IMG/VR virus record: IMGVR_UViG_3300037840_000382 | Location: 1-64,000 of that record | Source of the DNA: a virus | Strand: one strand, 5' to 3' | Length of the DNA stretch: 64,000 nucleotides | Part shown: in pieces, positions 1-64,000 of the stretch | How the letters are laid out: every line of letters starts with the position of its first letter | Numbering within the stretch: position 1 is the first letter of the stretch | Translations under genes and position numbers: made by a program | The notes under the pieces: generated by a model | Database searches by the model: none | Told to the model about the DNA's origin: nothing | The model's input: the letters and a program-made list of their open reading frames with translations, nothing else

Positions 1-9
1 GGTGTAGTC

Positions 10-795
10 ATGGATTGGAACTTGTTCGATTGCCCTGATCGCTATCTGGACGAGTTGTTGCGGTCGAGGGGAGAGGGCGAGGCTGTCGATCGCAAGGTCG
101 AGAGGGTACTGTTCCAGGAGAGAGTCATCTCTCCGCTAATTCGCGCGTTTAAGAGGCGCACTCGCTACGTCGTCAAATTATGGGAGGCTGCTCGTGGCTT
201 ATATCGGAGAACCCTTGCGAAAGTTCGTGGCGGTGCCAACGCGCCACCCGGTGCAGGCGCCGGAGCCGGCGGTATCTCCTCCGCCCAATTCGTTGCCTTC
301 CCCTCACCGCCTCCTCCCCTCTGGCCCGGATCCGGTGTTACCGGCGCGACCATCGGTTCCGTCGGAGCCTTCAATACCGTCTCCCCGCCGCCGGCGAAGC
401 CCATCGAAGACGCCGGAATTAGAGCCGGCGAAGTAGTCGCCTATCGCTGTTGGGTGCTTCGCGATGGCCTGCTGTATAGCGCTGCGATGTCGAGTTACGC
501 GTGGCATCCGGGCAAGCCGGCGGAGGGTGATCCCAATAAGATCGACGAGGGAGTACACGGGTTCAAGAACAGGCATCGCGCTTGTTCTTACATCAGGGAC
601 TACGAGCAGGATGGTGCTATCGTCGTGAGCGGCACGGTCGATCTGTGGGGCGACGTGTACGAGCACGAGTGGGGTTACCGCGCGTCCAAGGCGGCAGTCG
701 CGTCGATCGACGACTCGCCTCACTACGACGCCGCGGCGTTGCGCAAGCTGTACAAGTTGGGACGCAGGATGAGAAAAAAGAAGAGGAGCGAATGA
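10..795 (+). CDS. Phage protein of unknown function
   Basis: 261 aa. The N-terminal third is charged and leads into a Gly/Ala/Pro-rich linker (about residues 75-135), followed by a compact C-terminal domain (about 140-245) with several Trp/Tyr (motifs RDGLLYSA, GTVDLWGDVYEHEWGYRA). That pattern recalls small phage proteins of unknown function, but I cannot name a role. The gene overlaps the following epimerase start by ATGA, so the two are probably translated together. The upstream region is outside the window. Confidence 0.6.
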   Translation: MDWNLFDCPDRYLDELLRSRGEGEAVDRKVERVLFQERVISPLIRAFKRRTRYVVKLWEAARGLYRRTLAKVRGGANAPPGAGAGAGGISSAQFVAFPSPPPPLWPGSGVTGATIGSVGAFNTVSPPPAKPIEDAGIRAGEVVAYRCWVLRDGLLYSAAMSSYAWHPGKPAEGDPNKIDEGVHGFKNRHRACSYIRDYEQDGAIVVSGTVDLWGDVYEHEWGYRASKAAVASIDDSPHYDAAALRKLYKLGRRMRKKKRSE

Positions 796-1772
796 AGCGC
801 GCGCTAATTTTAGGCTGTGGAGGATTCGTTGGTCGCCACTTCGCGAAGCGTCTCCTCGACGACGGTTGGAAGGTCACGGGAGTGGACGATATGTCCGCAG
901 GTCTTCTTCCTCACAGGTGGATGTTCAGGTCGAATTACGAGATCAATTTGACGTTTGTTAAGAACGATGTGCGCAGTTTTTTTCCAGCACAAGGTTCGTC
1001 CGAGGGCTTTGATCTCATTATCCACTGCGCCGCCGTGGTGGGCGGGCGTGCGAAGATTGAGGGCGCTCCTCTCGCCATCGCGCAGAACTTTGCGATCGAT
1101 GCCGACTTCTTTTGTTGGGTTTCGCGTGACCCGCAAAAAGGCCAGAAGATCGTCTACTTCTCTTCGTCCGCTGTCTATCCAACGATGTTCCAGCGGCGAG
1201 AATCCCATTGCTCGCTCGACGAGTCGCTGATGGCGCTTGGCGGCAGTCGCATCGGCGTCCCTGATGCAACTTACGGCTGGGCGAAGCTCGCTGGCGAGTA
1301 CTTGGCTCAGCGCGCGGCCGAGCGTGGCGTCGATGTGGTCATCTACCGCCCGTTCTCGGGTTATGGCGAGGACCAGGATCTCGCTTACCCGTTTCCCAGC
1401 ATCATCAAGCGCGCCGTTGCTGGCGAGGGCCCGCTAGTAGTGTGGGGCTCGGGTGACCAGGTGCGCGACTTCGTCCACATCGACGATGTGGTGGACTGCG
1501 TCATGGAGACGGCGTGGAAGCTTTCTCCCGGCGAGGCGCTCAATATCGGGAGCGGCTACCCAACTTCGTTTTTGGACTTGGCGCGTATAGTTCTGGTCTA
1601 CGCGGCTCGGAAGGCGAAGGTAACTGTGGACAAGACCAAGCCCGAAGGCGTGTTCTGGCGTGTTGCCGACACCGCCAAGATGCGGCAGTTTTATCGGCCG
1701 AAGGTGGTGCTCGCGGAGGGCGTGCAGCGCGCGATCAAGCGAGCGAGGCTTGACACCAGGGCGCTCGTGTAG
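792..1772 (+). CDS. NAD-dependent epimerase/dehydratase
   Basis: 326 aa short-chain dehydrogenase of the extended (nucleotide-sugar epimerase/dehydratase) type. Seen directly: the Rossmann motif G8xxG11xxG14, a serine cluster near residue 124 (SSSAVYP) and the catalytic Y161xxxK165. Length is usual for the UDP-glucose 4-epimerase/GDP-fucose synthase group. The start at 792 is chosen because ATGA couples it to the previous stop; the frame is open further upstream but that part reads as shadow of gene 1. It would modify a nucleotide sugar in the cytoplasm. With the TPR-glycosyltransferase at 3020 it may serve glycan or DNA-base decoration, which is inference; the exact substrate is not readable. 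Confidence 0.9.
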   Translation: MKRALILGCGGFVGRHFAKRLLDDGWKVTGVDDMSAGLLPHRWMFRSNYEINLTFVKNDVRSFFPAQGSSEGFDLIIHCAAVVGGRAKIEGAPLAIAQNFAIDADFFCWVSRDPQKGQKIVYFSSSAVYPTMFQRRESHCSLDESLMALGGSRIGVPDATYGWAKLAGEYLAQRAAERGVDVVIYRPFSGYGEDQDLAYPFPSIIKRAVAGEGPLVVWGSGDQVRDFVHIDDVVDCVMETAWKLSPGEALNIGSGYPTSFLDLARIVLVYAARKAKVTVDKTKPEGVFWRVADTAKMRQFYRPKVVLAEGVQRAIKRARLDTRALV

Positions 1773-1786
1773 TAAGGGTGACTACA
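1768..1786. promoter_or_regulatory. Candidate 19-bp operator, copy 1
   Basis: Inverted repeat TGTAGT-N7-ACTACA lying across the end of the epimerase gene, 14 bp before the ATG of the next gene. A TTGACA-like hexamer sits just upstream (1750-1755). The same spaced motif with TG at the end of the spacer recurs at 61959 and 63676, so it is likely a binding site for one regulator. Confidence 0.5.
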
Positions 1787-1799
1787 CGGGAGGTGCGTC

Positions 1800-2063
1800 A
1801 TGAAGCTTCGCAAGGGAAAGACCAAGTACAAGCTGCCAGCTTATAGTCAGGTGGTGGCAGCGTGGATCGAGGGTAATCAAAAGCACAACCAATTGCATAG
1901 ATACGTGCTGCAGATTGTAAACCCCTTGGCGTTGGAGCGCAATCTGGAAGCGGGCAGGCCAAGGGTGTGTGCTATATTTGTTAACACGATTGAGTTCTCG
2001 CCGCCTCCTGATAAGCCCTACGTGGTTACGGTGAGGTACTTGCCTCCGTTGATGGAGTGCTGA
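1800..2063 (+). CDS. Hypothetical protein
   Basis: 87 aa, basic N-terminus, no recognised domain. A good ribosome binding site (GGGAGG) precedes the ATG, and the stop lies 2 bp before the recombinase start, so it is probably co-transcribed with it. It follows the operator at 1768 directly and may be the regulated gene. Function unknown. Confidence 0.6.
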   Translation: MKLRKGKTKYKLPAYSQVVAAWIEGNQKHNQLHRYVLQIVNPLALERNLEAGRPRVCAIFVNTIEFSPPPDKPYVVTVRYLPPLMEC

Positions 2064-2064
2064 G

Positions 2065-2799
2065 ATGATTCTCTCGTATTCGCGCGTGAGCACAGCAGAG
2101 CAAGCCGCCGACGGTGCGACCTCGCTCGCCGAGCAGCGGCGCAAGAACTGGGCGGTTGCGCAGTTGCGCGGCGCCTCCGCGCACGACTTCGCCCATTACG
2201 AGGACGCGGGTGTCAGCGGCTCGATTTCGCTTGGCTTGCGTCCTGCCGGCGCCGAGCTTCTCGCCGCCGCCAAGGCGGGAGACGTGATTGTGGCGAACAA
2301 GCTCGATCGGCTGTTTCGCTCGGCCTCCGACGCCATGCTCACGGCCGAGCAGCTCAAGAAGCGAGGGATCGATCTGATCCTGATCGATATGGGCGCCGAG
2401 CCGGTGACGGGGAACGGGGTCGCCAAGCTGTTCTTCGGCTTGCTCGCCCTCGTCGCCGAGTTCGAGCGCGAGCGCATCAGCGAGCGCACGATCGAGGGCC
2501 GCGCCGGCAAGCGGCGCAACGGCGGCCATATCGGCGGGCAGGCGCCCTACGGCTTTAAAGTTGTAGGCGAGGGCAGGCAGGCGGTGCTGGAGCCTCGCGA
2601 GGATGAGCAAGAAGTGATTCGTCTGACTGCCAAGCTCTGGCGCGAGCTGCATGCGCGCCCGCACCGTGTGGCGACGCGCCTTAACGAGATGGGCGTGCGT
2701 CTGCGTGGCGAGAAGCCGGTGCAGGCGACGCAGGTGAGGAGGATGTTGAGGAATGACCGATTGGCAATTGGATATGACCAAGGCGCCGTACACGGGTAA
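2065..2799 (+). CDS. Serine recombinase (resolvase family)
   Basis: 244 aa. The N-terminal catalytic domain shows the YSRVS signature (Ser9 expected nucleophile), the Gln of the AEQ motif, NKLDRLFRS and the F/E/R-rich helix FERERISERT typical of resolvases and invertases. A C-terminal segment (about 170-244) resembles the start of a Recombinase DNA-binding domain, but the protein is far shorter than large serine integrases. It could resolve multimers, invert DNA or be a transferred accessory recombinase. No att-like crossover site was identified nearby. The 3' end overlaps the next gene by 47 bp, which may mark a shortened C-terminus. Confidence 0.85.
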   Translation: MILSYSRVSTAEQAADGATSLAEQRRKNWAVAQLRGASAHDFAHYEDAGVSGSISLGLRPAGAELLAAAKAGDVIVANKLDRLFRSASDAMLTAEQLKKRGIDLILIDMGAEPVTGNGVAKLFFGLLALVAEFERERISERTIEGRAGKRRNGGHIGGQAPYGFKVVGEGRQAVLEPREDEQEVIRLTAKLWRELHARPHRVATRLNEMGVRLRGEKPVQATQVRRMLRNDRLAIGYDQGAVHG

Positions 2800-3016
2800 G
2801 AGCGTTCTTGTTGCCGTCATGCGTTTTTTACCATTGGAATTGGCTGAGGGTTTAGAGAGACTTGGTGCACGTAGAGCTGAGATTTTTTACGCGCGCTATT
2901 CGACATGGGATGGATGCTGGCGATCCGTCCACGATGGAAGAATGCTTATGCTGCATGAATTTCACGAACCGCATGCTTGGGCAGACGTAACTGAGCCCCC
3001 TGTAAAAGACAGGTAA
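2753..3016 (+). CDS. Small protein resembling DUF551
   Basis: 87 aa. It opens with MTDWQ and closes with HAWADVTEPP, the layout of DUF551-type phage proteins (start W-x-x-x-x-x-A-P, end with Trp-x-x-x-PxPP). Such proteins are common in phages but have no proven role. It overlaps the recombinase 3' end in another frame. Base use is somewhat more AT-rich than the neighbours. Confidence 0.55.
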   Translation: MTDWQLDMTKAPYTGKSVLVAVMRFLPLELAEGLERLGARRAEIFYARYSTWDGCWRSVHDGRMLMLHEFHEPHAWADVTEPPVKDR

Positions 3017-3019
3017 AAA

Positions 3020-4426
3020 ATGGGTGATCGCATAACTGCTGTCAGGTTCTACAATCAAGCGGTGGAAGCGCACAACACCGCGACCGATCCGCGGCATCTC
3101 ACGACTAGCTACCAGCTTTTTTCTTCCGCCTGCCTCGCCGATCCGACGTGGTACGAGGGACATTTCCAGGCCGGCAACAACAACTCGAACCTCAACCACT
3201 ATGAGGCCGCGATTGCCAACTGGCGGCTCGCTCTCCAGTGCGAGATGACCAAGGACGAGAAAGTGCGTGCTCTCGTCAACCTTGGTTGGCGGCTGCACTC
3301 GCTGGCGCGCACCGACGAAGCTTTGCTCGCGACTGATGCCGCGCTCAAGCTCGACGATACGCATTTTCTTGGCTGGCTCAACATGTCGCTGATCCGGTCG
3401 CACCTTTGCGACAGCGTTCACATGCAGGTGGCGGCTGAGAAGTGCTGGGAGCTGTGCCCTAAGGACGCGCCCGAGAACGCCAACTGCGAGATTGCGGTTG
3501 CGTTTGCTTGCCTGTTTAACGGCGATTACGAGCGCGGTTTCAGGCACTTCGAGCGCCGGTTCGAGTGGCGCTTGCCGCAGTTCCTTAAGTTTCCCTACGA
3601 GAAGTGGGCGGGTCAGCCGGGCAAGACCGTGTTCGTGGCGGCGGATCAGGGGCTGGGCGACACGCTGTCCTTTGCGCGCTTCGTTCCTGCCGCCGCCAAG
3701 CGCGCTCGCTATCTTCACCTTTTTATTCAGCCGGCGCTCCTGCGGCTCTTTTCGCACGCCTTTGTGCACTTGCCGAACGTCAACCTGATCCCGTCACCGG
3801 CGCCGTTTCCGGCGGCCGACTACTGGACGACGTTCGTAAGCCTGCCCTACGCGCTCGGGCTGACGAACAAAGATGTCACCAACCAGAAGCACATAGAAGC
3901 GCCCGTCTTTGGGATGCCGCGTACCTGGAAGGTTCCCGACAGGAAGCTGCATGTCGGCATTGCGTGGTCGGGCTCGCCCGCAAACGACATTGATCGCTTT
4001 CGCAACATACCAATCACGCAGTTCTTCGAGCTGCTGCGCGTGCTGGGCGTGCAGCTTTACTCGCTTCAAAAGGATGAGAAGGGCAAGGAGATGCATGACG
4101 CTGGGGCGGCTGGGTTCATCCGTGATCTCACGCCCTACATCAGCGACGTGGCGGATACAGTGTCTCTCCTGCGTGACCTTGATCTTGTGATATGCTGCGA
4201 GTCAGCCCTCGGGCACATCGCGGCGCTCGTAGGGAAGGAATGCTGGATACCGTACTCGTGGGGCGGCCGTGACTACCGAGTCGGGCTCGCAGGCGAGAAG
4301 CTGCTGTGGACGCCGAAGCATCGTATTTTCAGGCAGCTCCAGGGCGAGAGCTGGTCGAGCGTGTTCAAGGGAATAACGTCAGCGTTGGAGGATAAGCTCA
4401 ATGGGCGATCTCGTAACGCAGCTTGA
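3020..4426 (+). CDS. TPR protein with GT9-like glycosyltransferase domain
   Basis: 468 aa. The first about 200 residues are helical repeats of TPR type (for example YQLFSSACLADPTWYEGHF, YEAAIANWRLAL). The second half has the GT-B, heptosyltransferase-like pattern: GIAWSGSP followed by an acidic D-R-F-R-N stretch, SLQKD, then DLVICCESALGHIAALVG. Bacterial TPR-GT9 proteins of this shape are glycosyltransferases; in a phage it could glycosylate a surface polymer, virion protein or DNA. The substrate is unknown. It overlaps the next start by 26 bp. Confidence 0.75.
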   Translation: MGDRITAVRFYNQAVEAHNTATDPRHLTTSYQLFSSACLADPTWYEGHFQAGNNNSNLNHYEAAIANWRLALQCEMTKDEKVRALVNLGWRLHSLARTDEALLATDAALKLDDTHFLGWLNMSLIRSHLCDSVHMQVAAEKCWELCPKDAPENANCEIAVAFACLFNGDYERGFRHFERRFEWRLPQFLKFPYEKWAGQPGKTVFVAADQGLGDTLSFARFVPAAAKRARYLHLFIQPALLRLFSHAFVHLPNVNLIPSPAPFPAADYWTTFVSLPYALGLTNKDVTNQKHIEAPVFGMPRTWKVPDRKLHVGIAWSGSPANDIDRFRNIPITQFFELLRVLGVQLYSLQKDEKGKEMHDAGAAGFIRDLTPYISDVADTVSLLRDLDLVICCESALGHIAALVGKECWIPYSWGGRDYRVGLAGEKLLWTPKHRIFRQLQGESWSSVFKGITSALEDKLNGRSRNAA

Positions 4427-4640
4427 AAGGGTGGCGACTCAGTTCGCTAAACAAAGCGAAGGTTTCGCGAAGACATCTACTTACTATATACAGGCTGATG
4501 CCGTGCGCGTTCTTCTGCAAGCGGCGGCGCGAGAAATAAAAAGACTGAACCGTGAGTGTCAAGACGCTTATGGTCTTTTGCAGGAGGCGACGCGAGAGAT
4601 GGAGGCGACGCGAGAGCGTGAGGAGAAGCTCAATGAGTGA
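4401..4640 (+). CDS. Small phage protein, paralogue of next gene
   Basis: 79 aa, starts MGDLVTQLERVA and contains VRVLLQAAAREIKRL. The next gene starts MSDLVMRLETAA and contains MRELLQEAATRIKELE, so the pair is a tandem duplication. Helical with likely coiled-coil. Both stops overlap the following starts. Function unknown. Confidence 0.65.
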   Translation: MGDLVTQLERVATQFAKQSEGFAKTSTYYIQADAVRVLLQAAAREIKRLNRECQDAYGLLQEATREMEATREREEKLNE

Positions 4641-4815
4641 TCTCGTGATGCGGCTTGAGACGGCGGCGGCTAAGTGTGATCAGCGCGTCAGGCAGCATAT
4701 TGGAATAGGATACCCACAAGAATTGGCCGACATGCGCGAGCTTTTGCAGGAGGCGGCGACGCGGATCAAGGAGTTGGAGCGTGATTTGTTTAGAGCGCGA
4801 GGCGGGTATGACTGA
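4633..4815 (+). CDS. Small phage protein, paralogue of previous gene
   Basis: 60 aa. The longer open frame reaches 4552, but the ATG at 4633 gives the paralogous start MSDLVMRLE and has a GGAGAAG binding site. Overlaps 8 bp with the preceding gene and 8 bp with the next. Helical; function unknown. Confidence 0.65.
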   Translation: MSDLVMRLETAAAKCDQRVRQHIGIGYPQELADMRELLQEAATRIKELERDLFRARGGYD

Positions 4816-5155
4816 TCAAGACGCACAGTTCTTCGCCGATTACCCCGATCGTCGGGCGCGCATTCGCTTGCCCGCGAAGGAGTTCGCGAAGAACCGCCAG
4901 CGCGCGGTAGGTGTCGTGGACGAGATGGAGGCCGAGTTCAGGACGCTGGGCGACCACAAGCGCGATCGCAGGCGCGTCCTGGTATGGCGCGTGCCGGAGG
5001 GCAACCCGTTCTACGATCCCGCGCGCCGGCCGCTCCTCAAGATTCCCTTCCTCCTCTTTGCCGACGAGACCGTCGAGGACACCGACGAGGTGCTGCTCCC
5101 TCTGGTCCATCAGATCATGGTGGATGCGGCGAAGGAACACGGGATGGTGCGATGA
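4808..5155 (+). CDS. Hypothetical protein
   Basis: 115 aa from the ATG at 4808 (MTDQDAQFF). The open frame reaches 4781, but that part lies inside the previous gene. Mixed alpha/beta, no signal or membrane segment. ATGA-coupled to the HiPIP-like gene. Not recognised. Confidence 0.6.
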   Translation: MTDQDAQFFADYPDRRARIRLPAKEFAKNRQRAVGVVDEMEAEFRTLGDHKRDRRRVLVWRVPEGNPFYDPARRPLLKIPFLLFADETVEDTDEVLLPLVHQIMVDAAKEHGMVR

Positions 5156-5313
5156 AAATCACCAAGACCGAGGCCAAGTATCAGGATAACCCGAAGGCGC
5201 TGCATAAGTGCGAGGGCTGTTCCATGTTCAGGAAGCCGGATTTGTGCACCCTCGTCGAGGGCAGGATTTCCTCGCACGGGTGGTGCCGGCATTGGGAGAG
5301 GAAGGACAAATGA
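5152..5313 (+). CDS. HiPIP-like iron-sulfur miniprotein
   Basis: 53 aa. Four cysteines at 20, 23, 32 and 45. The C-terminal half reads C-x6-I-x3-G-W-C-x2-W, which fits the signature of high-potential iron-sulfur proteins (C-x(6,9)-[LIVM]-x3-G-[YW]-C-x2-[FYW]). The upstream KYQDNP and CEGCSMF also resemble HiPIP. Usual HiPIPs are 55-85 residues after export and bind a 4Fe-4S cluster for electron transfer. This one has no signal peptide and is at the lower size limit. It sits between ATGA-coupled genes, next to a MazG-like enzyme. The fold is well suggested; the role is unknown. Confidence 0.7.
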   Translation: MKITKTEAKYQDNPKALHKCEGCSMFRKPDLCTLVEGRISSHGWCRHWERKDK

Positions 5314-5633
5314 GCACTTGGAAAGCTGAAATCGAACGCATCCACGAACAAGCGCTAAAAAAATCTGGCATTCGTGCGTGGAGCTTTGAGGATACTTGTT
5401 TTATCGCACTTGCGCTGGCTGGCGAGGTTGGTGAGCTGGCTAATATTGTAAAAAAGCAGTGGCGCGGCGATGAACGTCCTGCGTTGTCTGTTGATCCTGC
5501 AGTACGCGCCGAATTGGCTGATATTTGGATATATCTTCATTTGCTATCTGCTAGTCTTAAAATTGATATTGACGAAGCAATTGAAGAAAAATTACCTGCA
5601 ATTCGTAACAAGTTTTTGCAGGTGCCGAGATGA
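5310..5633 (+). CDS. MazG-like nucleotide pyrophosphohydrolase
   Basis: 107 aa. The start at 5310 (MSTWKAEIERIHEQA) follows a GGAAGGA site and overlaps the HiPIP-like stop. The MazG metal-binding layout is visible: EVGELAN (ExxE) near residue 38 and ELADIWIYL (ExxD) near residue 70. MazG-type phage enzymes hydrolyse NTPs, dNTPs or alarmones. Codon use is markedly AT-rich compared with flanking genes, which points to recent transfer. Confidence 0.75.
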   Translation: MSTWKAEIERIHEQALKKSGIRAWSFEDTCFIALALAGEVGELANIVKKQWRGDERPALSVDPAVRAELADIWIYLHLLSASLKIDIDEAIEEKLPAIRNKFLQVPR

Positions 5634-5845
5634 GTTGGACCCAGCCGGTCTATTCCTCCCACGTCGCCGAGGTTGGCTACGACAGTGACTCAAACGAGCT
5701 TCTCGTGACGTGGCAGAGTGGTCGTGTCAGCGCCTACGTGGGCGTGGCCGAGGAGCTTGCTGTGCAGATAGCGAACGCGCCGTCGGTGGGGCAGGCGCTC
5801 AATGCGCAGGTCAAGAACGTTTATTCGCACCGCTATGTGAGGTAA
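5630..5845 (+). CDS. KTSC-domain protein
   Basis: 71 aa, almost entirely a KTSC domain: VAEVGYDSDSNELLVTW, then Y-x-G-V, then the small helix and NVYSHRYV end. KTSC domains occur alone in phages or fused to RNA-binding/ligase proteins; the function is unproven. ATGA overlap with the MazG-like gene suggests co-translation. Confidence 0.75.
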   Translation: MSWTQPVYSSHVAEVGYDSDSNELLVTWQSGRVSAYVGVAEELAVQIANAPSVGQALNAQVKNVYSHRYVR

Positions 5846-5953
5846 AAAGCGTTCATGACTTTGCAGCAATTGGTTGAAGCTTTGTACATGTTTTACCACA
5901 AGCCTACCGTCATAGGGCTTGAACTGCCAACGCGAACCAAGAAAGGAAAGCTG

Positions 5954-6310
5954 ATGCCGAACTACGAGCTGCCGAACGACGAGATCGATACCATCACGAT
6001 CAAGACTCAGAACACGGCTGGTACAACCGAGCCGGTTCCGACCGGGGACGTGTTCTCGGTAACTTCCAGCAAGCCGGCTAGCCTCGGTACTGCGGTTGGG
6101 ATGGACAAGGGTGGCAATCCCGCCATTGTTCTCACACCACTCGTGCAGGTTTCACCGGGGATCACGGTCACCGTGTCTGACACGGCCGGATTGAAGGTGG
6201 CGACGCTGGTCGTGGATATCGTGCAAGACGTGACACCGAGTAACATCGTACTTGATACGGCTGACGCTACGCACGTTTCTCAGCCCGTACCGACTAGCCC
6301 CGGTCCCTAG
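5954..6310 (+). CDS. Beta-rich Ig-like phage protein
   Basis: 118 aa from ATG 5954, which has a GGAAAG binding site. The frame stays open to an ATG at 5855 (151 aa), so the start is uncertain. Sequence is beta-strand rich (ITIKT, VFSVTS, ITVTVSDTAG, VATLVVDIV), like bacterial Ig-like folds found in head decoration or accessory virion proteins. Function unproven. Confidence 0.6.
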   Translation: MPNYELPNDEIDTITIKTQNTAGTTEPVPTGDVFSVTSSKPASLGTAVGMDKGGNPAIVLTPLVQVSPGITVTVSDTAGLKVATLVVDIVQDVTPSNIVLDTADATHVSQPVPTSPGP

Positions 6311-6313
6311 TTC

Positions 6314-6583
6314 GTGGCTGACGAGCAGCCCAAGCCTCCCTCCAACGCGGAGTTTTTTCTCCGCGTTGCCGAGGAGATCGACCGCAACGTGGCTTCCGGC
6401 TTTGGCGGCGCGTTCGTCGTGGTGCCCCCGAAGGATTGCGGCAACCCGATCGCGACCGTCATCCTCGACGCGCGGCAGGACGGGATGACGTTCTGGCTGA
6501 TGCTCAAGGCCAAGTGCGACGCGGAGTTGCAGGTGCTTGATGCGCAGCAGCGGCAGAGTCAGGCGGGGTTCTTGAGGCGATGA
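6314..6583 (+). CDS. Hypothetical protein before terminase
   Basis: 89 aa, GTG start. Contains FFLRVAEEIDRN and a central beta segment. Its place just before the large terminase would fit a small terminase or packaging factor, but no DNA-binding motif is seen. ATGA overlap with the next miniprotein. Confidence 0.5.
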   Translation: MADEQPKPPSNAEFFLRVAEEIDRNVASGFGGAFVVVPPKDCGNPIATVILDARQDGMTFWLMLKAKCDAELQVLDAQQRQSQAGFLRR

Positions 6584-6684
6584 AAATTCGTATCGATCCG
6601 ATGTGGGCGGAAGGATTCTTTTGGGGCTGGTGGATAGGAGCCACTGTTGTTGCTTTGCTGTGGGTAGTCTATATGATTGCCTGA
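6580..6684 (+). CDS. 34-aa membrane miniprotein
   Basis: Short frame overlapping the previous stop (ATGA) and ending on the terminase ATG (TGATG). One hydrophobic segment (about residues 13-33, WWIGATVVALLWVVYMIA). The tight double overlap argues that it is real. Function unknown. Confidence 0.55.
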   Translation: MKIRIDPMWAEGFFWGWWIGATVVALLWVVYMIA

Positions 6685-8606
6685 TGCCAGGATGGTCCAA
6701 GCGCAAGCGCGGCGTGGTGGAAGCCGCCTTTTACCAGTTCCTCAACGCTTGCAGCATCGACTCGAAGGACGACGGGCACATCTGCCTCGGCGAGAATCTC
6801 TACGACGGGCAGATCAGGCTCATCACCGAGATTTTTGACGCGCTGGAACGGGATGTTCATCGCATCTTTGTTCTGAAATCCCGCCAGCTTGGTATTTCCA
6901 CTATCGTCCGTGCTCTCACGGTCTTCATGCTGGGCATCCACCGCGGACTCGCCGGTGCGCTGGTGTTCGACACCGCTCCCAACCGCGAGAATGCGCGCCA
7001 GGAGCTGGTCGCGATGATCCGCGATCTGCCTGAGTCGATCAAGTTTCCTCACGTCAAGGGGGCGGGTGAGGGCAACCGCGAGGGGCTGACGCTGGAGAAC
7101 AACTCCAAGATTTTGTTTAAGTCGGCCGGCGTCAAGAAGTCCAAGTCGTCGGGTACGCTGGGCCGGTCGATTGGCCTCGCCTTCGCGACTTTATCGGAGC
7201 TGTGTTCCTACGACAACGATGAGGGTTTGGAGGCGTTCGAGCAGTCGCTGTCGGACGTGAACCCCGATCGACTCTACATTTACGAGTCTACGGCGCGCGG
7301 TCCCAACAAGTGGCAGGACATGTGGGAGGAGGCGCGCAGGGACAAGGCGCATTCTTGCTGTGTGTTCCTCGGGTGGTGGTCCAAGCCGAGCCAGTGCATT
7401 GGTCGCGACGATCCCGACTTCTTGCGTTACGGCGAGCAGCTGCCGACCGAGCGCGAGGTTGCCAAGATCAGGCTGGTGCGCGAGCTGTACGGGCACGAGA
7501 TTACGCAGGAGCAGCTTGCCTGGATCAGGCGCAAGATGGACCCGACGGCTGTTTATGAGACGGATTCCGACACGACGACCGAGTACGAGGGTTCGACGAC
7601 TCGCATCCAGGAACAGCCGTGGACTGAGGACGAGGCGTTTCAGATCACGGGTTCGCAGTTTATTCCAGCCGACAAGCTCACGGCGCAGTATCATTACTCC
7701 GCCTCCGACCGCTTCGATCGCTATCACTTTACGCCCGGCGACGAGTTTTCACGGATGATGGTGCACCGGACGAACTCCGTGAAGCTGACCGAGATGAAGG
7801 TGTGGGAGGAGCCCGATCCCGAGGGCGTCTATTGTCTCGGCGTCGATACCGCTTTCGGGGAAAACGAGCACAACGATCGCTCCTCGATCGAGGTGGGGCG
7901 TTGCTACGCCGACGGCATCGATCAGGTGGCCGAGTTCGCTTCGCCGCACCCGACGCCGCAGCAGTTTGCGTGGATGCTCGCGGCGATCATGGGCTGGTAT
8001 GGTGGGTCCGAGAAGGCTGAGGTGCGCTATGTGCTGGAGCTGAACGGGCCGGGTCAGACGGTGTTCAACGAGATCAAGAGCTTGCGGCACCAGATCGACA
8101 ATGGCTACCAGTCGCGGGAGATCGAGGAGAAGGGGCTTAAGAATATATTCCGCAACGTGCGCACGTTCATCTACACACGGCCGGACGGGATGGCGGCGGG
8201 CCAGAACTGGCACATGAAGACTAACACTAATCTCAAAGTCATGTACATGAACCACTTGCGGGACTACGTGATTTCGGGGTTGTTCCGCGTGCGATCGACC
8301 GACCTCATCGAAGAGATGCGCACGCTCGCGCAGGACGGCGACACGATCGAGGCGCCGAGCGGTAAGAAGGACGACCGGGCTGTTTCTGCGGCCCTGATGG
8401 TGTATTATTGGCAGAAGGAGATCAGGAAGAACCTGATCATGCGCAAGCTCACGCGCGAGGCGGAGGCGGCGCGGCGGGCCTTGACAATGCAGGGGGCTCT
8501 GCAATTGTTCAACAAGAACAAGCTGGAGGCGTTCTTCGCCGAGAAGCAGCGTGCGCGAGTGCGCCAGCAGGCGGAGGCGGCGAGGTTGTCATGGCGTTAT
8601 AGATGA
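6684..8606 (+). CDS. terL: Terminase large subunit
   Basis: 640 aa ATPase-nuclease of the packaging motor. Walker A-like LKSRQLGIST at 64-73. A Walker B-like stretch LAFATLSELCSY at about 165-175. The nuclease domain shows LGVDTAFGENEHNDRSS near 385-400, with the Asp expected to bind metal. Length is normal for TerL. The start at 6684 is chosen because it overlaps the miniprotein stop; the longer frame from 6603 would cover that gene. It docks on the portal and drives DNA into the prohead. Confidence 0.9.
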   Translation: MPGWSKRKRGVVEAAFYQFLNACSIDSKDDGHICLGENLYDGQIRLITEIFDALERDVHRIFVLKSRQLGISTIVRALTVFMLGIHRGLAGALVFDTAPNRENARQELVAMIRDLPESIKFPHVKGAGEGNREGLTLENNSKILFKSAGVKKSKSSGTLGRSIGLAFATLSELCSYDNDEGLEAFEQSLSDVNPDRLYIYESTARGPNKWQDMWEEARRDKAHSCCVFLGWWSKPSQCIGRDDPDFLRYGEQLPTEREVAKIRLVRELYGHEITQEQLAWIRRKMDPTAVYETDSDTTTEYEGSTTRIQEQPWTEDEAFQITGSQFIPADKLTAQYHYSASDRFDRYHFTPGDEFSRMMVHRTNSVKLTEMKVWEEPDPEGVYCLGVDTAFGENEHNDRSSIEVGRCYADGIDQVAEFASPHPTPQQFAWMLAAIMGWYGGSEKAEVRYVLELNGPGQTVFNEIKSLRHQIDNGYQSREIEEKGLKNIFRNVRTFIYTRPDGMAAGQNWHMKTNTNLKVMYMNHLRDYVISGLFRVRSTDLIEEMRTLAQDGDTIEAPSGKKDDRAVSAALMVYYWQKEIRKNLIMRKLTREAEAARRALTMQGALQLFNKNKLEAFFAEKQRARVRQQAEAARLSWRYR

Positions 8607-8613
8607 TTGTGGC

Positions 8614-8689
8614 GGCCCGCTGAGGATTACGGGTCTCTACCTACACGGAGAGATCGAGCCCTGGGTGACCTTGGTTTAGCCGGCGGGCC
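8614..8689 (+). other. Nested hairpin between terL and next gene
   Basis: Non-coding 98-bp gap. Outer arms GGCCCGC (8614-8620) and GCGGGCC (8683-8689) pair perfectly. Inside, GGTCTCT (8632-8638) pairs with AGAGATC (8649-8655) with one wobble. The element could be a structured RNA or a leader that controls the gene at 8705. No T-tract, so not a standard terminator. Confidence 0.4.
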
Positions 8690-8704
8690 ACCGGAGTCAT
8701 TAAA

Positions 8705-9259
8705 ATGGCATTCAGTCTCCGCTGCCCTGACTGTCGCGGCAAGTTCGCGTGGAATCCCTGTAAGGGGATGCCCAAGAACTGCGTGCTGTGCGGCGCCTAT
8801 GTGGGGCACGATCGGGATGACGATGACATAGTCGTACCGTTCATTCGCCACGCTTCGACGACAGCGAGCGACAAGGTCTATCGTGATATGGAGCGTGGGT
8901 CGGAGCGGCGAGCCGAGATGGCGGCTGAGATGGCGGGCGTCCCTGTTTCCGAGATGTCGGGGCTCAAGATCACCGATCTCGCGCCGACGCGCCACGAGGG
9001 CGATGTGGCAGCGCCAGTGGTTCATAACGTTATTACGAAGAACATGGATGCGATCCGTGCGCGCAATCCCAATGCGCAGGTGGGTTACTCGGCGGGGTTG
9101 GAGTACAGCACTGATGTCTCGGGTGGTCCGTTCCCCAATGCTGGTGCGCGTACGCAGACTGCGCTGCGTGGTGCGCACGCCGAGCGCATGGGGTGGGATA
9201 AGGTGGGCGACTTGCCCGCCAACGAGGTGTTGCAGCCTGGTTATAGGCGGCGCGTCTGA
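8705..9259 (+). CDS. Zinc-ribbon virion-region protein
   Basis: 184 aa. The N-terminus has CPDC and CVLC pairs about 20 residues apart (a zinc ribbon). The rest is helical and low in recognisable motifs, and the end reads LPANEVLQPGYRRRV. Lies between terminase and portal and overlaps the portal start by TGATG. May be a head or packaging accessory factor; not identified. Confidence 0.6.
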   Translation: MAFSLRCPDCRGKFAWNPCKGMPKNCVLCGAYVGHDRDDDDIVVPFIRHASTTASDKVYRDMERGSERRAEMAAEMAGVPVSEMSGLKITDLAPTRHEGDVAAPVVHNVITKNMDAIRARNPNAQVGYSAGLEYSTDVSGGPFPNAGARTQTALRGAHAERMGWDKVGDLPANEVLQPGYRRRV

Positions 9260-10983
9260 TGCTCCGTGTTCCCGCCGAGAAGCGCGCACTGCTCGCTTTC
9301 GCCAACGAGACGATCGAGCAGTGCCGTGTGAGTGCGGCTTCGCGCGAGGCGCAGTGCCGGCTTCTCAACGCAATCACTGAAACTGGGCGTTACGACGGGA
9401 CCAAGTCGCTCGTTAACATGATGCACCAGCATCTGGAGCGGTCGGCGGCGCATCTCTACAGCCCCGTGGAGTTGAAGTTCGATTTGGACTACGAGAACCT
9501 TTATCCCAAGCGTGAGATGGAGCGGGCGAAGGTGGCGGCGCGTGTGCTGACCCGCCAGTGGGATCGCAGCAACACGGACCTCCTGTTCGGTCTTGGCGTG
9601 TTCGAGGCGCTCAAGTACGGCGCTGCCATTCTCAAGCAGTTTGTGCAGGTTGAGGGCGAGAAGGAGACGCCGCGGTATTACCAGAAACTCGTGTTGCCGT
9701 GGCGATTCGGCGTCTACAACGAGGCCGAGAACGACATCAATAAGCAGATTGCGCTGTGCGAGACGACCGTGATGACGCTGGCCGAGGTGTGGCGGCGCAT
9801 CTGGCACATGCCGGACGCGGACAAGCTTTACGACCGTATTAAGGCGCACGCGGCAACCGGTTCGTCGATGTCGGATATGACGAGTTACTTTCATCAGGTT
9901 CTGTCGGCGTCGCAGCTAAACACCGGGCTTCAGGGAGCGACTCAGCCGGCACCGGGTGGTATCGTACAGCTTGGCAACGATCCGAATTATGCGGTCATGG
10001 GGCCGCAGGTAATGGCGCCGGTCGTTAAGGTCCACGAGCTGTGGGTGCAGGACGAGAAGGATTACACGACCATCATCGTAGTCGATCCCGACATCGTCAT
10101 CGCGCCGCGGTTTGCCAGGGCGAACTTGCTGATTAAGGATTCTCGGCTTCAGCCTTATCGTATAATCCAGCCTAACGAGGTGACGAATTGGTTTTGGGGG
10201 CGCAGCGAGCTGACCGATTTGATTGAGCCGCAGGGTTTGCTGTCGGAGTGGTACGCTGACGCGCGACGTCTCATGGGTGTGCAGATAGACAAGTTTTTGG
10301 GTTTCGTTGGCGAGTCGGGGATGACGGACGAGTTGTACTCGCAGGCGCGGATCGCCGGCTATTTGAACCAAGAGCGAGGGTCGGACATCAAGGATTTGAC
10401 GCCCAAGTTTCCGCCTGAATTGTTGCCGATGATCCAGCACCTCGAGCAGAAGATCAACGAGTTGGGGTCGTTTCCCGAGATCATGCGCGGGCAGGGCGAG
10501 CCTGGCGTGCGGGCCGGCGTGCACGCCGACACGCTGGTCAAGACGGCTTCGCCGACGCTGCGCGATCGCTCTCTTTTAGTGGAACGTCAGTGCGCCGATT
10601 CGGCCGATCTCACGCTGTCGATTATGGAGGCGAAGGATGGGCGGTTTTATTGGACGAATGGCGACACGTTTGAATCGTGTGAAGAGACGCGCTTTCTCTT
10701 GTCGGAGCTGCCTGACGATTGGCGGGTGACGGTGGATAGTCACAGCTCCAGTCCGATCTTCGCGAGCGAGACCGAACAGCTTATTTTTGCTTCGCACAAG
10801 TCGGGGATCGTGGACGACGAGTACGTGCTCGAGAACATGCACTACCCGAACAAGGAGGCGGCCAAGCTTGCGGCGCGCGAGCGCAAGGCTGAGAAGGCGC
10901 AGTTCATGCAGAAGCTTATGCAGGAGCACCCGGAAGTTGGGGAGAAGGTGTTGTTGCGGCAGGTAGGAGGAGGAAAGCACTAG
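9259..10983 (+). CDS. Portal protein
   Basis: 574 aa. Position after terminase, length, and features such as the long N-terminal helical region, PWRFGVYNEAENDI, and the C-terminal helical part with charged repeats (LAARERKAEKAQFMQKLMQEHPEV) fit podovirus-type portals (SPP1/P22-like size class). The portal forms the dodecameric DNA entry ring of the head. Directly followed by a strong hairpin. The identification rests on context plus general sequence character. Confidence 0.8.
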   Translation: MLRVPAEKRALLAFANETIEQCRVSAASREAQCRLLNAITETGRYDGTKSLVNMMHQHLERSAAHLYSPVELKFDLDYENLYPKREMERAKVAARVLTRQWDRSNTDLLFGLGVFEALKYGAAILKQFVQVEGEKETPRYYQKLVLPWRFGVYNEAENDINKQIALCETTVMTLAEVWRRIWHMPDADKLYDRIKAHAATGSSMSDMTSYFHQVLSASQLNTGLQGATQPAPGGIVQLGNDPNYAVMGPQVMAPVVKVHELWVQDEKDYTTIIVVDPDIVIAPRFARANLLIKDSRLQPYRIIQPNEVTNWFWGRSELTDLIEPQGLLSEWYADARRLMGVQIDKFLGFVGESGMTDELYSQARIAGYLNQERGSDIKDLTPKFPPELLPMIQHLEQKINELGSFPEIMRGQGEPGVRAGVHADTLVKTASPTLRDRSLLVERQCADSADLTLSIMEAKDGRFYWTNGDTFESCEETRFLLSELPDDWRVTVDSHSSSPIFASETEQLIFASHKSGIVDDEYVLENMHYPNKEAAKLAARERKAEKAQFMQKLMQEHPEVGEKVLLRQVGGGKH

Positions 10984-11005
10984 CCCCGATACTTTCGTAT
11001 CGGGG
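10984..11005 (+). terminator. Hairpin after portal gene
   Basis: Perfect 9-bp stem CCCCGATAC/GTATCGGGG with a TTTC loop beginning at the base after the portal stop codon. No T-tract follows, so it may be a transcript-processing or partial termination element. Confidence 0.6.
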
Positions 11006-11095
11006 CCGCTACTAAATAGGCATGGCCGGTCGCCACATTGCAAAATGCTAGGAGCATCAAGAGGCATTCGGTCTTCAAAAGGCATCACCTCTCTT

Positions 11096-11446
11096 TCAAG
11101 TTGGAAATCTCCCGTTGCCTCCCATCATCGGCGAGATGATGTTTGGTCCTCGTGCGGCGTGCATGAGCGCCGGGTCAGTCTGCGCCATCTTCTGCCCCTC
11201 GGCCTGCATGCGCGCCTGGTGGAGTGCGCGCTCGATGTGAGCGAGCTTGCTGAGGCTGAGATCTTCGAGCATGACGCCGTGAAGTTCGGATGTTTTTAGC
11301 GCGATTGTCTGACCAAAATCGTCAGTGAAGTTGCCGTCCACATGCTCGTTGACAAATTGCAGTGCTTGGATCGCTTTTTCTTCCGTTTTGAACATCAGCG
11401 CCCACGTCGTAGCCGCCGGTCCGAAGCAGATGGTGAGGCAGTACAT
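11096..11446 (-). CDS. Hypothetical protein, leftward island
   Basis: 116 aa from ATG at 11446, chosen because AGAAAGGAA lies just upstream and it overlaps the HTH gene stop (TGATG). Sequence features: MFKTEEKAIQAL, FGQTIALKTSELHGVMLEDL and SKLAHIERALHQARMQAE, a helical C-terminus. It runs against the surrounding virion genes and is paired with the HTH gene, like a phage moron. Function unknown. Confidence 0.65.
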   Translation of the reverse strand: MYCLTICFGPAATTWALMFKTEEKAIQALQFVNEHVDGNFTDDFGQTIALKTSELHGVMLEDLSLSKLAHIERALHQARMQAEGQKMAQTDPALMHAARGPNIISPMMGGNGRFPT

Positions 11447-11643
11447 CAGCGTTCCTTTCTGTTTGGTCTTTGCGCCCATCGCATCAGGTCGGAGTAGCGT
11501 ATCCGGTAGCGGCCTCTTTCGCCTCCCCAACGCTGGTAGCGCGGTCCTCGCCCTGAGCGCAGTGCAAGATAGACGAATCGCGTGCTCATTTTGAGTATCC
11601 TGGCGCAGTCTCTGACATCGAGGAATTGGTCTATGGATGGCAT
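11446..11643 (-). CDS. Helix-turn-helix DNA-binding protein
   Basis: 65 aa from ATG 11643. FLDVRDCARILKMSTRFVYLAL forms an excisionase/MerR-type helix-turn-helix, followed by a basic wing (GGERGRYRIRYSDLMRWAQ). Likely represses or activates the island or the divergent genes. The longer open frame to 11754 lacks a better start. Located between portal and scaffold, opposite to transcription of the virion genes. Confidence 0.7.
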   Translation of the reverse strand: MPSIDQFLDVRDCARILKMSTRFVYLALRSGRGPRYQRWGGERGRYRIRYSDLMRWAQRPNRKER

Positions 11644-11768
11644 GCGCGCAAGGATGTCCTGATAGCTCCTAGAACTTCCATAACAAAGTCTATTGAGATT
11701 CACAAGGGCAGCGAGGATTCTTGAGCGTAACCGTGGGAATAGTTCCACGCGCAACCAGGAGAGTCACT
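11644..11768. promoter_or_regulatory. Divergent control region
   Basis: 125-bp gap between the leftward HTH gene and the rightward leader peptide. Contains an imperfect palindrome CGTGG(gAAtagTT)CCACG at 11732-11749 that could be an operator for the HTH protein. No convincing -35/-10 pair on either strand. A strong AGGAGAG site closes it at 11757. Confidence 0.4.
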
Positions 11769-11813
11769 ATGCTGACGTACAATCGGCGTGGGCGACGCGG
11801 CCGGCGCAAGTAA
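11769..11813 (+). CDS. 14-aa arginine-rich leader peptide
   Basis: Frame of 15 codons, MLTYNRRGRRGRRK, behind a strong AGGAGAG binding site. Half of its residues are Arg or Lys. The following gene at 11829 has no clear binding site of its own, so the peptide may couple or regulate its translation. Real translation is inferred only. Confidence 0.45.
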   Translation: MLTYNRRGRRGRRK

Positions 11814-11828
11814 ACAGGCTGCCACACA

Positions 11829-12212
11829 GTGCCCGTCACCCCGCAAGCTGGAATGCCCGGCGGCGCTCAAGTGCAAGCTCCCCCCATGGGCGTGTCGTCG
11901 GCGACGGGCCCGACGCCCAATAAGGGGTACGAGGCCGCCGGACTCCAGAAACTCGGCATGATCGTCGAACAGCTTCAGCAACTCGTCCCGATGCTCGGCG
12001 CCACGTCCGAGGCGGGCGCCGCGGTGCTCAAGGCGCTTGGCTCGCTTGCCAAGCACGTGCCGCCTGGGTCGGTGACGCCGGCTGGGCAGAAGAGCATGGC
12101 CGAGAACACCATGATGCGCGCTACCCAGGCGAACCAGCAGATGCAGGCGCTCAAGCAGGGTGGTGCCGGGGGCGCAGGCCAGCAAGCCGGGCCGCAAGGG
12201 ATGGCTGCATGA
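11829..12212 (+). CDS. Gln/Gly-rich head-region protein
   Basis: 127 aa, GTG start, weak binding site. Low-complexity ends (Pro/Gly/Gln) around a helical centre (LQKLGMIVEQLQQLVPML). Typical of small proteins near the scaffold in podoviruses; could be a scaffold partner or head protein. ATGA overlap with the next gene. Confidence 0.55.
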   Translation: MPVTPQAGMPGGAQVQAPPMGVSSATGPTPNKGYEAAGLQKLGMIVEQLQQLVPMLGATSEAGAAVLKALGSLAKHVPPGSVTPAGQKSMAENTMMRATQANQQMQALKQGGAGGAGQQAGPQGMAA

Positions 12213-12382
12213 CCGACATTTTCAAGTGCAAGGACGAGATGCCGTCCAAGTACGAGAACACGGCGACTGCCATGGTGCGCGAGGACACGCTGCCCGGCAC
12301 GCCGCTCTTGTCCGGCGAACAGCATTTGTCCGGCCGATCGGTTGAACACGTCGCGAGGCCGCGTCGCGGCCACGCCGTTTGA
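12209..12382 (+). CDS. Hypothetical 57-aa protein
   Basis: Begins MTDIFKCKDEMPSKYENTATAM. Coupled to the previous stop by ATGA and followed 12 bp later by another small gene. No domain recognised. Part of the head gene row. Confidence 0.55.
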   Translation: MTDIFKCKDEMPSKYENTATAMVREDTLPGTPLLSGEQHLSGRSVEHVARPRRGHAV

Positions 12383-12394
12383 GGAGTCGAGCGA

Positions 12395-12574
12395 ATGGAC
12401 CTTTTTCACAATTCCGCCAAGTCGATCCCCAAGTCGGACGAGCAGATCGTGCGCGTCGATATGGAGTCGGATGACATTCAGGGACGCAAGTCGCACCTGC
12501 CAACGCAGGCGTCGTCGCCCGCCATGACCATCTCCCACATCCCGAACGCGGGTAGCAGCATCGGAACCAAGTGA
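12395..12574 (+). CDS. Hypothetical 59-aa protein
   Basis: ATG behind GAGGAG. Polar, with a repeated Ser/Ile-Pro character (SIPKSDEQ, HIPNAGSS). Its stop overlaps the scaffold-like start (TGATG). Not recognised; likely co-translated virion-assembly gene. Confidence 0.55.
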   Translation: MDLFHNSAKSIPKSDEQIVRVDMESDDIQGRKSHLPTQASSPAMTISHIPNAGSSIGTK

Positions 12575-13167
12575 TGGCGCTTATCGAAGTGGACGAGGAG
12601 GAAGTTCGCGCTAACCGCAAGCTGCGTGAGCAGATCGGTGCGTGGATGAAGAATCCCGTCGCGCGGCGCAAGCTGCTTGAGGCCAACAAGGCGTTCGATC
12701 CCAAAGCCGAGATCCCCGAGCTGGATCAGCCTGATCCGCTAGAGCAGCGCGTGGCGCCGCTCCAAACCTCCGTTGAGGAACTGAAGAAGCAGCTCGCCGA
12801 CGAGAAGGCAGCGCGCGAGCAGGAGAAGAAGCTTTCCGATCTGAGCACCGGCATCGAGCGCGACTTCGAAGATTTGCGTCGGAACCACGGCTTGCTTGCT
12901 GAGGGCGAAGCAGCTGTGCGCAAGATTATGGAGGAGGAGGGTATCACCAAGCCGAAGATTGCTTGGGCTCACTTCCTTCGCGAGCATCCGCCGCAGACGC
13001 CGGTCGCGACCAGCGCCAGTTCGGGACCGTGGGATTTCCTCGCGCCGCCGGCTGACGACCAGGTGGACCTTAAGAAGCTCATCGAGTCGCAGGGCCAGTC
13101 AACGCTTGTGGTGGACAAGCTCGCGCGCGAGGCGTTGAGCGAGATTCGCGGACAAGCGCGACGCTAA
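12574..13167 (+). CDS. Scaffold-like protein
   Basis: 197 aa, highly charged and helical, with a coiled-coil at about residues 65-110 (VEELKKQLADEKAAREQEKK) and no Cys. Placement immediately before the capsid gene is the standard scaffold position. Scaffold proteins guide capsid assembly and then leave or are cleaved. A GTG at 12571 is an alternative start; ATG at 12574 overlaps the previous stop. Confidence 0.7.
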   Translation: MALIEVDEEEVRANRKLREQIGAWMKNPVARRKLLEANKAFDPKAEIPELDQPDPLEQRVAPLQTSVEELKKQLADEKAAREQEKKLSDLSTGIERDFEDLRRNHGLLAEGEAAVRKIMEEEGITKPKIAWAHFLREHPPQTPVATSASSGPWDFLAPPADDQVDLKKLIESQGQSTLVVDKLAREALSEIRGQARR

Positions 13168-13181
13168 CGTAGGAGGCTAGT

Positions 13182-14234
13182 TTGCCACTTCCTGGTATTG
13201 GCGTCGCGCCAGCGGCGGGCAGCCTTTATAATGAGCTTTCGGCTGTTATGAGAAGGGCGTTTGTGCCCAGACTTTTCGTTCAAATTTACTTTGGAAGCCC
13301 CTTCCTCTTCTACATGACTGGCAATGCGCAGCGTGCGGCCGGCGGTCTCAACCAGATTACTGTACCAATGCAAGGACAAAGCATGGTACAGGGTCAATTT
13401 ACTGGCTACGGCGGCGGCTTCAACAGTCCCGTTATCACGCCCGGTGTTCAAAACGGCCAGTGGAATCTCGCTTATTGGGTCGTGCCCGTTCCCCTCCCCT
13501 TTGGCGAGACGGTGTTGCAGGCGACCGATCGCGAGATCAGCCTTCTCAAGGCGCGCATGAACGACGTATTTGCGGTGACGCGTCAGAACATGGCGCGGCT
13601 GTCGTTCACGAACAACTCGTCGAATCCGCTGTTTCCGAATTCGATGCAGGATGCGTTCGACGACGGGACCAACTTCCCGACCTACGGGGGCATTTCGCGC
13701 ACGGCTGCGGGCAATTCGGCTTTCAAGGGCCAGTACATCAACCTCGGGTCGGGCACGTTCAACCTCGGCACGATCGGCTTCACGCGCTCGACCATGTCCA
13801 CGCTGCTCGCCTACGTCACGAATAACGCGGGTGGCGAAGCGCCGACTTTCGTGGTCATGGCGCCCGGCGATTACGCGACGCTCAATAAGGACTTCATCGG
13901 GAACGAGCAGCAGGTCGTCTATCCCGGCATGTCGGGAGCCGGCAGCAAGGACATCGAGATCAGGTCGTCGTTCCCGAACCTCATTGTGTCGGGCGTGCCG
14001 ATTTTCGCCGACCACTTCGTGCCGCAGGGCAACGTGTTCGGGGTCAACGTCAAGTACACGGCGATGTACCTGTCGGAGGACGCCGCGTTCGACTTCTCCG
14101 GCTTTTACTCGCTGGTGCCGCTCGGGCAGATCGGGCAGCAGGGCGTCGTGGTGGTTGGCTACGACTACGTGTCGGCCAAGTCCAGCTCGGGTTTCTGGGG
14201 CTATAATCTGTCCCCGCTCAGCGCTTCGTTCTAA
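13182..14234 (+). CDS. Major capsid protein
   Basis: 350 aa, TTG start with a strong AGGAGG 5 bp upstream. No other in-frame start fits that binding site. Position after the scaffold, length, and the Gly/Phe/Asn-rich beta character (GQFTGYGGGFNSPVITPG, FGVNVKYTAMYLSEDAAFDF) fit a HK97-fold capsid subunit. A TTG start for what should be the most abundant virion protein is notable. Confidence 0.8.
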   Translation: MPLPGIGVAPAAGSLYNELSAVMRRAFVPRLFVQIYFGSPFLFYMTGNAQRAAGGLNQITVPMQGQSMVQGQFTGYGGGFNSPVITPGVQNGQWNLAYWVVPVPLPFGETVLQATDREISLLKARMNDVFAVTRQNMARLSFTNNSSNPLFPNSMQDAFDDGTNFPTYGGISRTAAGNSAFKGQYINLGSGTFNLGTIGFTRSTMSTLLAYVTNNAGGEAPTFVVMAPGDYATLNKDFIGNEQQVVYPGMSGAGSKDIEIRSSFPNLIVSGVPIFADHFVPQGNVFGVNVKYTAMYLSEDAAFDFSGFYSLVPLGQIGQQGVVVVGYDYVSAKSSSGFWGYNLSPLSASF

Positions 14235-14246
14235 GGAGGTTAGCCA

Positions 14247-15437
14247 GTGTCCGCTCCCCTGTCAGGTCCCGGCCTTGGCTTTCAGTTGCCGCAGAATTTG
14301 TATCCCAGCGAGCTGCAAAACGCTCCGCTGGATGCGCCGAGCAACAAGATCACGCTGAATGCCGGCGATCAGATACCAATTCCCGCGGGTACGTGGGCGA
14401 TATCGCTTGGCTCGTACCTCACATTGGAGTTCCTCGACCCCGTTACCGGCGTGTGGGTGATGGCTGCCGCCGCGGCGTGGAATGACGGGCTCTATTACGT
14501 CAAGAGTGACGGCTTCAACCTGCGCATCTCCAACCGGCTTGGCTGTCCGGTGTGGGGCGTGATCATTGCGCCCGGTTCGGGTTACGTGCAAGCATCGACC
14601 ACGGTCGCGGTGACCGGCGGCGGCGGTTCGACGTGGCAGCCGATTGTTGGTGGCCAGTTGTCAATGAACACGGCGACGATCGTGACCGCTAATGCGGGTG
14701 CTGGTTATGGCGTGCCGCCGATCGTGATGATTCCTTCGCCGCCGCCGGCGGGATCGAACCCGAACGGCGTCGGTGGCATCGCGGCGTCGGGTTACGCGAC
14801 GATCTCCAGCGGGACCGTCAGCGGTTTCACCTTTACCAATCCGGGTGCCGGCTACACTGGTACGACGTTCAATGCGGTGTGTCTGCCGAATCCGACCGAT
14901 CCGAACCTCGTGACGGGCATCACGCTTGGCACCATCACGTTCACGGTTGGCGCGTCGGGCTCGCTTACCGGCCTGCTCTGCACCAACCCCGGCAACCCGA
15001 TTGCGAACCCGGCAAACATCTCGCTGGTGGTGTCGGGCGTCGGTACGGCGGGCAGCGTCAATCCGGTCATGCTTCAGACCGTGGTCACGGCGTCGGTGAT
15101 CGGGGGCTCGACGATTTCGGGAGATGCCGGCACGTTGGGGTATGTGACGACCGTCGGCGGCTACCCGCCGCAGGGCACGTTCACCAACAGCGAGGATTTT
15201 CTCTTCCTTCGCGCGCGGCCGCGTGCCGCGCAGATCGCGCTAACGGTTGGCGGTGCCGGCACGATTGCGGCGCAGGTCGGGACGATCTACGATAGCGGAC
15301 TGTTCTTCTCGGCGCCGTCACCGCTTTTCATTGCCGATCCGGTCACAGCCACGACCGGCACCATCGTGGGCACCAGCACCATCTCGTTGACGATGGGTTC
15401 CAAGCCCGACGTGTGCATCATCCAGCCGGCGGCGTAA
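14247..15437 (+). CDS. Head decoration or fibre-like protein with GAGY repeats
   Basis: 396 aa, GTG start behind AAGGAGG. After about 110 residues come beta-repeat units of the type GxGY-x-x-P-P-I-V-M-I and NPGAGYTGTTF, also found in the genes at 16431 and 18272. The C-terminal part is a separate beta domain. Directly after the capsid gene, so an outer head protein or decoration is likely. Not identified by name. Confidence 0.6.
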   Translation: MSAPLSGPGLGFQLPQNLYPSELQNAPLDAPSNKITLNAGDQIPIPAGTWAISLGSYLTLEFLDPVTGVWVMAAAAAWNDGLYYVKSDGFNLRISNRLGCPVWGVIIAPGSGYVQASTTVAVTGGGGSTWQPIVGGQLSMNTATIVTANAGAGYGVPPIVMIPSPPPAGSNPNGVGGIAASGYATISSGTVSGFTFTNPGAGYTGTTFNAVCLPNPTDPNLVTGITLGTITFTVGASGSLTGLLCTNPGNPIANPANISLVVSGVGTAGSVNPVMLQTVVTASVIGGSTISGDAGTLGYVTTVGGYPPQGTFTNSEDFLFLRARPRAAQIALTVGGAGTIAAQVGTIYDSGLFFSAPSPLFIADPVTATTGTIVGTSTISLTMGSKPDVCIIQPAA

Positions 15438-15438
15438 C

Positions 15439-15663
15439 GTGGCTGAGACCTATAGCCTTGCGGTCACGGGTGCCGGTTCTGGGCAGAAGTTTGCGCAAAA
15501 AGTGCATACGCTGCCCGACTCGGGTGCGACGCCGGGGGCCATGGCGCGGGCGCAGCGGTTGAATTTACCGCTGTTGACGCTTCAACCGGACGGTTCGCAG
15601 GTGTATTTTACGTTGGAAGCTGAGCGCTCGACGCCCGCCAATCCGATCTTGAGGCGCGTGTGA
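15439..15663 (+). CDS. Small virion-region protein
   Basis: 74 aa, GTG start one base after the previous stop. Beta-rich, without cysteine, ends PANPILRRV. Probably a head or neck component by position. Confidence 0.5.
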   Translation: MAETYSLAVTGAGSGQKFAQKVHTLPDSGATPGAMARAQRLNLPLLTLQPDGSQVYFTLEAERSTPANPILRRV

Positions 15664-15681
15664 CCGGCGGGAGGACTGCCG

Positions 15682-16431
15682 GTGCTCAATCAATATCTCC
15701 TTCAAACCCAGCAGCTTCTCCAGAACCCGGCAGCGCCGTCGCCACTCTACGCTACGTCTGACCTCACGGGTTGGATTAATACGGCGCGCGGGCAGCTCGC
15801 CGGCGAGGGTGAATGTATCCGCGCCATCGGTACGATTCCGACCGTTATCGGGCAGCGCGCCTACAACTTCTCGTCCATCAACGTCGGGGTCGCGGCGACG
15901 ACGGGCGTGCAGGGCGTGATTCACGTCCGGTCGGTGCGCTACGCGGTCGGTGATGGCTTCCAGCGCGTTGAGTCGCGCGCGTGGCCGTGGTTCGAGCTGT
16001 TTTCGCTGAACAACCCGGAGCCGCAGGCGGGTTCGCCGGTCGAGTGGAGTCAATTCGCTCAGGGTTCGAGCGGGCAGAGCACGGGGAGCGGCGCGTCGGG
16101 GAGCTTCTACCTCGACCCGCCCCCCGACCTGGTCTATGTGCTCAGCTGCGATTGCGTTTGCTACCCGCAGAAGCTAGCGGCTGACGGCGACGTGGAGGCA
16201 ATTCCATTTTTATGGACTGACGCTGCACCGTTCTTTGCTGCGTATCTTGCGCTCATGTCGGCGCAGACGAATGCGCGGATTGCGGATGCCGAGCGTTTGT
16301 TTGGGCAGTATAAGACGTTTATGGGGCGTGCGCGACAATTTGCGAACCCGTCGGTGCTGCGCTCCCAGTATGAAGGAAGCGTTGATCCGACGCTTACGAG
16401 CAAGCTCGGTCTGCAGAAGGCGACGGGCTGA
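15682..16431 (+). CDS. Head-tail adaptor (neck) protein, first paralogue
   Basis: 249 aa, GTG start behind GGGAGGA. Starts MLNQYLLQTQQLL and ends with a helical tail region containing AAPFFAAYLALM. The next gene starts with the same LNQYL-x-x-T-x-x-LL pattern and shares C-terminal layout (YVLSCDCVCYPQKL here, YELDCLCLPQDL there). Order after the capsid matches podovirus neck/adaptor genes. ATGA overlap with the paralogue. Confidence 0.6.
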   Translation: MLNQYLLQTQQLLQNPAAPSPLYATSDLTGWINTARGQLAGEGECIRAIGTIPTVIGQRAYNFSSINVGVAATTGVQGVIHVRSVRYAVGDGFQRVESRAWPWFELFSLNNPEPQAGSPVEWSQFAQGSSGQSTGSGASGSFYLDPPPDLVYVLSCDCVCYPQKLAADGDVEAIPFLWTDAAPFFAAYLALMSAQTNARIADAERLFGQYKTFMGRARQFANPSVLRSQYEGSVDPTLTSKLGLQKATG

Positions 16432-17360
16432 TGGCGTCGCTGAATCAATATTTAAAGGACACTACTCGTCTCCTGCGCGACGCGCGTCAAGAGTCGATCA
16501 ACCCGCTCGACATGATTGCTCACGTCAACACCGCGCGCCGCGAGGTGGCGATGCGCGCGCAGTGCGTGCGGGTACTCACGCCGATCTCGGGCTCGATCGT
16601 GTCGGCGAGCGTGACGGCCGGCGGGTCGGGTTACACCAGCCCCCCTACGGTCACGATCACGGCGCCGGATTTTCCCTCAGGCATGGGGGCGTTTCCTAAC
16701 GGCAGCCAGGCGACTGCGCAGGCTCTGATCAGCGGCGGGAAGGTCTCGACAGTCGATATCAACTACGGCGGTTACGGCTACTTTCAGCCGCAAGTATCGT
16801 TTTCGGGCGGCGGGGGAACTGGGGCGGCGGCGACGCCGGTGCTCTCGGCGACTACGCAGTTTAGTCAGGGATTGGAGGTTTACAATTACGCTGACATCGA
16901 TCTCAGCGCATTCCCCGGTGTGGGAGCAATCTATTATGCGCGCACGGTGTCGGTGATTTACGCGAACTATCGCTACACGCTATACGTTGCGGCGTTCTCC
17001 GACTATCAGGCGATGATTCGCCAGTACCCCTATCAATATACTTATGTCCCAGCATTCGCTGCTCAATTCGGACAAGGTACTGCCGGAAGTCTGTTTGTAT
17101 ACCCTCTTCCTTCTCAGGCATATCAATATGAACTAGACTGTCTTTGCTTACCACAAGACCTAAAAACAGATTTAAGTGTTGAAATTATACCGGACCCTTG
17201 GTCAGAAGCGGTAAAATATTTTACCGCGCATCTATGTTATTTAGATTTGCAGAATTTCAATGCAGCGAAATTTTACTTAGAATTGTTTGACATGCATCTA
17301 TTAAGATACAGTAATTACGCTAGAATTGGGCGAGCACCTAACCGCTATGGACGGATTTGA
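16431..17360 (+). CDS. Head-tail adaptor paralogue with inserted GSGY domain
   Basis: 309 aa. Paralogue of the gene before it, but about 70-100 residues are inserted after CVRVLTPI: two beta-repeat units with SGYTSPPTVTITAP and GYFQPQVSFSGGGG. The last about 300 bp switch from GC-rich to AT-rich codons right up to the homing endonuclease at 17345, a likely co-conversion tract. The 3' ends of the two genes overlap by 16 bp. Confidence 0.65.
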   Translation: MASLNQYLKDTTRLLRDARQESINPLDMIAHVNTARREVAMRAQCVRVLTPISGSIVSASVTAGGSGYTSPPTVTITAPDFPSGMGAFPNGSQATAQALISGGKVSTVDINYGGYGYFQPQVSFSGGGGTGAAATPVLSATTQFSQGLEVYNYADIDLSAFPGVGAIYYARTVSVIYANYRYTLYVAAFSDYQAMIRQYPYQYTYVPAFAAQFGQGTAGSLFVYPLPSQAYQYELDCLCLPQDLKTDLSVEIIPDPWSEAVKYFTAHLCYLDLQNFNAAKFYLELFDMHLLRYSNYARIGRAPNRYGRI

Positions 17361-18013
17361 TCTGTGATCCAACTTTTCACGATAGCCGAAGCTATTTCCA
17401 GCATATCAGTGTCAGTGCCGACGCCTTTGATTGCGTTGCATCCCCAGAGAACAAAACGACAATTTGATTGCGTGTATCCGAGACAAGAGTCAATACGATC
17501 CAAGCTAGGAGAAAATGGATGTGGGCCGTTTGTTTCGTTTTTTCGAAATTCAATTCCTGTGATTTCGCATCGGCCTGTCCATCGCGAATTGGCCCATTCG
17601 TCTGTTAGATCGAAAGCGAGGTTTTTGTATTTAGCATGAGAGCGTCGGGACTTGAGCAGGTAGAGCCATGGTTTTTCTTTGGTTTCTTTTATTCGATACG
17701 TTTTGTAGTACCGTGGTTCGTGTTCACGGTACCAATCAGGTTGTGCTTGGCGGCGGTTGCGGCTTTTTTCGTTGTATTTTTCACGATCGAGTTGCCAAGC
17801 TCGTGTGTAGCAAAGTCTTGAACAAAATTGTTGATGCCGTTTGGTTGGCACAAACGAACTGCTGCAAATGGGACACCCTTTACTTTTGGCGAGCTTATCT
17901 TTTGTGGATGGACGTTTTCGATAGTTGGCGCGAAAGCATTTTCGAGAACAAAAAAGTTTGGTTCGTCCTGGTCTCTTTTGGGTTACCGTTTTTCCGCATT
18001 CTAAGCATCCCAT
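17345..18013 (-). CDS. HNH homing endonuclease
   Basis: 222 aa, AT-rich, opposite to the virion genes. The N-terminal half has zinc pairs (CLEC, FCSRKC, CPIC, FCSRLC). The C-terminal half has SLDRIDSCLGYTQSNCRFV, the HNH nuclease core common in phage homing enzymes. It would cut intron-less or empty alleles of the neighbouring virion gene and spread by repair. No intron or intein is visible, so it is free-standing. The start is the first ATG of the frame. Confidence 0.85.
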   Translation of the reverse strand: MGCLECGKTVTQKRPGRTKLFCSRKCFRANYRKRPSTKDKLAKSKGCPICSSSFVPTKRHQQFCSRLCYTRAWQLDREKYNEKSRNRRQAQPDWYREHEPRYYKTYRIKETKEKPWLYLLKSRRSHAKYKNLAFDLTDEWANSRWTGRCEITGIEFRKNETNGPHPFSPSLDRIDSCLGYTQSNCRFVLWGCNAIKGVGTDTDMLEIASAIVKSWITDQIRP

Positions 18014-18082
18014 TGGTACGTACTCCTACCAAGTATTTGTATGTACCTAGCAGGCACCGTGTTGTCAAGGGGAGAATTTGAT

Positions 18083-18271
18083 ATGGGTTCTTTTGGCGAG
18101 CACGCAAAGGGGCAAGACCCTATGTTTCAGCGGTTTCGCGATTTGAACGCCCGGCTTAATCAAGAGTCTTTGGCTCGCTGGTATTCGTATCCACGTTGGC
18201 GGCGAGTAATGTATTTAGTTGGAAATTGGATGGTCAGGCGTTCGAAAGTGCATTGGACTTGGACTTACTAA
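18083..18271 (+). CDS. Small hypothetical protein
   Basis: 62 aa from ATG 18083 (MGSFGEHAKGQDPMFQRF), behind AAGGGGAG. Basic and Trp/Arg-rich C-terminus. The stop directly abuts the following ATG. Recognised only as a likely virion-region gene. Confidence 0.5.
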   Translation: MGSFGEHAKGQDPMFQRFRDLNARLNQESLARWYSYPRWRRVMYLVGNWMVRRSKVHWTWTY

Positions 18272-20572
18272 ATGTCTCTCGAACAGCCCGAGCAAGCAGC
18301 CCAAGAGCAGGCTAACCCGTACCTCCCTGCGGGACCGCAGCCTCTCATCCATGACCAGTGGATGGGACTTGATACGTCGGGCGGCCGGACCGGCGTGCCG
18401 GACGAGAAGTGCTACTGGATAGACGGTTTTATCCGGGTCGGGCCGCGGCAACTTCGTACTTTGTGGGACGTGGGTAGTGCGATCTTCACGCGTACCGATT
18501 CGTTGACAATCGTGTTTTTCGATTTTTTTAATATTGGGGCGACGCCTTATTGCGTTGTGTTTATGTCCGACGGTTCGGTGGTCGCGGTCAATACGACGAC
18601 GCTTGCGGTCACGACAATATTAACGGTCGGTTCGATTATCAATCCGTCAGTACTCAACCAGGGGATCACGCAGTGGGGACAGCAGTATCTCATTATCGTT
18701 TCCAACCAGACTAACGGCTATTGGCTGTGGAATGGCACAACGACGTTTCCAGCTGGCGGGATTGGGCCAACAGTTATTATCACTAATGTTGGAAAGGCTT
18801 ATAAAACTCCTCCGACGGTTATCGTATCGGGAGGTCACGGTTCGGGCGCTACTTTTGTTTCGACCGTCATGAACGGTCAGGTGACTTCGATTACGATTAC
18901 CAATCCTGGCACTGGTTATATTGCTGGCGATGCGCCGGTGATCACGTTGAGCGGTGGTACGGGGGTTGGTTCGGGCGCGTCGTTGACGGCGGTAATATCG
19001 AATGTGCCTGGTGGGTCGGGGGCAGTGCTTACTGCGCACATGACGTTTCAATCTGGGACTTCAAACTCTTTCTATGTAAGTAGCATAACGGTTACTAACG
19101 GAGGTAGTGGTTATAGTCAATTTGCGAGAGTATCTGTTACGGGAGGTAATCCATTTTCATCGGAGGTAGGAGTAAATCTCACTATAAGTGGAGGAATTAT
19201 AACGGCTGCAACGCCTGTGCCGAACTTTTTTACTACCGGCAATGAGTATTCTGGCGCGACTCCGCCGACAATTACTGTTGTGGACGATGGCGGCTTTTAC
19301 GTCAGTAGCGTCACCGGTACGCCGACTGGTACGGGCTACTCGCCCTCGACGACAGTGACGAGTTCAGGCGGCGCTGGGCCGGTCGCGCAAGCAGCTTTTT
19401 CGCCGGTCATTAATTCAAGCGGGGTCATCACTTCTGTGGTGGTAACGAGTGGCGGACTTTATAGCTCGAATTCTCCGTTGCCGACAATCACGATCTCCGA
19501 CACTGCGGTGACGGCAACCGCGACCGTCTCGCTCATGCCCTTCGCGATACAGGGGACGACGGTCGAGACCTACCAGGGGCATGTGTGGATTGCGAATGGG
19601 GCGACCTATTACTGGAGCGCTCCCGGCTCATTCACCGACTTCGCGACCTCGGATGGTGGGGGCAACACCACGTCGGCCGACTCGGTCTTGCGCGTCAATT
19701 ACTCCAAGTTCATCCAGGCGAACGCTTACTTGTGGGCGATCGGCGACTCATCGGTCAATTACATCAGCGGTGTGCAGACGACGGGGACGCCGCCGACCAC
19801 GACCTTCTCGAACCTCAATGCCGACACGCAGACCGGCACGCCGTTCCCGGCGTCGGTAGAAAGCTTTGGGCGCGACGTGCTGTTTGCGAACGCCTTTGGC
19901 GTGCACGTTATTCGTGGCGGCAACGTCGAGAAGATCAGTCACGAGCTGGATGGCGTGTGGAACACGGTCGCGACGCTGGCGAACGGCTACAACTTCGGCA
20001 TGCAGCCGTCGGCTGCGCAGGCGACGATCTTCGGCTCCAAGAAGGCGATTGTGGTGCTGGCGGCGATCGTGGATCCGGTGTCGGGCGCGACCGTCAACAA
20101 GCTGTTTCTTTACCACGAGAAGGAGTGGTTCGCGTCGCAGCAAAGTATGACGCTGACCTACGTGAAGCATCAGGAAATCCAGTCGCAGATCACGACCTAC
20201 GGGACCGACGGCATCACGATCAAGCCGCTGTTCGCGGTTCCCTCGGCGGGCTTCCAGAAGACGGTGCAGACCAAATTGTGGGAGGCGCCCGGCGGTTTCT
20301 TGTTCAAGAAAGCCGCGACGCGCCTGTGGGGTCTTGCCAAGTACGATAGCGTTGTTTCCCCTAATTTGACTGCGATCGTGGACCAGCAGGCGCCGGCTAA
20401 CTCGGTGACCTACACGATTGTCGGTCCGGCCGCGACTGGCTACTTTGTGGTGCCGCCGCAAGCGGTGGGGCAGGTGGGCGAGCTGACCGGGATGACGTGG
20501 AAGACTAACGCGGCGGATGCGTCGTTGGTGTCGATTATGCTGGGCGAGGACGTGGTGGGGTATCGTGGCTGA
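18272..20572 (+). CDS. Large tail protein with beta-repeat insert
   Basis: 766 aa. The first about 165 residues and the last about 330 look like a tail hub/tail-needle type domain (SADSVLRVNYSKFIQANAY, DALFANAFGV-like). Between them lie about five repeat units, each near 45-60 residues, of the form T-P-P-T-V-x-V-x-G-G-x-G-S-G-A followed by V-T-S-I-T-I-T-N-x-G-x-G-Y. One unit (about 19060-19230) is clearly more AT-rich. The same repeat occurs in two other virion genes. Confidence 0.6.
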   Translation: MSLEQPEQAAQEQANPYLPAGPQPLIHDQWMGLDTSGGRTGVPDEKCYWIDGFIRVGPRQLRTLWDVGSAIFTRTDSLTIVFFDFFNIGATPYCVVFMSDGSVVAVNTTTLAVTTILTVGSIINPSVLNQGITQWGQQYLIIVSNQTNGYWLWNGTTTFPAGGIGPTVIITNVGKAYKTPPTVIVSGGHGSGATFVSTVMNGQVTSITITNPGTGYIAGDAPVITLSGGTGVGSGASLTAVISNVPGGSGAVLTAHMTFQSGTSNSFYVSSITVTNGGSGYSQFARVSVTGGNPFSSEVGVNLTISGGIITAATPVPNFFTTGNEYSGATPPTITVVDDGGFYVSSVTGTPTGTGYSPSTTVTSSGGAGPVAQAAFSPVINSSGVITSVVVTSGGLYSSNSPLPTITISDTAVTATATVSLMPFAIQGTTVETYQGHVWIANGATYYWSAPGSFTDFATSDGGGNTTSADSVLRVNYSKFIQANAYLWAIGDSSVNYISGVQTTGTPPTTTFSNLNADTQTGTPFPASVESFGRDVLFANAFGVHVIRGGNVEKISHELDGVWNTVATLANGYNFGMQPSAAQATIFGSKKAIVVLAAIVDPVSGATVNKLFLYHEKEWFASQQSMTLTYVKHQEIQSQITTYGTDGITIKPLFAVPSAGFQKTVQTKLWEAPGGFLFKKAATRLWGLAKYDSVVSPNLTAIVDQQAPANSVTYTIVGPAATGYFVVPPQAVGQVGELTGMTWKTNAADASLVSIMLGEDVVGYRG

Positions 20573-20907
20573 TGCCTAACATTGACCAGCTCACCGAGGA
20601 GGGGTGGACGGAGGACGATTTTACTCGCTGGTCCTTTGCGCACGCCGCCGATCATCGCGACATCGACCGGGTGGTCTTGCAGACGCTGGGGATCAGGGTC
20701 GTCGAGTACGTGCTCGATCCCTTCCGCCGCGACGACCCCTCGTGGCTTTATCGTCACCAGGCGATGCACGACCAGATGAACAATGCTCTTGGCATCCAGG
20801 GGTATGACCTGCTCTCGATCGATTGGCGCGACCCGCAGGACGTGATACGCTGGATGAATGACAACGGCGACAACCACGACAGGGCGAGGACGCTTCTTAA
20901 TCTGTGA
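20572..20907 (+). CDS. Hypothetical virion-region protein
   Basis: 111 aa, acidic, starts MPNIDQLTEEGWTEDDFTRW. Overlaps the previous stop by 1 bp. Helical and without cysteine. Common in this gene position in related phages by impression only. Confidence 0.5.
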   Translation: MPNIDQLTEEGWTEDDFTRWSFAHAADHRDIDRVVLQTLGIRVVEYVLDPFRRDDPSWLYRHQAMHDQMNNALGIQGYDLLSIDWRDPQDVIRWMNDNGDNHDRARTLLNL

Positions 20908-20916
20908 GGGTTGGAA

Positions 20917-21069
20917 ATGACGGTAGTGCAACTAGCGTTGATGCTTTGCATCCTGGAAAACAATATCGCGTTGGCAAAACCGGCGGATCAGCAGTCGGTA
21001 TGTGCGGCACAGCCGGCGCAAGTGCAGGCTGCGTACATGCGGCAAGCGAAGTTTATATTGGGACAATGA
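20917..21069 (+). CDS. 50-aa secreted or membrane miniprotein
   Basis: Short frame, starts MTVVQLALMLCILENNIALAK, resembling a signal or membrane segment, with a GGAA site upstream. Ends 7 bp before the next ATG. Probably real but unknown. Confidence 0.45.
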   Translation: MTVVQLALMLCILENNIALAKPADQQSVCAAQPAQVQAAYMRQAKFILGQ

Positions 21070-21076
21070 GGCGCGT

Positions 21077-21538
21077 ATGGCCGTAACAGCTGAAATTGCA
21101 AAGCGCGAGGTGGTGCGAGAGCAAATTGCGATGCGCCGGTTCGAGGTGCCTGATCTCGACCGCCACGGGGGTTGGATCACGGATCGCCTGCTCAAGGCGT
21201 ATCCGCATCGCACCGCGCGCGATCTCGCGGGCTGGCTGCGCGGGATCATCTACTCGAACGAGTTTTTGTTCCTCTACCAGGAGCACGGTGTGGCGCTTGC
21301 GACGGTCACGCGCGCGCACCCGCTGGAGATGAAGCCCGTTGTGCAGGAGATGTTCGTGTTCGTTAAGGAGGGACACGATCGCGAGGCCGTCGCTTTCTAC
21401 GACGAGTTCGTGAGGTGGGGAAAGAACCAGGGCGTCGATGCTGTGATGGTTGAGGCCATGAGCGATGTGCCGCACGACATGATCAAGGAGCGCATGGGGC
21501 GGCTGTTCACGCGGCAGGTCGTGTTTGCGAGGTTATGA
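21077..21538 (+). CDS. GNAT-like internal virion protein
   Basis: 153 aa from ATG 21077. The pattern (helix, then VALATVTRAHPLEMKPVVQEMFVFV, then a helix and DAVMVEAMSD) recalls the acetyltransferase-like fold of internal virion proteins in T7-like phages. No clear acetyl-CoA motif remains, so enzymatic activity is doubtful. Placed just ahead of the ejection-type genes. Confidence 0.55.
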   Translation: MAVTAEIAKREVVREQIAMRRFEVPDLDRHGGWITDRLLKAYPHRTARDLAGWLRGIIYSNEFLFLYQEHGVALATVTRAHPLEMKPVVQEMFVFVKEGHDREAVAFYDEFVRWGKNQGVDAVMVEAMSDVPHDMIKERMGRLFTRQVVFARL

Positions 21539-21550
21539 TAGGAGGCTGCC

Positions 21551-22504
21551 ATCTCTTTTTTTAGCGATTTGTTTGAAGGCAAGACCTCGAATCTCGGCAA
21601 TGATATCAGCGGCATGTTCCGGCCAAACGAGCTGGCGCAGACGCTGGAAGGAACCGCAGCGGTCGCGGCGCCTTTTGCGCTTGCTGCCTTGCCTGGGTTG
21701 GCCGCTGGGGCGGGTAGTGCGCTTGGTTTTGGCGGAGCCGAAGCTGCTGGTGGTGCGTTGCCCTTCGCGGCGGAGGGGGGAGCTGCGGCTGGTGATGCCG
21801 GTGGCGCGATTACTGATCTGATCGGGAGTGGTGGGGGTGGAGGCAACGTGCTTTCTTTTGCCGACGCTGCGTCGGGCGATGTGCCGCTGCCAATTCCTCG
21901 CCCCGGTACGCCCGGTCTCGATCTTGGCGCCGCGACGGGTGGGGGCGATAGCTTCATCAGCAAGCTGATCGGTGGTGTCGAGGGGATTCCTGGCGCGGTC
22001 GGTAATCAGATTCTCAAGAACCCGCTGGGCGTCGCTGCCGGTACCGGCGGGCTCATCTATAATATGATGCAAGGGCAGAAGAAACTGCCCGAGCAGAATC
22101 AGCTCCAGGGGCAGGCGAACCAGCTTAGCGCTCAGGGGCAGCAGTTTATGAGTTACCTGCAGACCGGCACCTTGCCGGCGGGGTTGCAGGCGGCGGTCGA
22201 TCGCGCGACCCAGGCTGCCAAGGCGCAGATTATCGCCAACGCGGCGCGCAACGGGCTCTCGACCGATCCGACACAGAACAGCGCGCTGGCGCAGGACTTG
22301 GCGTCGGCTGACCGCAACGCGCTGATCGCGGTGGCGCAGGAGGGCGAGCAGTTGTTCCAGGCTGGTGCGAACGAGGTGCAGTTATCGAGCCAGATACTCG
22401 ATAAACTAATGCAGATTGACCAGCAGCAGACTGCGAGCATGGGTAAGGCCATCGCTAACTTCGCGGGCGCGCTGTCGGGGCCGATGACGAGGATGGCGGC
22501 GTGA
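21551..22504 (+). CDS. Internal virion protein, possible ATC start
   Basis: About 317 aa if read from 21551, where AGGAGG lies 5 bp before an ATC codon; the frame then reads xSFFSDLFEGKTSN. The first conventional start, TTG at 21569, gives 311 aa but lies 23 bp from that binding site. Ala/Gly-rich with helices and likely membrane-active segments (ALAALPGLAAG). Such proteins are ejected with DNA. ORF upstream of 21542 is closed by a stop. Confidence 0.6.
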   Translation: MSFFSDLFEGKTSNLGNDISGMFRPNELAQTLEGTAAVAAPFALAALPGLAAGAGSALGFGGAEAAGGALPFAAEGGAAAGDAGGAITDLIGSGGGGGNVLSFADAASGDVPLPIPRPGTPGLDLGAATGGGDSFISKLIGGVEGIPGAVGNQILKNPLGVAAGTGGLIYNMMQGQKKLPEQNQLQGQANQLSAQGQQFMSYLQTGTLPAGLQAAVDRATQAAKAQIIANAARNGLSTDPTQNSALAQDLASADRNALIAVAQEGEQLFQAGANEVQLSSQILDKLMQIDQQQTASMGKAIANFAGALSGPMTRMAA

Positions 22505-22505
22505 A

Positions 22506-25500
22506 ATGACTGATTCTGCCTTTGTTGGCAACGACCTTTTGGATGGCAAGCAGCCGCAAAACATGACGGGTGCGCGCATCCCGCTTGGTGGTACGGGCGG
22601 AGCTTTACCAGTTTCTGACGACGACGGTTTGCCGCCGGGATTGAAGGAAGATTACACGCAGGCTCAGCGCGGCACGTTCAAGCACTTGCTCGACGTGGAT
22701 GCGCAGACCGAGGCGCGCATGGAACGTGATCGCGCGCGGATCGAGCATCAGTACGAAGCGGAGGGTGTTGGGCCCGGCGAGTTTCAGAAGTGGGACGCGG
22801 GCGCTGAGAGCAAGAAGTACCAGACCGATCCGATTCAGGCGTTCGGCTCGCTTGGCAGCGTGTTCGGGATGCTCGCGAGCGCGTTCACGCGCGCCCCGAT
22901 GGAGAATGCCCTTAACGCCTCGGCTGCCGCTATGAACGCGGTCAGGGCCGGCGATGAGGAGGCGTACAACCGCGCTCATGACGCGTGGAAGGAGAACACC
23001 GACCTCACTTTCAAGCGCCATCAGCTTGAGCACGAGCGCTTGGGCGATGCGTTGCGTCTGATGGACACGGATATGGCGGCGGGTGCGGCAAAAGCGCGCA
23101 TGGTGGCAGCTCAGTTCGGGATGAGCAAGGAGATGGTGCTCATCGAGCACGGCATGTTCCCTGAGCTGTACGAGGCGATGGAGAAGCGCGCCGACGCGAT
23201 CAACAAGACCGGGCAGGCCGTGCAGGAGATAACGGGCCGCGGGCTACAAAAACTGGTGTTCGAGCGCGATGCCAAGACGATTGAGGAGCATATCCAAGAT
23301 CCGACTCAAAAGGGGCAGGCGTTGCTCGACGCGTTCAATAACGCGTTTTTTCTCCACATGAAGCCGGGCGACCCGCGCGCGCAGGCGCTGGGCCAGTTCG
23401 CGGCTGAAACCATCAAGGGCAAGGGGCGATTGCCGACGGCCGATGAGCTGATCGCCAAGAACAAGGAGATCACCGAGGCGCTGACGCGGCCGTATCTTGG
23501 TGGAGCGGGCAGCGGGGGCAATGTCAACCTCACCGACGAGCGCCAGCGCGCTGACGCGGTACGCAAGATCATGGAGGAGAAACGCCAGAGCGGTGAGCTG
23601 GAAGGCAAGAGCCAGGAGGACATCGCCCGCATTCGTGAAGACGTGTCGCGGCAGCTTAAGACTGAGGGTGCGGCAATATCGGGCAAGACCAAGGACGATC
23701 TCGCGGGACAGATCGAGCGACTCCAGTTGTCGGATCAAACGATTGATAAGGTCGAGGCGCTGCTCAAGAAGCACAACGCGCTTGTGGGCCTCGGCGGGCG
23801 GATCACGCGTCCTGCGGAAGTGGTGGGCAACGTGTTCGGGTCGAACGCGACCGATCGGGCGCAGTTCGCGAGCTACATTTCCGAGTTGCGCGAGTGGGGT
23901 CCACGGCTTCTCAACGAATCGAAAGGACGCCCGCTGGCGGCCGAAGAAGCCGAAATCGCACGGATCATCCCTGGTCTCAGCGCTGGCGACACCACAGCGA
24001 ACACCGCCAAGCGCCTCCTGCGCCTTCAGGAACTGTTTAGGACGATGCGCGAGCAATCAACGCGTCGCTATGAGGGCGTGTTCGATCCTCGCGACGCGGG
24101 CGCTCCTCGTGCTCCACGTGAAACAGTTCCTGCTGGCGGGACTGGCGACGAGAAGATGCCGTGGGACGCGGCACCCATCAAGACGCCGGCGGATAAGAGG
24201 TCTTCCAACGAGTCTCCTTTTGGTAAAATCGCGTCGTTTTTCAATCCAGTAGGGACGGCTCAGGCGGAGGAGCTTCCTCCCGCCCAGTCAGAACGTGCCG
24301 GCGAGGCAGGCGGGTTCTTTTCGCAACCCATTTCCTCGCAGAATGCGGAGGTGCGCGCCTACGAGCCGACGTGGCGTGACCGGCTTGCCAACTTCTTGCT
24401 CCCCGACAAGGCGTCCTATCACACGCGTCAGATGGCGCGCGAGACGATTGGGTCGTCCGGCATTGGTACGACTGGTGTCGGCGGCAGCGGCATCTCGGCG
24501 CTCGATCTCACGCCCGTGGGCGCGGCTCTGAGCGCCCAGGAATCTATTCAGGCAGACAATCCGTCGGAGGCAGGCGCCCACGCTATGTCGGCGGCCATAC
24601 CGGTCGGTGGCGCCGCGGTGCGGGCCGGGATGCCGCTTGCTCGCCCGATGGTGCGGCAGCTCATGACGACGTTGCTCGGCGCTGGTGCGGGGGCGGGCAC
24701 GACGCTTGCGGCATCGAGGGCCGAGGCGGGCGACGAAGGGCTGACGGCGGAGCAGAAGGAAATTTTGCGCCGGAGTCCGCGCGCCGATCGGCCGGCTTTG
24801 CTCCAGTCGTTCGCCAAGGAAGCGGGCGAGCGTCGCGCCCAGACCGAGAAGGAAACGCGCGAGCGTCAAGTCGAGCAAGAGAGGGAGGGGCGCGAGAAGG
24901 AAGAACGTGCTAAGCACGACGAGGAGGCCAGGACCAAGCTCGAGGCCGAGGTTTCGAGTCTGCCGGAGGACGAGCGTGCTCTTTACCGTGGTTTTAATGC
25001 TGAGCAGCGTACTAAGTTTTGGGCTGACAAGGCTGAGCGCAAGCACCAGGCCGATGAGAAGGAAGCGGCGGAATACAAGGCGCGCACCGCGGCCTTCCGC
25101 GACCGTTATCCCGTTCTCAACTCTATGCTCCCGTGGATTGGGACCTCGCTCTCTGCAGCGATCCCCTACGCCGTGAAGCTGCGGCAGGCGTCCGCTGCCA
25201 ACAAGTACATAAAAAAGTGGGAAGAGACTGCTGAAAAAGCCGAAAAGGCGCTAGCAGCTGGTGACAAGACCGCGGCGACGCCTCTCGTCAACACGCTCAA
25301 GGAGTACAACAAGGAGCACGCTGAGATTCTCAAGACCCTGGCTGACAAGGGGCATAGCCCGGTGACCATCGCGGCGGCTGCCACGTTGCCATTCGACGCT
25401 TCCTTTGTGGTTCCCAATGCTTATGATGCGACGGTGCTGCCGCGCGGCGCCGAGGCTCAGAAGCAGGGTTGGGAGAACCTGACCAACCCGTCGGAATACG

Positions 25501-25754
25501 GCAGCCGCCTGCCGTCAAGCATCCTGGAGGGCCTGCCGCCGGCAGTCACCTCGACCAAGATACCAGTGCCGGGGCGCACGGTGCCGCCCACCGCACGTTC
25601 CAAGGGGCTTGTCGCGTCCGCTCGCACGCCCCGCAAGAGAGCCGCTTCGCCGAAGCAAACGCTACCCGAGCTGGTGAGGGATGAGGACGAGGAGCTTCCT
25701 CCCGGCTTGAAGCCGAAGCGCAAGCGCGCCTCGCGGACTGCCAGCGATGAGTGA
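22506..25754 (+). CDS. Large ejection-type internal protein 1
   Basis: 1082 aa, largely helical with Glu/Arg-rich coiled-coils and two hydrophobic stretches (about 680-750, GAALSAQESI and AGMPLARPMVRQLMTTLLGAG). Ends in a basic tail (KPKRKRASRTASDE). Size, composition and location match the ejected inner-core proteins of podoviruses. Overlaps the next gene by 8 bp. No lytic transglycosylase motif was seen. Confidence 0.65.
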   Translation: MTDSAFVGNDLLDGKQPQNMTGARIPLGGTGGALPVSDDDGLPPGLKEDYTQAQRGTFKHLLDVDAQTEARMERDRARIEHQYEAEGVGPGEFQKWDAGAESKKYQTDPIQAFGSLGSVFGMLASAFTRAPMENALNASAAAMNAVRAGDEEAYNRAHDAWKENTDLTFKRHQLEHERLGDALRLMDTDMAAGAAKARMVAAQFGMSKEMVLIEHGMFPELYEAMEKRADAINKTGQAVQEITGRGLQKLVFERDAKTIEEHIQDPTQKGQALLDAFNNAFFLHMKPGDPRAQALGQFAAETIKGKGRLPTADELIAKNKEITEALTRPYLGGAGSGGNVNLTDERQRADAVRKIMEEKRQSGELEGKSQEDIARIREDVSRQLKTEGAAISGKTKDDLAGQIERLQLSDQTIDKVEALLKKHNALVGLGGRITRPAEVVGNVFGSNATDRAQFASYISELREWGPRLLNESKGRPLAAEEAEIARIIPGLSAGDTTANTAKRLLRLQELFRTMREQSTRRYEGVFDPRDAGAPRAPRETVPAGGTGDEKMPWDAAPIKTPADKRSSNESPFGKIASFFNPVGTAQAEELPPAQSERAGEAGGFFSQPISSQNAEVRAYEPTWRDRLANFLLPDKASYHTRQMARETIGSSGIGTTGVGGSGISALDLTPVGAALSAQESIQADNPSEAGAHAMSAAIPVGGAAVRAGMPLARPMVRQLMTTLLGAGAGAGTTLAASRAEAGDEGLTAEQKEILRRSPRADRPALLQSFAKEAGERRAQTEKETRERQVEQEREGREKEERAKHDEEARTKLEAEVSSLPEDERALYRGFNAEQRTKFWADKAERKHQADEKEAAEYKARTAAFRDRYPVLNSMLPWIGTSLSAAIPYAVKLRQASAANKYIKKWEETAEKAEKALAAGDKTAATPLVNTLKEYNKEHAEILKTLADKGHSPVTIAAAATLPFDASFVVPNAYDATVLPRGAEAQKQGWENLTNPSEYGSRLPSSILEGLPPAVTSTKIPVPGRTVPPTARSKGLVASARTPRKRAASPKQTLPELVRDEDEELPPGLKPKRKRASRTASDE

Positions 25755-28700
25755 CGCGTATTCCTCGCAGCTCGATGCCGAGCGCTCTCTTCTCAAGGAG
25801 CGCGGGCTTGCGGCCGAGCCCCGCGCACCGATGCGGGACCGGCCCGATATTGCCTACAAGGCGCCGCCTCCGAAAGTAACGTCCCAGCAGGAGTACGACG
25901 CTCTTTCTCCTGGTACCGACTTCCTTGATCCGCAGGGCAATACCCGAACTAAGCCGTGGTCGGTCGCGGATGAAGATTCTTACGAAGCAGTGCCCGAGGG
26001 CGCCGACTTCCTTGACCCACGCGGCAATTTGCGCACCAAGCCGCGCTATGAGAGCGTGGATTTCACGACTCATTCACTGTTCAACATGGCGGTCAACGAG
26101 CGGGAACAGCGTCGCGCTTTGGAGCACGGTTATCCCGGCGCTGAGATCAGGAACGATCCGAAGGGCCTCTATGTCCAGGAGCGAGATGGTACGCGCCGGC
26201 GTCCTAGGGGACCGTCGGAGGAGCACAAGTCACTCGCTGAGAACTGGAAGGCAGCCGGCGCAGCAGCGGTGGGCGGTGCTTTTCCGACCGTGGGCGCGGT
26301 TGCGGGCGAGATCGGCGGCGGTCTCGTGAGCGGCCTGCCGGGAGCGGTCGGTGGCGCGGCAGTGGGCGGCGCGGTGGGCCAGGGGTTTAACGACGCGATC
26401 ATGGCGCTCGCGGGGGTCTACGATCGTTCCGCGGGCGAGGAGGCAATGGAGCTGGGCACTTCGGGCGTGATGGCGGGCGCCGGGACTGCGGTGGGGCGCG
26501 GTGTTGCTTCCGTGTTGCCCCGGATGCGTGGCGCCAAGTTGGGACTGCCTGGCGCGGTGGCACAATTTATTGGTGCCGACCCCGAAGGATTGAATATGGC
26601 GGTTGGGCTCGCCGATAAGGGCGTGTTGGTGCCGCCGTCAGGATGGGCCAAAGAGGCGCCGCACATCCAGAACGTGGTTGAGGTGTTCGACCCGGCACTT
26701 CACACGCAAAAGCCGCTTTTACAGTCCGCGGAGGAACATTACGAGCGCTCCAAGCGTGGTATCTTGGGCGAGCTGGGCGTGCCGGAGCACGAGGTAGCGG
26801 GCCCGACCGAGGCGGTGTCCACGGAGCGTGCTGGCACGGCGATTCTCGTTCGCGCGCAGGCGGTTGCTGCCGAGCAGGATGCGCGTCTCGCGGCGGAGCA
26901 TGCGGCGAGGCGGGAGGGCGAGGTAGGCGCTGCGCTCGGCAGGGCTGTGGGTCAGGCGGGCGAGCACAGCGCGCGCGTTGAGGGGTTGCGACAAGCCGAG
27001 GTCGCGGCACGAAAAGCCGCCGAGAATCTGATCGACGTCGGGTTTCGGGACATCCAGCAGGATATCGACGGTGCCGTCAAGGTGTCCAAGGCAGGGGGCA
27101 ACTCCGGTGATTTGTGGCAGATGGTGGGCGAGAAGCTCAAGGCGGTAAAGCAAGGTATCCAGGCACGTGCGCGCAAGATGTACAACGAGGCTGATGCGCT
27201 TGCGGGTGGGCACTTGCCCGACATGGCGGGGCTCCCTGAGCGCGCCGCACAGTTCCTGGCCGAGCTGCCGGAAGGGTTCGAGAACCGCTACCCCTCGATC
27301 GTCAAGCAGATTCGCGACCTCGCGGGCGTCCAGAAGCTAGATGAGCATGGCGTGCCGACCGGCGAGTGGGAGAAGGAGCCCGCGACGCCTACGTTTGGGC
27401 AGCTGCACAATCTGCGCTCTGTGCTGCGTGCCAACTACAATCATCTCGATCTCACGCCCGACGTGAAGCAGGGCACCTTCAAGTTCTTTGCCAACCGGGT
27501 GGATGAGATTCTCAACGATCCCGGCGCGGTGCCGGAGTTGCAGGAGGCGGCGCGCGCGCTGCGGGCAGCGGATGATTTCTACCGCGATGCCATCAGGCCG
27601 CTGACCGACAAGCATATCCAGGCGGTGGTAAGCGGGCTTGAGTCAGGCATGCCGGCCGATCCCAAGAACCTGTTCGACACGCTCGTCAGGGAGGGACGCT
27701 CGGACCTCACCAGGACGGTTGCGCGTCTGGTGGGTCCCAACCTGTGGGCGGGCGTCAAGGCGGCCGACGTACAAGCCATGTTGAACGCTAGTAAGACTCT
27801 AGTTCCAGACCAGATCGACGGTCGCGCCTTTGCTCGACAGGTGTTGGAGCGGCATCGTAATGCTTCCGGTGATATGCTGGAGGCGGTACACGGGCGCGAG
27901 GCGTCGGCGAAGCTCATCGAGCAGGCGCGGCGCATCGAGATGCTGGGCGGGCGCCTGGAGATACCGGTGCGGCCGGGTGACACCGTGACCGAGATAATCG
28001 CCCGTGCGCGGGCGGCGGGTGACGCCGCCAAGGCGGTCGCCAAGCAGGACCCTTTGGGGACGCTCAAGCGCGAGATGGGTGGGATCGAGGCGGCAGCGAA
28101 GAAGGAGTCGGCCGAGTTGCGCGCCAAGCGGCTGGCCGGTCCGTTCGGGTTCCTGCTCAAACTCACGACGGGCGCCGCTGAGGCGGTTGATCGCATCCTC
28201 GGTTCGGAAGATTTGATCCTCGCCGCCGCCGCGCGGTTCGGCGAGGACTCACCTGAGTTCGAGATGCTCCGACAGGTGTATGCGCAGCGCATCCTCCAGG
28301 GGACGCTTGAACCCGGTGCCCGGCTCGCTAAGATATCGCCCGAGGTGCAGCGGGTCATGTTCCCCGGCGTGACGCTCGACCAGATGCAGCAGCTCGCCAG
28401 GGAGATGGATTTCCTGATGTCAACCAGGGGCACGCAGGGCACCGCCAAGTCGATGGCAGCAGTGTCCAAGGTGGAGCATCCGTGGGCATCGATCCTGGGG
28501 CGCGGCGGCGCAATTGCGCAGTTGTTGACAGCGCCCACCAAGGTTGTCCCTGGCGCAGATGCAGTCGGGCGCGCGATGCTCGGCGGCTATTACGGTTTCG
28601 TGCGCAAGTTCGCGACATCGCCCGCTTTCTTGCGCTGGGTGCAGAAAGGACTGGATGGTGATCCCGCGGCACGCGAGATAGTGCGCCAACAAGTGCAAAA

Positions 28701-28788
28701 GGCGCTCCAGCGCGGCGGCGCTGTTGGGGCGGGGGTGGGCGAGGGGCTAGAGCAGGCGCAGGAACCCGCGTTGGAGGGAATCGAGTAA
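25747..28788 (+). CDS. Large ejection-type internal protein 2
   Basis: 1013 aa. The N-terminal 110 residues carry two repeat units, DFLDPQGNTRTKPW and DFLDPRGNLRTKPR. A Gly/Ala-rich hydrophobic block follows (about 170-260) and then long helices with coiled-coil. Likely ejected with the genome and possibly membrane-crossing. No enzymatic motif identified. Confidence 0.65.
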   Translation: MSDAYSSQLDAERSLLKERGLAAEPRAPMRDRPDIAYKAPPPKVTSQQEYDALSPGTDFLDPQGNTRTKPWSVADEDSYEAVPEGADFLDPRGNLRTKPRYESVDFTTHSLFNMAVNEREQRRALEHGYPGAEIRNDPKGLYVQERDGTRRRPRGPSEEHKSLAENWKAAGAAAVGGAFPTVGAVAGEIGGGLVSGLPGAVGGAAVGGAVGQGFNDAIMALAGVYDRSAGEEAMELGTSGVMAGAGTAVGRGVASVLPRMRGAKLGLPGAVAQFIGADPEGLNMAVGLADKGVLVPPSGWAKEAPHIQNVVEVFDPALHTQKPLLQSAEEHYERSKRGILGELGVPEHEVAGPTEAVSTERAGTAILVRAQAVAAEQDARLAAEHAARREGEVGAALGRAVGQAGEHSARVEGLRQAEVAARKAAENLIDVGFRDIQQDIDGAVKVSKAGGNSGDLWQMVGEKLKAVKQGIQARARKMYNEADALAGGHLPDMAGLPERAAQFLAELPEGFENRYPSIVKQIRDLAGVQKLDEHGVPTGEWEKEPATPTFGQLHNLRSVLRANYNHLDLTPDVKQGTFKFFANRVDEILNDPGAVPELQEAARALRAADDFYRDAIRPLTDKHIQAVVSGLESGMPADPKNLFDTLVREGRSDLTRTVARLVGPNLWAGVKAADVQAMLNASKTLVPDQIDGRAFARQVLERHRNASGDMLEAVHGREASAKLIEQARRIEMLGGRLEIPVRPGDTVTEIIARARAAGDAAKAVAKQDPLGTLKREMGGIEAAAKKESAELRAKRLAGPFGFLLKLTTGAAEAVDRILGSEDLILAAAARFGEDSPEFEMLRQVYAQRILQGTLEPGARLAKISPEVQRVMFPGVTLDQMQQLAREMDFLMSTRGTQGTAKSMAAVSKVEHPWASILGRGGAIAQLLTAPTKVVPGADAVGRAMLGGYYGFVRKFATSPAFLRWVQKGLDGDPAAREIVRQQVQKALQRGGAVGAGVGEGLEQAQEPALEGIE

Positions 28789-28789
28789 A

Positions 28790-28936
28790 ATGACCAGAGA
28801 ACAAGCGATCAAGATAGTGTGTGACGGCGTGGCTTCCAAATGGTCGCGCCTTCGTGCAGCAGAATTTGTAGATACACTAGTAAATTTAGGCGTTTTGCGA
28901 CTTGATGCCGATCAGAAATTGGAGTCGCCTAAGTGA
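28790..28936 (+). CDS. 48-aa hypothetical protein
   Basis: Frame begins MTREQAIKIVCDGVASKW and continues VDTLVNLGVL. Starts 1 bp after the previous stop and overlaps the next GTG start by 4 bp. Helical. Coupled with its neighbours, so probably real; not recognised. Confidence 0.55.
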   Translation: MTREQAIKIVCDGVASKWSRLRAAEFVDTLVNLGVLRLDADQKLESPK

Positions 28937-29178
28937 GCATAGACGACGATATCAGCACCCTTGCCGCCCACGTCGCGACCGAGGCGGTCAAGTCGGGCAA
29001 GGGCGCCCCTCGCTTTGGCGAGAAGGTGGATGCGCTCAAGACTTTGGCGGCGTATCTTGCTATAGTGAGCAAGAACCGCAGCAAGACGCCCGAGCGGGAC
29101 GACACGCCGACCTTCGAGGACTTCGCGGCGCAGGTGGAGGAAGTGGGTAATGGCCGAGCGAAAGTTCGAGATAGTTGA
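28933..29178 (+). CDS. Small phage protein
   Basis: 81 aa, GTG start overlapping the previous stop. Starts MSIDDDISTLAAHVATEAV, polar and helical. The 3' end overlaps the following membrane protein by 29 bp. Unknown. Confidence 0.5.
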   Translation: MSIDDDISTLAAHVATEAVKSGKGAPRFGEKVDALKTLAAYLAIVSKNRSKTPERDDTPTFEDFAAQVEEVGNGRAKVRDS

Positions 29179-29404
29179 AGAGGGTGACGCCGAGCCGGCG
29201 GCCGTCGCCGGCGTGATGCTGGCGCTGCGCGCCCTCTCTCAGCGCGCTCTCGTGGCTGCTGCCGACCTTTTTTGTTTATTCACTGTGTTCGGCGCGTGGT
29301 GGCTGTGGTGGTCGGTGCCCGATCCGAATGCCTACCAGATCATCTCGCTTTCGATTTACGCGCTGTTCGTGCTTGCGGCCAACTGGATTGTGAGAAAGCG
29401 ATGA
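29150..29404 (+). CDS. Two-TM membrane protein
   Basis: 84 aa. After a charged start (MAERKFEIVEEGD), two hydrophobic segments follow at about 38-55 (DLFCLFTVFGAWWLWW) and 63-80 (ISLSIYALFVLAANWIV), with a basic end. Could be a holin-like or virion-associated membrane protein; the lysis cluster lies far downstream, so this is uncertain. Confidence 0.55.
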   Translation: MAERKFEIVEEGDAEPAAVAGVMLALRALSQRALVAAADLFCLFTVFGAWWLWWSVPDPNAYQIISLSIYALFVLAANWIVRKR

Positions 29405-29631
29405 TGTGGCGCGCGTTTATCGCGATATTGCTGTTACTGCCCGCGGGAGTCTTGGCGCAAGAGCGCAATGTTACGTGGACCATAACGCTTTCTGAAGCCA
29501 ACCAGATCATAAAAAAACTCGGCGAGGCGCCGTGGAACGAGGTCAACCCCTTATTGCAAAAACTGATCTCGCAGGCGAATACCCAACTCATTCCTCCAAC
29601 AAAGTCGAGCGAGGAAAAAGAGGAAAAATAG
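29401..29631 (+). CDS. Secreted small protein with signal peptide
   Basis: 76 aa from ATG 29401 (overlaps previous stop, ATGA). Signal peptide MMWRAFIAILLLLPAGVLA, then mature start QERNVTWTITLSEAN, followed by a helix and a Glu/Lys tail. The gene at 32744 has the same plan. Periplasmic protein of unknown role within the fibre region. Confidence 0.6.
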   Translation: MMWRAFIAILLLLPAGVLAQERNVTWTITLSEANQIIKKLGEAPWNEVNPLLQKLISQANTQLIPPTKSSEEKEEK

Positions 29632-29633
29632 CT

Positions 29634-30986
29634 ATGCTCCGCAAACTCGGGCTTGCCATCGCCCTGCTTTTACTAAGTTATGTCGAGGGGTCGGCGCAAG
29701 CTATTGTGCGTCTGTGTGTGACGCTAGGGGTTAATAACTGCCCCCCTGTCTCGGCGTCTAACCCTTTGCCTGTCACCGCCACGGTTAGCGCCACAGTGGG
29801 CGGCTTCGCGCCAGGAGGTGCTTACGCAACGCTGACCGCCACCGGATCTTCGGCGACGGCCGCGCTGCCGGCCGGGATTGTTGTTGTCGCCTACAATACC
29901 GGGACGACAGCCGTTTCTTGCACGCTCGGTGTGACGGCGGTTGCCAACGAAGACCAGATAGCGCCAGGAGGGTTTTTTTCCTACACGGTCGGGGCCAACA
30001 CCAATATCGCTTGTATCGACCAGACGGGGACGGTTTCTAACCTCGTGGTTCTTTCGGGCGGAACGGGACTCGCTACGGGTTCCGGCGGTGGTGGCGGAGG
30101 CGGCGGAGGATCGTCAGCGATAACGACCTGGGCTGGCGGCACCCTCGGCGCGATGGCGAATTACGGCACGTCGCCGGGGGCGGTTCTTGTGCCGGGCGTC
30201 AATGCTTTTATAACAAATACGCCTACCGTTACCGCAAATGCTGGGACCAATCTTAATACCTCGACGCTCGCGACCTCTGCCAACCAGACGAACGCTTCGC
30301 AAAAATCCCAGGTTGTAGACGGCGCGGGCAACGTGATTGCATCGACATCGAACGCGCTCAATGTCGATGTCACGAATGTGAACGTTAATGGTCAAGCGAC
30401 GATGGCGAATTCGTCGCCAGTTGTAGTTGCGAGTAATCAATCTAATATTCCAGTTAATGTTGCAGCTTTTGGTGGTACTGCAACTACGACAGGTCAAGTT
30501 GCAGTAAACACTGCTCCGGTTACGGCAACTAATACGGCGCTTGTGGTCGATCTCCGGCCGGATAGTCCAGGCATTATCACGCTTGGTCCTGCTGCTGCGG
30601 CGAACGCCGTTCCATTTGTTGGCCCTGCTCCGTCATCCTCGACATTGGTCGGTATCACGCCGATCGTGGGCGGTTCAGCGGTATCAAGTCTCGTTTTAAA
30701 GGCCAGCGCCGGCAATCTTTATAGTGTCTATGCTGAATGTTCGGCGGCATGCTGGTTGATGGTTTTCAACTCGACTTCGGCGCCGAGCAATGGATCAACT
30801 ACGGCAGGCGTTGCGTCCGGCAATATGGTCGAGTGTATTCCGATCTCAGCCGGCGGTTTTGGATCGATTACTTATGCTAGCGCACCTGCTGTTTATTCGG
30901 TAGGGATTACTGCGGCGATTTCTTCCACGACTTGCGCGACGTTGACGCTTGCGACCACGGGCTTCATTCATGGCATGGTGATGTGA
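29634..30986 (+). CDS. Fibre-like protein with N-terminal signal sequence
   Basis: 450 aa from ATG 29634. Starts with a hydrophobic leader (residues 1-22, ending GSAQA). Then beta-rich modules, a run of nine Gly near residue 155, and ITTWAGGTLGAMANYGTSPG, a module used in phage fibre proteins. Parts near 30400-30500 are AT-rich. Most likely a tail fibre, but export of a fibre is odd. Confidence 0.6.
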   Translation: MLRKLGLAIALLLLSYVEGSAQAIVRLCVTLGVNNCPPVSASNPLPVTATVSATVGGFAPGGAYATLTATGSSATAALPAGIVVVAYNTGTTAVSCTLGVTAVANEDQIAPGGFFSYTVGANTNIACIDQTGTVSNLVVLSGGTGLATGSGGGGGGGGGSSAITTWAGGTLGAMANYGTSPGAVLVPGVNAFITNTPTVTANAGTNLNTSTLATSANQTNASQKSQVVDGAGNVIASTSNALNVDVTNVNVNGQATMANSSPVVVASNQSNIPVNVAAFGGTATTTGQVAVNTAPVTATNTALVVDLRPDSPGIITLGPAAAANAVPFVGPAPSSSTLVGITPIVGGSAVSSLVLKASAGNLYSVYAECSAACWLMVFNSTSAPSNGSTTAGVASGNMVECIPISAGGFGSITYASAPAVYSVGITAAISSTTCATLTLATTGFIHGMVM

Positions 30987-32386
30987 TGCGACGGATCGCT
31001 GGTGTTCTTTTTGGCCTACTTTTCGCGTTGTCGCCTGCCTACCCGCAGACTATAACGGCTTCGGCGCAGACAATGATTGTCGTCAATACGACGCCTGTTA
31101 CGGGCGGGTCAAACGGCCAATGCCTCACGATCAGTAGCGGTACTGTGGGCTCAGGCGCATGTGGCAGTGGCGGCGGTCTCACTGTCGGAACCAGCACGAT
31201 CACGAGCGGGACGACGACGCGCATTCTCTATGATAATGCGGGAGTGCTTGGAGAATATACGCTGACCGGCAGTGGTACGGTCGCGGTGATGCAGACCTCG
31301 CCAGCGCTTGTTACGCCTGCGCTCGGGGTTGCGACCGCGACATCGGTTGCCATCGGCGGCTGTACGATAAGTACGGATGTGTTGTGTACATCAGGTACAG
31401 CAACGCTTAACGGCAAGACCATTGTCGCAGGTGGCAGTTTCGGTTTGAGTGGAAATATATCGGCGGCGGCATGGACGACAGCTGGCATTCGCTATGCCAA
31501 TGTTACGGCGACGATGACAGATACCACATCAAGCGGTACAGTTGCGAATGCTTATACAGATATTTTCGGCGGCAATACCGTTGCTGCATCGAATGCGACG
31601 ACGTTCACGAATTATTATGGGGCATATATTAAGGTTCCAGTAGCTGGAACCAATGTCACGCTTACTAAAGCTTGGGCGCTTGGCTCTGATTCGATTGCAG
31701 TGAATGGGGCTGGTTCCGCTGCGGCGCCATCGTTTGCGATGAATAATTTTGAAAATAATACTGGATGGTATGTTACCGCTGCTGGCAAGCTTGGTTTAGC
31801 TATTACGGGTGTATTGAAATATGATTATGCGATAAGTAATTCAGGAACTCACACTTTTGCAGGGAATATTAATGTAAGTGGAAATATACTTGGTGGCAGT
31901 TACAATGCAGCAAGTGCTTCCCCGTTTATTTGGAACTCTAGAGGTATATTATCAAGTCCGGCTGCTGGAGCTATTCAATTCGGTAATGCTGATGCGGCCG
32001 CACCTGTCGCTCAAACAACGGAAGTTCAAAATGTTGTTGCTGGGACCAGCAATACGGCCGGCGCTAATTGGACATTAAAGGCATCGGCAGGAACAGGAAC
32101 AGGTGCCGGTGGCGATATGTTGTTTCAGGTTGCCGCTGCCGGCACGACTGGTACATCTCAAAATGCTTTTGCGACTGCTTTCTCGGTTAGAAATACTGGT
32201 GTGATCCAGAACAATATCGTGTTTAGCGCCGCAGGAACGCCGCTTCCGACTTGCAACGGTGCCGCAGAAGGGTCTCGTGGCGCTGTTTCCGACGCTTTGA
32301 CGCCAACGTTTCTAACCGCCTATGTTAGTGGCGGAACCACGCACGCCTCGGTCTACTGTGATGGAACCTCATGGAAAACGGACTGA
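30986..32386 (+). CDS. Fibre-like protein with signal sequence
   Basis: 466 aa from ATG 30986 (TGATG overlap). Signal peptide MRRIAGVLFGLLFALSPAYPQ. Long Gly/Thr/Ser/Ala-rich beta sequence, and a C-terminal unit (ASVYCDGTSWKTD) of a type found at fibre tips. The middle is AT-rich. No peptidase S74 motif seen. Confidence 0.6.
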   Translation: MRRIAGVLFGLLFALSPAYPQTITASAQTMIVVNTTPVTGGSNGQCLTISSGTVGSGACGSGGGLTVGTSTITSGTTTRILYDNAGVLGEYTLTGSGTVAVMQTSPALVTPALGVATATSVAIGGCTISTDVLCTSGTATLNGKTIVAGGSFGLSGNISAAAWTTAGIRYANVTATMTDTTSSGTVANAYTDIFGGNTVAASNATTFTNYYGAYIKVPVAGTNVTLTKAWALGSDSIAVNGAGSAAAPSFAMNNFENNTGWYVTAAGKLGLAITGVLKYDYAISNSGTHTFAGNINVSGNILGGSYNAASASPFIWNSRGILSSPAAGAIQFGNADAAAPVAQTTEVQNVVAGTSNTAGANWTLKASAGTGTGAGGDMLFQVAAAGTTGTSQNAFATAFSVRNTGVIQNNIVFSAAGTPLPTCNGAAEGSRGAVSDALTPTFLTAYVSGGTTHASVYCDGTSWKTD

Positions 32387-32390
32387 TCAC

Positions 32391-32735
32391 ATGAAGAAAC
32401 AACTCTTGCTCGCTTCACTACTCGCCTGTCTTTCCCTGCCGGCCGTTGCTGATACGATCACGATCACGCTGACAACGCCTGCTGGTCTTTGTATGGCAGG
32501 CTGTTCGCGGACTTTCACTGATGCGGGGACGGCCAAACCTAACACCTTGCAAACCAATATCGTGCAGGTCTTCCAAGCCGGCTGCAATACCAGCATAAAC
32601 GGAACGTGTACGGCTGCACAGGTTCTTAATTATTGGGCCGGAACTTTGCGCGATACATTCGTGGGGCAAGTTAATGCGTTTCAATTACAGGCGCTTCAGA
32701 ATGCTGTGCCTTATGTGCCGATCGCGCCTAACTAA
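32391..32735 (+). CDS. Secreted protein of unknown function
   Basis: 114 aa from ATG 32391 (MKKQLLLASLLACLSLPAVA leader). The mature part has four Cys (GLCMAGCSRTF, AGCN, GTC), suggesting disulfides. Fits a periplasmic location. No family recognised. Confidence 0.6.
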   Translation: MKKQLLLASLLACLSLPAVADTITITLTTPAGLCMAGCSRTFTDAGTAKPNTLQTNIVQVFQAGCNTSINGTCTAAQVLNYWAGTLRDTFVGQVNAFQLQALQNAVPYVPIAPN

Positions 32736-32743
32736 GGTGAAGC

Positions 32744-33004
32744 ATGCGAAGATTTCTAGTCATTCTGGCTTTGTTTGCGCCATCTTGTGCCGGCGCTCAG
32801 CAGTCCACGGTCAACATTCCGCTAACGCTTGCCGATCAAGCGACGATCATTCCGCTGCTCTGTGAAGCGGCTCTTTACGGCTTTCGCATGAGGTTCCAGG
32901 ATTTTTGCGATCTTGCGAAGGTCAAGCTGCCCGAGGCATTGAAGGCCGAGCGCGATGCGGCCGAGAAGACGAAGGAAAACGCCGGGGAGGAAAAGAAGCC
33001 ATGA
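32744..33004 (+). CDS. Secreted small protein
   Basis: 86 aa. Leader MRRFLVILALFAPSCAGAQ, then VNIPLTLADQATIIPLL and a charged Lys/Glu tail. The plan matches the gene at 29401. It overlaps the next start by 4 bp. Unknown function. Confidence 0.6.
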   Translation: MRRFLVILALFAPSCAGAQQSTVNIPLTLADQATIIPLLCEAALYGFRMRFQDFCDLAKVKLPEALKAERDAAEKTKENAGEEKKP

Positions 33005-33906
33005 AACGGCTCACCGCCGTCATTGGTGTCTTCTTTGCACTTGCTGCTGTCGCTGTTCGCGCTGCTGGCTGGCTGCCGCTCGTCTCGGCCTCGACGGGCG
33101 GCGGAACTGGCTCATGCTCGCAATCTCAAGCATTTTTTGCTCGTGCCAGCGCGACGCATAGTAACGGTGACGCGCTCGATACGCTGATCTGTACTGGGTT
33201 GGCCGGAAATTCGGCGACATGCACGGGCGGCACCACGCTTTGGGATTGCGCTGATATCATTTATCTTCCAACGCAGCCGAACGTTACAGATGCCAAGCTT
33301 AACTTGAAATCTTCAAGTTTCAGTCTTACCGTCAACGGTTCGCCGACATTCACCGTTAACAAAGGGTATGTCGGCGCAGCCAGCGCAAACCTCGATACGG
33401 GTTGGCAGGCTGGTACCAACGGTGTTCGCTATACCCAAAATTCGATGGGGGCGTTTGCGTGGAAAGAGGGGGCCGCCACTTCTTGCGGCTCCGGGAACGC
33501 CTGCGGAGTGGCCTTTGGAGAGAATGCGGCAACCGTTGCACTCGATATGTATCCGCATTTCTCCGACAATGGATATTATTCCAATATCCAGAGCACCACC
33601 GGTTTCTTCATGGGAACCGGGACGATCAATGAGGCGAATTTTTACGGCTTCACGCGCAGCGTCAATGGTACTGGAATTGATTACAAAAATACGACTGCAT
33701 TGTCTGCAGCGAATGCCGCAACGGCGCTTTTGACGGTTGATCTCCTTCTTCTTAATGACGGCGTTGCGGCTGGTCGCCAATTCACGACAACGCTCGGTTT
33801 TGTCTGGATCGGCGGCTTCCTCGATACGACACCGGAAAGCAATCTATGTCACGCCGTCAATGTCTACATGACGGCCGTGGCCGGCGATGCTGGAGGTATT
33901 TGCTGA
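33001..33906 (+). CDS. Secreted beta-rich protein, fibre region
   Basis: 301 aa from ATG 33001. Leader ends near AAVAVRA. Several Cys (GSCSQSQ, TCTGG, SCGSGNACG) suggest disulfides. Beta-rich with a VNGTGIDYKNT stretch. May be a receptor-binding accessory; unrecognised. ATGA overlap with the next gene. Confidence 0.55.
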   Translation: MKRLTAVIGVFFALAAVAVRAAGWLPLVSASTGGGTGSCSQSQAFFARASATHSNGDALDTLICTGLAGNSATCTGGTTLWDCADIIYLPTQPNVTDAKLNLKSSSFSLTVNGSPTFTVNKGYVGAASANLDTGWQAGTNGVRYTQNSMGAFAWKEGAATSCGSGNACGVAFGENAATVALDMYPHFSDNGYYSNIQSTTGFFMGTGTINEANFYGFTRSVNGTGIDYKNTTALSAANAATALLTVDLLLLNDGVAAGRQFTTTLGFVWIGGFLDTTPESNLCHAVNVYMTAVAGDAGGIC

Positions 33907-35498
33907 TGCGCCGACTTTTTATTTTGTCAGCAATCGCCGCAATTTTACTGATCGTTAAGTTGGCGATTGCAGGATTTGCTATATTTCAAATTGGAACTAA
34001 CAGTTCCAGTGGTTGTCCTGATGCCACTCCGGCTGTAGCTGGAGCTTTTAACCTCAATACCTGTACCTTCTTTGATCCGATGACGTCGCTTGCGACGATC
34101 GATGTCAATGCGACCAATGCCGCGCCGTCCACAGGAATAAACTGGTATACCCAGCAATCGTTAGGCGTGGCATCGTTTACCGCCGTCATCAGCGGCACGG
34201 GGTTAACTGCTTCATCGTCGAATACGGCATCAAGCATCATCAAGGTGGGGCAGACGATTGGTCAAGGTAACGGAGGTTGCGGCCCTGTCGCCGGCACCAC
34301 GATTACTGCGCTCGGGACTGGAACGGGCGGCGACGGCACTTACACCGTAACTCCATCACAGACACTCGCCAGTTGTCAGGTACAGTCGTCCTTTGCTCAG
34401 GCTCCGAACACGATGACTGTCGGTGCAAACGGGCTGACGCTGTTAAATGTGTCTCAGGGCGATGCGAATTTCGGGCTTTCAACTTATACCGCATTGCAAA
34501 TTCCGACGGGATCGCTCAATACTGTCGTCACGCCTTATCGTGGAATCTCGTTCACGAATGGGATGTATGCCAGGGCTTATATCACCTTTGATGAAACCAA
34601 GGCTCCGAATGGGATGGCTGGGCCGCCATGGCGCTGGAATGCATGGTGGATGGACTCTTTTCCTGGCACCAAATACGGCGGTCAATTTATCGAAACCGAC
34701 AATTGTGACTGCTTTTCGAATAATGGGAGCGTCTTGCTCAACAACTTTTTGCACGACATCAATTGCGGGCTGGTAAGTTCGTGTTCTGGGAACTCACTTA
34801 CGGATATGTGGTTTGGCCAACCGCCATCGCGCTCGGCGGAATGCAATCCGGTGTTGGATGGCGTAACGTTTCACACCTTCGATCAACTCTGGGTGCCTCC
34901 ATCGAAGAACAACGGCACGGGTATTTATGCATATTTGGTGGACGCCGATACGTGCGCGGGTAATGCAGTATTCACCGGGTTCATAGATTCAAGCGACGGG
35001 GTTGGTACCAATCGTACCCTGCACGTTACCTCGATGATTTCGACAGGCACAATTGCAGTTAATAGCTATATCGGTAATAGCGGGCCTCTTAATCTTGCGC
35101 GACGGGTTCTAGCTTTCGGGACTAACGGAACAACGGGTGCGGGGACCACTGGCACCTATGCGCTTGAGTTCGATAGCAGCAGCAGCGTCTCGTCGTCGTT
35201 GATGATCGCCACTAATGGGAACAGTTGCGAATATTTTGCCCAGGGTTCTGGGAATAAGTCGCAGTGCAGTTATGATGGCGTCAACGCAAATACGACTTAC
35301 GACGGCGCCTTTACGGCTGCCGATCCGGGGAATGCCAGCGGCAGCAAGGGATTCACGCTGATCTTCAATGGTGGATGTACAGCATCTTATACGACCTCGG
35401 CTTGCAATGCTGGTACCTCGGCTGGCAACTGGCCATTTCACATTAAAAATGTGCAGGTCTGGCAGGGCTCTACGAGCGATAAGAATGTGCAGAATTGA
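33906..35498 (+). CDS. Fibre protein with lectin/GH16-like fold
   Basis: 530 aa from ATG 33906. Leader MRRLFILSAIAAILLIVKLAIA. The C-terminal half resembles GH16/concanavalin-like proteins: RAYITFDETKAPNG, RWNAWWMDSFPG and then IETDNCD where GH16 has E-x-D-x-x-E; here the last Glu is Asp268. So it may bind rather than cut glycan. The gene at 37963 is a better preserved relative. Confidence 0.55.
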   Translation: MRRLFILSAIAAILLIVKLAIAGFAIFQIGTNSSSGCPDATPAVAGAFNLNTCTFFDPMTSLATIDVNATNAAPSTGINWYTQQSLGVASFTAVISGTGLTASSSNTASSIIKVGQTIGQGNGGCGPVAGTTITALGTGTGGDGTYTVTPSQTLASCQVQSSFAQAPNTMTVGANGLTLLNVSQGDANFGLSTYTALQIPTGSLNTVVTPYRGISFTNGMYARAYITFDETKAPNGMAGPPWRWNAWWMDSFPGTKYGGQFIETDNCDCFSNNGSVLLNNFLHDINCGLVSSCSGNSLTDMWFGQPPSRSAECNPVLDGVTFHTFDQLWVPPSKNNGTGIYAYLVDADTCAGNAVFTGFIDSSDGVGTNRTLHVTSMISTGTIAVNSYIGNSGPLNLARRVLAFGTNGTTGAGTTGTYALEFDSSSSVSSSLMIATNGNSCEYFAQGSGNKSQCSYDGVNANTTYDGAFTAADPGNASGSKGFTLIFNGGCTASYTTSACNAGTSAGNWPFHIKNVQVWQGSTSDKNVQN

Positions 35499-35510
35499 CG
35501 CGAGGTGATC

Positions 35511-37949
35511 GTGAGTGAAGAGTTCGTCGGTCCTTTTGCCAGCTGGTCTAACCTCAAGCGTGACTACGGTGCGAAGGGCGATGGCATTGCCGACGACACG
35601 GCAGCCTTGCAGGCGGCGGTGAGCGATCTCACAGCGACCGGTAAACCGCGCAACCTGTTTATCCCGTCCGGGACCTACCTCGTCACGCAGACCATCACGC
35701 TGCTCGGTGGTCTCGGGGCGGGCATCATCGGCGCCGATCCCGCGACCACAACCTTTAAGTGGGGCGGCGCCGCTGGCGGCACGTTGCTTCATCTGGATGG
35801 CTGCGGCTACGGGCGACTTGGCCGGCTGACCCTAGATGGGGGGCGCAATACGACCGTTCTGGTGGATCAGAATGCGCTCGCTAGCGGACCACCGCGCCAG
35901 TTCGGTACGGGAAACGAGTACGCGGACCTTATTTTTCAGAACGCCTCAATCGGGATCAGGGCTGGAGAAGCAGGTATCGGGGAGGCTGAGAGTACAGTCC
36001 TACGCTGCAAGTTCCTCGGCCTTAAGAATGGCGTCCTGCTACTAAATGGCAATTGCTTGGATTGGTGGCATTGGTTCTGCGAATTCATGAATTGCCGAAC
36101 CGGCATCGCCAATACTCCGCAGGACAACATTGCAGCCGGTGGCGCGGGCATGTTCCACGCCTATGGCTGCCAATTCACCGGCTCGACGTTCGCTGATATC
36201 CAAATTGGCAACACCGGAAATTTCAATTTTCGTGATTGCTATTCGAGAGGATCACGGCAGTTTCTCAATGCGGTCTTCTACTACACCAACGCCGCGCAGA
36301 CTCGTGTGCAGAACTGCGTTGCCGACAGTGGCATCTACATGGGCAACGGCGGCCCGCTGCTAATCACGGATAGCATGATCGCCGGCCCCGTCACCGTGAC
36401 CTCGTCCAACGGCGGCGACATCATCTCTGTCGGCAACAAATACACGGTCTCGCCGACAGCTAGCCGGTTGCGCTCTGTCGATGACGCGGTTGTGCCCTCG
36501 CTGACGTTGCCACCGACGCTGGTGTTGCCGCCTGCGCCCCCGCTGACGATCCGTAGGGTCTTCGAAGTGCCGATCACGGACGACGGCACCGCGCTCCAAG
36601 CTGCGATCACGCAAGCTGCGACGCTCAATGGCAGCAAGCCCGTCGTGCATATCTCGGTTGGCACGCTTGCGCTGCGCAAGCCGATCACGGTGCCGGAATG
36701 CGACGTACAGATCATTGGTGATGGGTGGCCGAATACGATCATCGACTGTGGTAACACGCCGGGGATCGGCATCGACATCCAGGGACGATCGCGCGTCACG
36801 TTGAGCGACTTGCACATCAAAAATGTGATCGATACAGCGATCACGATTGAGGACGCCTTCTTTGGCCGCGTTCTCCTGCAAGAGCCGATCTTCATCGCAG
36901 CGAGCGTCGCTGGTCTCTTCGTCGATGGTGTAAGCTCTGCAACGGTCGAGCTGCGTGACTTTAACTTTGAGAACTGTGCGGTCGGTGCTCAGATTGAAGG
37001 CGGTGTTGCATCGCTGACGGCGCTTCTCGCCGGTTCTGCCGACCTCAACGTGACTAACGTGCTGGCTGACAGCGCAAACGTCGTCGTGCGTGACATGTGG
37101 AACGACACGCCTACAGGTGGGACAATCAACCCGGTCTTGGTGTCGGTGATGGGTGCAAGCCAAGTTACGGTCGAGGGCTGCGTCCACAATATGCAGTCGG
37201 CCGGGGCCGTTGCTGTCTCTGGTCCTGCCGAGGTCTTGAACACGACGTTGGGCGGCGCTGTCAACTACGCCATGTTTGTGGGCGGGTGCAGTTTCTTGTC
37301 GGCGTTCACGACAGCGCCTTACGCTGTGGGGGCAGGGACGCTGGAGAATCGCCTTTACGATACGACCAATGGCTCGACGCCCATCGCAGACGCCGTGGTG
37401 GCGACTGACGCTCAGATACGCGCCGCGTTGGCGCAGTCGCACGCTACGCATCCGACGCTGCCGGCCGATCTGCCAGCTGGAGCTACCGATGTCAGGCTAT
37501 CTCGTGTTACAATCGAGAACTGCAAGACGGGCATCCGCATCAAGGGAATCAACATGGCAACGATCGATCCGACGACGCTCGCGCAATTGCAAAGCATTCG
37601 TGCGGGGATTGCAGCTCAATTGGCTCTTCTCGACGGAGTCATCGCCAACGCCACAGGTCTTCCTCCGGGAACTACGTCTCCTCCTGGAACCACGATCAGC
37701 GGCACGACCGCAGTAGGAGGGGCAACCATTACCGATGCTGCGGGACACGTCTGGTCGCTTGGCACCGCGGCTCCCTACGGCTTTGTCATCCTCCGGGACA
37801 ACGTGCCGTTTGCCAATGGGAGCGGTGCCTCGCTCACGATCGACAAGGTCGGTATTGTGTGGACCAAGAACAGCCAGGGCAATTGGTACGTCTCGACCTC
37901 GTCAGGCTGGAACTCGTCGCCCGGCAATGCCCCTCCTGTAACCGCGTAG
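35511..37949 (+). CDS. Tail spike with pectate-lyase-like beta-helix
   Basis: 812 aa from GTG 35511 (GAGG binding site; an in-frame GTG at 35505 is the alternative). N-terminal FASWSNLKRDYGAKGDGIAD followed by DDTAALQ and IPSGTYLV is the Pectate_lyase_3 signature for right-handed beta-helix spikes. A second such unit begins near residue 345. The C-terminal about 100 residues carry a GHVWSLG and GWNSSPG type beta domain. Probably binds or depolymerises a host polysaccharide. Confidence 0.8.
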   Translation: MSEEFVGPFASWSNLKRDYGAKGDGIADDTAALQAAVSDLTATGKPRNLFIPSGTYLVTQTITLLGGLGAGIIGADPATTTFKWGGAAGGTLLHLDGCGYGRLGRLTLDGGRNTTVLVDQNALASGPPRQFGTGNEYADLIFQNASIGIRAGEAGIGEAESTVLRCKFLGLKNGVLLLNGNCLDWWHWFCEFMNCRTGIANTPQDNIAAGGAGMFHAYGCQFTGSTFADIQIGNTGNFNFRDCYSRGSRQFLNAVFYYTNAAQTRVQNCVADSGIYMGNGGPLLITDSMIAGPVTVTSSNGGDIISVGNKYTVSPTASRLRSVDDAVVPSLTLPPTLVLPPAPPLTIRRVFEVPITDDGTALQAAITQAATLNGSKPVVHISVGTLALRKPITVPECDVQIIGDGWPNTIIDCGNTPGIGIDIQGRSRVTLSDLHIKNVIDTAITIEDAFFGRVLLQEPIFIAASVAGLFVDGVSSATVELRDFNFENCAVGAQIEGGVASLTALLAGSADLNVTNVLADSANVVVRDMWNDTPTGGTINPVLVSVMGASQVTVEGCVHNMQSAGAVAVSGPAEVLNTTLGGAVNYAMFVGGCSFLSAFTTAPYAVGAGTLENRLYDTTNGSTPIADAVVATDAQIRAALAQSHATHPTLPADLPAGATDVRLSRVTIENCKTGIRIKGINMATIDPTTLAQLQSIRAGIAAQLALLDGVIANATGLPPGTTSPPGTTISGTTAVGGATITDAAGHVWSLGTAAPYGFVILRDNVPFANGSGASLTIDKVGIVWTKNSQGNWYVSTSSGWNSSPGNAPPVTA

Positions 37950-37962
37950 GAAGGCGCTCACC

Positions 37963-39060
37963 ATGAGCATCCAACCTGCCACGCTTGCAGCTTTGCAGCA
38001 GATACGAACAAGCATCGGTGCGTCAGATGATGCGTTGAAGGCAATACTTGATCCCATGCAGGTCGTGCTTGATGCTACGCCGCCCCCGCAGGCGATCGCT
38101 CACGGCCTGACCAAGCTGCTTTTTCAGTCGGGGCCGTTTGCTGACCTGTCGCGCATTGACATCAGCAATGCCAACACCTCGACCGCCTCAACGGACTGGT
38201 GGGTAGCTAACAGCTATATCGGGCAGCCGGGAGAAAACCCGGCCTACGGGTTGATCCCGGACATCCCCGCGAGCGATCTGTCGGTCAACGGCGGCATTCT
38301 CAGGATCGCCCAGGCGCGACCCGGCGCCTATTTCCAGAACAACCAGCCGTCATTGTCCAGCAACTACTTCCCTGGCAGCTTCGGCCGGTCAGATGGCCCG
38401 AACGTCGATGCCATCAATCACGGCAGGTTCTTCCGACCGCCGTGGTACATCGATATCCAGTTCACATTCGACCAGCGCCTCGCGCGCGGCAGTGCGGGCT
38501 TTCCTGCTTTCTGGGCGGTCAACTGGTGGAACAAAGCTTACCCACACGTTGTTGAATGGGACTTCTTCGAGTTTTTCCCCCAGACGCGGTTCGCGGGCCT
38601 TTCAGTCGAGTCCGGCAAGGGCGGCTCGTTCGGTTTCAACTGCGGCGACTTCTCGAACAACGTCACGACCTATCCGCCGCTTCAGAGCGGCCAGTTTCCA
38701 CAACCGATGTTCGCTGACCTCGGCAATCCAACCCTTGATGGGACCGACCTGCACACGGTAGGTCACCTGCTGATCGACACAGCGACCGGGGGCGGGACAG
38801 GCTTCTCGGAGCGGTACTTCGACGATATCCAGTTCGGACCGAACCGCTTGACGTACTCCCGCACGGCACCGCCGAGCTACCCGCCTGGGGCTCCGGCCGG
38901 CACATTCTCATCGTGCGAGAATGTGGCCAACAATCCCGATTATCTTGGTTATTCGCTATACGTCACTTGCGGCAACCAACCGGGTGGCGGCGACTGGCCG
39001 CTTTCTGTAAGGCGCGTGCGAGTGTATGGCCCTGACGATAGCACCATGGTTGTGGTGTAG
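37963..39060 (+). CDS. GH16-like glycan-binding or -cleaving protein
   Basis: 365 aa. A jelly-roll type sequence with E198-W-D200-F-F-E203, the E-x-D-x-x-E active-site pattern of GH16 enzymes. A PPWYIDIQFTFDQRL segment and GFPAFWAVNWWN upstream fit too. No signal peptide, unlike the relative at 33906. Placed among tail fibre genes, so it may open capsular or wall glycan. Catalysis is inferred. Confidence 0.7.
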   Translation: MSIQPATLAALQQIRTSIGASDDALKAILDPMQVVLDATPPPQAIAHGLTKLLFQSGPFADLSRIDISNANTSTASTDWWVANSYIGQPGENPAYGLIPDIPASDLSVNGGILRIAQARPGAYFQNNQPSLSSNYFPGSFGRSDGPNVDAINHGRFFRPPWYIDIQFTFDQRLARGSAGFPAFWAVNWWNKAYPHVVEWDFFEFFPQTRFAGLSVESGKGGSFGFNCGDFSNNVTTYPPLQSGQFPQPMFADLGNPTLDGTDLHTVGHLLIDTATGGGTGFSERYFDDIQFGPNRLTYSRTAPPSYPPGAPAGTFSSCENVANNPDYLGYSLYVTCGNQPGGGDWPLSVRRVRVYGPDDSTMVVV

Positions 39061-39063
39061 CCG

Positions 39064-39552
39064 ATGGGTCTTGTCCAGCAAAGCGGCAATATTACTCCAG
39101 GGCATCTGCCTGTGTGGGTCGCGCCAGGCGTCATTGGTGACGGCGGCGCAGCGCTCGCAGCTCAGCGCGTTCTCGCCTCGCTACGCGGCGCCAACTTTAA
39201 CACGACCAGTGACCAGCCGATCGCGATCCCGCAGCGCGTAACGGCCTTTGCGCTTACCGGGATCATAGTGACGAACGCCTCGCTCAATTTAACGGCAGCC
39301 GTGGGCGGGTTCTACCCGCAGGCAGCGAAGGCGGGCACGCCGATCGTGGCAGCTGCGCAGGCGTACTCGACGCTTACGACCGCCAACGCGCTGCTTAACG
39401 CCACGCTCGCGGCGTTCGGGAGCGGCACGCGGTTCTCGTCGGCGAACCTCGGGACGATCGGCGGGCTGCTCAATATTTGGTTCGCGCTTACGACGGCTCA
39501 GCCCGTCGCGGCGACGGCGGATATCTACCTCGTGGGTACTGACCTGACTTAA
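39064..39552 (+). CDS. Short fibre protein with TPGH module
   Basis: 162 aa. Starts MGLVQQSGNITPGHLPVWVAP and then VIGDGG. The same module follows the signal peptide in the gene at 40136. The remainder is Ala/Thr-rich with helices. Probably a tail fibre component. Its stop shares the bases TTAA with the stop of the opposite gene at 39549. Confidence 0.6.
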   Translation: MGLVQQSGNITPGHLPVWVAPGVIGDGGAALAAQRVLASLRGANFNTTSDQPIAIPQRVTAFALTGIIVTNASLNLTAAVGGFYPQAAKAGTPIVAAAQAYSTLTTANALLNATLAAFGSGTRFSSANLGTIGGLLNIWFALTTAQPVAATADIYLVGTDLT

Positions 39553-40067
39553 GCTGGTACCGGAGCACCCATCGGGGGCGGGGTCTCATGCTCTTTGCTC
39601 TGGGCCCCAAACCACGGTTTTGCCGGAGCAGGAGCAGTTGAAGGCGCTTCGACTTTTCCGGGTCGCGCCTGGGCGACAGGAGCGATTGGATGCGCTTCCG
39701 TTTTTGCCGGCGGTTTATCGATCTTGCCGCCAAGTGCCCCAATGGCACCTTCCGTTATGCGCACTCGCGCTTCCAGCTCGTCGAGCCGGTCATCGTGAGC
39801 AAGCGGTTTGCTCTCTATGGCGTCCTGGCGCTTCTTGAGATCGGTCCGATCGCGCTCCAGTGCTGCGATAACGGCGCCGTTGTCAACGAGCTTCGTTTCA
39901 TGCGCCGCCACCTGGACTCCGCTCTTGATGTGCGCCAGCTCGAGGTTTTCCAGTCGCTGTCGCACATCGCGCATGGCGTCCACGAACACGTCGAAGTGAC
40001 GGTTCATCTCGACGGAGCTTGGGCTTTTCTCCAAATTGTCTACGAAATCCTCTAAGGTGGAAGGCAT
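39549..40067 (-). CDS. Coiled-coil protein with Pro-rich tail, leftward
   Basis: 172 aa, opposite to the fibre genes. Helical N-terminal 110 residues with coiled-coil (DVRQRLENLELAHIK, LERDRTDLKKRQDAIE), then a Pro/Ala-rich tail. Reminiscent of assembly chaperones, but unidentified. The start is the first ATG of the frame; a promoter was not found. Confidence 0.6.
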   Translation of the reverse strand: MPSTLEDFVDNLEKSPSSVEMNRHFDVFVDAMRDVRQRLENLELAHIKSGVQVAAHETKLVDNGAVIAALERDRTDLKKRQDAIESKPLAHDDRLDELEARVRITEGAIGALGGKIDKPPAKTEAHPIAPVAQARPGKVEAPSTAPAPAKPWFGAQSKEHETPPPMGAPVPA

Positions 40068-40135
40068 GCGCTTGTTCTCCTGTTTGCTAGCCAGCGAGTT
40101 GTAAACGAGTTTTGGGTAGCGTAAAAGAGGCTTCC

Positions 40136-41527
40136 ATGAAAAAAATCCTTGCGATTCTAGCCGCTCTCCTCGCCTCTCTCCCCGCGAGCGCGCAGCAAGT
40201 TCGGCAGAGTGGCAACGTCACGCCGGGTCACGTCACCAAGTGGATCACAACGGGTGTCATCGGTGACGGCGGGCCCGATCCCGCGGGCGCCAATCCAACG
40301 AGCCTCAACGCGACCGCGAGCGGTTTCGGCATATGCCAGTTCAGCGGGTTCTTTTCGGGTCCCTACAACCGCCTCTGTTTCAACGTCACCGGAACCGGCG
40401 GCGGTTTCGCGCTTGATAATTTCGGCGGCGCGACTGGCGGTTTCACCTGGACTCTCAATGGTGTGACGCAGGGATTGCCTATCACTACCGGCCTCCCTGT
40501 CACCATCAACGACTTCGCGTGCTTCTCAGACACTACCGGGGACCTCAAGGATTGTGGCAACACCAATGGCGTTAACAGCGGTACGATTAACCAGCTTGCA
40601 TGGTACGCCGCGAGCGGCGCAGTGGTGTCGGGACTCGCGACTGCCAACAATGGCGCGCTCGTTACGTCGGCCGGAGGCGTGCCGTCGATCTCGTCCACGC
40701 TCCCCGCGGCGGTGCAGGGAAACATCACGACCGTTGGGACGATCGGGACCGGCGTATGGCAAGGAACCGCCATTGCTGTTGGTTTCGGCGGTACAGGACT
40801 CACGGGTGGCACCAGCGGGGGCGTTCCCTATTTCAACTCCGCTAACACGCTAGCATCGTCGGGCGCGCTTATCGCAAACGCAGTCATGTTGGGCGGAGGC
40901 GCTGGTGGCGCCCCAACCGTGAGCGGTTGCACGATCGACGCGAACAACACGGTCTCGTGCGCCTCAAGCGTGACTGCCACTCCAGCGCACGTCAACCAGA
41001 ATACGACTTCCGATGCGTCAGCTGCTTCCTACAATCTCCAAAAGAACAGAAGCGGCGGCGCGGTTCTCAACAGCGATGTGCTCGGCATCGTCAATTTCAG
41101 CGGCTTCTCGAACGCCGCTCAGCGCAATGCGGCACAGATACAGGCGAGCGTCTCCGCGGCGCCGAGCGGGAGCAACGTCCCGACCAAAGTGCAAATTAGC
41201 ACAAGCAACGCTGCCGGTCTTAACAACCAATCGCTCACGTTTGACAATAATGGACATCTCTCTAGCGTCTCCACAAGCGTGCCCGTCGTAAACACCTGCG
41301 CGGGATTCGCGCTTGGAACAGGAGCGACTGATTTTGCTGGACGCGCGACATTTACCAGCAATGCTAGCACTTGCTCGTTCAATTTTGGCACCGCGTTTGC
41401 AAACATACCGTTTTGCACTGTTGCTGCTCCCGTAACGACCAACATGACTGTAACTGCGACTACCTTGACTATAGGGTTCGTGAGCGCGGCAGCGACGACA
41501 GCGTCCTGGATTTGCATAGGAGCATAA
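40136..41527 (+). CDS. Fibre protein with signal sequence and TPGH module
   Basis: 463 aa from ATG 40136. Leader MKKILAILAALLASLPASAQ, then QVRQSGNVTPGHVTKWITTG and VIGDGG. This module matches the start of the signal-less protein at 39064. The rest is beta-rich with Gly/Thr/Ser. End region AFANIPFCTVAAP resembles carbohydrate-binding fibre tips. Confidence 0.65.
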   Translation: MKKILAILAALLASLPASAQQVRQSGNVTPGHVTKWITTGVIGDGGPDPAGANPTSLNATASGFGICQFSGFFSGPYNRLCFNVTGTGGGFALDNFGGATGGFTWTLNGVTQGLPITTGLPVTINDFACFSDTTGDLKDCGNTNGVNSGTINQLAWYAASGAVVSGLATANNGALVTSAGGVPSISSTLPAAVQGNITTVGTIGTGVWQGTAIAVGFGGTGLTGGTSGGVPYFNSANTLASSGALIANAVMLGGGAGGAPTVSGCTIDANNTVSCASSVTATPAHVNQNTTSDASAASYNLQKNRSGGAVLNSDVLGIVNFSGFSNAAQRNAAQIQASVSAAPSGSNVPTKVQISTSNAAGLNNQSLTFDNNGHLSSVSTSVPVVNTCAGFALGTGATDFAGRATFTSNASTCSFNFGTAFANIPFCTVAAPVTTNMTVTATTLTIGFVSAAATTASWICIGA

Positions 41528-41533
41528 AAAGGA

Positions 41534-42712
41534 ATGAGCGACCGGACCCGCACAGCGATCGTTTCATTCCTCGTTATCTTTGGCTATTTGGTTTTCGGCT
41601 ACCTGCTGCTCACTGGCTGGATCAAGCCTGACGTTTCCGGCGACGTAGCCCTGACGCTGACCGGGGGCGTGTTCGGCGTTCTGACGGCCGGGTTCTGCTG
41701 GGCGCTGGGCTATGAGCTTGGATCGAGCGCAGGGAGTCGTGCAAAGGACGCACTGATCGCCGGACAGCTCCCGCAAGTTCCTGTCGTGCCTGCGCCGAGT
41801 CCGCCGGTGAGCGTTCCGCAGCCGTTCCCAACACCGAAACCTATCCCTGAACCAGCCACGACGCGCCAGACCGGCATCACGGCCACGGAATTCGGTGGCG
41901 CCTCCGACCCCAATACCAGCGCCTACGACAACCACATCATCAACGACACCGAGATGGGTGTCGCCCTGCCCTATCGTTTCCCAGGCACGCGGCCCCGGGT
42001 GCATGTCTGGGGACCGAAGGGCGATACCGTCTGCGATATTGTGGATGTCGGCCCTTGGAACACGCACGATCCCTATTGGCAGACCGGCGGACGGCCCCAA
42101 GCCGAGACCGGCACCGACATGGGTGGTCGTCACACCAACCTGGCCGGCATCGACCTGACACCCGCAGCCGCGCGCGCCGTAGGCATCGACGGCAAGGGAA
42201 GTGTCGATTGGGCATTCGAGGGCTTGAGCGCACCCGCTGCGACGGTCCCTGCCGGCGTGGCAGGCGAACCTTCATGGCTCACCCTCGCGCGCGCAGAGAT
42301 CGGCTTTCACGAGCTGCCTGACAACCACGGCATTCAGAAATACGTGGACCTCGCCGGCTACGGCGCCGATGGCGAGCCGTGGTGCGCGATCTTTGCCGGA
42401 GCGATGTTGCGCAAGGCCGGCATCACGCTCACAGGCATTAACGCAATGGCGCGCAGCTTTATGACCTCTCCAGCCTTTACCAAGATCGACACGCCGCGGC
42501 TGGGCTGTCTCGCCGTGTTTTGGCGCGGGTCTCCGTCCGGTACTGAAGGCCACGTCGGTTTCTATGTCGGCGATGCTGCGACTGGGCGCATCAATGTCCT
42601 GGGGGGCAATGAAAATGATCAAGTGATGATCGAATCCATCCCGATATCCGGCTCCACCATGGGACTGCTCGGCTACTGGTGGCCAGCTTCCACTGAGCCC
42701 AAGGTGATCTAG
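41534..42712 (+). CDS. Lysin fusion: TM domain, DPBB domain, CHAP-like domain
   Basis: 392 aa. Two hydrophobic helices (about 10-32 and 40-68; VSFLVIFGYLVFGYLLLTGW, then GVFGVLTAGFCWALGYELG). A Pro-rich linker follows. About 115-225 looks like an RlpA/expansin-like double-psi beta barrel (VHVWGPKGDTVCDIVDVGPW). The C-terminal about 140 residues match the TIGR02594/CHAP-like endopeptidase pattern (PWCAIFAG with the Cys, GHVGFYVG with the His). So anchoring, wall binding and cell-wall cleavage seem to be joined in one protein. Confidence 0.75.
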   Translation: MSDRTRTAIVSFLVIFGYLVFGYLLLTGWIKPDVSGDVALTLTGGVFGVLTAGFCWALGYELGSSAGSRAKDALIAGQLPQVPVVPAPSPPVSVPQPFPTPKPIPEPATTRQTGITATEFGGASDPNTSAYDNHIINDTEMGVALPYRFPGTRPRVHVWGPKGDTVCDIVDVGPWNTHDPYWQTGGRPQAETGTDMGGRHTNLAGIDLTPAAARAVGIDGKGSVDWAFEGLSAPAATVPAGVAGEPSWLTLARAEIGFHELPDNHGIQKYVDLAGYGADGEPWCAIFAGAMLRKAGITLTGINAMARSFMTSPAFTKIDTPRLGCLAVFWRGSPSGTEGHVGFYVGDAATGRINVLGGNENDQVMIESIPISGSTMGLLGYWWPASTEPKVI

Positions 42713-42732
42713 CTTTAATCAGGAGGACAAAA

Positions 42733-42900
42733 ATGAGCTGTGAAATCCTACGCGACATAGAGGCTTGCAAGGCTTTCGAGAAGTCGATCAGGGAAATGGC
42801 CGAACAAACAATTGCGCAATTTGGGTCTGGCGAGGTCACTGTGATCAAGCGTTGTCCAAGCAGTGATCGACGTACAGACTACGGCACCGCTGGAAGATAG
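42733..42900 (+). CDS. 55-aa hypothetical protein
   Basis: Strong AGGAGG site 6 bp before ATG 42733. Polar and helical (MSCEILRDIEACKAF), ends GTAGR. Lies between the lysin and the next small genes. Function unknown. Confidence 0.6.
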   Translation: MSCEILRDIEACKAFEKSIREMAEQTIAQFGSGEVTVIKRCPSSDRRTDYGTAGR

Positions 42901-42958
42901 GGACGACTACAAATAGATAAACCGCGCGCGGCGGGACCGCGCATGAAAGGACCTAAAA

Positions 42959-43186
42959 ATGAACCCGTTTACGATGTTCCAGATCATCATGCAGGCTTCG
43001 GCGTCGATCCCGAAGGTTGTCGAAGCCATCCAGCAAATCATGGCATCCGATGCCGCGCATACGGTCGAAAGCGCCTTTCAAGCTTGGTTTGATCACAACA
43101 CTGCCGGAGGTACGGCCGCTCCAGCATTGTCAGAAACCGCTAAGCCATTGTCGATCCCGGTGCCGATGCCAGTACAACCCTCTTAA
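42959..43186 (+). CDS. Small lysis-region protein
   Basis: 75 aa, starts MNPFTMFQIIMQASASIPK, amphipathic helix then a Pro-rich end. The upstream 58-bp gap contains a GC-rich hairpin-like stretch and a AAAGGA site. Could be a membrane-acting peptide, unproven. Confidence 0.5.
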   Translation: MNPFTMFQIIMQASASIPKVVEAIQQIMASDAAHTVESAFQAWFDHNTAGGTAAPALSETAKPLSIPVPMPVQPS

Positions 43187-43189
43187 AAA

Positions 43190-43513
43190 ATGGCCAGCGT
43201 TGGCGCTTTCTTCGATGTCCTGTTCTCGAACCGCGGCGAGATCGAGGACATCGTCGAGCGGCTTGGCGGTCTCGACGCCGCCATGAGCTTCGCAGCCGGC
43301 GCCGGGCCTGACCTCATGGCCATCATGGCGACGATCGCGGCGCACCAGGACCCCGTCGCCGCGGTCGCCCAGGTGCAGACGATGCTGGCCTACTCGCAGG
43401 CGACAGAGGACCGCGTGCGGGCGTTCCAAACGGCGCACGGGCTAGAGGTTGATGGCATCGTGGGCGACGAGACTTGGACCAAGGTCGAGGCACTGATCAA
43501 ATCGCTTGGCTAG
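43190..43513 (+). CDS. Peptidoglycan-binding domain protein
   Basis: 107 aa. The last 35 residues carry the peptidoglycan-binding pattern (VRAFQTAHGLEVDGIVG followed by DETW). The N-terminal half is helical. This is the kind of wall-binding domain normally fused to a lysin; here it is separate, next to the lysin gene. It may target lysis enzymes or act in the virion. Confidence 0.75.
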   Translation: MASVGAFFDVLFSNRGEIEDIVERLGGLDAAMSFAAGAGPDLMAIMATIAAHQDPVAAVAQVQTMLAYSQATEDRVRAFQTAHGLEVDGIVGDETWTKVEALIKSLG

Positions 43514-43525
43514 GACCTATTTCCT

Positions 43526-43738
43526 GTGGCATGGCTGTGGATCGTTTGGTTGGCAGTCGCGGTCGGCTTGTTTGCCGTTTTCGAACGGTACGCAATTAAT
43601 CATCAGGATCGCCAGTGGACGCTATCCGAGACGATGGCCCACGTCGGGAGCAAGTGGCCACTAAGTATTGGATTGTTTGGCCTGTTCCTCGGCATCTTGC
43701 TGGGTCATTTCTACTGGCCCGTTACCGTTGTACATTGA
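43526..43738 (+). CDS. Two-TM small membrane protein, holin candidate
   Basis: 70 aa, GTG start. Two hydrophobic segments: WLWIVWLAVAVGLFAVFE and LSIGLFGLFLGILLGHFY. Size and topology fit class II holins, and the gene sits next to the lysin and peptidoglycan-binding genes. Other small membrane proteins follow, so the true holin cannot be singled out. Confidence 0.55.
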   Translation: MAWLWIVWLAVAVGLFAVFERYAINHQDRQWTLSETMAHVGSKWPLSIGLFGLFLGILLGHFYWPVTVVH

Positions 43739-43746
43739 GTTAGACT

Positions 43747-43938
43747 ATGCCGCGGCGGACGTTCGAGGATTTGCTTCGGGCTCTGGATGAGATCAGGCCG
43801 GATAATGTGTCTGAGCACTGGCCGCTGATTCGCGACGGCATCCGAGACTTGGGACGACGGTTCATCCTGTTGGAAGCGATAGCCGGCGGCAACCACCGTC
43901 CGCCGAGACGGAACGCAACCAAGGACCAAAGATTATGA
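43747..43938 (+). CDS. Basic small protein
   Basis: 63 aa, starts MPRRTFEDLLRALDEIRPDN, ends with an Arg/Lys-rich tail. Overlaps the next membrane miniprotein start by 4 bp. No membrane segment. Unknown. Confidence 0.5.
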   Translation: MPRRTFEDLLRALDEIRPDNVSEHWPLIRDGIRDLGRRFILLEAIAGGNHRPPRRNATKDQRL

Positions 43939-44027
43939 GAGGCGAGTGGGTGACCCTCACAATAATCGCCCTAGTGGTAATCCTGGGCGCTTTCGTGCTA
44001 GCGTTCGCGATCTGGGCTCTCTCATGA
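43935..44027 (+). CDS. 30-aa single-TM miniprotein
   Basis: Frame of 31 codons, overlapping the previous stop. Sequence MRGEWVTLTIIALVVILGAF and LAFAIWALS form one membrane span. Fits a lysis regulator or antiholin-size peptide. Real by overlap, function unknown. Confidence 0.5.
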   Translation: MRGEWVTLTIIALVVILGAFVLAFAIWALS

Positions 44028-44040
44028 AAGGGAAAACGTC

Positions 44041-44226
44041 ATGCCCATCGGTCTATTATTCTGGATTTTGATGATTCTGTGGATTTGCTCGTGGGTAGCA
44101 ACTCGGTGGGGACCCTATACCACCTATGTGTACGCCAGCGAGTTTTTGTTCTTCGTGCTGCTGTTTCTTTTAGGGTGGCACGACTTCGGCTTCATCTTGC
44201 AAGGCGGCGGAGTCGGAGGTCGATAA
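44041..44226 (+). CDS. Two-TM small membrane protein
   Basis: 61 aa. Spans at about 4-20 (GLLFWILMILWICSWV) and 32-47 (SEFLFFVLLFLLGW). A good GGGAAA site lies upstream. Another holin or membrane-accessory candidate. Confidence 0.55.
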   Translation: MPIGLLFWILMILWICSWVATRWGPYTTYVYASEFLFFVLLFLLGWHDFGFILQGGGVGGR

Positions 44227-44227
44227 A

Positions 44228-44383
44228 ATGGGCCTCGTTCTCCTAGTCATCCTCCTCGTCCTGATCTTTGGCGGAGGTTCCCTCTACACAGGGGGCTTCG
44301 GCTACGGGACCGTAGGGCACGGTGGCATGCTCGGGCTCGTGCTTATAATCGTCCTGGTGCTGGTGTTGCTCGGTAGGTTCTGA
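44228..44383 (+). CDS. DUF3309-like membrane miniprotein
   Basis: 51 aa with two hydrophobic segments (MGLVLLVILLVLIFGGG and GLVLIIVLVLVLLGRF) around a Gly/Tyr-rich loop (YTGGFGYGTVGHGG). That arrangement matches DUF3309, which is widespread in alphaproteobacteria. Supports an alphaproteobacterial host. Probably not an enzyme. Confidence 0.65.
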   Translation: MGLVLLVILLVLIFGGGSLYTGGFGYGTVGHGGMLGLVLIIVLVLVLLGRF

Positions 44384-44490
44384 TCCTTAAGGCTTGATCC
44401 AAAAGTATCTTTGCTAGATGGTAGCTAAATGGTACCGTCAAAGAGCAAGGACGTGCGACTTGCGTAGATCAAGCGCAAGGATCTTACATT

Positions 44491-45240
44491 ATGGCCAAGA
44501 CAGCTAGAATAAGTAGCCGACGCGTCCACAACAGTGAAAACAATACTGAGCTTGAGGAGAGGGTCGGTCACGGCATTGACCTTCGCGGCGGCAAGGTCAT
44601 TGATCCGACTAAAAATGTCCTCGATCTCGTTAGGGCTGAGAGCAAGTATCAAGATGCTATGCGGGATGCCTTAGAGAAGCTCCTCGATGTGAAGGTAACC
44701 GGCGTCAGCGACAGGCTCGAAATTACCGCCAGCGCGATGGTTTCCTATCAGAACGCCCAGCGCGACGCTGAGACCAAGCGCATCGACCAGCTCGCCCAGA
44801 CCCGTCAGGAGTTCCAGAACACCATCCGCGACATGCTGGCGGAGTCGGTGCGCACAACATCGAACTTGGTCAGCACGCAGCTCGTTCAGATTCAGGCGAC
44901 CTTCGACACGCGTGTCACTAAGTTGGAGGCCGGAGCGTTCACCCAGGCTGGCAAGAGTTCCGTTCAAGATCCCCAGACGGCCGACGCGCTGTCTCGGATG
45001 GCCGCGGGAATAGCTTCGCTTTCAACCACGACTACCGATGCCATGAACAAGACATCTGCTATGACTGCCGAAGCCATCGCAAAGTTAACCGTTACCTTGG
45101 CAAACATGCGAGAGTCAGACAGCAGCATATCTGGACGACATATCGGTCAAGGCCAAGTCTTTGCCTGGATTGCTACGGCAATTGCCATGGCCGCTGGCGT
45201 CGGCACCATCATTGCAGTGTTGTTGATGAAGGCGGGATAG
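44491..45240 (+). CDS. C-terminally anchored coiled-coil protein
   Basis: 249 aa. Long helical/coiled-coil body (RAESKYQDAMRDALEKLLD, AETKRIDQLAQTRQEF) and one C-terminal membrane span (FAWIATAIAMAAGVGTIIAVLL). Similar tail-anchored proteins occur after lysis genes in many phages; role unproven. A 107-bp gap upstream holds no gene. Confidence 0.6.
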   Translation: MAKTARISSRRVHNSENNTELEERVGHGIDLRGGKVIDPTKNVLDLVRAESKYQDAMRDALEKLLDVKVTGVSDRLEITASAMVSYQNAQRDAETKRIDQLAQTRQEFQNTIRDMLAESVRTTSNLVSTQLVQIQATFDTRVTKLEAGAFTQAGKSSVQDPQTADALSRMAAGIASLSTTTTDAMNKTSAMTAEAIAKLTVTLANMRESDSSISGRHIGQGQVFAWIATAIAMAAGVGTIIAVLLMKAG

Positions 45241-45288
45241 AGCGGCCAGCCCCCGGCCAAGATCAACCGAGGGCTCTCCGATCGATGA
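45241..45288. terminator. Possible terminator between convergent operons
   Basis: Short gap where rightward late and leftward early genes converge. AGCCC and GGGCT arms can pair around the centre, with extra GG/CC pairs. No strong T-tract on either strand. Assigned mainly by position. Confidence 0.3.
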
Positions 45289-45729
45289 TCAGCTATTTCG
45301 CTTGCAGAAAAGATCGCCGATCAGAAGATGCCAGCAAGTGTCTGGAGTTGTCTTGTCGGTCGCGACTATCGGATTTCTCGTCTTTTGTACCGGCTTGTGA
45401 ACTTGAGCGATCAGCACTGGATGAGGTCGAACGATTGCCGCTTCTCTGATCGTAGGACGAGAGAGCGCGACGGCAACAGGACGAGATGGCGCAGTAACAA
45501 CTCTGTGGACTCTTGAGCTAGGATCGGGCGCAAAATAGTACGGCCACCCTCGATAGTTCATTGGGCCGTTCATGTGGTAGAGGTCCAATATCCTGGTGGA
45601 ACCGGTCGGTGGTATGTCCCAAGCCGCGAGCTCACCAGGCGCCTCCGCAAAACCTGGTAAATTCCTGAATCCAACCACACCGGCCACAGTGGCAGCCAAT
45701 GCCATATAAACGAAAAAGACTGGTCTCAT
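45289..45729 (-). CDS. Exported or membrane-anchored hypothetical
   Basis: 146 aa. N-terminal hydrophobic stretch (MRPVFFVYMALAATVAGVVG) acts as signal or anchor, then a Pro/Val-rich region and two Cys near the end. Last gene of the leftward operon; overlaps the preceding gene by 4 bp. Unrecognised. Confidence 0.55.
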   Translation of the reverse strand: MRPVFFVYMALAATVAGVVGFRNLPGFAEAPGELAAWDIPPTGSTRILDLYHMNGPMNYRGWPYYFAPDPSSRVHRVVTAPSRPVAVALSRPTIREAAIVRPHPVLIAQVHKPVQKTRNPIVATDKTTPDTCWHLLIGDLFCKRNS

Positions 45730-46145
45730 TTTTTCACCTCTTGTTGGATATTAACGCACCACTTCCACAAAAAAGAAGCTAATAGGGACGGATCGTCAGT
45801 CGCCTTGTAGTCCTGGACCTTGACGAGTCCCTCGGCGAACTCGACCAGTTCGCCGTATGTCAGCCGTGACATTCGTTCGGCGATGTCGTCGAGGGGCACC
45901 TTGTCCTCCCAGGTCTTTGCCGCCCTGACGTTGCTGGCCGCCACGTTGCCGATTGCTTCTTGCAAACTGCACAAATTGACCGCGTCAGCGCTGCGCTGTC
46001 TAGCGTTTCGGCGTCCGCCAAAGTCATCTGGCCCGAGCTGCGGCTCGATCCTTGGCTCGTCGAGGTCCACGGCGTAATCCGGTTTGCCGAGGTCGGTCGC
46101 GGCGTTACGGCGCAGGAACTCGGGCGCTCCATTTGCTCTGGTCAT
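45726..46145 (-). CDS. Hypothetical early protein
   Basis: 139 aa. N-terminus polar and disordered; C-terminal 70 residues helical (DDIAERMSRLTYGELVEFAE). The stop of the gene upstream lies directly before its ATG. Function unknown. Confidence 0.55.
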   Translation of the reverse strand: MTRANGAPEFLRRNAATDLGKPDYAVDLDEPRIEPQLGPDDFGGRRNARQRSADAVNLCSLQEAIGNVAASNVRAAKTWEDKVPLDDIAERMSRLTYGELVEFAEGLVKVQDYKATDDPSLLASFLWKWCVNIQQEVKK

Positions 46146-46424
46146 TTATCTTCCTCCAATGACGGATGTGACACGGTCGTACCAAATCAGATCGAAAGGT
46201 CGTGGGCGAGGAATCGGGATAGCGAGCACGGGCGGATTCGAACCGCCAACCTCTGCCGATTGAGCTACGTGCTCAGCTTGCGCGAATGCGTCGGCGGGAA
46301 TCGCGCGATGATGCGAAATCGTGTGGTGAACGTGGTGCCGGTGCTGCGCCGCCGCCGCCGCCGCCGCCGCCGCGCACGTCGAAAGCGCGAGGACTATGAG
46401 AGCCGACAGCGTTCGCGCAATCAT
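46146..46424 (-). CDS. Signal-peptide protein, poly-Ala and His-rich, with embedded tRNA-like element
   Basis: 92 aa from ATG 46424 (ATGA overlap with the preceding gene; GGAAG site). Leader MIARTLSALIVLALSTC, nine Ala, then HRHHVHHTISHH. Residues 51-67 are encoded by a tRNA-like segment that keeps the frame. Poly-Ala arises from a GCC-type run in the DNA. His-rich periplasmic miniproteins often bind metal. The coding status downstream of residue 50 is uncertain because of the embedded element. Confidence 0.5.
   Translation of the reverse strand: MIARTLSALIVLALSTCAAAAAAAAAQHRHHVHHTISHHRAIPADAFAQAEHVAQSAEVGGSNPPVLAIPIPRPRPFDLIWYDRVTSVIGGR
46224..46274 (-). tRNA. tRNA-like element lacking the anticodon arm
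   Basis: 51 nt on the minus strand. Acceptor stem GAGCACG/CGTGCTC pairs 7 of 7. TA linker, D-stem GCTC/GAG (3 of 4 pairs), D-loop AATCGGCA with the GG pair, then only GTT before the T-arm. T-stem GGCGG/CCGCC pairs 5 of 5 with the canonical loop TTCGAAT. Against a standard tRNA, 21 nt (anticodon arm plus variable loop) are missing. No CCA is encoded. It cannot decode codons, so it is a deletion remnant or a tRNA mimic. Confidence 0.65.
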
Positions 46425-46573
46425 AAAAGCATCTTCCGGCGATATCCCCAGCGACTGCCCCATGTCTTCCAGCGAATCATACCTCCGATCCAAAGGACAC
46501 AACCAGCTTCTGGCCACCACCAGTCTAAAGCAATGACGCCCAAGCGCTTGGTCCGAATTCGAACGAGCCTCAT
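46421..46573 (-). CDS. 50-aa basic Trp-rich miniprotein
   Basis: Frame MRLVRIRTKRLGVIALDWWW and on to MLL, behind AGGAG. The stop overlaps the ATG of the next gene (ATGA). Six Trp residues. A much longer frame upstream is the shadow of the gene at 46590. Function unknown. Confidence 0.5.
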   Translation of the reverse strand: MRLVRIRTKRLGVIALDWWWPEAGCVLWIGGMIRWKTWGSRWGYRRKMLL

Positions 46574-46589
46574 GTTACCTTTGCTCCTC

Positions 46590-47720
46590 CTAGCGGCCGA
46601 AGATGGACTCGATGTTTGCTTGCAGCTCGGCGTTCGGGGGTGGCGCCTCCTGCATGCCGAACGCCGGACCGGAGTTGGCAGCTGGGCGGAACGGCGCCAG
46701 CACCGGACCGGGGCCCGGCGCGGGAGGCGCCGCTGCCGGGGTCGCGGCGGGTTGCTGTTGCGCATTGGCTTCTTGCATCTCCTGCTTCGTTCGGCGCCGG
46801 CGGCGCGCGGGCGGGTCAGAGGGGGATGCAATAGGCGCAACAGCCGGTCCGGGCATTGTAGGGGTGGCCTGCGGGGTAGGGGCGCCCCAATGCTGCGCGG
46901 GGGGCGCGGCGGAGGGGATCGCCGCCGGCGGCGCCGCAGTGGCCGCAGGGAAAGGATGCACAGGAAGCGGCGCGTATTGATCCCCCATTTGAATGCCAAC
47001 AGGAGGCGCAATCGCAGCCTGCCGCGGCCGGTCGAGGCGGCCCACGATGATGTCGGATGCCTTGGTCTTGATGGCCTGGTCGCGTACCGCGAGGGTCGCG
47101 GCATCGAGCCATGCCTGCGGCGACGGGGCAAATGCGAGGGTGCCACGCTCGCCGCCGCCCTCGAACGACAACCTGGTCACGACGTCGCTCATGTCGAAAC
47201 CGGCGTTGAGGAACTTGGCGACATAGGCCCGCCAGTTTTTCAGAGAGTTGGGCGGGATGGTCAGCCGGAACATGCTGTTGGGCATGCCGGGAATGACGAT
47301 CGCGGTCTTTTGTTCGTCGCGGCACGCCTTCACCTTCGATCCCATCTCGCTGATCTTGCTGCCCCACACATTTTGAGGACACGACGCGCAAGTTGGCGAC
47401 TGCGGCGAGCCTGCCGCGATCGAGGGCGCAATCCCATTGTCCGAGAAGCAAGCCGGCGGCGTCGGATTTTTTGGGTCGTACTTGGTCTCGTAGTACATCT
47501 TTGACATGTGGTCGTTCACGTCTACGATCACGACATCGATGTAAAGCGTCTGAATGGGCTGCTCGTTGCCCGCAATGTCCACGAGGGTGAACCGGTCGCC
47601 CAAGATAGACAGGTAGGGCCCGGCGCCTGCGCCGACGTTCCCGATTGCTTTGTAAGCGAGCGAGGGGGCACTGCCCTGCTTGTTGCGGATGTAGTCCGGC
47701 AGTTGATTGTGATCGACCAT
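46590..47720 (-). CDS. Candidate phage single-strand DNA-binding protein
   Basis: 376 aa. A beta-rich N-terminal domain (about 1-200) holds four Cys (ACFSDN, TCASCPQNV, KACRDE) that could bind zinc. The C-terminal 150 residues are Pro/Ala/Gln-rich and disordered, with a basic ARRRRRTKQEM patch. Location just downstream of helicase, methylase and polymerase genes fits an ssDNA-binding function, but no OB-fold signature is clear. AGGAGAAA site before ATG 47720. Confidence 0.5.
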   Translation of the reverse strand: MVDHNQLPDYIRNKQGSAPSLAYKAIGNVGAGAGPYLSILGDRFTLVDIAGNEQPIQTLYIDVVIVDVNDHMSKMYYETKYDPKNPTPPACFSDNGIAPSIAAGSPQSPTCASCPQNVWGSKISEMGSKVKACRDEQKTAIVIPGMPNSMFRLTIPPNSLKNWRAYVAKFLNAGFDMSDVVTRLSFEGGGERGTLAFAPSPQAWLDAATLAVRDQAIKTKASDIIVGRLDRPRQAAIAPPVGIQMGDQYAPLPVHPFPAATAAPPAAIPSAAPPAQHWGAPTPQATPTMPGPAVAPIASPSDPPARRRRRTKQEMQEANAQQQPAATPAAAPPAPGPGPVLAPFRPAANSGPAFGMQEAPPPNAELQANIESIFGR

Positions 47721-47749
47721 GTTGCTTATTTCTCCTGTTTAAACTCCGG

Positions 47750-47920
47750 TTAGTGACAGTTCGGACACTCGTGCATCCACACCGTTCCAATTTTCTTAGC
47801 GCGCCAGCCATCGCGCTTGGCCATGTTCCAAGCCGAGTTGAAATCCGCTTGCTTGGTTTCCAGCGTAGCGGCGCACTTATCGCACTCAAAGGTGATGTCG
47901 CCGTGGGAACGGTCTATCAT
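47750..47920 (-). CDS. Zinc-ribbon miniprotein
   Basis: 56 aa starting MIDRSHGDITFECDKCAATL. Cys pairs CDKC near residue 13 and CPNCH at the end form a zinc ribbon. ATGA overlap with the upstream gene. Likely nucleic-acid binding; unproven. Confidence 0.6.
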   Translation of the reverse strand: MIDRSHGDITFECDKCAATLETKQADFNSAWNMAKRDGWRAKKIGTVWMHECPNCH

Positions 47921-48132
47921 TGGCTATTACGAATCTCGCTGCGCGCGTCTGCGAGCACCTCCAGTGCGTCGGCGCAGCGGTTCACGTCAAAAAGGAACTG
48001 GCGCAGCAGCTCCAACCCGACAACTGCCAGTGATTGCGCGTTCAGGCGTTCACTAGCAGGCAAGTCGGCGCCAACAAGGTTGACATTATTTTTGAGCGAA
48101 TCCACCAGTGCATTTATGTTCATAGCGCTCAT
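47917..48132 (-). CDS. Early hypothetical protein
   Basis: 71 aa from ATG 48132 (AAGGAAA site). Helical, with leucine-rich LAVVGLELLRQFLFDVNRC. TGATG overlap with the upstream stop, ATGA overlap with the downstream gene. Later ATG at 48123 is possible. Unknown. Confidence 0.6.
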   Translation of the reverse strand: MSAMNINALVDSLKNNVNLVGADLPASERLNAQSLAVVGLELLRQFLFDVNRCADALEVLADARSEIRNSQ

Positions 48133-48593
48133 CACGATTTCCTTATGTTGACCTTCTCGAAGAATGACACCGACGTGCCGGGAGGCGTGACACTCAAGTC
48201 GTTGGGTAACGCTCCCCTTTGTTTCATTTCCTCAAGCTGTTTTTCGCGCATCTCCATGTACTTTTTGAATGCGTCGATCTGCGGGGTACCTAGTTGCAAC
48301 ATCTCGTTGCCGCCCTCGTCCCACGAGTCAAGGCAAAAGTCGAGGTAGGCGTTGCGGTCCTCGATTTTGGGCATCGTGCTGACCGACTTGTAGGCCGTCC
48401 CGTGCTCGGTGCGCGCGCTTTGCTGGTTGGTTTCATTGAGAAACTTGTGAATTGCATTCTCGATCGCGTCTTGGCGCTCACGATAGGGCTTGCAGAACTC
48501 GGCAAACGCTTTGGACTGCTCGGCGAGATGCTGTTTCAGCTGATTCCACTCTTGGACAAGAGCGGAAACGTCGAGAAGGGACTGGGTGCTCAT
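48132..48593 (-). CDS. Phage protein of the TAYKS-type
   Basis: 153 aa from ATG 48593 (GGAGG site). N-terminal helical/coiled-coil half (LVQEWNQLKQHLAEQSKAF, YRERQDAIENAIHKFL), then ARTEHGTAYKSVSTMPKIED and AYLDFCLD. This plan (helices, GTAYKS, beta segment, D-x-x-x-F) is common in phages near replication genes; the role is not established. Confidence 0.6.
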   Translation of the reverse strand: MSTQSLLDVSALVQEWNQLKQHLAEQSKAFAEFCKPYRERQDAIENAIHKFLNETNQQSARTEHGTAYKSVSTMPKIEDRNAYLDFCLDSWDEGGNEMLQLGTPQIDAFKKYMEMREKQLEEMKQRGALPNDLSVTPPGTSVSFFEKVNIRKS

Positions 48594-48727
48594 TAAATTA
48601 CCTCCAATGCGGCTAATATTCCCGCGACTATCGCGGCTAGTAATGCCCATGGAAAAATAGGGCCATTTTTGCTGCCGGCAATAATGCCAAAAAATAGACT
48701 GATCGCAAAAATTGCCAGCCAGTTCAT
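48593..48727 (-). CDS. 44-aa two-span membrane miniprotein
   Basis: Short frame after GGAGGGGAG. MNWLAIFAISLFFGIIAG and WALLAAIVAGILAAL form two spans. The stop overlaps the next ATG (TAATG). Its leader is shared with the gene at 48791 through a direct repeat. Function unknown. Confidence 0.55.
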   Translation of the reverse strand: MNWLAIFAISLFFGIIAGSKNGPIFPWALLAAIVAGILAALEVI

Positions 48728-48760
48728 ATCTCTCCCCTCCTGATCCAGCTTAACAGCGCG
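48723..48760. repeat. Direct repeat, copy A
   Basis: 38 bp matching 48990-49027 at 36 of 38 positions, 267 bp apart. On the minus strand it encodes LLSWIRRGEI (the C-terminus of the helicase in copy B) followed by a GGAGGGGAGAGAT ribosome binding site. Marks duplication or insertion of the membrane gene between the copies. Confidence 0.8.
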
Positions 48761-48790
48761 AAAACATCGATTGGGGGAGAGGTTGAGCGC

Positions 48791-48994
48791 TCACAGAACA
48801 TTCTCCAGCAATTGAGCGACAAAAACTAAGACACAGAACTGCAAAAAGCGCCCCCCATTGTCCAGTAGCTCGACTCGAAATTCGTCGATGACTATGTATT
48901 CTCTCAAAAAGAATAGCAGCAATCTTCCGTGAGATTTTGGAGACAACGCCACGACTGCTGCTCCAATAAGTATAAACTCCGATGGATATTTCAT
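48791..48994 (-). CDS. Small hydrophobic protein
   Basis: 67 aa, starts MKYPSEFILIGAAVVALSP and has a second hydrophobic stretch FLQFCVLVFVAQLLENVL. Starts right after the helicase end, with the repeat-derived GGAGGGGAG site. Flanked by the 38-bp repeats, so probably a moron-like insertion or duplication product. Confidence 0.5.
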   Translation of the reverse strand: MKYPSEFILIGAAVVALSPKSHGRLLLFFLREYIVIDEFRVELLDNGGRFLQFCVLVFVAQLLENVL

Positions 48995-49027
48995 ATCTCT
49001 CCCCTCCTAATCCAGCTTAATAGCGCG
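48990..49027. repeat. Direct repeat, copy B
   Basis: Second copy of the 38-bp repeat. It contains the last codons of the SNF2 helicase plus the binding site for the gene at 48791. Two transitions distinguish it from copy A, suggesting an older event. Confidence 0.8.
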
Positions 49028-50607
49028 CCCTGCATGCTCGTGTTGGTGTCCAATCGCCGGTACATCTCCTTCTCCAGCGGCGTCGCCGTAATTCGATGCA
49101 CCGTCACGTCGTTCTTCTGTCCCGGCCGGTAAACCCTTCTATTGCCCTGGATATAGAGCCGCGTTTTGTCGATCGGGACCATCCATACCACCGTGTCCGC
49201 GACCGTGAACTGATTAATGCCGTGGCTGACGCTCTGCGCATCCACCACCATGACTTTGAAGTCCGCCTCGTCGCGGTAAGCTCTGATTACCGCCATTCTC
49301 TCGCTTGGCGCCACATGGCCATTGATAATCCCGCACCGCCACCGCTTCTGTAGTCTATAATGCAGCAGGTTGACTACGCTTGTCAAGGGACAAAAGATGA
49401 GAACTTTGTGTTTTGCGTTCGCAACTATCTCCTCAATCATCTGGTAACGCGGCTCGGCGTCGATTTTATGTACTTTGTGCAGGTCATCGTATACGGCGCC
49501 GAGCACAATCTGCAAGAGCTTCGCTCTCGCGACAGCTTCGTTAGCGACCGTCAGTTTCTTGCCGCCTTGCAGTTGGATTAAAAGCGTGCGTTTGAGGTCG
49601 CTCGCCGCTTTTTTCTGCTCCTCGGTTAGCGCCACCTCATGCAAAACTGTACTTAGTGCAGGCCGGTCCTGCCATATCTCCTCGAGCGTGAAGCGCATGG
49701 CGGGGGTTAAAATCTGAAATGCCTTTTCGTAACCGTCCTTCCTCGGGACCCACTTGAACTGATCGATCTTGGTCATGGTCTCGTCACGAAAACCGGTGTA
49801 CGACTTGCCAAAGGCGTTGTTAACCAGCTTCGCTATTCCGTACGCCTCGTCGGGGCGCTGCGACGTGGGCGTACCCGTCATCATCCATAGATAGGGACGC
49901 GAGCCGAAGATTTCGCGCGCGATGTGATGACGCTTGGTGCGCGAATCGACGTAGCCGTCGGCCTCGTCCACAATTATTATTTTTATGCTCTTGTCCTCGG
50001 CTAGTGCCTTCGAAAAGCCGTCGAGCCGCACCGAGGTGCGCATTTTGCGGTCGCTGCGGTAGGTGTGCGCCCCCACCCCCACGCCGTCGATGTTCACGAT
50101 CGCGAAGTCTGGTTTCTTCGCCAAGAGGCGCAAGCGCTTCTGCTCGTCGCCGTAGAGCACTTCGAACGTGCGCCGTCCGAGCAGGTTTGACCATATCTCG
50201 TCTACCCACACTGTTTCGATCACATTGAGCGGGCCCACGATGAGGCAGCGGCACTCGCCTGGCGGGAACTGGTTCATAAGCCAGTCGGCGGCCCACAGGG
50301 CGGGAAGCGTCTTCTGCGTACCGGGATCCGAGAGATTGAAGCACTTGGGATGAATGAGCTGGAAATTGGCCATGAGCTTCTGATGCGCTCCCGGCACCTT
50401 GCCGGGTCCGATCGGCCAATCGTAATTGGTCATAATCGGTGCCACAGGATAATTAAGCCAACGCAATACCTGGCTGTTGCGCAGCGTCTGTGGCACCGCG
50501 ACGTACTGACCGTTGACCTGCACGGCTTCAGGCACATGCTGGCGCACGAGCGGGGAAGGGCGCTCGTAGATCAGAAGCTTGCGCGCGGGATCGTGAAAAA
50601 AATTCAT
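48991..50607 (-). CDS. SNF2-family helicase
   Basis: 538 aa. Motif I is DPGTQKT at 94-100, where Gln replaces the usual Gly of GTGKT. Motif II VDEADGYVD, motif III MMTGTPTS, motif VI QGNRRVYRPGQK are intact. This is the phage SNF2/DEAD-type size class. It likely remodels protein-DNA or helps replication. Overlaps the methylase by 4 bp, and its C-terminus lies in the 38-bp repeat. Confidence 0.85.
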   Translation of the reverse strand: MNFFHDPARKLLIYERPSPLVRQHVPEAVQVNGQYVAVPQTLRNSQVLRWLNYPVAPIMTNYDWPIGPGKVPGAHQKLMANFQLIHPKCFNLSDPGTQKTLPALWAADWLMNQFPPGECRCLIVGPLNVIETVWVDEIWSNLLGRRTFEVLYGDEQKRLRLLAKKPDFAIVNIDGVGVGAHTYRSDRKMRTSVRLDGFSKALAEDKSIKIIIVDEADGYVDSRTKRHHIAREIFGSRPYLWMMTGTPTSQRPDEAYGIAKLVNNAFGKSYTGFRDETMTKIDQFKWVPRKDGYEKAFQILTPAMRFTLEEIWQDRPALSTVLHEVALTEEQKKAASDLKRTLLIQLQGGKKLTVANEAVARAKLLQIVLGAVYDDLHKVHKIDAEPRYQMIEEIVANAKHKVLIFCPLTSVVNLLHYRLQKRWRCGIINGHVAPSERMAVIRAYRDEADFKVMVVDAQSVSHGINQFTVADTVVWMVPIDKTRLYIQGNRRVYRPGQKNDVTVHRITATPLEKEMYRRLDTNTSMQGALLSWIRRGEI

Positions 50608-51080
50608 CGCGGTTCCAGAATAAAAGCGGCAATATGCCGTCCAGTACCCTTTCCAGATGTTCCGTCTTCAGTCGAAAGCCAGCGCACGTCGCCAAGATTG
50701 CGAACCTGTGAACCAGTTACTGCGAGCAACATTAAAACCCACTTGTCGATCGGGTAGACAAGTACGACGCGCTTGCCTTTGGCGCACTCCATAACGGCTT
50801 TGCGCGCCCACGCCGTGGGACCCTTTTTCTTGCCTTGGTGCATGATTGATCCGAATGGAGGATTGACATAGTTTGATTTACCCCATTCACAAGTCAAGCC
50901 ATCAAAGCCTTGCGGCAAAGGGTGTGGGCACGGATCAAAGTCGAATTGAAATTCGGCATCGAGCGCTGCGTAAAGGGCTGGCGGCGTTATCCAATAGTGC
51001 TTGCCATCGTTACCGTTGCCAAGATGGAATTTGTTGGCGCGAGGCGGCAGTTGGCTTTGATGATTCAGAGTTTTCTCCAC
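50604..51080 (-). CDS. Phage N6-adenine DNA methyltransferase
   Basis: 158 aa with WITPPALYAALDAEFQFDFD and N73-P-P-F, the Dam-type (N6A MTase) phage family layout. Expected to methylate adenine, possibly to protect against restriction or mark replication. Length is normal for this small family. Overlaps the VRR nuclease gene by 16 bp. Confidence 0.85.
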   Translation of the reverse strand: MEKTLNHQSQLPPRANKFHLGNGNDGKHYWITPPALYAALDAEFQFDFDPCPHPLPQGFDGLTCEWGKSNYVNPPFGSIMHQGKKKGPTAWARKAVMECAKGKRVVLVYPIDKWVLMLLAVTGSQVRNLGDVRWLSTEDGTSGKGTGRHIAAFILEPR

Positions 51081-51472
51081 GCCTCAATCTCCCCTATCAC
51101 TTTCTTGGCCGTTCCCCACGCCGTCATGCCGCCGGCCTCCTTCACCTCGTCCATGCGCGCCTCTTGAATCTTGGTTGGCCCAAAGCCCTCACGCTTGACC
51201 TCGATCCCCCAGAACGCGCCGACGCTGCGCTGACCCGCGGCGTAACCGCAGTTGAAAGCGCTGTTTAACGCGTCGATGCCCATAAGGTTATTTCTATCTA
51301 GCCACGCTATGAAGGCGCTACTCGGCCTCTCACTGCTTCTCGCAATGCACGCCACGATGTCGGGCAGGCCCGACTTGCCGAAGCCGGGAGCGAAGGTGAG
51401 GAAGTAGAACGCGCCGATCCCGGCGAGATAATTCTTCAGCTCGTCCTTCTCCACTGCTTCCGGCGTCTTCAT
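51065..51472 (-). CDS. VRR-NUC nuclease
   Basis: 135 aa from ATG 51472 (GAGGACCGAGG upstream). The frame extends to 51628, giving 187 aa, so the N-terminus is uncertain. Motifs GKSGLPDIVAC and FWGIEVKREG (PD and E-x-K) define a VRR-NUC PD-(D/E)xK nuclease. It may act in phage recombination or replication-fork processing. Confidence 0.8.
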   Translation of the reverse strand: MKTPEAVEKDELKNYLAGIGAFYFLTFAPGFGKSGLPDIVACIARSSERPSSAFIAWLDRNNLMGIDALNSAFNCGYAAGQRSVGAFWGIEVKREGFGPTKIQEARMDEVKEAGGMTAWGTAKKVIGEIEAWRKL

Positions 51473-51545
51473 CCTCGGTCCTCGCGGGTAGCGGTTGCGC
51501 TTATAGGGCGGTATTTTCTTTATGGTCCACTCAGGCACAATAAGT

Positions 51546-52247
51546 TCACTTTCGTTCTCTCCAATGTTCGCAATCGGAAACGCTACACCATGAACATAAG
51601 CCACTCTTAGTCTTATCCCACACCCCACTTTTTTTCTTCTCCTCGATCTCGCCCATCAGCCGCTTCATCTCAGCCCACGTCTTGGTTACGTCGGACAGGT
51701 CGTGTAGCTCGCCGACGCGATTCTCCTTGAGCCAAATATAGCTCCCGCAGATGCGCGTCAATCCAGGATGCTTCGCCTTGAGCAACACGGCGTTGGTTGC
51801 TAGCTCGAACGGATCTTCGTACTTGGAGCCGCCAGTTTTCCAGTCCGCGATGTAAGCGGACATCTCGCCTGTTCTGTGGTTCACGAGCGTCACGTCAATC
51901 TTGCCGCGGAACCAAACTTCCTTGTCCCAGAAATCGCAGGGGCGCATGTTCCATGTGACGCCCAGCTTCTGCTCGACTTGCGCCTCGTGATTGTCGAACG
52001 GCGTGCAAAACTGCTCCCACTGCTGCATGTCAACGGGCAGCGGCTTCTTCGCGCCCACCCGCAGCTCCATCGCGGAATGCACTTTGTCACCCCACGCCAT
52101 CTCAGGCGTCTCAACGAACGGCTGATCCTTGATGACATAGCGTCGCGCCATTTGGTGGGCGCAATTCTTGTACGTGTTGATAATCGAGTACGTGCCAACG
52201 AGGCGCGTGCGATCGAGGAAGGGGGGAACGCCGTCTAGCGTGTTCAT
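51546..52247 (-). CDS. Cas4/RecB-like PD-(D/E)xK nuclease with iron-sulfur Cys
   Basis: 233 aa. Cys29 near the N-terminus and Cys218, Cys221, Cys226 at the C-terminus (LCSWCSVSDCEHW) form the Fe-S cluster arrangement of Cas4/AddB-type nucleases. MAWGDKVHSAM, FRGKIDVTLV and YIADWKTGG give the active site. No CRISPR array was seen; such phage enzymes usually work in recombination. ATGA overlap with the gene upstream. Confidence 0.85.
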   Translation of the reverse strand: MNTLDGVPPFLDRTRLVGTYSIINTYKNCAHQMARRYVIKDQPFVETPEMAWGDKVHSAMELRVGAKKPLPVDMQQWEQFCTPFDNHEAQVEQKLGVTWNMRPCDFWDKEVWFRGKIDVTLVNHRTGEMSAYIADWKTGGSKYEDPFELATNAVLLKAKHPGLTRICGSYIWLKENRVGELHDLSDVTKTWAEMKRLMGEIEEKKKSGVWDKTKSGLCSWCSVSDCEHWRERK

Positions 52248-52732
52248 GTTGGATTTTCCTGGCCTTCACGAGCGCCTCCGGGTGGTCGAAGGGAAGGTTG
52301 CGGGTAAGTCTTGACGGCCTTTGAAACAAAAGCTTGATAACTGGCTGCCTTACACATGGCCGTCCAAACCGCCCGAACTATCTCCGGGTGATCAGAATCA
52401 AAAATATGATAATACTCAAAAAGAAAAGGCTTGAAAGCTTCGACGCCCGCGCGGATCATCGCGGGCGTGATCTCAATTTCGTCGTTGCACAGCGATCGCA
52501 CGCTTTCTATAAGCGCGTTGTATTCTTGCGTTGTCTCCCTCACGCGGGCTTCGGCGGCCTCCCACTGACGCTGTGACACTTCCCATCTCGCCCATGCCTG
52601 CAACCGATTGAGTTCCTTCCGCTCGATCTCCTGCGCCTGCGCGGCAACCGTGTTGGTAAGGCGCTCAACGCGATCTATCTGGTAGCCGCACGTCGGGCAC
52701 GGCCGCGCGATCAGCTCTGCGGTGTCAGTCAT
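52244..52732 (-). CDS. AELIAR-type coiled-coil protein
   Basis: 162 aa. MTDTAELIAR, CPTCG pair, then AAQAQEIERKELN and a long helical domain. The N-terminal motif AELIAR and AAQAQEIER is shared with the genes at 62945 and 63196. Helical; function unknown. Confidence 0.6.
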   Translation of the reverse strand: MTDTAELIARPCPTCGYQIDRVERLTNTVAAQAQEIERKELNRLQAWARWEVSQRQWEAAEARVRETTQEYNALIESVRSLCNDEIEITPAMIRAGVEAFKPFLFEYYHIFDSDHPEIVRAVWTAMCKAASYQAFVSKAVKTYPQPSLRPPGGAREGQENPT

Positions 52733-52782
52733 TTTGTCCTCTACTTAGAATACCTTTCTCCCAGCGTACCCACGAGGGGGCG

Positions 52783-52980
52783 TCAGTAGCCTTTTCCGTA
52801 GTCATATATGCTCAGCAGTTCATCGTTAGAGAGCGGCGGATCAAAAGCATGATCAGTGTCTACCACTTCGTGCTTGCGCGGATCAATGAGACACTGATTG
52901 CTCGGATGCATAGAGTCTGACCAGATTTCATAGTTCTGACCACGCAACTCGAAATCGGAACAAAGACACCGATCACTCAT
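52783..52980 (-). CDS. Small early hypothetical
   Basis: 65 aa from ATG 52980 (MSDRCLCSDFELRG), ATGA overlap with the polymerase stop. Acidic C-terminus. The longer frame upstream lies in the polymerase. Two Cys near the start. Unknown. Confidence 0.55.
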   Translation of the reverse strand: MSDRCLCSDFELRGQNYEIWSDSMHPSNQCLIDPRKHEVVDTDHAFDPPLSNDELLSIYDYGKGY

Positions 52981-54882
52981 TTCGAATACTTTTCTCCCAG
53001 CGTCACCTCCGCATCGAGCGGCAATCCCGGCAGCCACGGCACGTCGCGGCACAACTCCAGCCGGCAGCGTTCGGCGTGCTCCTCGGCGTTTTCCTTCGGC
53101 ACCAGGCACAGCAGCTCGTCGTAGGGATGGTTAAGCACACGGTAACCCATCCCCGTGATCCGGTTCATCGCTTGCGTGACGATGACGCGTGAGACGGCCT
53201 CGCAGATATGCTGGACCAATTTCGAATTCCACATTTTTTTCCAGCCGCGCTTCGTGCGCACGCGCCACCAGCCGTCGCGTTCGAAGTCGCGGCACGGCTC
53301 CACGCCGTCCCACTTGTGCCATTCCAAGGTGTCGTACACAAGCGGACAGCCGTTGGGCAGATAGATTCGCTTGTCACGTATCTCAAGCGGTCCCCACTGC
53401 ATGGGAGAGCCGCCGGCAAGACGCGCGATGACGCGCGACGCCTGAGCCCAATAGCCGGTATTCTTAGCGCAGATCGCGGAGTAGGTTTCGCGGTAAAGCG
53501 CAACGTGGCGCTCGGCCTCTTCCAGTGACATGTCGATCGGCGGTCCATAGAGCCCGATTTGCGCCGTCCTTTGGTACTTGGGCGCGGCAGCTCCGTACTG
53601 GCACATAAGAATCGCCTGTTTTCCAGCTCCTCTGCGCATCTCCAATTCCCGCGCACGCGGATCGTCCTTCTTCGGCTTGTAAATTTTCTCGCCGTAGAAG
53701 ATCGACGCAAGGTCGGCGTAGGGATCTTCTTTGTTGCGAAACTTGTCGAGCAGCTTTTCCTCTCCCGCGAGCCAGGCGCATGCGCGAACCTCGATCTGAC
53801 TAGCGTCTACGGGCGCCAGCATGTATCCCTCCGGCGCCAAAATTGCGCGTCTGATATCGGAACCACGTTTGAAGTTGAGCCAGTTGGCCCCGTCCCCACC
53901 GGATGGTCGCAAAGTACCAGCTCCCGCGTAGCGCAGATAAACGCACAGAGGTCCCCGACTTGCCATCCAGCCCAGCGTCTCGGCGCGCGTTTGCATGAGA
54001 GTGGACTTTTGGCCGATGCGAGCCTCGGCGAGGGCGCGAACTCGCGGGTTCTCGTGCTCAAGCAATTCCTCCATGAAATAGTCGGTCTTGGCGAACGCGT
54101 AGATTATTCCTCGCGAGCCGTCCTTGCGTTCCGGTCCTTCTTTGGTCTCAGGTTCAATGCCCTCAGCTCGCAACAGATCAGCAAAGCGATCGCTGGACTG
54201 AAGGTCGGCAGCAGAAACATCCAACGCAAGCAGTCGAGCAGATTTCTCACGTTCCTCACGCTCCCAAATGGCAGCAAGCAGCTCGGTGTCGGCGCGCAGC
54301 ACGGGCTGCGTAAACATTTTTATCGTGGTGTCCACGACAGAATATTCTTCGCTCGGAAACTGTTTCGAGAGTATCCCGAATAGCGTCCAGATCGATTCGG
54401 CCTCATCGCAAGCGCCGTCAGCGACCTGCTGCCTTATCTCATCGCTCAGCTCGCGCCAGCGCTTTCCCTTGAAAAGGTGATACGGGGTACGCTTAACGGG
54501 CAAACCGAATTGCTGCCGGACAGAATCGAGGGAGACAGAGATATGATTGCCAAGCAGGAGCCGAGCCATGGACAGCGTGCAACCGGACATTCGAGGCGCC
54601 ACGGAGTAGTGGTGAGATAGTATGAGGTGGTCAAAATTCGCGTGGTGGGAAAGGAGAAACACATCCGACCAGTCCTCGCTCTTCAATACCTCCCGCAACT
54701 GCCTCTCGTCGTACCATCGTGCGGGCGTGTTCTTGGACCACTTGATGGCGGCGCCGTGGGCCTCGAACCACTCGTGACGCACGTAGCTCTCGGTCGAGTG
54801 ATGCGTGAGGCTATAAGGAATGCCTCGCGCATCCTTGGCGTCGGTGAAAAAACTTTCAAAAGTCTATGACCACTATGCGCAT
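52977..54882 (-). CDS. Family A DNA polymerase, needs +1 frameshift
   Basis: 634 aa if read from ATG 54882 (GGAGGTGGACC upstream) with a +1 shift. The frame from that ATG stops after eight residues (MRIVVIDF, then TGA). Skipping one T at the UUUU gives VIDFESFF, the exonuclease I motif (D-x-E). The remaining frame, open from GTG 54782 with no binding site, carries exo II (NFD), motif A (DASQIEVR), motif B (RRGAGKQAILMCQYG) and motif C as HPYDE. Replicates phage DNA. A sequencing slip in the four T is the alternative. Confidence 0.8.
54854..54864 (-). other. Frameshift site GAC-UUU-UGA-AA
   Basis: Minus-strand reading GAC TTT TGA AA. A Phe-tRNA on UUU can slip one base onto the next UUU, skipping into GAA while the stop UGA is slow, as in the RF2 gene where CUU-UGA is used. 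No RF2-like Shine-Dalgarno stimulator lies directly before the slip. Six T further downstream are not the cause because the UGA comes first. Confidence 0.6.
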
Positions 54883-54895
54883 GGTCCACCTCCTA

Positions 54896-55075
54896 CTATC
54901 GTATTGCGGCGCTTATCTTCGCTGCAAGACTATCGGGCAGCGCATCGTGCAGCGCATCCCAATCTCTAACACTAGTAAGTGCCGCGAGTAGTACATCTCG
55001 CTGGGTCAATAGTAACGTGCATTGCGGACATGGTTCTGCGCCATCTGGCGCCATGCAGCCAGGATGATCGTTCAT
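54896..55075 (-). CDS. Zinc-ribbon-like miniprotein
   Basis: 59 aa. MNDHPGCMAPDGAEPCPQCT, then a helical end (LPDSLAAKISAAIR). Overlaps upstream stop (ATGA). Ends 14 bp before the polymerase start, with TAG TAG. Possible zinc-binding Cys. Unknown. Confidence 0.55.
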   Translation of the reverse strand: MNDHPGCMAPDGAEPCPQCTLLLTQRDVLLAALTSVRDWDALHDALPDSLAAKISAAIR

Positions 55076-55407
55076 GCGTGCATTGCTTTCGTCTTCACTA
55101 ACCTATACCCCGGCGCATGCTTCGTGCCGCCCCTGATCCTCCAGCCCGTGTCCTCGATCAGCTTGTTGATGCCCCAGACGTGCGCATGCACCGTGTAGAG
55201 CGAGCTCAGCTCGAACGAGCCCTGTATCTCTTGCTGCGTCATGCCGTGATCGCCCGTAAGCTTTATCAGATCGAAGATTGCCGCCTTGAGGGGCGGGAAG
55301 CGTACGCCCAGACGCATCTCGGGCATCGGTTGCCGGCAGAGGGGACACATGACGCGCGTGTGCCAGAACTGCCTGGTGCGGACGTAGCCGTTGGGAGAGT
55401 TTTTCAT
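55072..55407 (-). CDS. Winged-helix-like DNA-binding protein
   Basis: 111 aa from ATG 55407. CPLCRQPMPEM is half a zinc ribbon; LKAAIFDLIKLTGDHGMTQQE and VWGINKLIEDTGWRI read as a winged helix with a helix-turn-helix. Probably binds DNA, perhaps as a regulator of the early genes. ATGA-coupled both sides. Confidence 0.6.
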   Translation of the reverse strand: MKNSPNGYVRTRQFWHTRVMCPLCRQPMPEMRLGVRFPPLKAAIFDLIKLTGDHGMTQQEIQGSFELSSLYTVHAHVWGINKLIEDTGWRIRGGTKHAPGYRLVKTKAMHA

Positions 55408-55493
55408 CCGAACCAATGCCAAACGAGAGCGACGAGGATGACAGCTTCCGCTTCGATGAGAAGAGCGATAACGACTCCGCGCGCGAAGTTCAT
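55404..55493 (-). CDS. 29-aa single-TM miniprotein
   Basis: MNFARGVVIALLIEAEAVIL and VALVWHWFG: one membrane span. Overlaps both neighbours by ATGA. Too short for a database hit, but the coupling argues for expression. Confidence 0.5.
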   Translation of the reverse strand: MNFARGVVIALLIEAEAVILVALVWHWFG

Positions 55494-55642
55494 TGCCTAT
55501 CTCTCTCGTCTTTGAGAACGAGGTTTTTAATGCGATACCAGCGCGCCACGCACTGCCCCTTGCTATCATTGATCCAAACCTTGGTGCCGCTCGCGTCGAT
55601 CACGATTTCCAGGGTGTCGCTAGGCATGTCGATGAAGCTCAT
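55490..55642 (-). CDS. 50-aa early hypothetical
   Basis: MSFIDMPSDTLEIVIDASGT at start, beta-rich, ends DERDRQ. ATG 55642, ATGA-coupled both sides. Not recognised. Confidence 0.55.
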   Translation of the reverse strand: MSFIDMPSDTLEIVIDASGTKVWINDSKGQCVARWYRIKNLVLKDERDRQ

Positions 55643-55734
55643 GGCCTCTCCTCCGGCGCAAGTGAGACGATGACGTGGGCGAGCAGTCCCGCGGCGAGGG
55701 CGGCAAGCAAGTGAGAGAGGAGCCAATGGGTCAT
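55639..55734 (-). CDS. 31-aa single-TM miniprotein
   Basis: MTHWLLSHLLAALAAGLLAH, one span then acidic end SLAPEERP. ATGA overlaps. Function unknown; one of several tiny membrane proteins in this operon. Confidence 0.5.
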   Translation of the reverse strand: MTHWLLSHLLAALAAGLLAHVIVSLAPEERP

Positions 55735-55910
55735 GGCTGCTCCTCTGCCCGCGCTAAAATATTTTGTGCTCTTTCGTATAACTCGACAGCTTGTTTTATG
55801 AGCGCCAATTCTTCGTCGGTGACCTCGATTTCCGCGCCACTAGTATCTGTATCTGACCCAATCATGTAGTCAGGATAGCGCTCATCCCAACAAACCCTTA
55901 TTTTTACCAT
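55731..55910 (-). CDS. Small acidic early protein
   Basis: 59 aa from ATG 55910 (GAGGGGAGGA upstream). MVKIRVCWDERYPDYMIGSD, then a helix VTDEELALIKQAVELYERA. ATGA-coupled. Unknown. Confidence 0.55.
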   Translation of the reverse strand: MVKIRVCWDERYPDYMIGSDTDTSGAEIEVTDEELALIKQAVELYERAQNILARAEEQP

Positions 55911-56158
55911 TGAAAATCCTCCCCTCTCAACCTCGCCTCCACCCCCGCGCAGCAAGTCTTATATCTGTGCCACACGTAAGGGTCGATTACCCGCTGTTTC
56001 ACCTTGGCGGCCGTCCGTGACCGCCACGTTCGCGGCGGCGTGAGCCCTTTCTCGAAGTGGTGGATCGACTCGTAGGAGTAGCCGGTCAGCTCGGCGAGGC
56101 GGGCCTTGGAGAGCCCGCGGCGCTCGCGCCACTGCTTTGCCTGCTCGTGCTCGGTCAT
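55904..56158 (-). CDS. XRE-family helix-turn-helix regulator
   Basis: 84 aa from ATG 56158. LSKARLAELTGYSYESIHHF is a Cro/XRE helix-turn-helix. Second gene of the leftward operon, so it may control its own promoter. Overlaps the upstream stop (TGATG). A GTG one codon before is an alternative start. Confidence 0.75.
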   Translation of the reverse strand: MTEHEQAKQWRERRGLSKARLAELTGYSYESIHHFEKGLTPPRTWRSRTAAKVKQRVIDPYVWHRYKTCCAGVEARLRGEDFQW

Positions 56159-56334
56159 CACGCGAGACTGGTCTCGAGCGAAGCGAGCAGCGACTCAACG
56201 CGATGCGAGTAGCCGCCTTCGTTCTGCCGTTTCTGCTTATGGTGACAGGACCAGCAAAGAAGCAATTCCCTGTCCTTGCCGCCACCGCAGCACACGCAGG
56301 TGAACTGGGCGCGGACGTGTGGATACTGGTTCAT
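56158..56334 (-). CDS. Zinc-binding miniprotein, first leftward gene
   Basis: 58 aa. FTCVCCGGGKDRELLLCWSC with CxCC and CxxC pairs, then HHKQKRQNEGGYSHR. Reads as a zinc ribbon or small HNH-like fold. AAGG site. Probably the first gene transcribed from the leftward promoter at 56362. Confidence 0.6.
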   Translation of the reverse strand: MNQYPHVRAQFTCVCCGGGKDRELLLCWSCHHKQKRQNEGGYSHRVESLLASLETSLA

Positions 56335-56361
56335 GCGAACCTTCCCATCGAGTACATTTAG

Positions 56362-56391
56362 CTAGTACACTAACGCGCTTTAGCAAGTCAA
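56362..56391 (-). promoter_or_regulatory. Candidate leftward early promoter
   Basis: Minus-strand TTGACT (56391-56386), 18 bp, TACTAG (56367-56362). It also covers two TGTACT direct repeats, 13 bp apart, possible operators. Matches the early promoter style seen at 59402, 59853 and 60560, though with a different -10. Confidence 0.4.
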
Positions 56392-56476
56392 GCCTTCGCG
56401 CGCTAAAAATGCATTAAAAAGCGCAATCGCTACCGCGTCGCTCTTAAAAAGCAATAAAATTGCGCGGCGTCGCGTG

Positions 56477-56505
56477 TTGACGGCATTGCGGCGAGGGTGC
56501 ACCAT
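56477..56505 (+). promoter_or_regulatory. Candidate rightward primase promoter
   Basis: TTGACG (56477-56482), 17 bp, CACCAT. The -10 is poor, so confidence is low. The predicted start lies just before the hairpin at 56517, making a very short leader with a terminator. Confidence 0.35.
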
Positions 56506-56516
56506 CGGGAGTAAAG

Positions 56517-56555
56517 AAAAAGCCCCACCGGCGCGGCTATGCGGTGGGGCTTTTT
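56517..56555. terminator. Bidirectional terminator in the primase leader
   Basis: Perfect 14-bp stem AAAAAGCCCCACCG/CGGTGGGGCTTTTT with an 11-nt loop and U-tract on both strands. It stands between divergent operons, downstream of the candidate rightward promoter and upstream of the primase, so it may act as an attenuator or as an insulator. Confidence 0.75.
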
Positions 56556-56628
56556 AGGCAAGGTGGTACGTCCTGGGAGGATTGCACCGGAACCTTGCGT
56601 AGCAGAAGCCGCAAAGGCGCGCAAGGGG

Positions 56629-58950
56629 ATGCCAGGCCAGCCACGATTTATTGAAATCGCCCTGCCATGTCTCGCTCGCGGGTGGTGGGTTTTTCCATTG
56701 CAGCCGCGCTCCAAGCTGCCGTTCAAAGGGAGCCGCGGGTTCAAGGATGCGACGCTCGACCGCGCGCAGGTGGAGGCGTGGGGGTGGAAAGCGCCCGACG
56801 CCAATGTGGGGATCGCCACCGGGCCCTCGGGCCTAGTGGTGCTCGACCTCGACGGGCCTGAGGGGCAGGCGCAGCTCAAAGCGATCGCGCGGGGCGACCT
56901 GCCGCGCACCTTGGTCGTCAAGACGGGTCGGCCGGGCGGGTTCCACCTCTACTACGCGGGCAGCAGCATACCATCAAGCCAAGTCAAGGGCGAGCACCTG
57001 GACGTTCGCGGCAGTACCGGCTACGTTCTGGCGCCGGGGTGCGTCCACGAAAACGGTACTATCTACACAATCGTAGTGAATTCGCCCGTTGCGCCGGTGC
57101 CGGCGTGGGTCGGGCCGTGGGTGCGATCGAGAGGAAATGCGGGTTCAGCCAATTGGCTGAACCTCCGAAGGGAGGTGATTCGCGATGAGCAGGACGCGAC
57201 TCAAAGCGTCCTGGTACCAAGCACGCAGACCGTCAGGCCCCTCCCCAGCATCCCCGCGGGAGGGGCCGCCACGACCGCCCAGCGGGCAATGAGAGCGCTT
57301 CAGGAGGCGGAGGCGCAATCGTGGTCACCCGAGGCGGAGACGCGCCTGCGCCTCGCTCTGAGCGCCATACCGGCCGACATCGACGGGCAGACCTGGGCGT
57401 CCTTCGGCATGGCGCTATGCGATCTCCGTTGGGACCAGAACGGGCAAGATGTCGGTTTCGAGCTTTGGGATGCTTGGTCCAAGACCAGTCAAGGAAGGGG
57501 CGCCGGCAACGGGGAGTACCGGGGGCGAGCGGATCTGGCGAAGCGGTGGCGAGGGTTCCAAGAGAAGAACTATCAAGGGGTTAGGGCGACCATCGCGAGT
57601 ATTTTTGCAAAAGCCAGGGAGTTCACCTCGCACGCACCAATTGGTCCTTCGACAAGGGCTCAGGATAATACGGGACCGTATGTTAGCGATGTAAAATCTC
57701 ATCAAATAAATGGTGTGGCAACCTTACCCGCACCCATTTTCTCAAGCACACCAAGCATCGTGTTTCCCGACGTGACTAAGCAGGGGAGGCCGCTCGCCAC
57801 GTGTCGCAACGCGCGCCTCGCGATTCGGGGGCTCGGGATCGAGTGCCGCCACGACGCGTTCCGGGATCGCTGCACCATCGGGGGGCACCCGCTTGAGGAT
57901 TGGGCCGGCGAGCTGACGGATAACACGGTGCATATCCTGCGCGTTGCGATTGAACAGACGTACCGTTTCGACCCTGGCACGATTTCTACGCATGACGCGG
58001 CCGTACAGGAGTGCTTGGCCGCGAGCCGTGACCCAGTGCTCGACTATCTCGATTCGCTCGCCTGGGACCGCCGGGCGAGGCTGGCGGGGTGGTTGAGCGT
58101 CTACTTGGGGGCGGCTGGCACGGCGTTCAACCAGGTGGTCGGGACGCTTGTGCTGGTTGCCGCGGTCCGGCGGGCCCGCGAGCCCGGCTGCAAGTTCGAC
58201 CAGATTATGGTTCTGGAGGGACCGGAGGGCACACTCAAAAGCTCGGCGGTGCGCCTACTCGCCGGCGAGTGGTTTTCGGACCAGACGCTGCTCGGGCTTG
58301 GCGACCAGCGGGAACAGGAGGCGGTAAGCGGGGTGTGGCTCTACGAAATCGCGGACCTGGCGGGCCATAAGCGGTGGGAAGTCGAGCGCATGAAAGCGTT
58401 CGCCAGCCGCACGCATGACAGGGCGCGGCCGGCCTACGGGCGGCGCCGCGTTGACCAGCCAAGGCGCTGCATATTTTTCGGGACCACGAACAACGAAACT
58501 TATTTGCAGTCGCAAACGGGCAACAGGCGATTCTGGCCGATACGATGCGGGCGAATCGATTTGGAGGCGCTACGGCGCGATCGCGACCAGCTGTGGGCCG
58601 AGGCGAGCGCTATCGAGGAGCAAGGGATAGCGTTGGAATTGCCACGGGCATTGTGGGCGGAAGCAAAAGCGCTCCAAGGGGAACGCCTTGACCGCGACCC
58701 ATGGGACGATGCGCTAGCGGAACTTGAAAAACACTACTCAGTAAAACTTGAACAAGCGGGCGATGGAGGGGGCGAGTGGAGAGTGCCAACCAAGGATATC
58801 TTAAGCGAGTATTTGAAACTAGGCGCACGAGAGCAGACAGACACGATAGCAAAGCGTTTGGCGTACAGTCTACGGCGTTTAGGGTGGGATGGACCAAAAC
58901 TTATCAGATTTGCCGGCGGAACGTCTAGGGGGTACACTAAAAAGGCGTAA
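56629..58950 (+). CDS. Primase-polymerase/VapE-type helicase
   Basis: 773 aa from ATG 56629 (start uncertain; the ATG at 56539 lies inside the terminator). N-terminal prim-pol pattern LARGWWVFPLQPRSKLP and VLDLDGPEG. The middle is helical. The C-terminal VapE-type ATPase has Walker A EGPEGTLKSS near 530-540, then YEIADLAGHKRWEVERMKAF and TNNETYLQSQTGNRRFWPI. Expected to prime and unwind DNA at the adjacent origin. Confidence 0.85.
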   Translation: MPGQPRFIEIALPCLARGWWVFPLQPRSKLPFKGSRGFKDATLDRAQVEAWGWKAPDANVGIATGPSGLVVLDLDGPEGQAQLKAIARGDLPRTLVVKTGRPGGFHLYYAGSSIPSSQVKGEHLDVRGSTGYVLAPGCVHENGTIYTIVVNSPVAPVPAWVGPWVRSRGNAGSANWLNLRREVIRDEQDATQSVLVPSTQTVRPLPSIPAGGAATTAQRAMRALQEAEAQSWSPEAETRLRLALSAIPADIDGQTWASFGMALCDLRWDQNGQDVGFELWDAWSKTSQGRGAGNGEYRGRADLAKRWRGFQEKNYQGVRATIASIFAKAREFTSHAPIGPSTRAQDNTGPYVSDVKSHQINGVATLPAPIFSSTPSIVFPDVTKQGRPLATCRNARLAIRGLGIECRHDAFRDRCTIGGHPLEDWAGELTDNTVHILRVAIEQTYRFDPGTISTHDAAVQECLAASRDPVLDYLDSLAWDRRARLAGWLSVYLGAAGTAFNQVVGTLVLVAAVRRAREPGCKFDQIMVLEGPEGTLKSSAVRLLAGEWFSDQTLLGLGDQREQEAVSGVWLYEIADLAGHKRWEVERMKAFASRTHDRARPAYGRRRVDQPRRCIFFGTTNNETYLQSQTGNRRFWPIRCGRIDLEALRRDRDQLWAEASAIEEQGIALELPRALWAEAKALQGERLDRDPWDDALAELEKHYSVKLEQAGDGGGEWRVPTKDILSEYLKLGAREQTDTIAKRLAYSLRRLGWDGPKLIRFAGGTSRGYTKKA

Positions 58951-59223
58951 GTGTAACAGGTGTTACGGGTACCACGGGGGAGGTGTAACAGAAATTCGGT
59001 AATGATTTCAACGCTGTAACACCTGTAACACCTGTTACTCCTTTTCTATGGTAGTGTAATGGAATATAGAGATGTATATTTATATAGTACATAATTATAT
59101 ACTACATATTATATAAGATTCTATAACGCCTCTATAGGAGAACGTGTTACAGGTGTTACAGCGTTGAAATCGTTAAAGAACAGGTGTTACATGGGGGCGA
59201 AACAAACCCGTAACAGGTGTTAC
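58951..59223. other. Candidate replication origin with iterons
   Basis: Non-coding about 290 bp behind the primase. A perfect 28-bp inverted repeat (59004-59031 and 59144-59171) flanks a 112-bp spacer whose centre is very AT-rich. At least seven copies of the ACAGGTGTT/AACACCTGT unit lie on both sides, including palindromes at 58953-58966 and 59210-59223. This is the classic look of iterons around an AT-rich unwinding element. Confidence 0.7.
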
Positions 59224-59241
59224 AAAAAGTGGAGAGAGTAA

Positions 59242-59415
59242 ATGCGCTACGTAGTCGTGATTAGAATCTGGAGTGGAAGAACGCGTTATCATCTAAAGAC
59301 GGTCCGGATTAATACGCGTCAAGCGGCGGATAAAATCGTTAATTGGATCAAGACGTTAGATGAAAGAGACTCAATACGGGCTGAAATTTTTGAGGACGGA
59401 GTTGACGCCCAATAA
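59242..59415 (+). CDS. 57-aa hypothetical, after origin
   Basis: MRYVVVIRIWSGRTRYHLKT, then a helix, ends DGVDAQ. GGAGAG site. The first small gene after the origin. No domain recognised. Confidence 0.5.
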   Translation: MRYVVVIRIWSGRTRYHLKTVRINTRQAADKIVNWIKTLDERDSIRAEIFEDGVDAQ

Positions 59416-59430
59416 TTTAGGGAGTACATA
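59402..59430 (+). promoter_or_regulatory. Early promoter family, copy 1
   Basis: TTGACG-N17-TACATA with the conserved ATTTAGGGAGTACATAA (59415-59431). The -35 lies within the tail of the gene at 59242. Transcript would begin near 59437 and its leader can form two hairpins before the next gene. Confidence 0.6.
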
Positions 59431-59493
59431 AACAGTCGCGGCGGATAGCGTCGCGAGCAAGAGCGCACTGCGAGTGCGGCATAGGAGGGTGGC

Positions 59494-59856
59494 ATGGTCC
59501 GCATATGCGATTTTCATGGCAAAACGGTCGCCACGTCGCAAAATCTGCGAGGTGTGTTGACGTTCGCTCGCAAGCACCCGGTTGACGTGGTGAAAATCAC
59601 CGCATTGCGCGGGCACTCATTCCGTGTTGTGTTCTATTTCAGCAAAAATTCGGCGGGAGGGCATTACAGCGCCGAAACTACATGGGCTGACTGGCGTGTT
59701 GTGTGCGACTGGCTTGCGTCGCGCAAGTCGTGGTCGGTCGAGCGTATCAACATCGATCCGCGGCTATTTGCTGACATGCATCCGCGACTGCGACGTATCC
59801 CAAGCCTGAAAGGCACAGTGTTAGAGTGCAACGAAAAGGGCCACGCTGTCGCTTGA
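59494..59856 (+). CDS. Small early protein
   Basis: 120 aa behind GGAGGGTGGC. MVRICDFHGKTVATSQNLRG; basic and Trp-rich middle (TWADWRVVCDWLASRKSW). Likely host-takeover or DNA-binding protein; unrecognised. Its 3' end contains the next promoter's -35. Confidence 0.6.
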   Translation: MVRICDFHGKTVATSQNLRGVLTFARKHPVDVVKITALRGHSFRVVFYFSKNSAGGHYSAETTWADWRVVCDWLASRKSWSVERINIDPRLFADMHPRLRRIPSLKGTVLECNEKGHAVA

Positions 59857-59881
59857 CAGCGTAATATTTAGGGAGTACATA
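59853..59881 (+). promoter_or_regulatory. Early promoter family, copy 2
   Basis: TTGACA-N17-TACATA, with the 17-bp box ATTTAGGGAGTACATAA (59866-59882) identical to copy 1. The -35 lies in an 8-bp hairpin (59843-59862). Confidence 0.65.
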
Positions 59882-59883
59882 AC

Positions 59884-59914
59884 AAGCCGGTCGCGACGTG
59901 CGGCCGGCTTTTTT
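59884..59914 (+). terminator. Terminator overlapping promoter copy 2
   Basis: AAGCCGG(t)CGC-gacgt-GCG(g)CCGGCTT stem with one G-T pair and a T6 tail. It ends upstream transcripts just where the new promoter fires, giving the next gene its own unit. Confidence 0.75.
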
Positions 59915-59925
59915 GGGAGGGTTAC

Positions 59926-60267
59926 ATGCGAGGCGAGCAAGTTTGGAAGTTTGAGACGGCGCGGTTCACGGTGGCGCTGGAGATAGAGCCGGAAGATATG
60001 GACCCGGCCGATTGCTTCCAGTTTCAGGAAGATATCGACGCGGTGCGTAATGGCGAGGTGGAATGGTTTCAGGCCCGCGTCGCAGTTTATCTTGACGGCG
60101 TGCTTGTCGGATGGGACTCGCTGGGCGGGTGCGCTTATAGGTCAGTGGCAGAATTTTACGATGGGCATATTGGCCAGAAAGGCAGCTATTTTACTGACAT
60201 GGTGCGCCAAGCGATAGCTGACGCACGCAAGATGTTGTGCGACCGGCCGCAGCTGCGGCGTGTTTAG
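59926..60267 (+). CDS. Phage early protein of conserved type
   Basis: 113 aa. Pattern FTVALEIEPEDMDPADCF, VEWFQARVAVYLDGVLVGWD, LGGCAY and YFTDMVRQAIADARK is familiar from many phage genomes, with no assigned function. GGGAGGG site. Follows the terminator and the copy-2 promoter. Confidence 0.65.
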   Translation: MRGEQVWKFETARFTVALEIEPEDMDPADCFQFQEDIDAVRNGEVEWFQARVAVYLDGVLVGWDSLGGCAYRSVAEFYDGHIGQKGSYFTDMVRQAIADARKMLCDRPQLRRV

Positions 60268-60278
60268 GAGGATTGAAC

Positions 60279-60467
60279 ATGCACAAGCTTCGAATCATGC
60301 GTGACGGCTTTGAAATTGCGCGCTTGCCTTGTTCGCGAGACGTTTGCATCTGGAACTTGGCGGTGACGCTAGAGAAGGTGGGAAGGATGCTGGCGAGCTT
60401 CGGACGCGTCGCCATCTGGATCGAGAACGGGAACGTCTCGCATTTTATTGGCGTGTGGGAGGGCTAG
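60279..60467 (+). CDS. Small hypothetical protein
   Basis: 62 aa from ATG 60279 (GGAGGA site). MHKLRIMRDGFEIARLPCSR, then a Gly/Trp-rich end. Co-transcribed with the gene at 59926. Unknown. Confidence 0.55.
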   Translation: MHKLRIMRDGFEIARLPCSRDVCIWNLAVTLEKVGRMLASFGRVAIWIENGNVSHFIGVWEG

Positions 60468-60494
60468 CGTAGCAGCCTCGTCTAGCGACTTTTT

Positions 60495-60524
60495 AAGCCG
60501 GCCCCTTATCGGGGCCGGCTTTTT
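60495..60524 (+). terminator. Terminator
   Basis: Perfect 11-bp stem AAGCCGGCCCC/GGGGCCGGCTT, loop TTATC, T-tract. The upstream sequence (GCGTAGCAGCCTCG) is repeated before the terminator at 61200, so terminator modules are duplicated. Confidence 0.85.
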
Positions 60525-60525
60525 A

Positions 60526-60559
60526 GTACGTATGACTACTTATAAGTAGCATTACGTAC
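60526..60559. promoter_or_regulatory. 34-bp near-perfect palindrome
   Basis: Outer arms GTACGTA and TACGTAC around the central palindrome CTACTTATAAGTAG, with 3-nt mismatched spacers on each side. It lies right before the -35 of promoter copy 3, so it is a good candidate operator. Confidence 0.6.
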
Positions 60560-60588
60560 ATGACAAGCGTCTATTTAGTGAGTACATA
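60560..60588 (+). promoter_or_regulatory. Early promoter family, copy 3
   Basis: ATGACA-N17-TACATA with box ATTTAGTGAGTACATAA, one base different from copies 1 and 2. A 6-bp hairpin follows the predicted start (60595-60611). Confidence 0.6.
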
Positions 60589-60629
60589 AAAGATAGCGGC
60601 GTGGTGCCGCTCTTTGGGAGGTTAAGGAC

Positions 60630-60962
60630 ATGGCGAAATATTTTACGCTCATGCACGGTTTGCGAGGGTGCTACATGCCCGACAGCGATCCGCGAGTCGT
60701 TATGGTCAAGACGCGACGCGAGTTGAAAGAATTGATCGCCGGCGAGGCCGACATGCTGGCGACCGAGGCGACGCTAGGACTAAGCAAGCGCGCGATCGCG
60801 TCGTTTGCCGCGACGTGCTGGCACGAGGCGCAGAAAGCAAAGCCGGCTTATTTGCCCTATTGTTTGCCTTGCAAGGAGCGCGGGCAATCAAGCTACAGCT
60901 ACGGGATATTCTGCAGCGTCGCGAGTCGTAGCGAGTACCTGGAAGCGAATCGGGAGGATTGA
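60630..60962 (+). CDS. Early hypothetical, Cys-rich end
   Basis: 110 aa behind GGGAGG. MAKYFTLMHGLRGCYMPDSD; later CLPCKERG and FCSV suggest a metal site. Function unknown. Starts from promoter copy 3. Confidence 0.6.
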   Translation: MAKYFTLMHGLRGCYMPDSDPRVVMVKTRRELKELIAGEADMLATEATLGLSKRAIASFAATCWHEAQKAKPAYLPYCLPCKERGQSSYSYGIFCSVASRSEYLEANRED

Positions 60963-60964
60963 AC

Positions 60965-61177
60965 ATGAAAAAGTACAAAGTGACGTTTTTTGCGCGTTTG
61001 CCTGAGAACGCTAAGCGCGCGATCGACGGCGGTTGCCAGTGTGCTTTTTGCAAGGCGCATCCTGATAAGACGCCCGCATGGGACACGCTTGCGGTTGATC
61101 CCGACAGCTGCACGGCGTGGACGGTGCATTATCCCGAGATGCTAGAGCCTGTTATTGTGCGCCCGCACGCTGCGTAG
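60965..61177 (+). CDS. Small early protein
   Basis: 70 aa from ATG 60965 (GGGAGGA site). MKKYKVTFFARLPENAKRAI, CQCAFCKAHP metal-type cluster. Ends 22 bp before a terminator. Unknown. Confidence 0.6.
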   Translation: MKKYKVTFFARLPENAKRAIDGGCQCAFCKAHPDKTPAWDTLAVDPDSCTAWTVHYPEMLEPVIVRPHAA

Positions 61178-61186
61178 TAGCCTCGC

Positions 61187-61444
61187 CTAGCGCTCTTTCA
61201 AGCCGGCCCTAGTCTGGGCCGGCTTTTTTGATTCGCGCAATAGGCGGGCAGCCTCTGAGGCTTGGCGGATCATGCTGTCGAGCTCGGCGGTTAGCACGTC
61301 CACAGCCCATTCGGGCGGATTGCGGCGCCCGGTGCGCCATTTTTTGATCGTGTCATAGGGCGCTTCTCGCAGGATCTGGCGCAAGCTTGCCGTGCGGCCG
61401 GGATAGCGCGGCAGATCGTGGCGCGGCGAATTAGACCACGGCAT
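61187..61444 (-). CDS. Helix-turn-helix regulator
   Basis: 85 aa from ATG 61444, the first ATG after a doubtful upstream extension to 61627. SLRQILREAPYDTIKKWRTG and GRRNPP form a Cro/YdaS-like helix-turn-helix. Runs opposite to the early genes and faces the operator-rich region at 61445-62046. Its 3' end overlaps the terminator at 61200. Confidence 0.6.
   Translation of the reverse strand: MPWSNSPRHDLPRYPGRTASLRQILREAPYDTIKKWRTGRRNPPEWAVDVLTAELDSMIRQASEAARLLRESKKPAQTRAGLKER
61200..61229. terminator. Terminator
   Basis: Perfect 10-bp stem AAGCCGGCCC/GGGCCGGCTT, loop TAGTCT, T6. Serves the rightward early genes; its position also overlaps the 3' end of the leftward gene. Confidence 0.85.
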
Positions 61445-61728
61445 GAGGGTGCATACTGCGAGCTCGAATGGAACAGGGACGCGGCACACGGGAGCGGTGC
61501 CAGCGTGGCTTTTAGAACCATGCGCCTCGCATTCGTTTTGCGCTTCCGTGATCAAATTTCGTCGCATCGTGTTCGCAGTCGCGCGTTGCCGGTTTCGGCG
61601 CAACCGAAATCGACCAATCTGCGACATAATGCCGCGTCAATTCTTTACGGCCTTACAAGACTGTGCGAAGGCACCGCAAAGCTAAGCGCCTTGTAACTAC
61701 TTGATTTTGTTGAGGAAGCTTTTGCGAT

Positions 61729-61758
61729 TATCACGAACTATCACGAGATATCAAACGG
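61729..61758 (+). repeat. Three 10-bp tandem repeats
   Basis: TATCACGAAC, TATCACGAGA, TATCAAACGG in a row, one per helical turn. Suits cooperative binding of a regulator on one face of DNA. Confidence 0.6.
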
Positions 61759-61958
61759 CCGCGAGCGCTCGACGCGCTGAAATCGCTAATTGCGGGTAAC
61801 ATGATGCTTTCTACTTGTTAGTGTAGAAGCGGTTGCAACAACCACGCGAGACAACACTTTTCTACAACCGCGCGGCACGATGGGTCGGCGCTAAGTAGGA
61901 TTTTGGTCACACCACTCAACTCCCCCCACGGGGAAAAAAATTTTCAAAAATTAGCCCT

Positions 61959-61977
61959 TGTAGTTGCCCTGACTACA
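61959..61977. promoter_or_regulatory. Candidate 19-bp operator, copy 2
   Basis: TGTAGT-TGCCCTG-ACTACA, 70 bp before the gene at 62047. The TGAC of its right side lies in a possible -35 region. Confidence 0.55.
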
Positions 61978-62046
61978 TCCTTCGTGCTACTCTCTACGTC
62001 ATGTCTTCTTGGATAAAAAAGGTGTTCTTTTCTTTTGGAGCGTTGG

Positions 62047-62283
62047 ATGAGCGATATCGAAGATATTGACGGTGACCTCGCTGAGATTGAAGGCATCGCG
62101 GAGTGCCGGCAGATCGAAGAGATCAAAAGGCGTCGTTACGAGTGCTTTATCGAGGATCACGAATCAAAGCCGTGGACGCCTGGACAGTGCGCCGGATTTG
62201 CGGGCCGCAGCGTACACTTAATGCGGTGCAAGCGGAAAGACGGCTACGGTCTCGGAGGATTGTTTTGTAGGCAGCACGCATGA
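62047..62283 (+). CDS. Cys/His-rich small protein
   Basis: 78 aa from ATG 62047 (GGAG site). Acidic start (MSDIEDIDGDLAEIEG), then CFIEDH, GQCAG, MRCKRKDG and LFCRQHA, likely one zinc site. ATGA overlap with the DnaJ gene. Unknown. Confidence 0.6.
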   Translation: MSDIEDIDGDLAEIEGIAECRQIEEIKRRRYECFIEDHESKPWTPGQCAGFAGRSVHLMRCKRKDGYGLGGLFCRQHA

Positions 62284-62945
62284 CCTTCGACCCCTACAAA
62301 ATCCTTGGCGTGGACAAGACGGCCTCAACCGCCAGCGTGCGAGCAGCCTACCGCTCTCGCGCCAAACGTCTCCACCCCGATGCCGGCGGCAGCGCCGAGG
62401 CGTTCGCTAAGCTTTCTCGCGCCCACTTAGTCCTCGCCGATCCCGCGAAACGTGCAAAATTCGACCAAGATGGTACGATCGACGAGTCCTCCGTGGACAA
62501 CTCTCTTTCCAAGGCGGTATCGATCTGCGTTGGTTTCTTTGCTTCTGTGGTGGAGCAGCACGTGCGCTCCGGCGCCACCGATCCGCTCACCATGAACCTC
62601 GTCGTTCTCGCGCGCGAAGCCTTCGCCAAGGAAATTTCTCAGTTCGAAGCAGCCAAGCGCCCGATTGAGCGCGCCAGGAAGAAGCTCGAACAGGTGGAGT
62701 CGCGGCTCAAGGCCAAGCGCTCCGCCAACCCGCTGCTGCGCCAAGCTTTAAAAATGCAGGCCGCTTCCACCGCGCAGCCGCTCGCCGCCATTGATGCGCA
62801 GATTACTGCTTATCGCGATGCGATCGCGCTGCTCGACGGCTACGAGTTCGCTCCCGACAGAGACCTCGACTTCGAGCGCATGGCGGCGGTTATGGAGGGC
62901 ATCAACTCGGCGCAGGCGCGCTTTTATCGCGGAGGAACGAGCTGA
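62280..62945 (+). CDS. DnaJ-domain protein
   Basis: 221 aa. The first 65 residues are a J domain (YKILGVDKTASTASVRAAYR, with H32-P33-D34). The rest is helical with a charged coiled-coil. Would stimulate host Hsp70 DnaK, perhaps for phage assembly or replication complexes. No Gly/Phe or zinc domain, so not a full DnaJ. ATGA overlaps both neighbours. Confidence 0.85.
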   Translation: MTFDPYKILGVDKTASTASVRAAYRSRAKRLHPDAGGSAEAFAKLSRAHLVLADPAKRAKFDQDGTIDESSVDNSLSKAVSICVGFFASVVEQHVRSGATDPLTMNLVVLAREAFAKEISQFEAAKRPIERARKKLEQVESRLKAKRSANPLLRQALKMQAASTAQPLAAIDAQITAYRDAIALLDGYEFAPDRDLDFERMAAVMEGINSAQARFYRGGTS

Positions 62946-62974
62946 TGACCGGCACCGCAGAACTGATCGCGCGG
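62945..62974. repeat. 30-bp gene-start repeat, copy 1
   Basis: The first 30 bases of this gene are identical to 63196-63225. Marks a recent duplication of the coding start. Confidence 0.8.
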
Positions 62975-63199
62975 CTTAAGTACATAGCGATGCCTGATCA
63001 AAATGGGCACCGCGCTCCGTGGTCCTCATTGGCTGAGGAAGCCGTTGCTGCTCTCGCCGCGCAGGCGCAGGAGATCGAACGGCTTAAAACTGCATTGACG
63101 GCGGCCCGCAATCGCATTGAGGATGACGCGCAAACGATAGACCGGCACGTCGCCAAAATCGGCAAGCTTCAAAACGCTCTCATCGGGAGAGACGGATGA
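62945..63199 (+). CDS. AELIAR-type coiled-coil protein
   Basis: 84 aa. MTGTAELIARLKYIAMPDQN, then VAALAAQAQEIERLKTALTA. Paralogue of the following gene; the first 30 bases of the two genes are identical. Unknown. Confidence 0.6.
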   Translation: MTGTAELIARLKYIAMPDQNGHRAPWSSLAEEAVAALAAQAQEIERLKTALTAARNRIEDDAQTIDRHVAKIGKLQNALIGRDG

Positions 63200-63225
63200 C
63201 CGGCACCGCAGAACTGATCGCGCGG
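63196..63225. repeat. 30-bp gene-start repeat, copy 2
   Basis: Matches 62945-62974 exactly; divergence begins right after. Confidence 0.8.
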
Positions 63226-63609
63226 GTAAAGCAAGCGGCGGCTGATTTGCATCTAGTAGCAAAGCTAAGCAATAAGCCGCCGTTGTCAGCAGCTTTCATT
63301 CTCAATGATGTCGCTGTCGCCCTCGCCGCACAGGCGCAGGAGATCGAGAGGCTAAACGAGGTATGGCATCCCAGCGAACAAGCGGCTCGTAATGCAGAAG
63401 CCCGCGCTGAGGCTGCCGAAGCAAAAGTGGCAGAGCAGGCGCGGGAGATCGAACGACTGACGGCAGAAGCAAAAGATTGGCATGATGCCGCTTCTGCACT
63501 GAATGGTGACGTTACAGAACTAGGTCAGCGCGCCGAGGCCGCCGAAGCCCGCGCTGATATCGCAGAGACGCCATCGAAGCCGCGACGATCGAGCGGTGCG
63601 CTGCAATAG
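63196..63609 (+). CDS. AELIAR-type coiled-coil protein
   Basis: 137 aa. MTGTAELIARVKQAAADLHL, a second coiled-coil section (RNAEARAEAAEAKVAEQARE). Longer than its neighbour by one coiled-coil unit. Stop overlaps the previous gene start by 4 bp. Unknown. Confidence 0.6.
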   Translation: MTGTAELIARVKQAAADLHLVAKLSNKPPLSAAFILNDVAVALAAQAQEIERLNEVWHPSEQAARNAEARAEAAEAKVAEQAREIERLTAEAKDWHDAASALNGDVTELGQRAEAAEARADIAETPSKPRRSSGALQ

Positions 63610-63675
63610 TTGGCGATCACAGAGTGGCCGCCCGCATCCGCGCCCTCGCCAAGGAGTCCTTGACGCCTCCCCCTC

Positions 63676-63694
63676 TGTAGTGCTATTGACTACA
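63676..63694. promoter_or_regulatory. Candidate 19-bp operator, copy 3
   Basis: TGTAGT-GCTATTG-ACTACA. TTGACT (63686-63691) lies across its right half. Sits ahead of the terminator and the ribbon-helix-helix gene. Confidence 0.55.
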
Positions 63695-63717
63695 TCGCTC
63701 GTCCCCAAAAGCGAGCG

Positions 63718-63772
63718 GGCCGGGCGGCCATACATCCTCCCCGTATGTGACGCCAACCGCCCGGCCTTTTTT
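63718..63772 (+). terminator. Terminator before the RHH gene
   Basis: 10-bp stem GGCCGGGCGG/CCGCCCGGCC, 29-nt loop with an inner CATAC/GTATG hairpin, T6 tail. The next gene's AGGAG site begins right after. Confidence 0.8.
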
Positions 63773-63784
63773 AGGAGTTGCGCG

Positions 63785-63985
63785 CTGTCTCGCTTGGAAA
63801 AACCCACCTCCGTCCGCCTTCCTCCCGATCTTCTCCAAAGCGTGAGGCGCGCGGCCAATGAGCAGGGCTGCGCCGTCTCGTTCAAGATCGCGCAGATTCT
63901 GCGCGAGTGGGAGGCGAGGGAGAAGCGGCGGAAGAAGCGTGGCGTTTCCTCTGTGGAGAGTTCTCAAGAGGAGCGTTTTGGATGA
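63785..63985 (+). CDS. Ribbon-helix-helix (Arc-type) regulator, unusual start
   Basis: About 66 aa. TSVRLPPDLLQSVRRAANEQ is the RHH strand-helix pattern, with a Lys/Arg-rich tail. In frame there is no ATG: CTG 63785 lies 7 bp from AGGAG, and TTG 63794 lies 16 bp away. Possible regulator of the TGTAGT operator. Stop overlaps the next ATG. Confidence 0.6.
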   Translation: MSRLEKPTSVRLPPDLLQSVRRAANEQGCAVSFKIAQILREWEAREKRRKKRGVSSVESSQEERFG

Positions 63986-64000
63986 AAAAAATACCGACGT
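63982..64000 (+). CDS. Start of next gene, cut by window
   Basis: ATG 63982, overlapping the previous stop (ATGA), reads MKKIPT and leaves the window. Too short to name. Confidence 0.4.

Follow-up and report, generated by a model that had tools for sequence, protein, structure and literature searches.

Structured DNA lying in frame within protein genes, and translated there, is known from the Rickettsia palindromic elements (RPEs) of Ogata and Claverie (PMC3733652, PMC10969869), and incomplete tRNA sequence in mobile DNA is known from the partial tRNA genes that are left by integration and keep one end (PMC9897764). The locus dealt with here, in the record of a soil phage (67,024 bases), has something in common with both, and with two more familiar structures besides. 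As with RPEs, structured DNA is found in frame within a protein gene, but RPEs are some 150 bp long, repeated in different genes and bacterial, whereas here a phage has one copy only, derived from tRNA. As with the partial genes, a tRNA in mobile DNA is incomplete, with the difference that both ends are kept and it is the middle that is missing. The tRNA-like domain of tmRNA also has a tRNA end without an anticodon; the phage element, however, lacks a tag reading frame and any tmRNA match in Rfam or ARAGORN, and its D-arm has base pairs. With canonical tRNA (Rfam RF00005) it shares the acceptor stem, D-arm, T-arm with TTCGAAT loop and a score above the cut-off, yet it lacks both the anticodon arm and an encoded CCA, its D-stem has three pairs out of four, it sits within a gene, and ARAGORN calls no tRNA anywhere in the window (by which is meant the whole 64,000-nt stretch analyzed).

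Read along the minus strand from 46274 to 46224 the element is GAGCACG-TA-GCTC-AATCGGCA-GAGG-TT-GGCGG-TTCGAAT-CCGCC-CGTGCTC, on exactly the nucleotides and strand to which the first-pass annotation had assigned it (Table 1). Most of what that annotation said of its architecture stands: the acceptor stem and the canonical T-arm are complete, and the anticodon arm is missing, the element being 51 nt long where a tRNA body has about 72. To call the D-arm intact was slightly too strong, as the arm is present but has the G10-G25 mismatch.

Table 1. Positions of the features considered, in window coordinates unless a contig is named
Feature	Position	Strand	Remarks
Host gene, 92 codons	46146..46424	-	signal-peptide-like start MIARTLSALIVLALSTCA, poly-Ala/His stretch, segment derived from tRNA, conserved tail RPFDLIWYDRVTSVIGGR
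Anticodon-arm-less tRNA-like element	46224..46274	-	51 nt = 17 codons, peptide EHVAQSAEVGGSNPPVL; sequence, RF00005 32.1 bits, CM R1 42.4 bits, E 4.7e-13
Acceptor stem 5' strand GAGCACG	46268..46274	-	7/7 pairs with 46224-46230
Acceptor stem 3' strand CGTGCTC	46224..46230	-	sequence and folding
D-arm GCTC-AATCGGCA-GAGG	46250..46265	-	3/4 pairs, G10-G25 mismatched; GAAG in the L004 copy adds a further mismatch
Junction GTT, D-stem to T-stem, in place of anticodon arm	46248..46250	-	3 nt; its G (46250) doubles as the final base of the D-arm
T-arm GGCGG-TTCGAAT-CCGCC	46231..46247	-	perfect, stem 5/5, loop TTCGAAT; sequence and folding
GCTA, tRNA positions 73-76	46220..46223	-	CCA not encoded; matches R-C-N-A of class elements
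GCT, direct repeat of GCT at 46275-46277 across the element	46221..46223	-	3 bp, chance possible
Right flank	46194..46223	-	protein motif shared with L002/L003, with divergence chiefly at silent sites; apparently came with the element
P335-type elements	L141 2994-3053, L142 2323-2382		after lysin gene

Is the likeness to tRNA fortuitous? The RF00005 match spans 46223-46274 and exceeds the cut-off of 29 bits (E 0.0087 with all 4,227 Rfam families searched), and a second copy, in a related phage contig (L004), gives an E of 1.4e-6 against the tRNA family alone. The unremarkable folding energy of the isolated element (z -1.8) is what could be said for a chance likeness of coding DNA to tRNA, an explanation that these values, and the E of 4.7e-13 with the class model R1 introduced below, leave scarcely credible. 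It is profile score and not fold stability that speaks for tRNA ancestry; at the level of sequence the resemblance is beyond chance, and the 32.1 bits with RF00005 and 42.4 with R1 establish that ancestry.

R1 models a group of phage elements with the same plan. Viral contigs were scanned with a pattern in which D-arm and T-arm lie too close together to leave room for an anticodon arm, the acceptor being left outside the pattern. The general pattern has matches in at least 119 contigs (L021-L139), with at least 95 unique phage matches having the anticodon-less plan and at least 74 an acceptor stem with six or more of its seven pairs. Since the acceptor formed no part of the pattern its pairing is independent evidence: shuffling the 3' arms among the matches listed gave a mean of 4.3 such stems and a maximum of 15 in 2,000 trials, against the 74 observed. 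In 66 aligned elements two-sided changes are found at 7/7 acceptor pairs (328 such cells across the structure) and the covariation score is 0.79 compared with 0.15 after shuffling; as the 66 were chosen for pairing, their 98.6% of paired cells is partly a product of selection, which the variety of pair types is not.

Among the matches listed the class elements are 56–62 nt long and mostly intergenic, and their positions 73–76 are A/G-C-N-A, where the signal ends. C74 is present in 49 of these 74 and A76 in 46, while position 75 is near random, unlike the middle C of CCA. The D- and T-stems are separated by linkers of 8–15 nt that cluster at 9–10, the minimum among 76 class-like elements being 8, and the G10 pair is present in 62 of the 66 aligned rows; the D-stem of the window element has three of its four pairs, and that of L004 fewer. 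ARAGORN calls none of the 74 listed and Rfam, in 20 loci scanned, sees such elements only as ‘tRNA’ (39–52 bits). Ordinary tRNAs are also present in 24 of the 74 listed loci, and terminase, head and endolysin genes are among the nearest neighbors, with no dominant partner. In one 145-kb phage contig (L052, 1356-2052) an anticodon-less element, a tRNA and a tmRNA of alphaproteobacterial type stand side by side. With a consensus query no class match was obtained in E. coli genomes, and plasmids yielded three partial matches.

Isolate phages have class elements too. That of Polaribacter phage Danklef_1 (73 bits) is annotated as tRNA-OTHER, Undet; that of Vibrio phage K476 (69 bits) is in a tRNA array and has its CCA encoded; and in the lactococcal P335-type phages bIL309 and D7138 an unannotated element (52 bits) follows the lysin gene, in D7138 on the side of the lysis genes that faces the integrase. 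The P335-type element stands, we presume, where attP would be expected. The M3 RNA of phi80 was considered as a precedent and rejected, being an annotated OOP homologue from a phage without a real R1 match (12.1 bits). No description of phage anticodon-less tRNA-like elements as a group was found in the open-access literature searched, which is not proof of novelty, and the stand-alone class seems to be undescribed as such. The earlier suggestion that the arrangement at our locus was without description in a phage holds in part: the anticodon-less design is widespread, and some examples have been deposited under the ‘tRNA-OTHER, Undet’ label, but the position in frame in a gene is unusual, as among the matches listed no class element lies inside a convincing gene. 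Other open reading frames spanning class elements were inspected by eye and rejected as looking spurious.

We entertain, with rather less than even confidence, the proposal that in tailed phages the class is a widespread one of functional tRNA-like RNAs which, having shed the anticodon arm, are unable to decode and are kept for a purpose other than translation, with that in the window having been turned into part of a protein. Hypotheses for their role are that they are processing signals, or decoys for enzymes or defense nucleases that grip the tRNA acceptor and elbow.

How does the window element relate to this class? An acceptor of 7 bp joined to a T-arm of 5 bp, the 42.4-bit score and the R-C-N-A end (as GCTA) are common to both. 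The linker, however, is 3 nt compared with 8–15, the length 51 nt compared with 56–62, and the location in frame in a 92-codon gene rather than intergenic. Because of the linker and the position inside a gene it is not filed as a member; it is likely to be a relative, and looks like a collapsed version of the class design.

Ordinary tRNAs score 31–47 bits with R1, so that the 42.4 bits of the window element does not settle what its parent was. An ordinary phage tRNA gene might have lost its anticodon arm in one deletion and come to be in frame by chance, with no relation to the wider class. A full tRNA minus 21 nt would yield the sequence, and the occurrence at another locus (L099) of a mini element beside a related full-length tRNA implies that such deletions seem to happen. 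That pair, an anticodon-less GCCGTCA... and a full tRNA GCCGCTA..., has the appearance, from the sequences, of one having been derived from the other by deletion. A first comparison of arm similarity favored class elements but was biased by the way these had been selected, and in a motif-matched version, with six canonical tRNAs only, the two kinds did equally well (best 35 matches for the tRNAs and 36 for class elements). Against this parentage, an in-frame deletion of about 6 nt, and so a smaller one, would suffice if the start was a class element, and the full-length parent that the first-pass annotation proposed seeking in hosts and related phages did not come to light. Exact and relaxed patterns found nothing in the window, 2.9 million viral contigs or genome contigs but the L004 relative itself, and BLAST against phages and plasmids just short or weak D- or T-arm matches. 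An ordinary tRNA as parent, which is a version of the main explanation given below with a different starting point, is to our minds rather unlikely. Far less probable is a remnant of an attachment site, a copy of a host tRNA gene used for integration. Fragments of tRNA from integration are common in prokaryotes (PMC9897764), and the phage has a serine-recombinase gene (2065-2799), yet integration leaves one tRNA end where the element keeps both and lacks its middle, the element lies in mid-gene 44 kb from the recombinase, and no matching host tRNA was found in genome contigs with the patterns tried. The recombinase gene itself (Resolvase domain, PHROG integrase/invertase) is at the other end of the record.

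The product of the host gene has a hydrophobic, signal-peptide-like start and would be a small secreted protein; neither a Pfam nor a PHROGs family matched the gene. That the element is nested in frame, as first proposed, is confirmed by its sharing the frame of the ORF 46424..46146. Near relatives of the gene occur in three other IMG/VR records (L002, L003 and L004), and a search for further alleles returned the same three and none among annotated phages. The gaps in the four-allele alignment are 3, 9, 15 and 18 nt, and with every one a multiple of three it is very probable that the frame is translated and under constraint. The site 46191-46274 holds two unrelated in-frame stretches across the relatives and adjoins poly-Ala and His-rich runs that are themselves variable.

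The element is common to the window and L004 (3300021170_000045). L002 and L003 have in its place AAACCTGGTGCTG...GAGAG, a different in-frame stretch 9 nt shorter, and their divergence from the window allele begins at tRNA nucleotide 1. Between the two copies of the element there is one difference, GAG>GAA, which is silent in the protein, breaks a D-stem pair and lowers the class-model score from 42.4 to 37.6 bits. In the right flank (30 nt) five of the eight codons differing from L002/L003 do so silently, pointing to constraint on the protein frame, and beyond it all four alleles are identical to the end of the gene. This pattern suggests that alleles which had already diverged exchanged the element together with its right flank, as a single block. 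The middle of the secreted protein looks like a hot spot of in-frame change. No outgroup showing the older allele was found, and in the full records searched there is no second copy, each carrying record having a single one.

Might the element still be put to use as RNA? The recognized core of an RNase P substrate is an intact acceptor and T-arm, and the bacterial enzyme reads an RCC motif. A dual-use reading would make the element a true class member that RNase P, or some other enzyme binding tRNA, still recognizes within the mRNA, with the message being cut or regulated there. The substrate core, the R-C-N-A end shared with the class and the high class-model score all fit such a role, but the 3-nt linker is well short of the class minimum of 8, C75 of the RCC motif is T, the D-stem has been broken silently in L004, two of the three relatives lack the element, and with long flanks the fold is lost; we regard dual use as decidedly improbable. 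The folding check proposed at the outset gave an answer in two parts. Folded alone the 51 nt are predicted to take up a tRNA-like shape, but once 75 nt of flank are added on each side, acceptor and T-stem have a predicted pairing probability of about 0.001, where stand-alone elements have means of 0.51 and 0.58. With flanks of 50 nt the value is 0.49, still inside the class range; the test depends on context length, and minimum-energy folding ignores tertiary contacts and co-transcriptional folding. With the fold lost, the D-stem altered by a silent change and two relatives lacking the element, the idea of a working RNA here is unsupported, it being borne in mind that a single substitution says very little about selection. 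The ideas of an RNase P signal and of a decoy gain no support from the alleles and the folding, nor does that of a tmRNA-like mimic from Rfam or ARAGORN, and of the options offered by the first-pass annotation it is ‘remnant’ that the silent break, the relatives and the predicted fold loss favor. The constraints visible in the sequence are those of coding DNA.

The account to which we incline, with somewhat better than even confidence, is that a tRNA-derived segment was captured as coding sequence and passed around by recombination, and is not a working RNA signal. The stretch would have derived from a tRNA or from a phage anticodon-arm-less tRNA-like element, illegitimate recombination being the probable route by which it entered a small signal-peptide gene in its variable central part. 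Insertion would have been in the tRNA frame that is most often stop-free; of the 74 class elements among the matches listed, 54 have an open frame 1 and none an open frame 2. Related phages would now maintain it and pass it on as coding sequence, the encoded peptide presumably being a linker that is tolerated and not one with a new function. That the event ran in this direction, with the segment entering the gene, we infer. Two features sit less comfortably with capture. The acceptor and T-stem are perfect in both copies although the accompanying right flank has diverged, and a long-dead copy might show more stem damage than this; further, the element is followed by GCTA, in agreement with the R-C-N-A found after stand-alone elements.

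With capture as the preferred reading, the locus would be a clean natural case of tRNA-derived sequence having turned into protein sequence, something familiar chiefly from the Rickettsia palindromic elements, to whose in-frame insertions the segment appears analogous, though single-copy and in a phage. More important than the locus are the dozens of elements, in other phages, whose tRNA acceptor, elbow and end signal are retained under clear selection for pairing and which have no means to decode. That annotation skips them, or files them as ‘undetermined’, may explain their having been overlooked. Should they be expressed, phages would be producing RNAs of tRNA shape for a use other than translation. 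It has been proposed that phage tRNAs are a response to defenses which cut tRNA, and on these the class would offer a new, testable angle.
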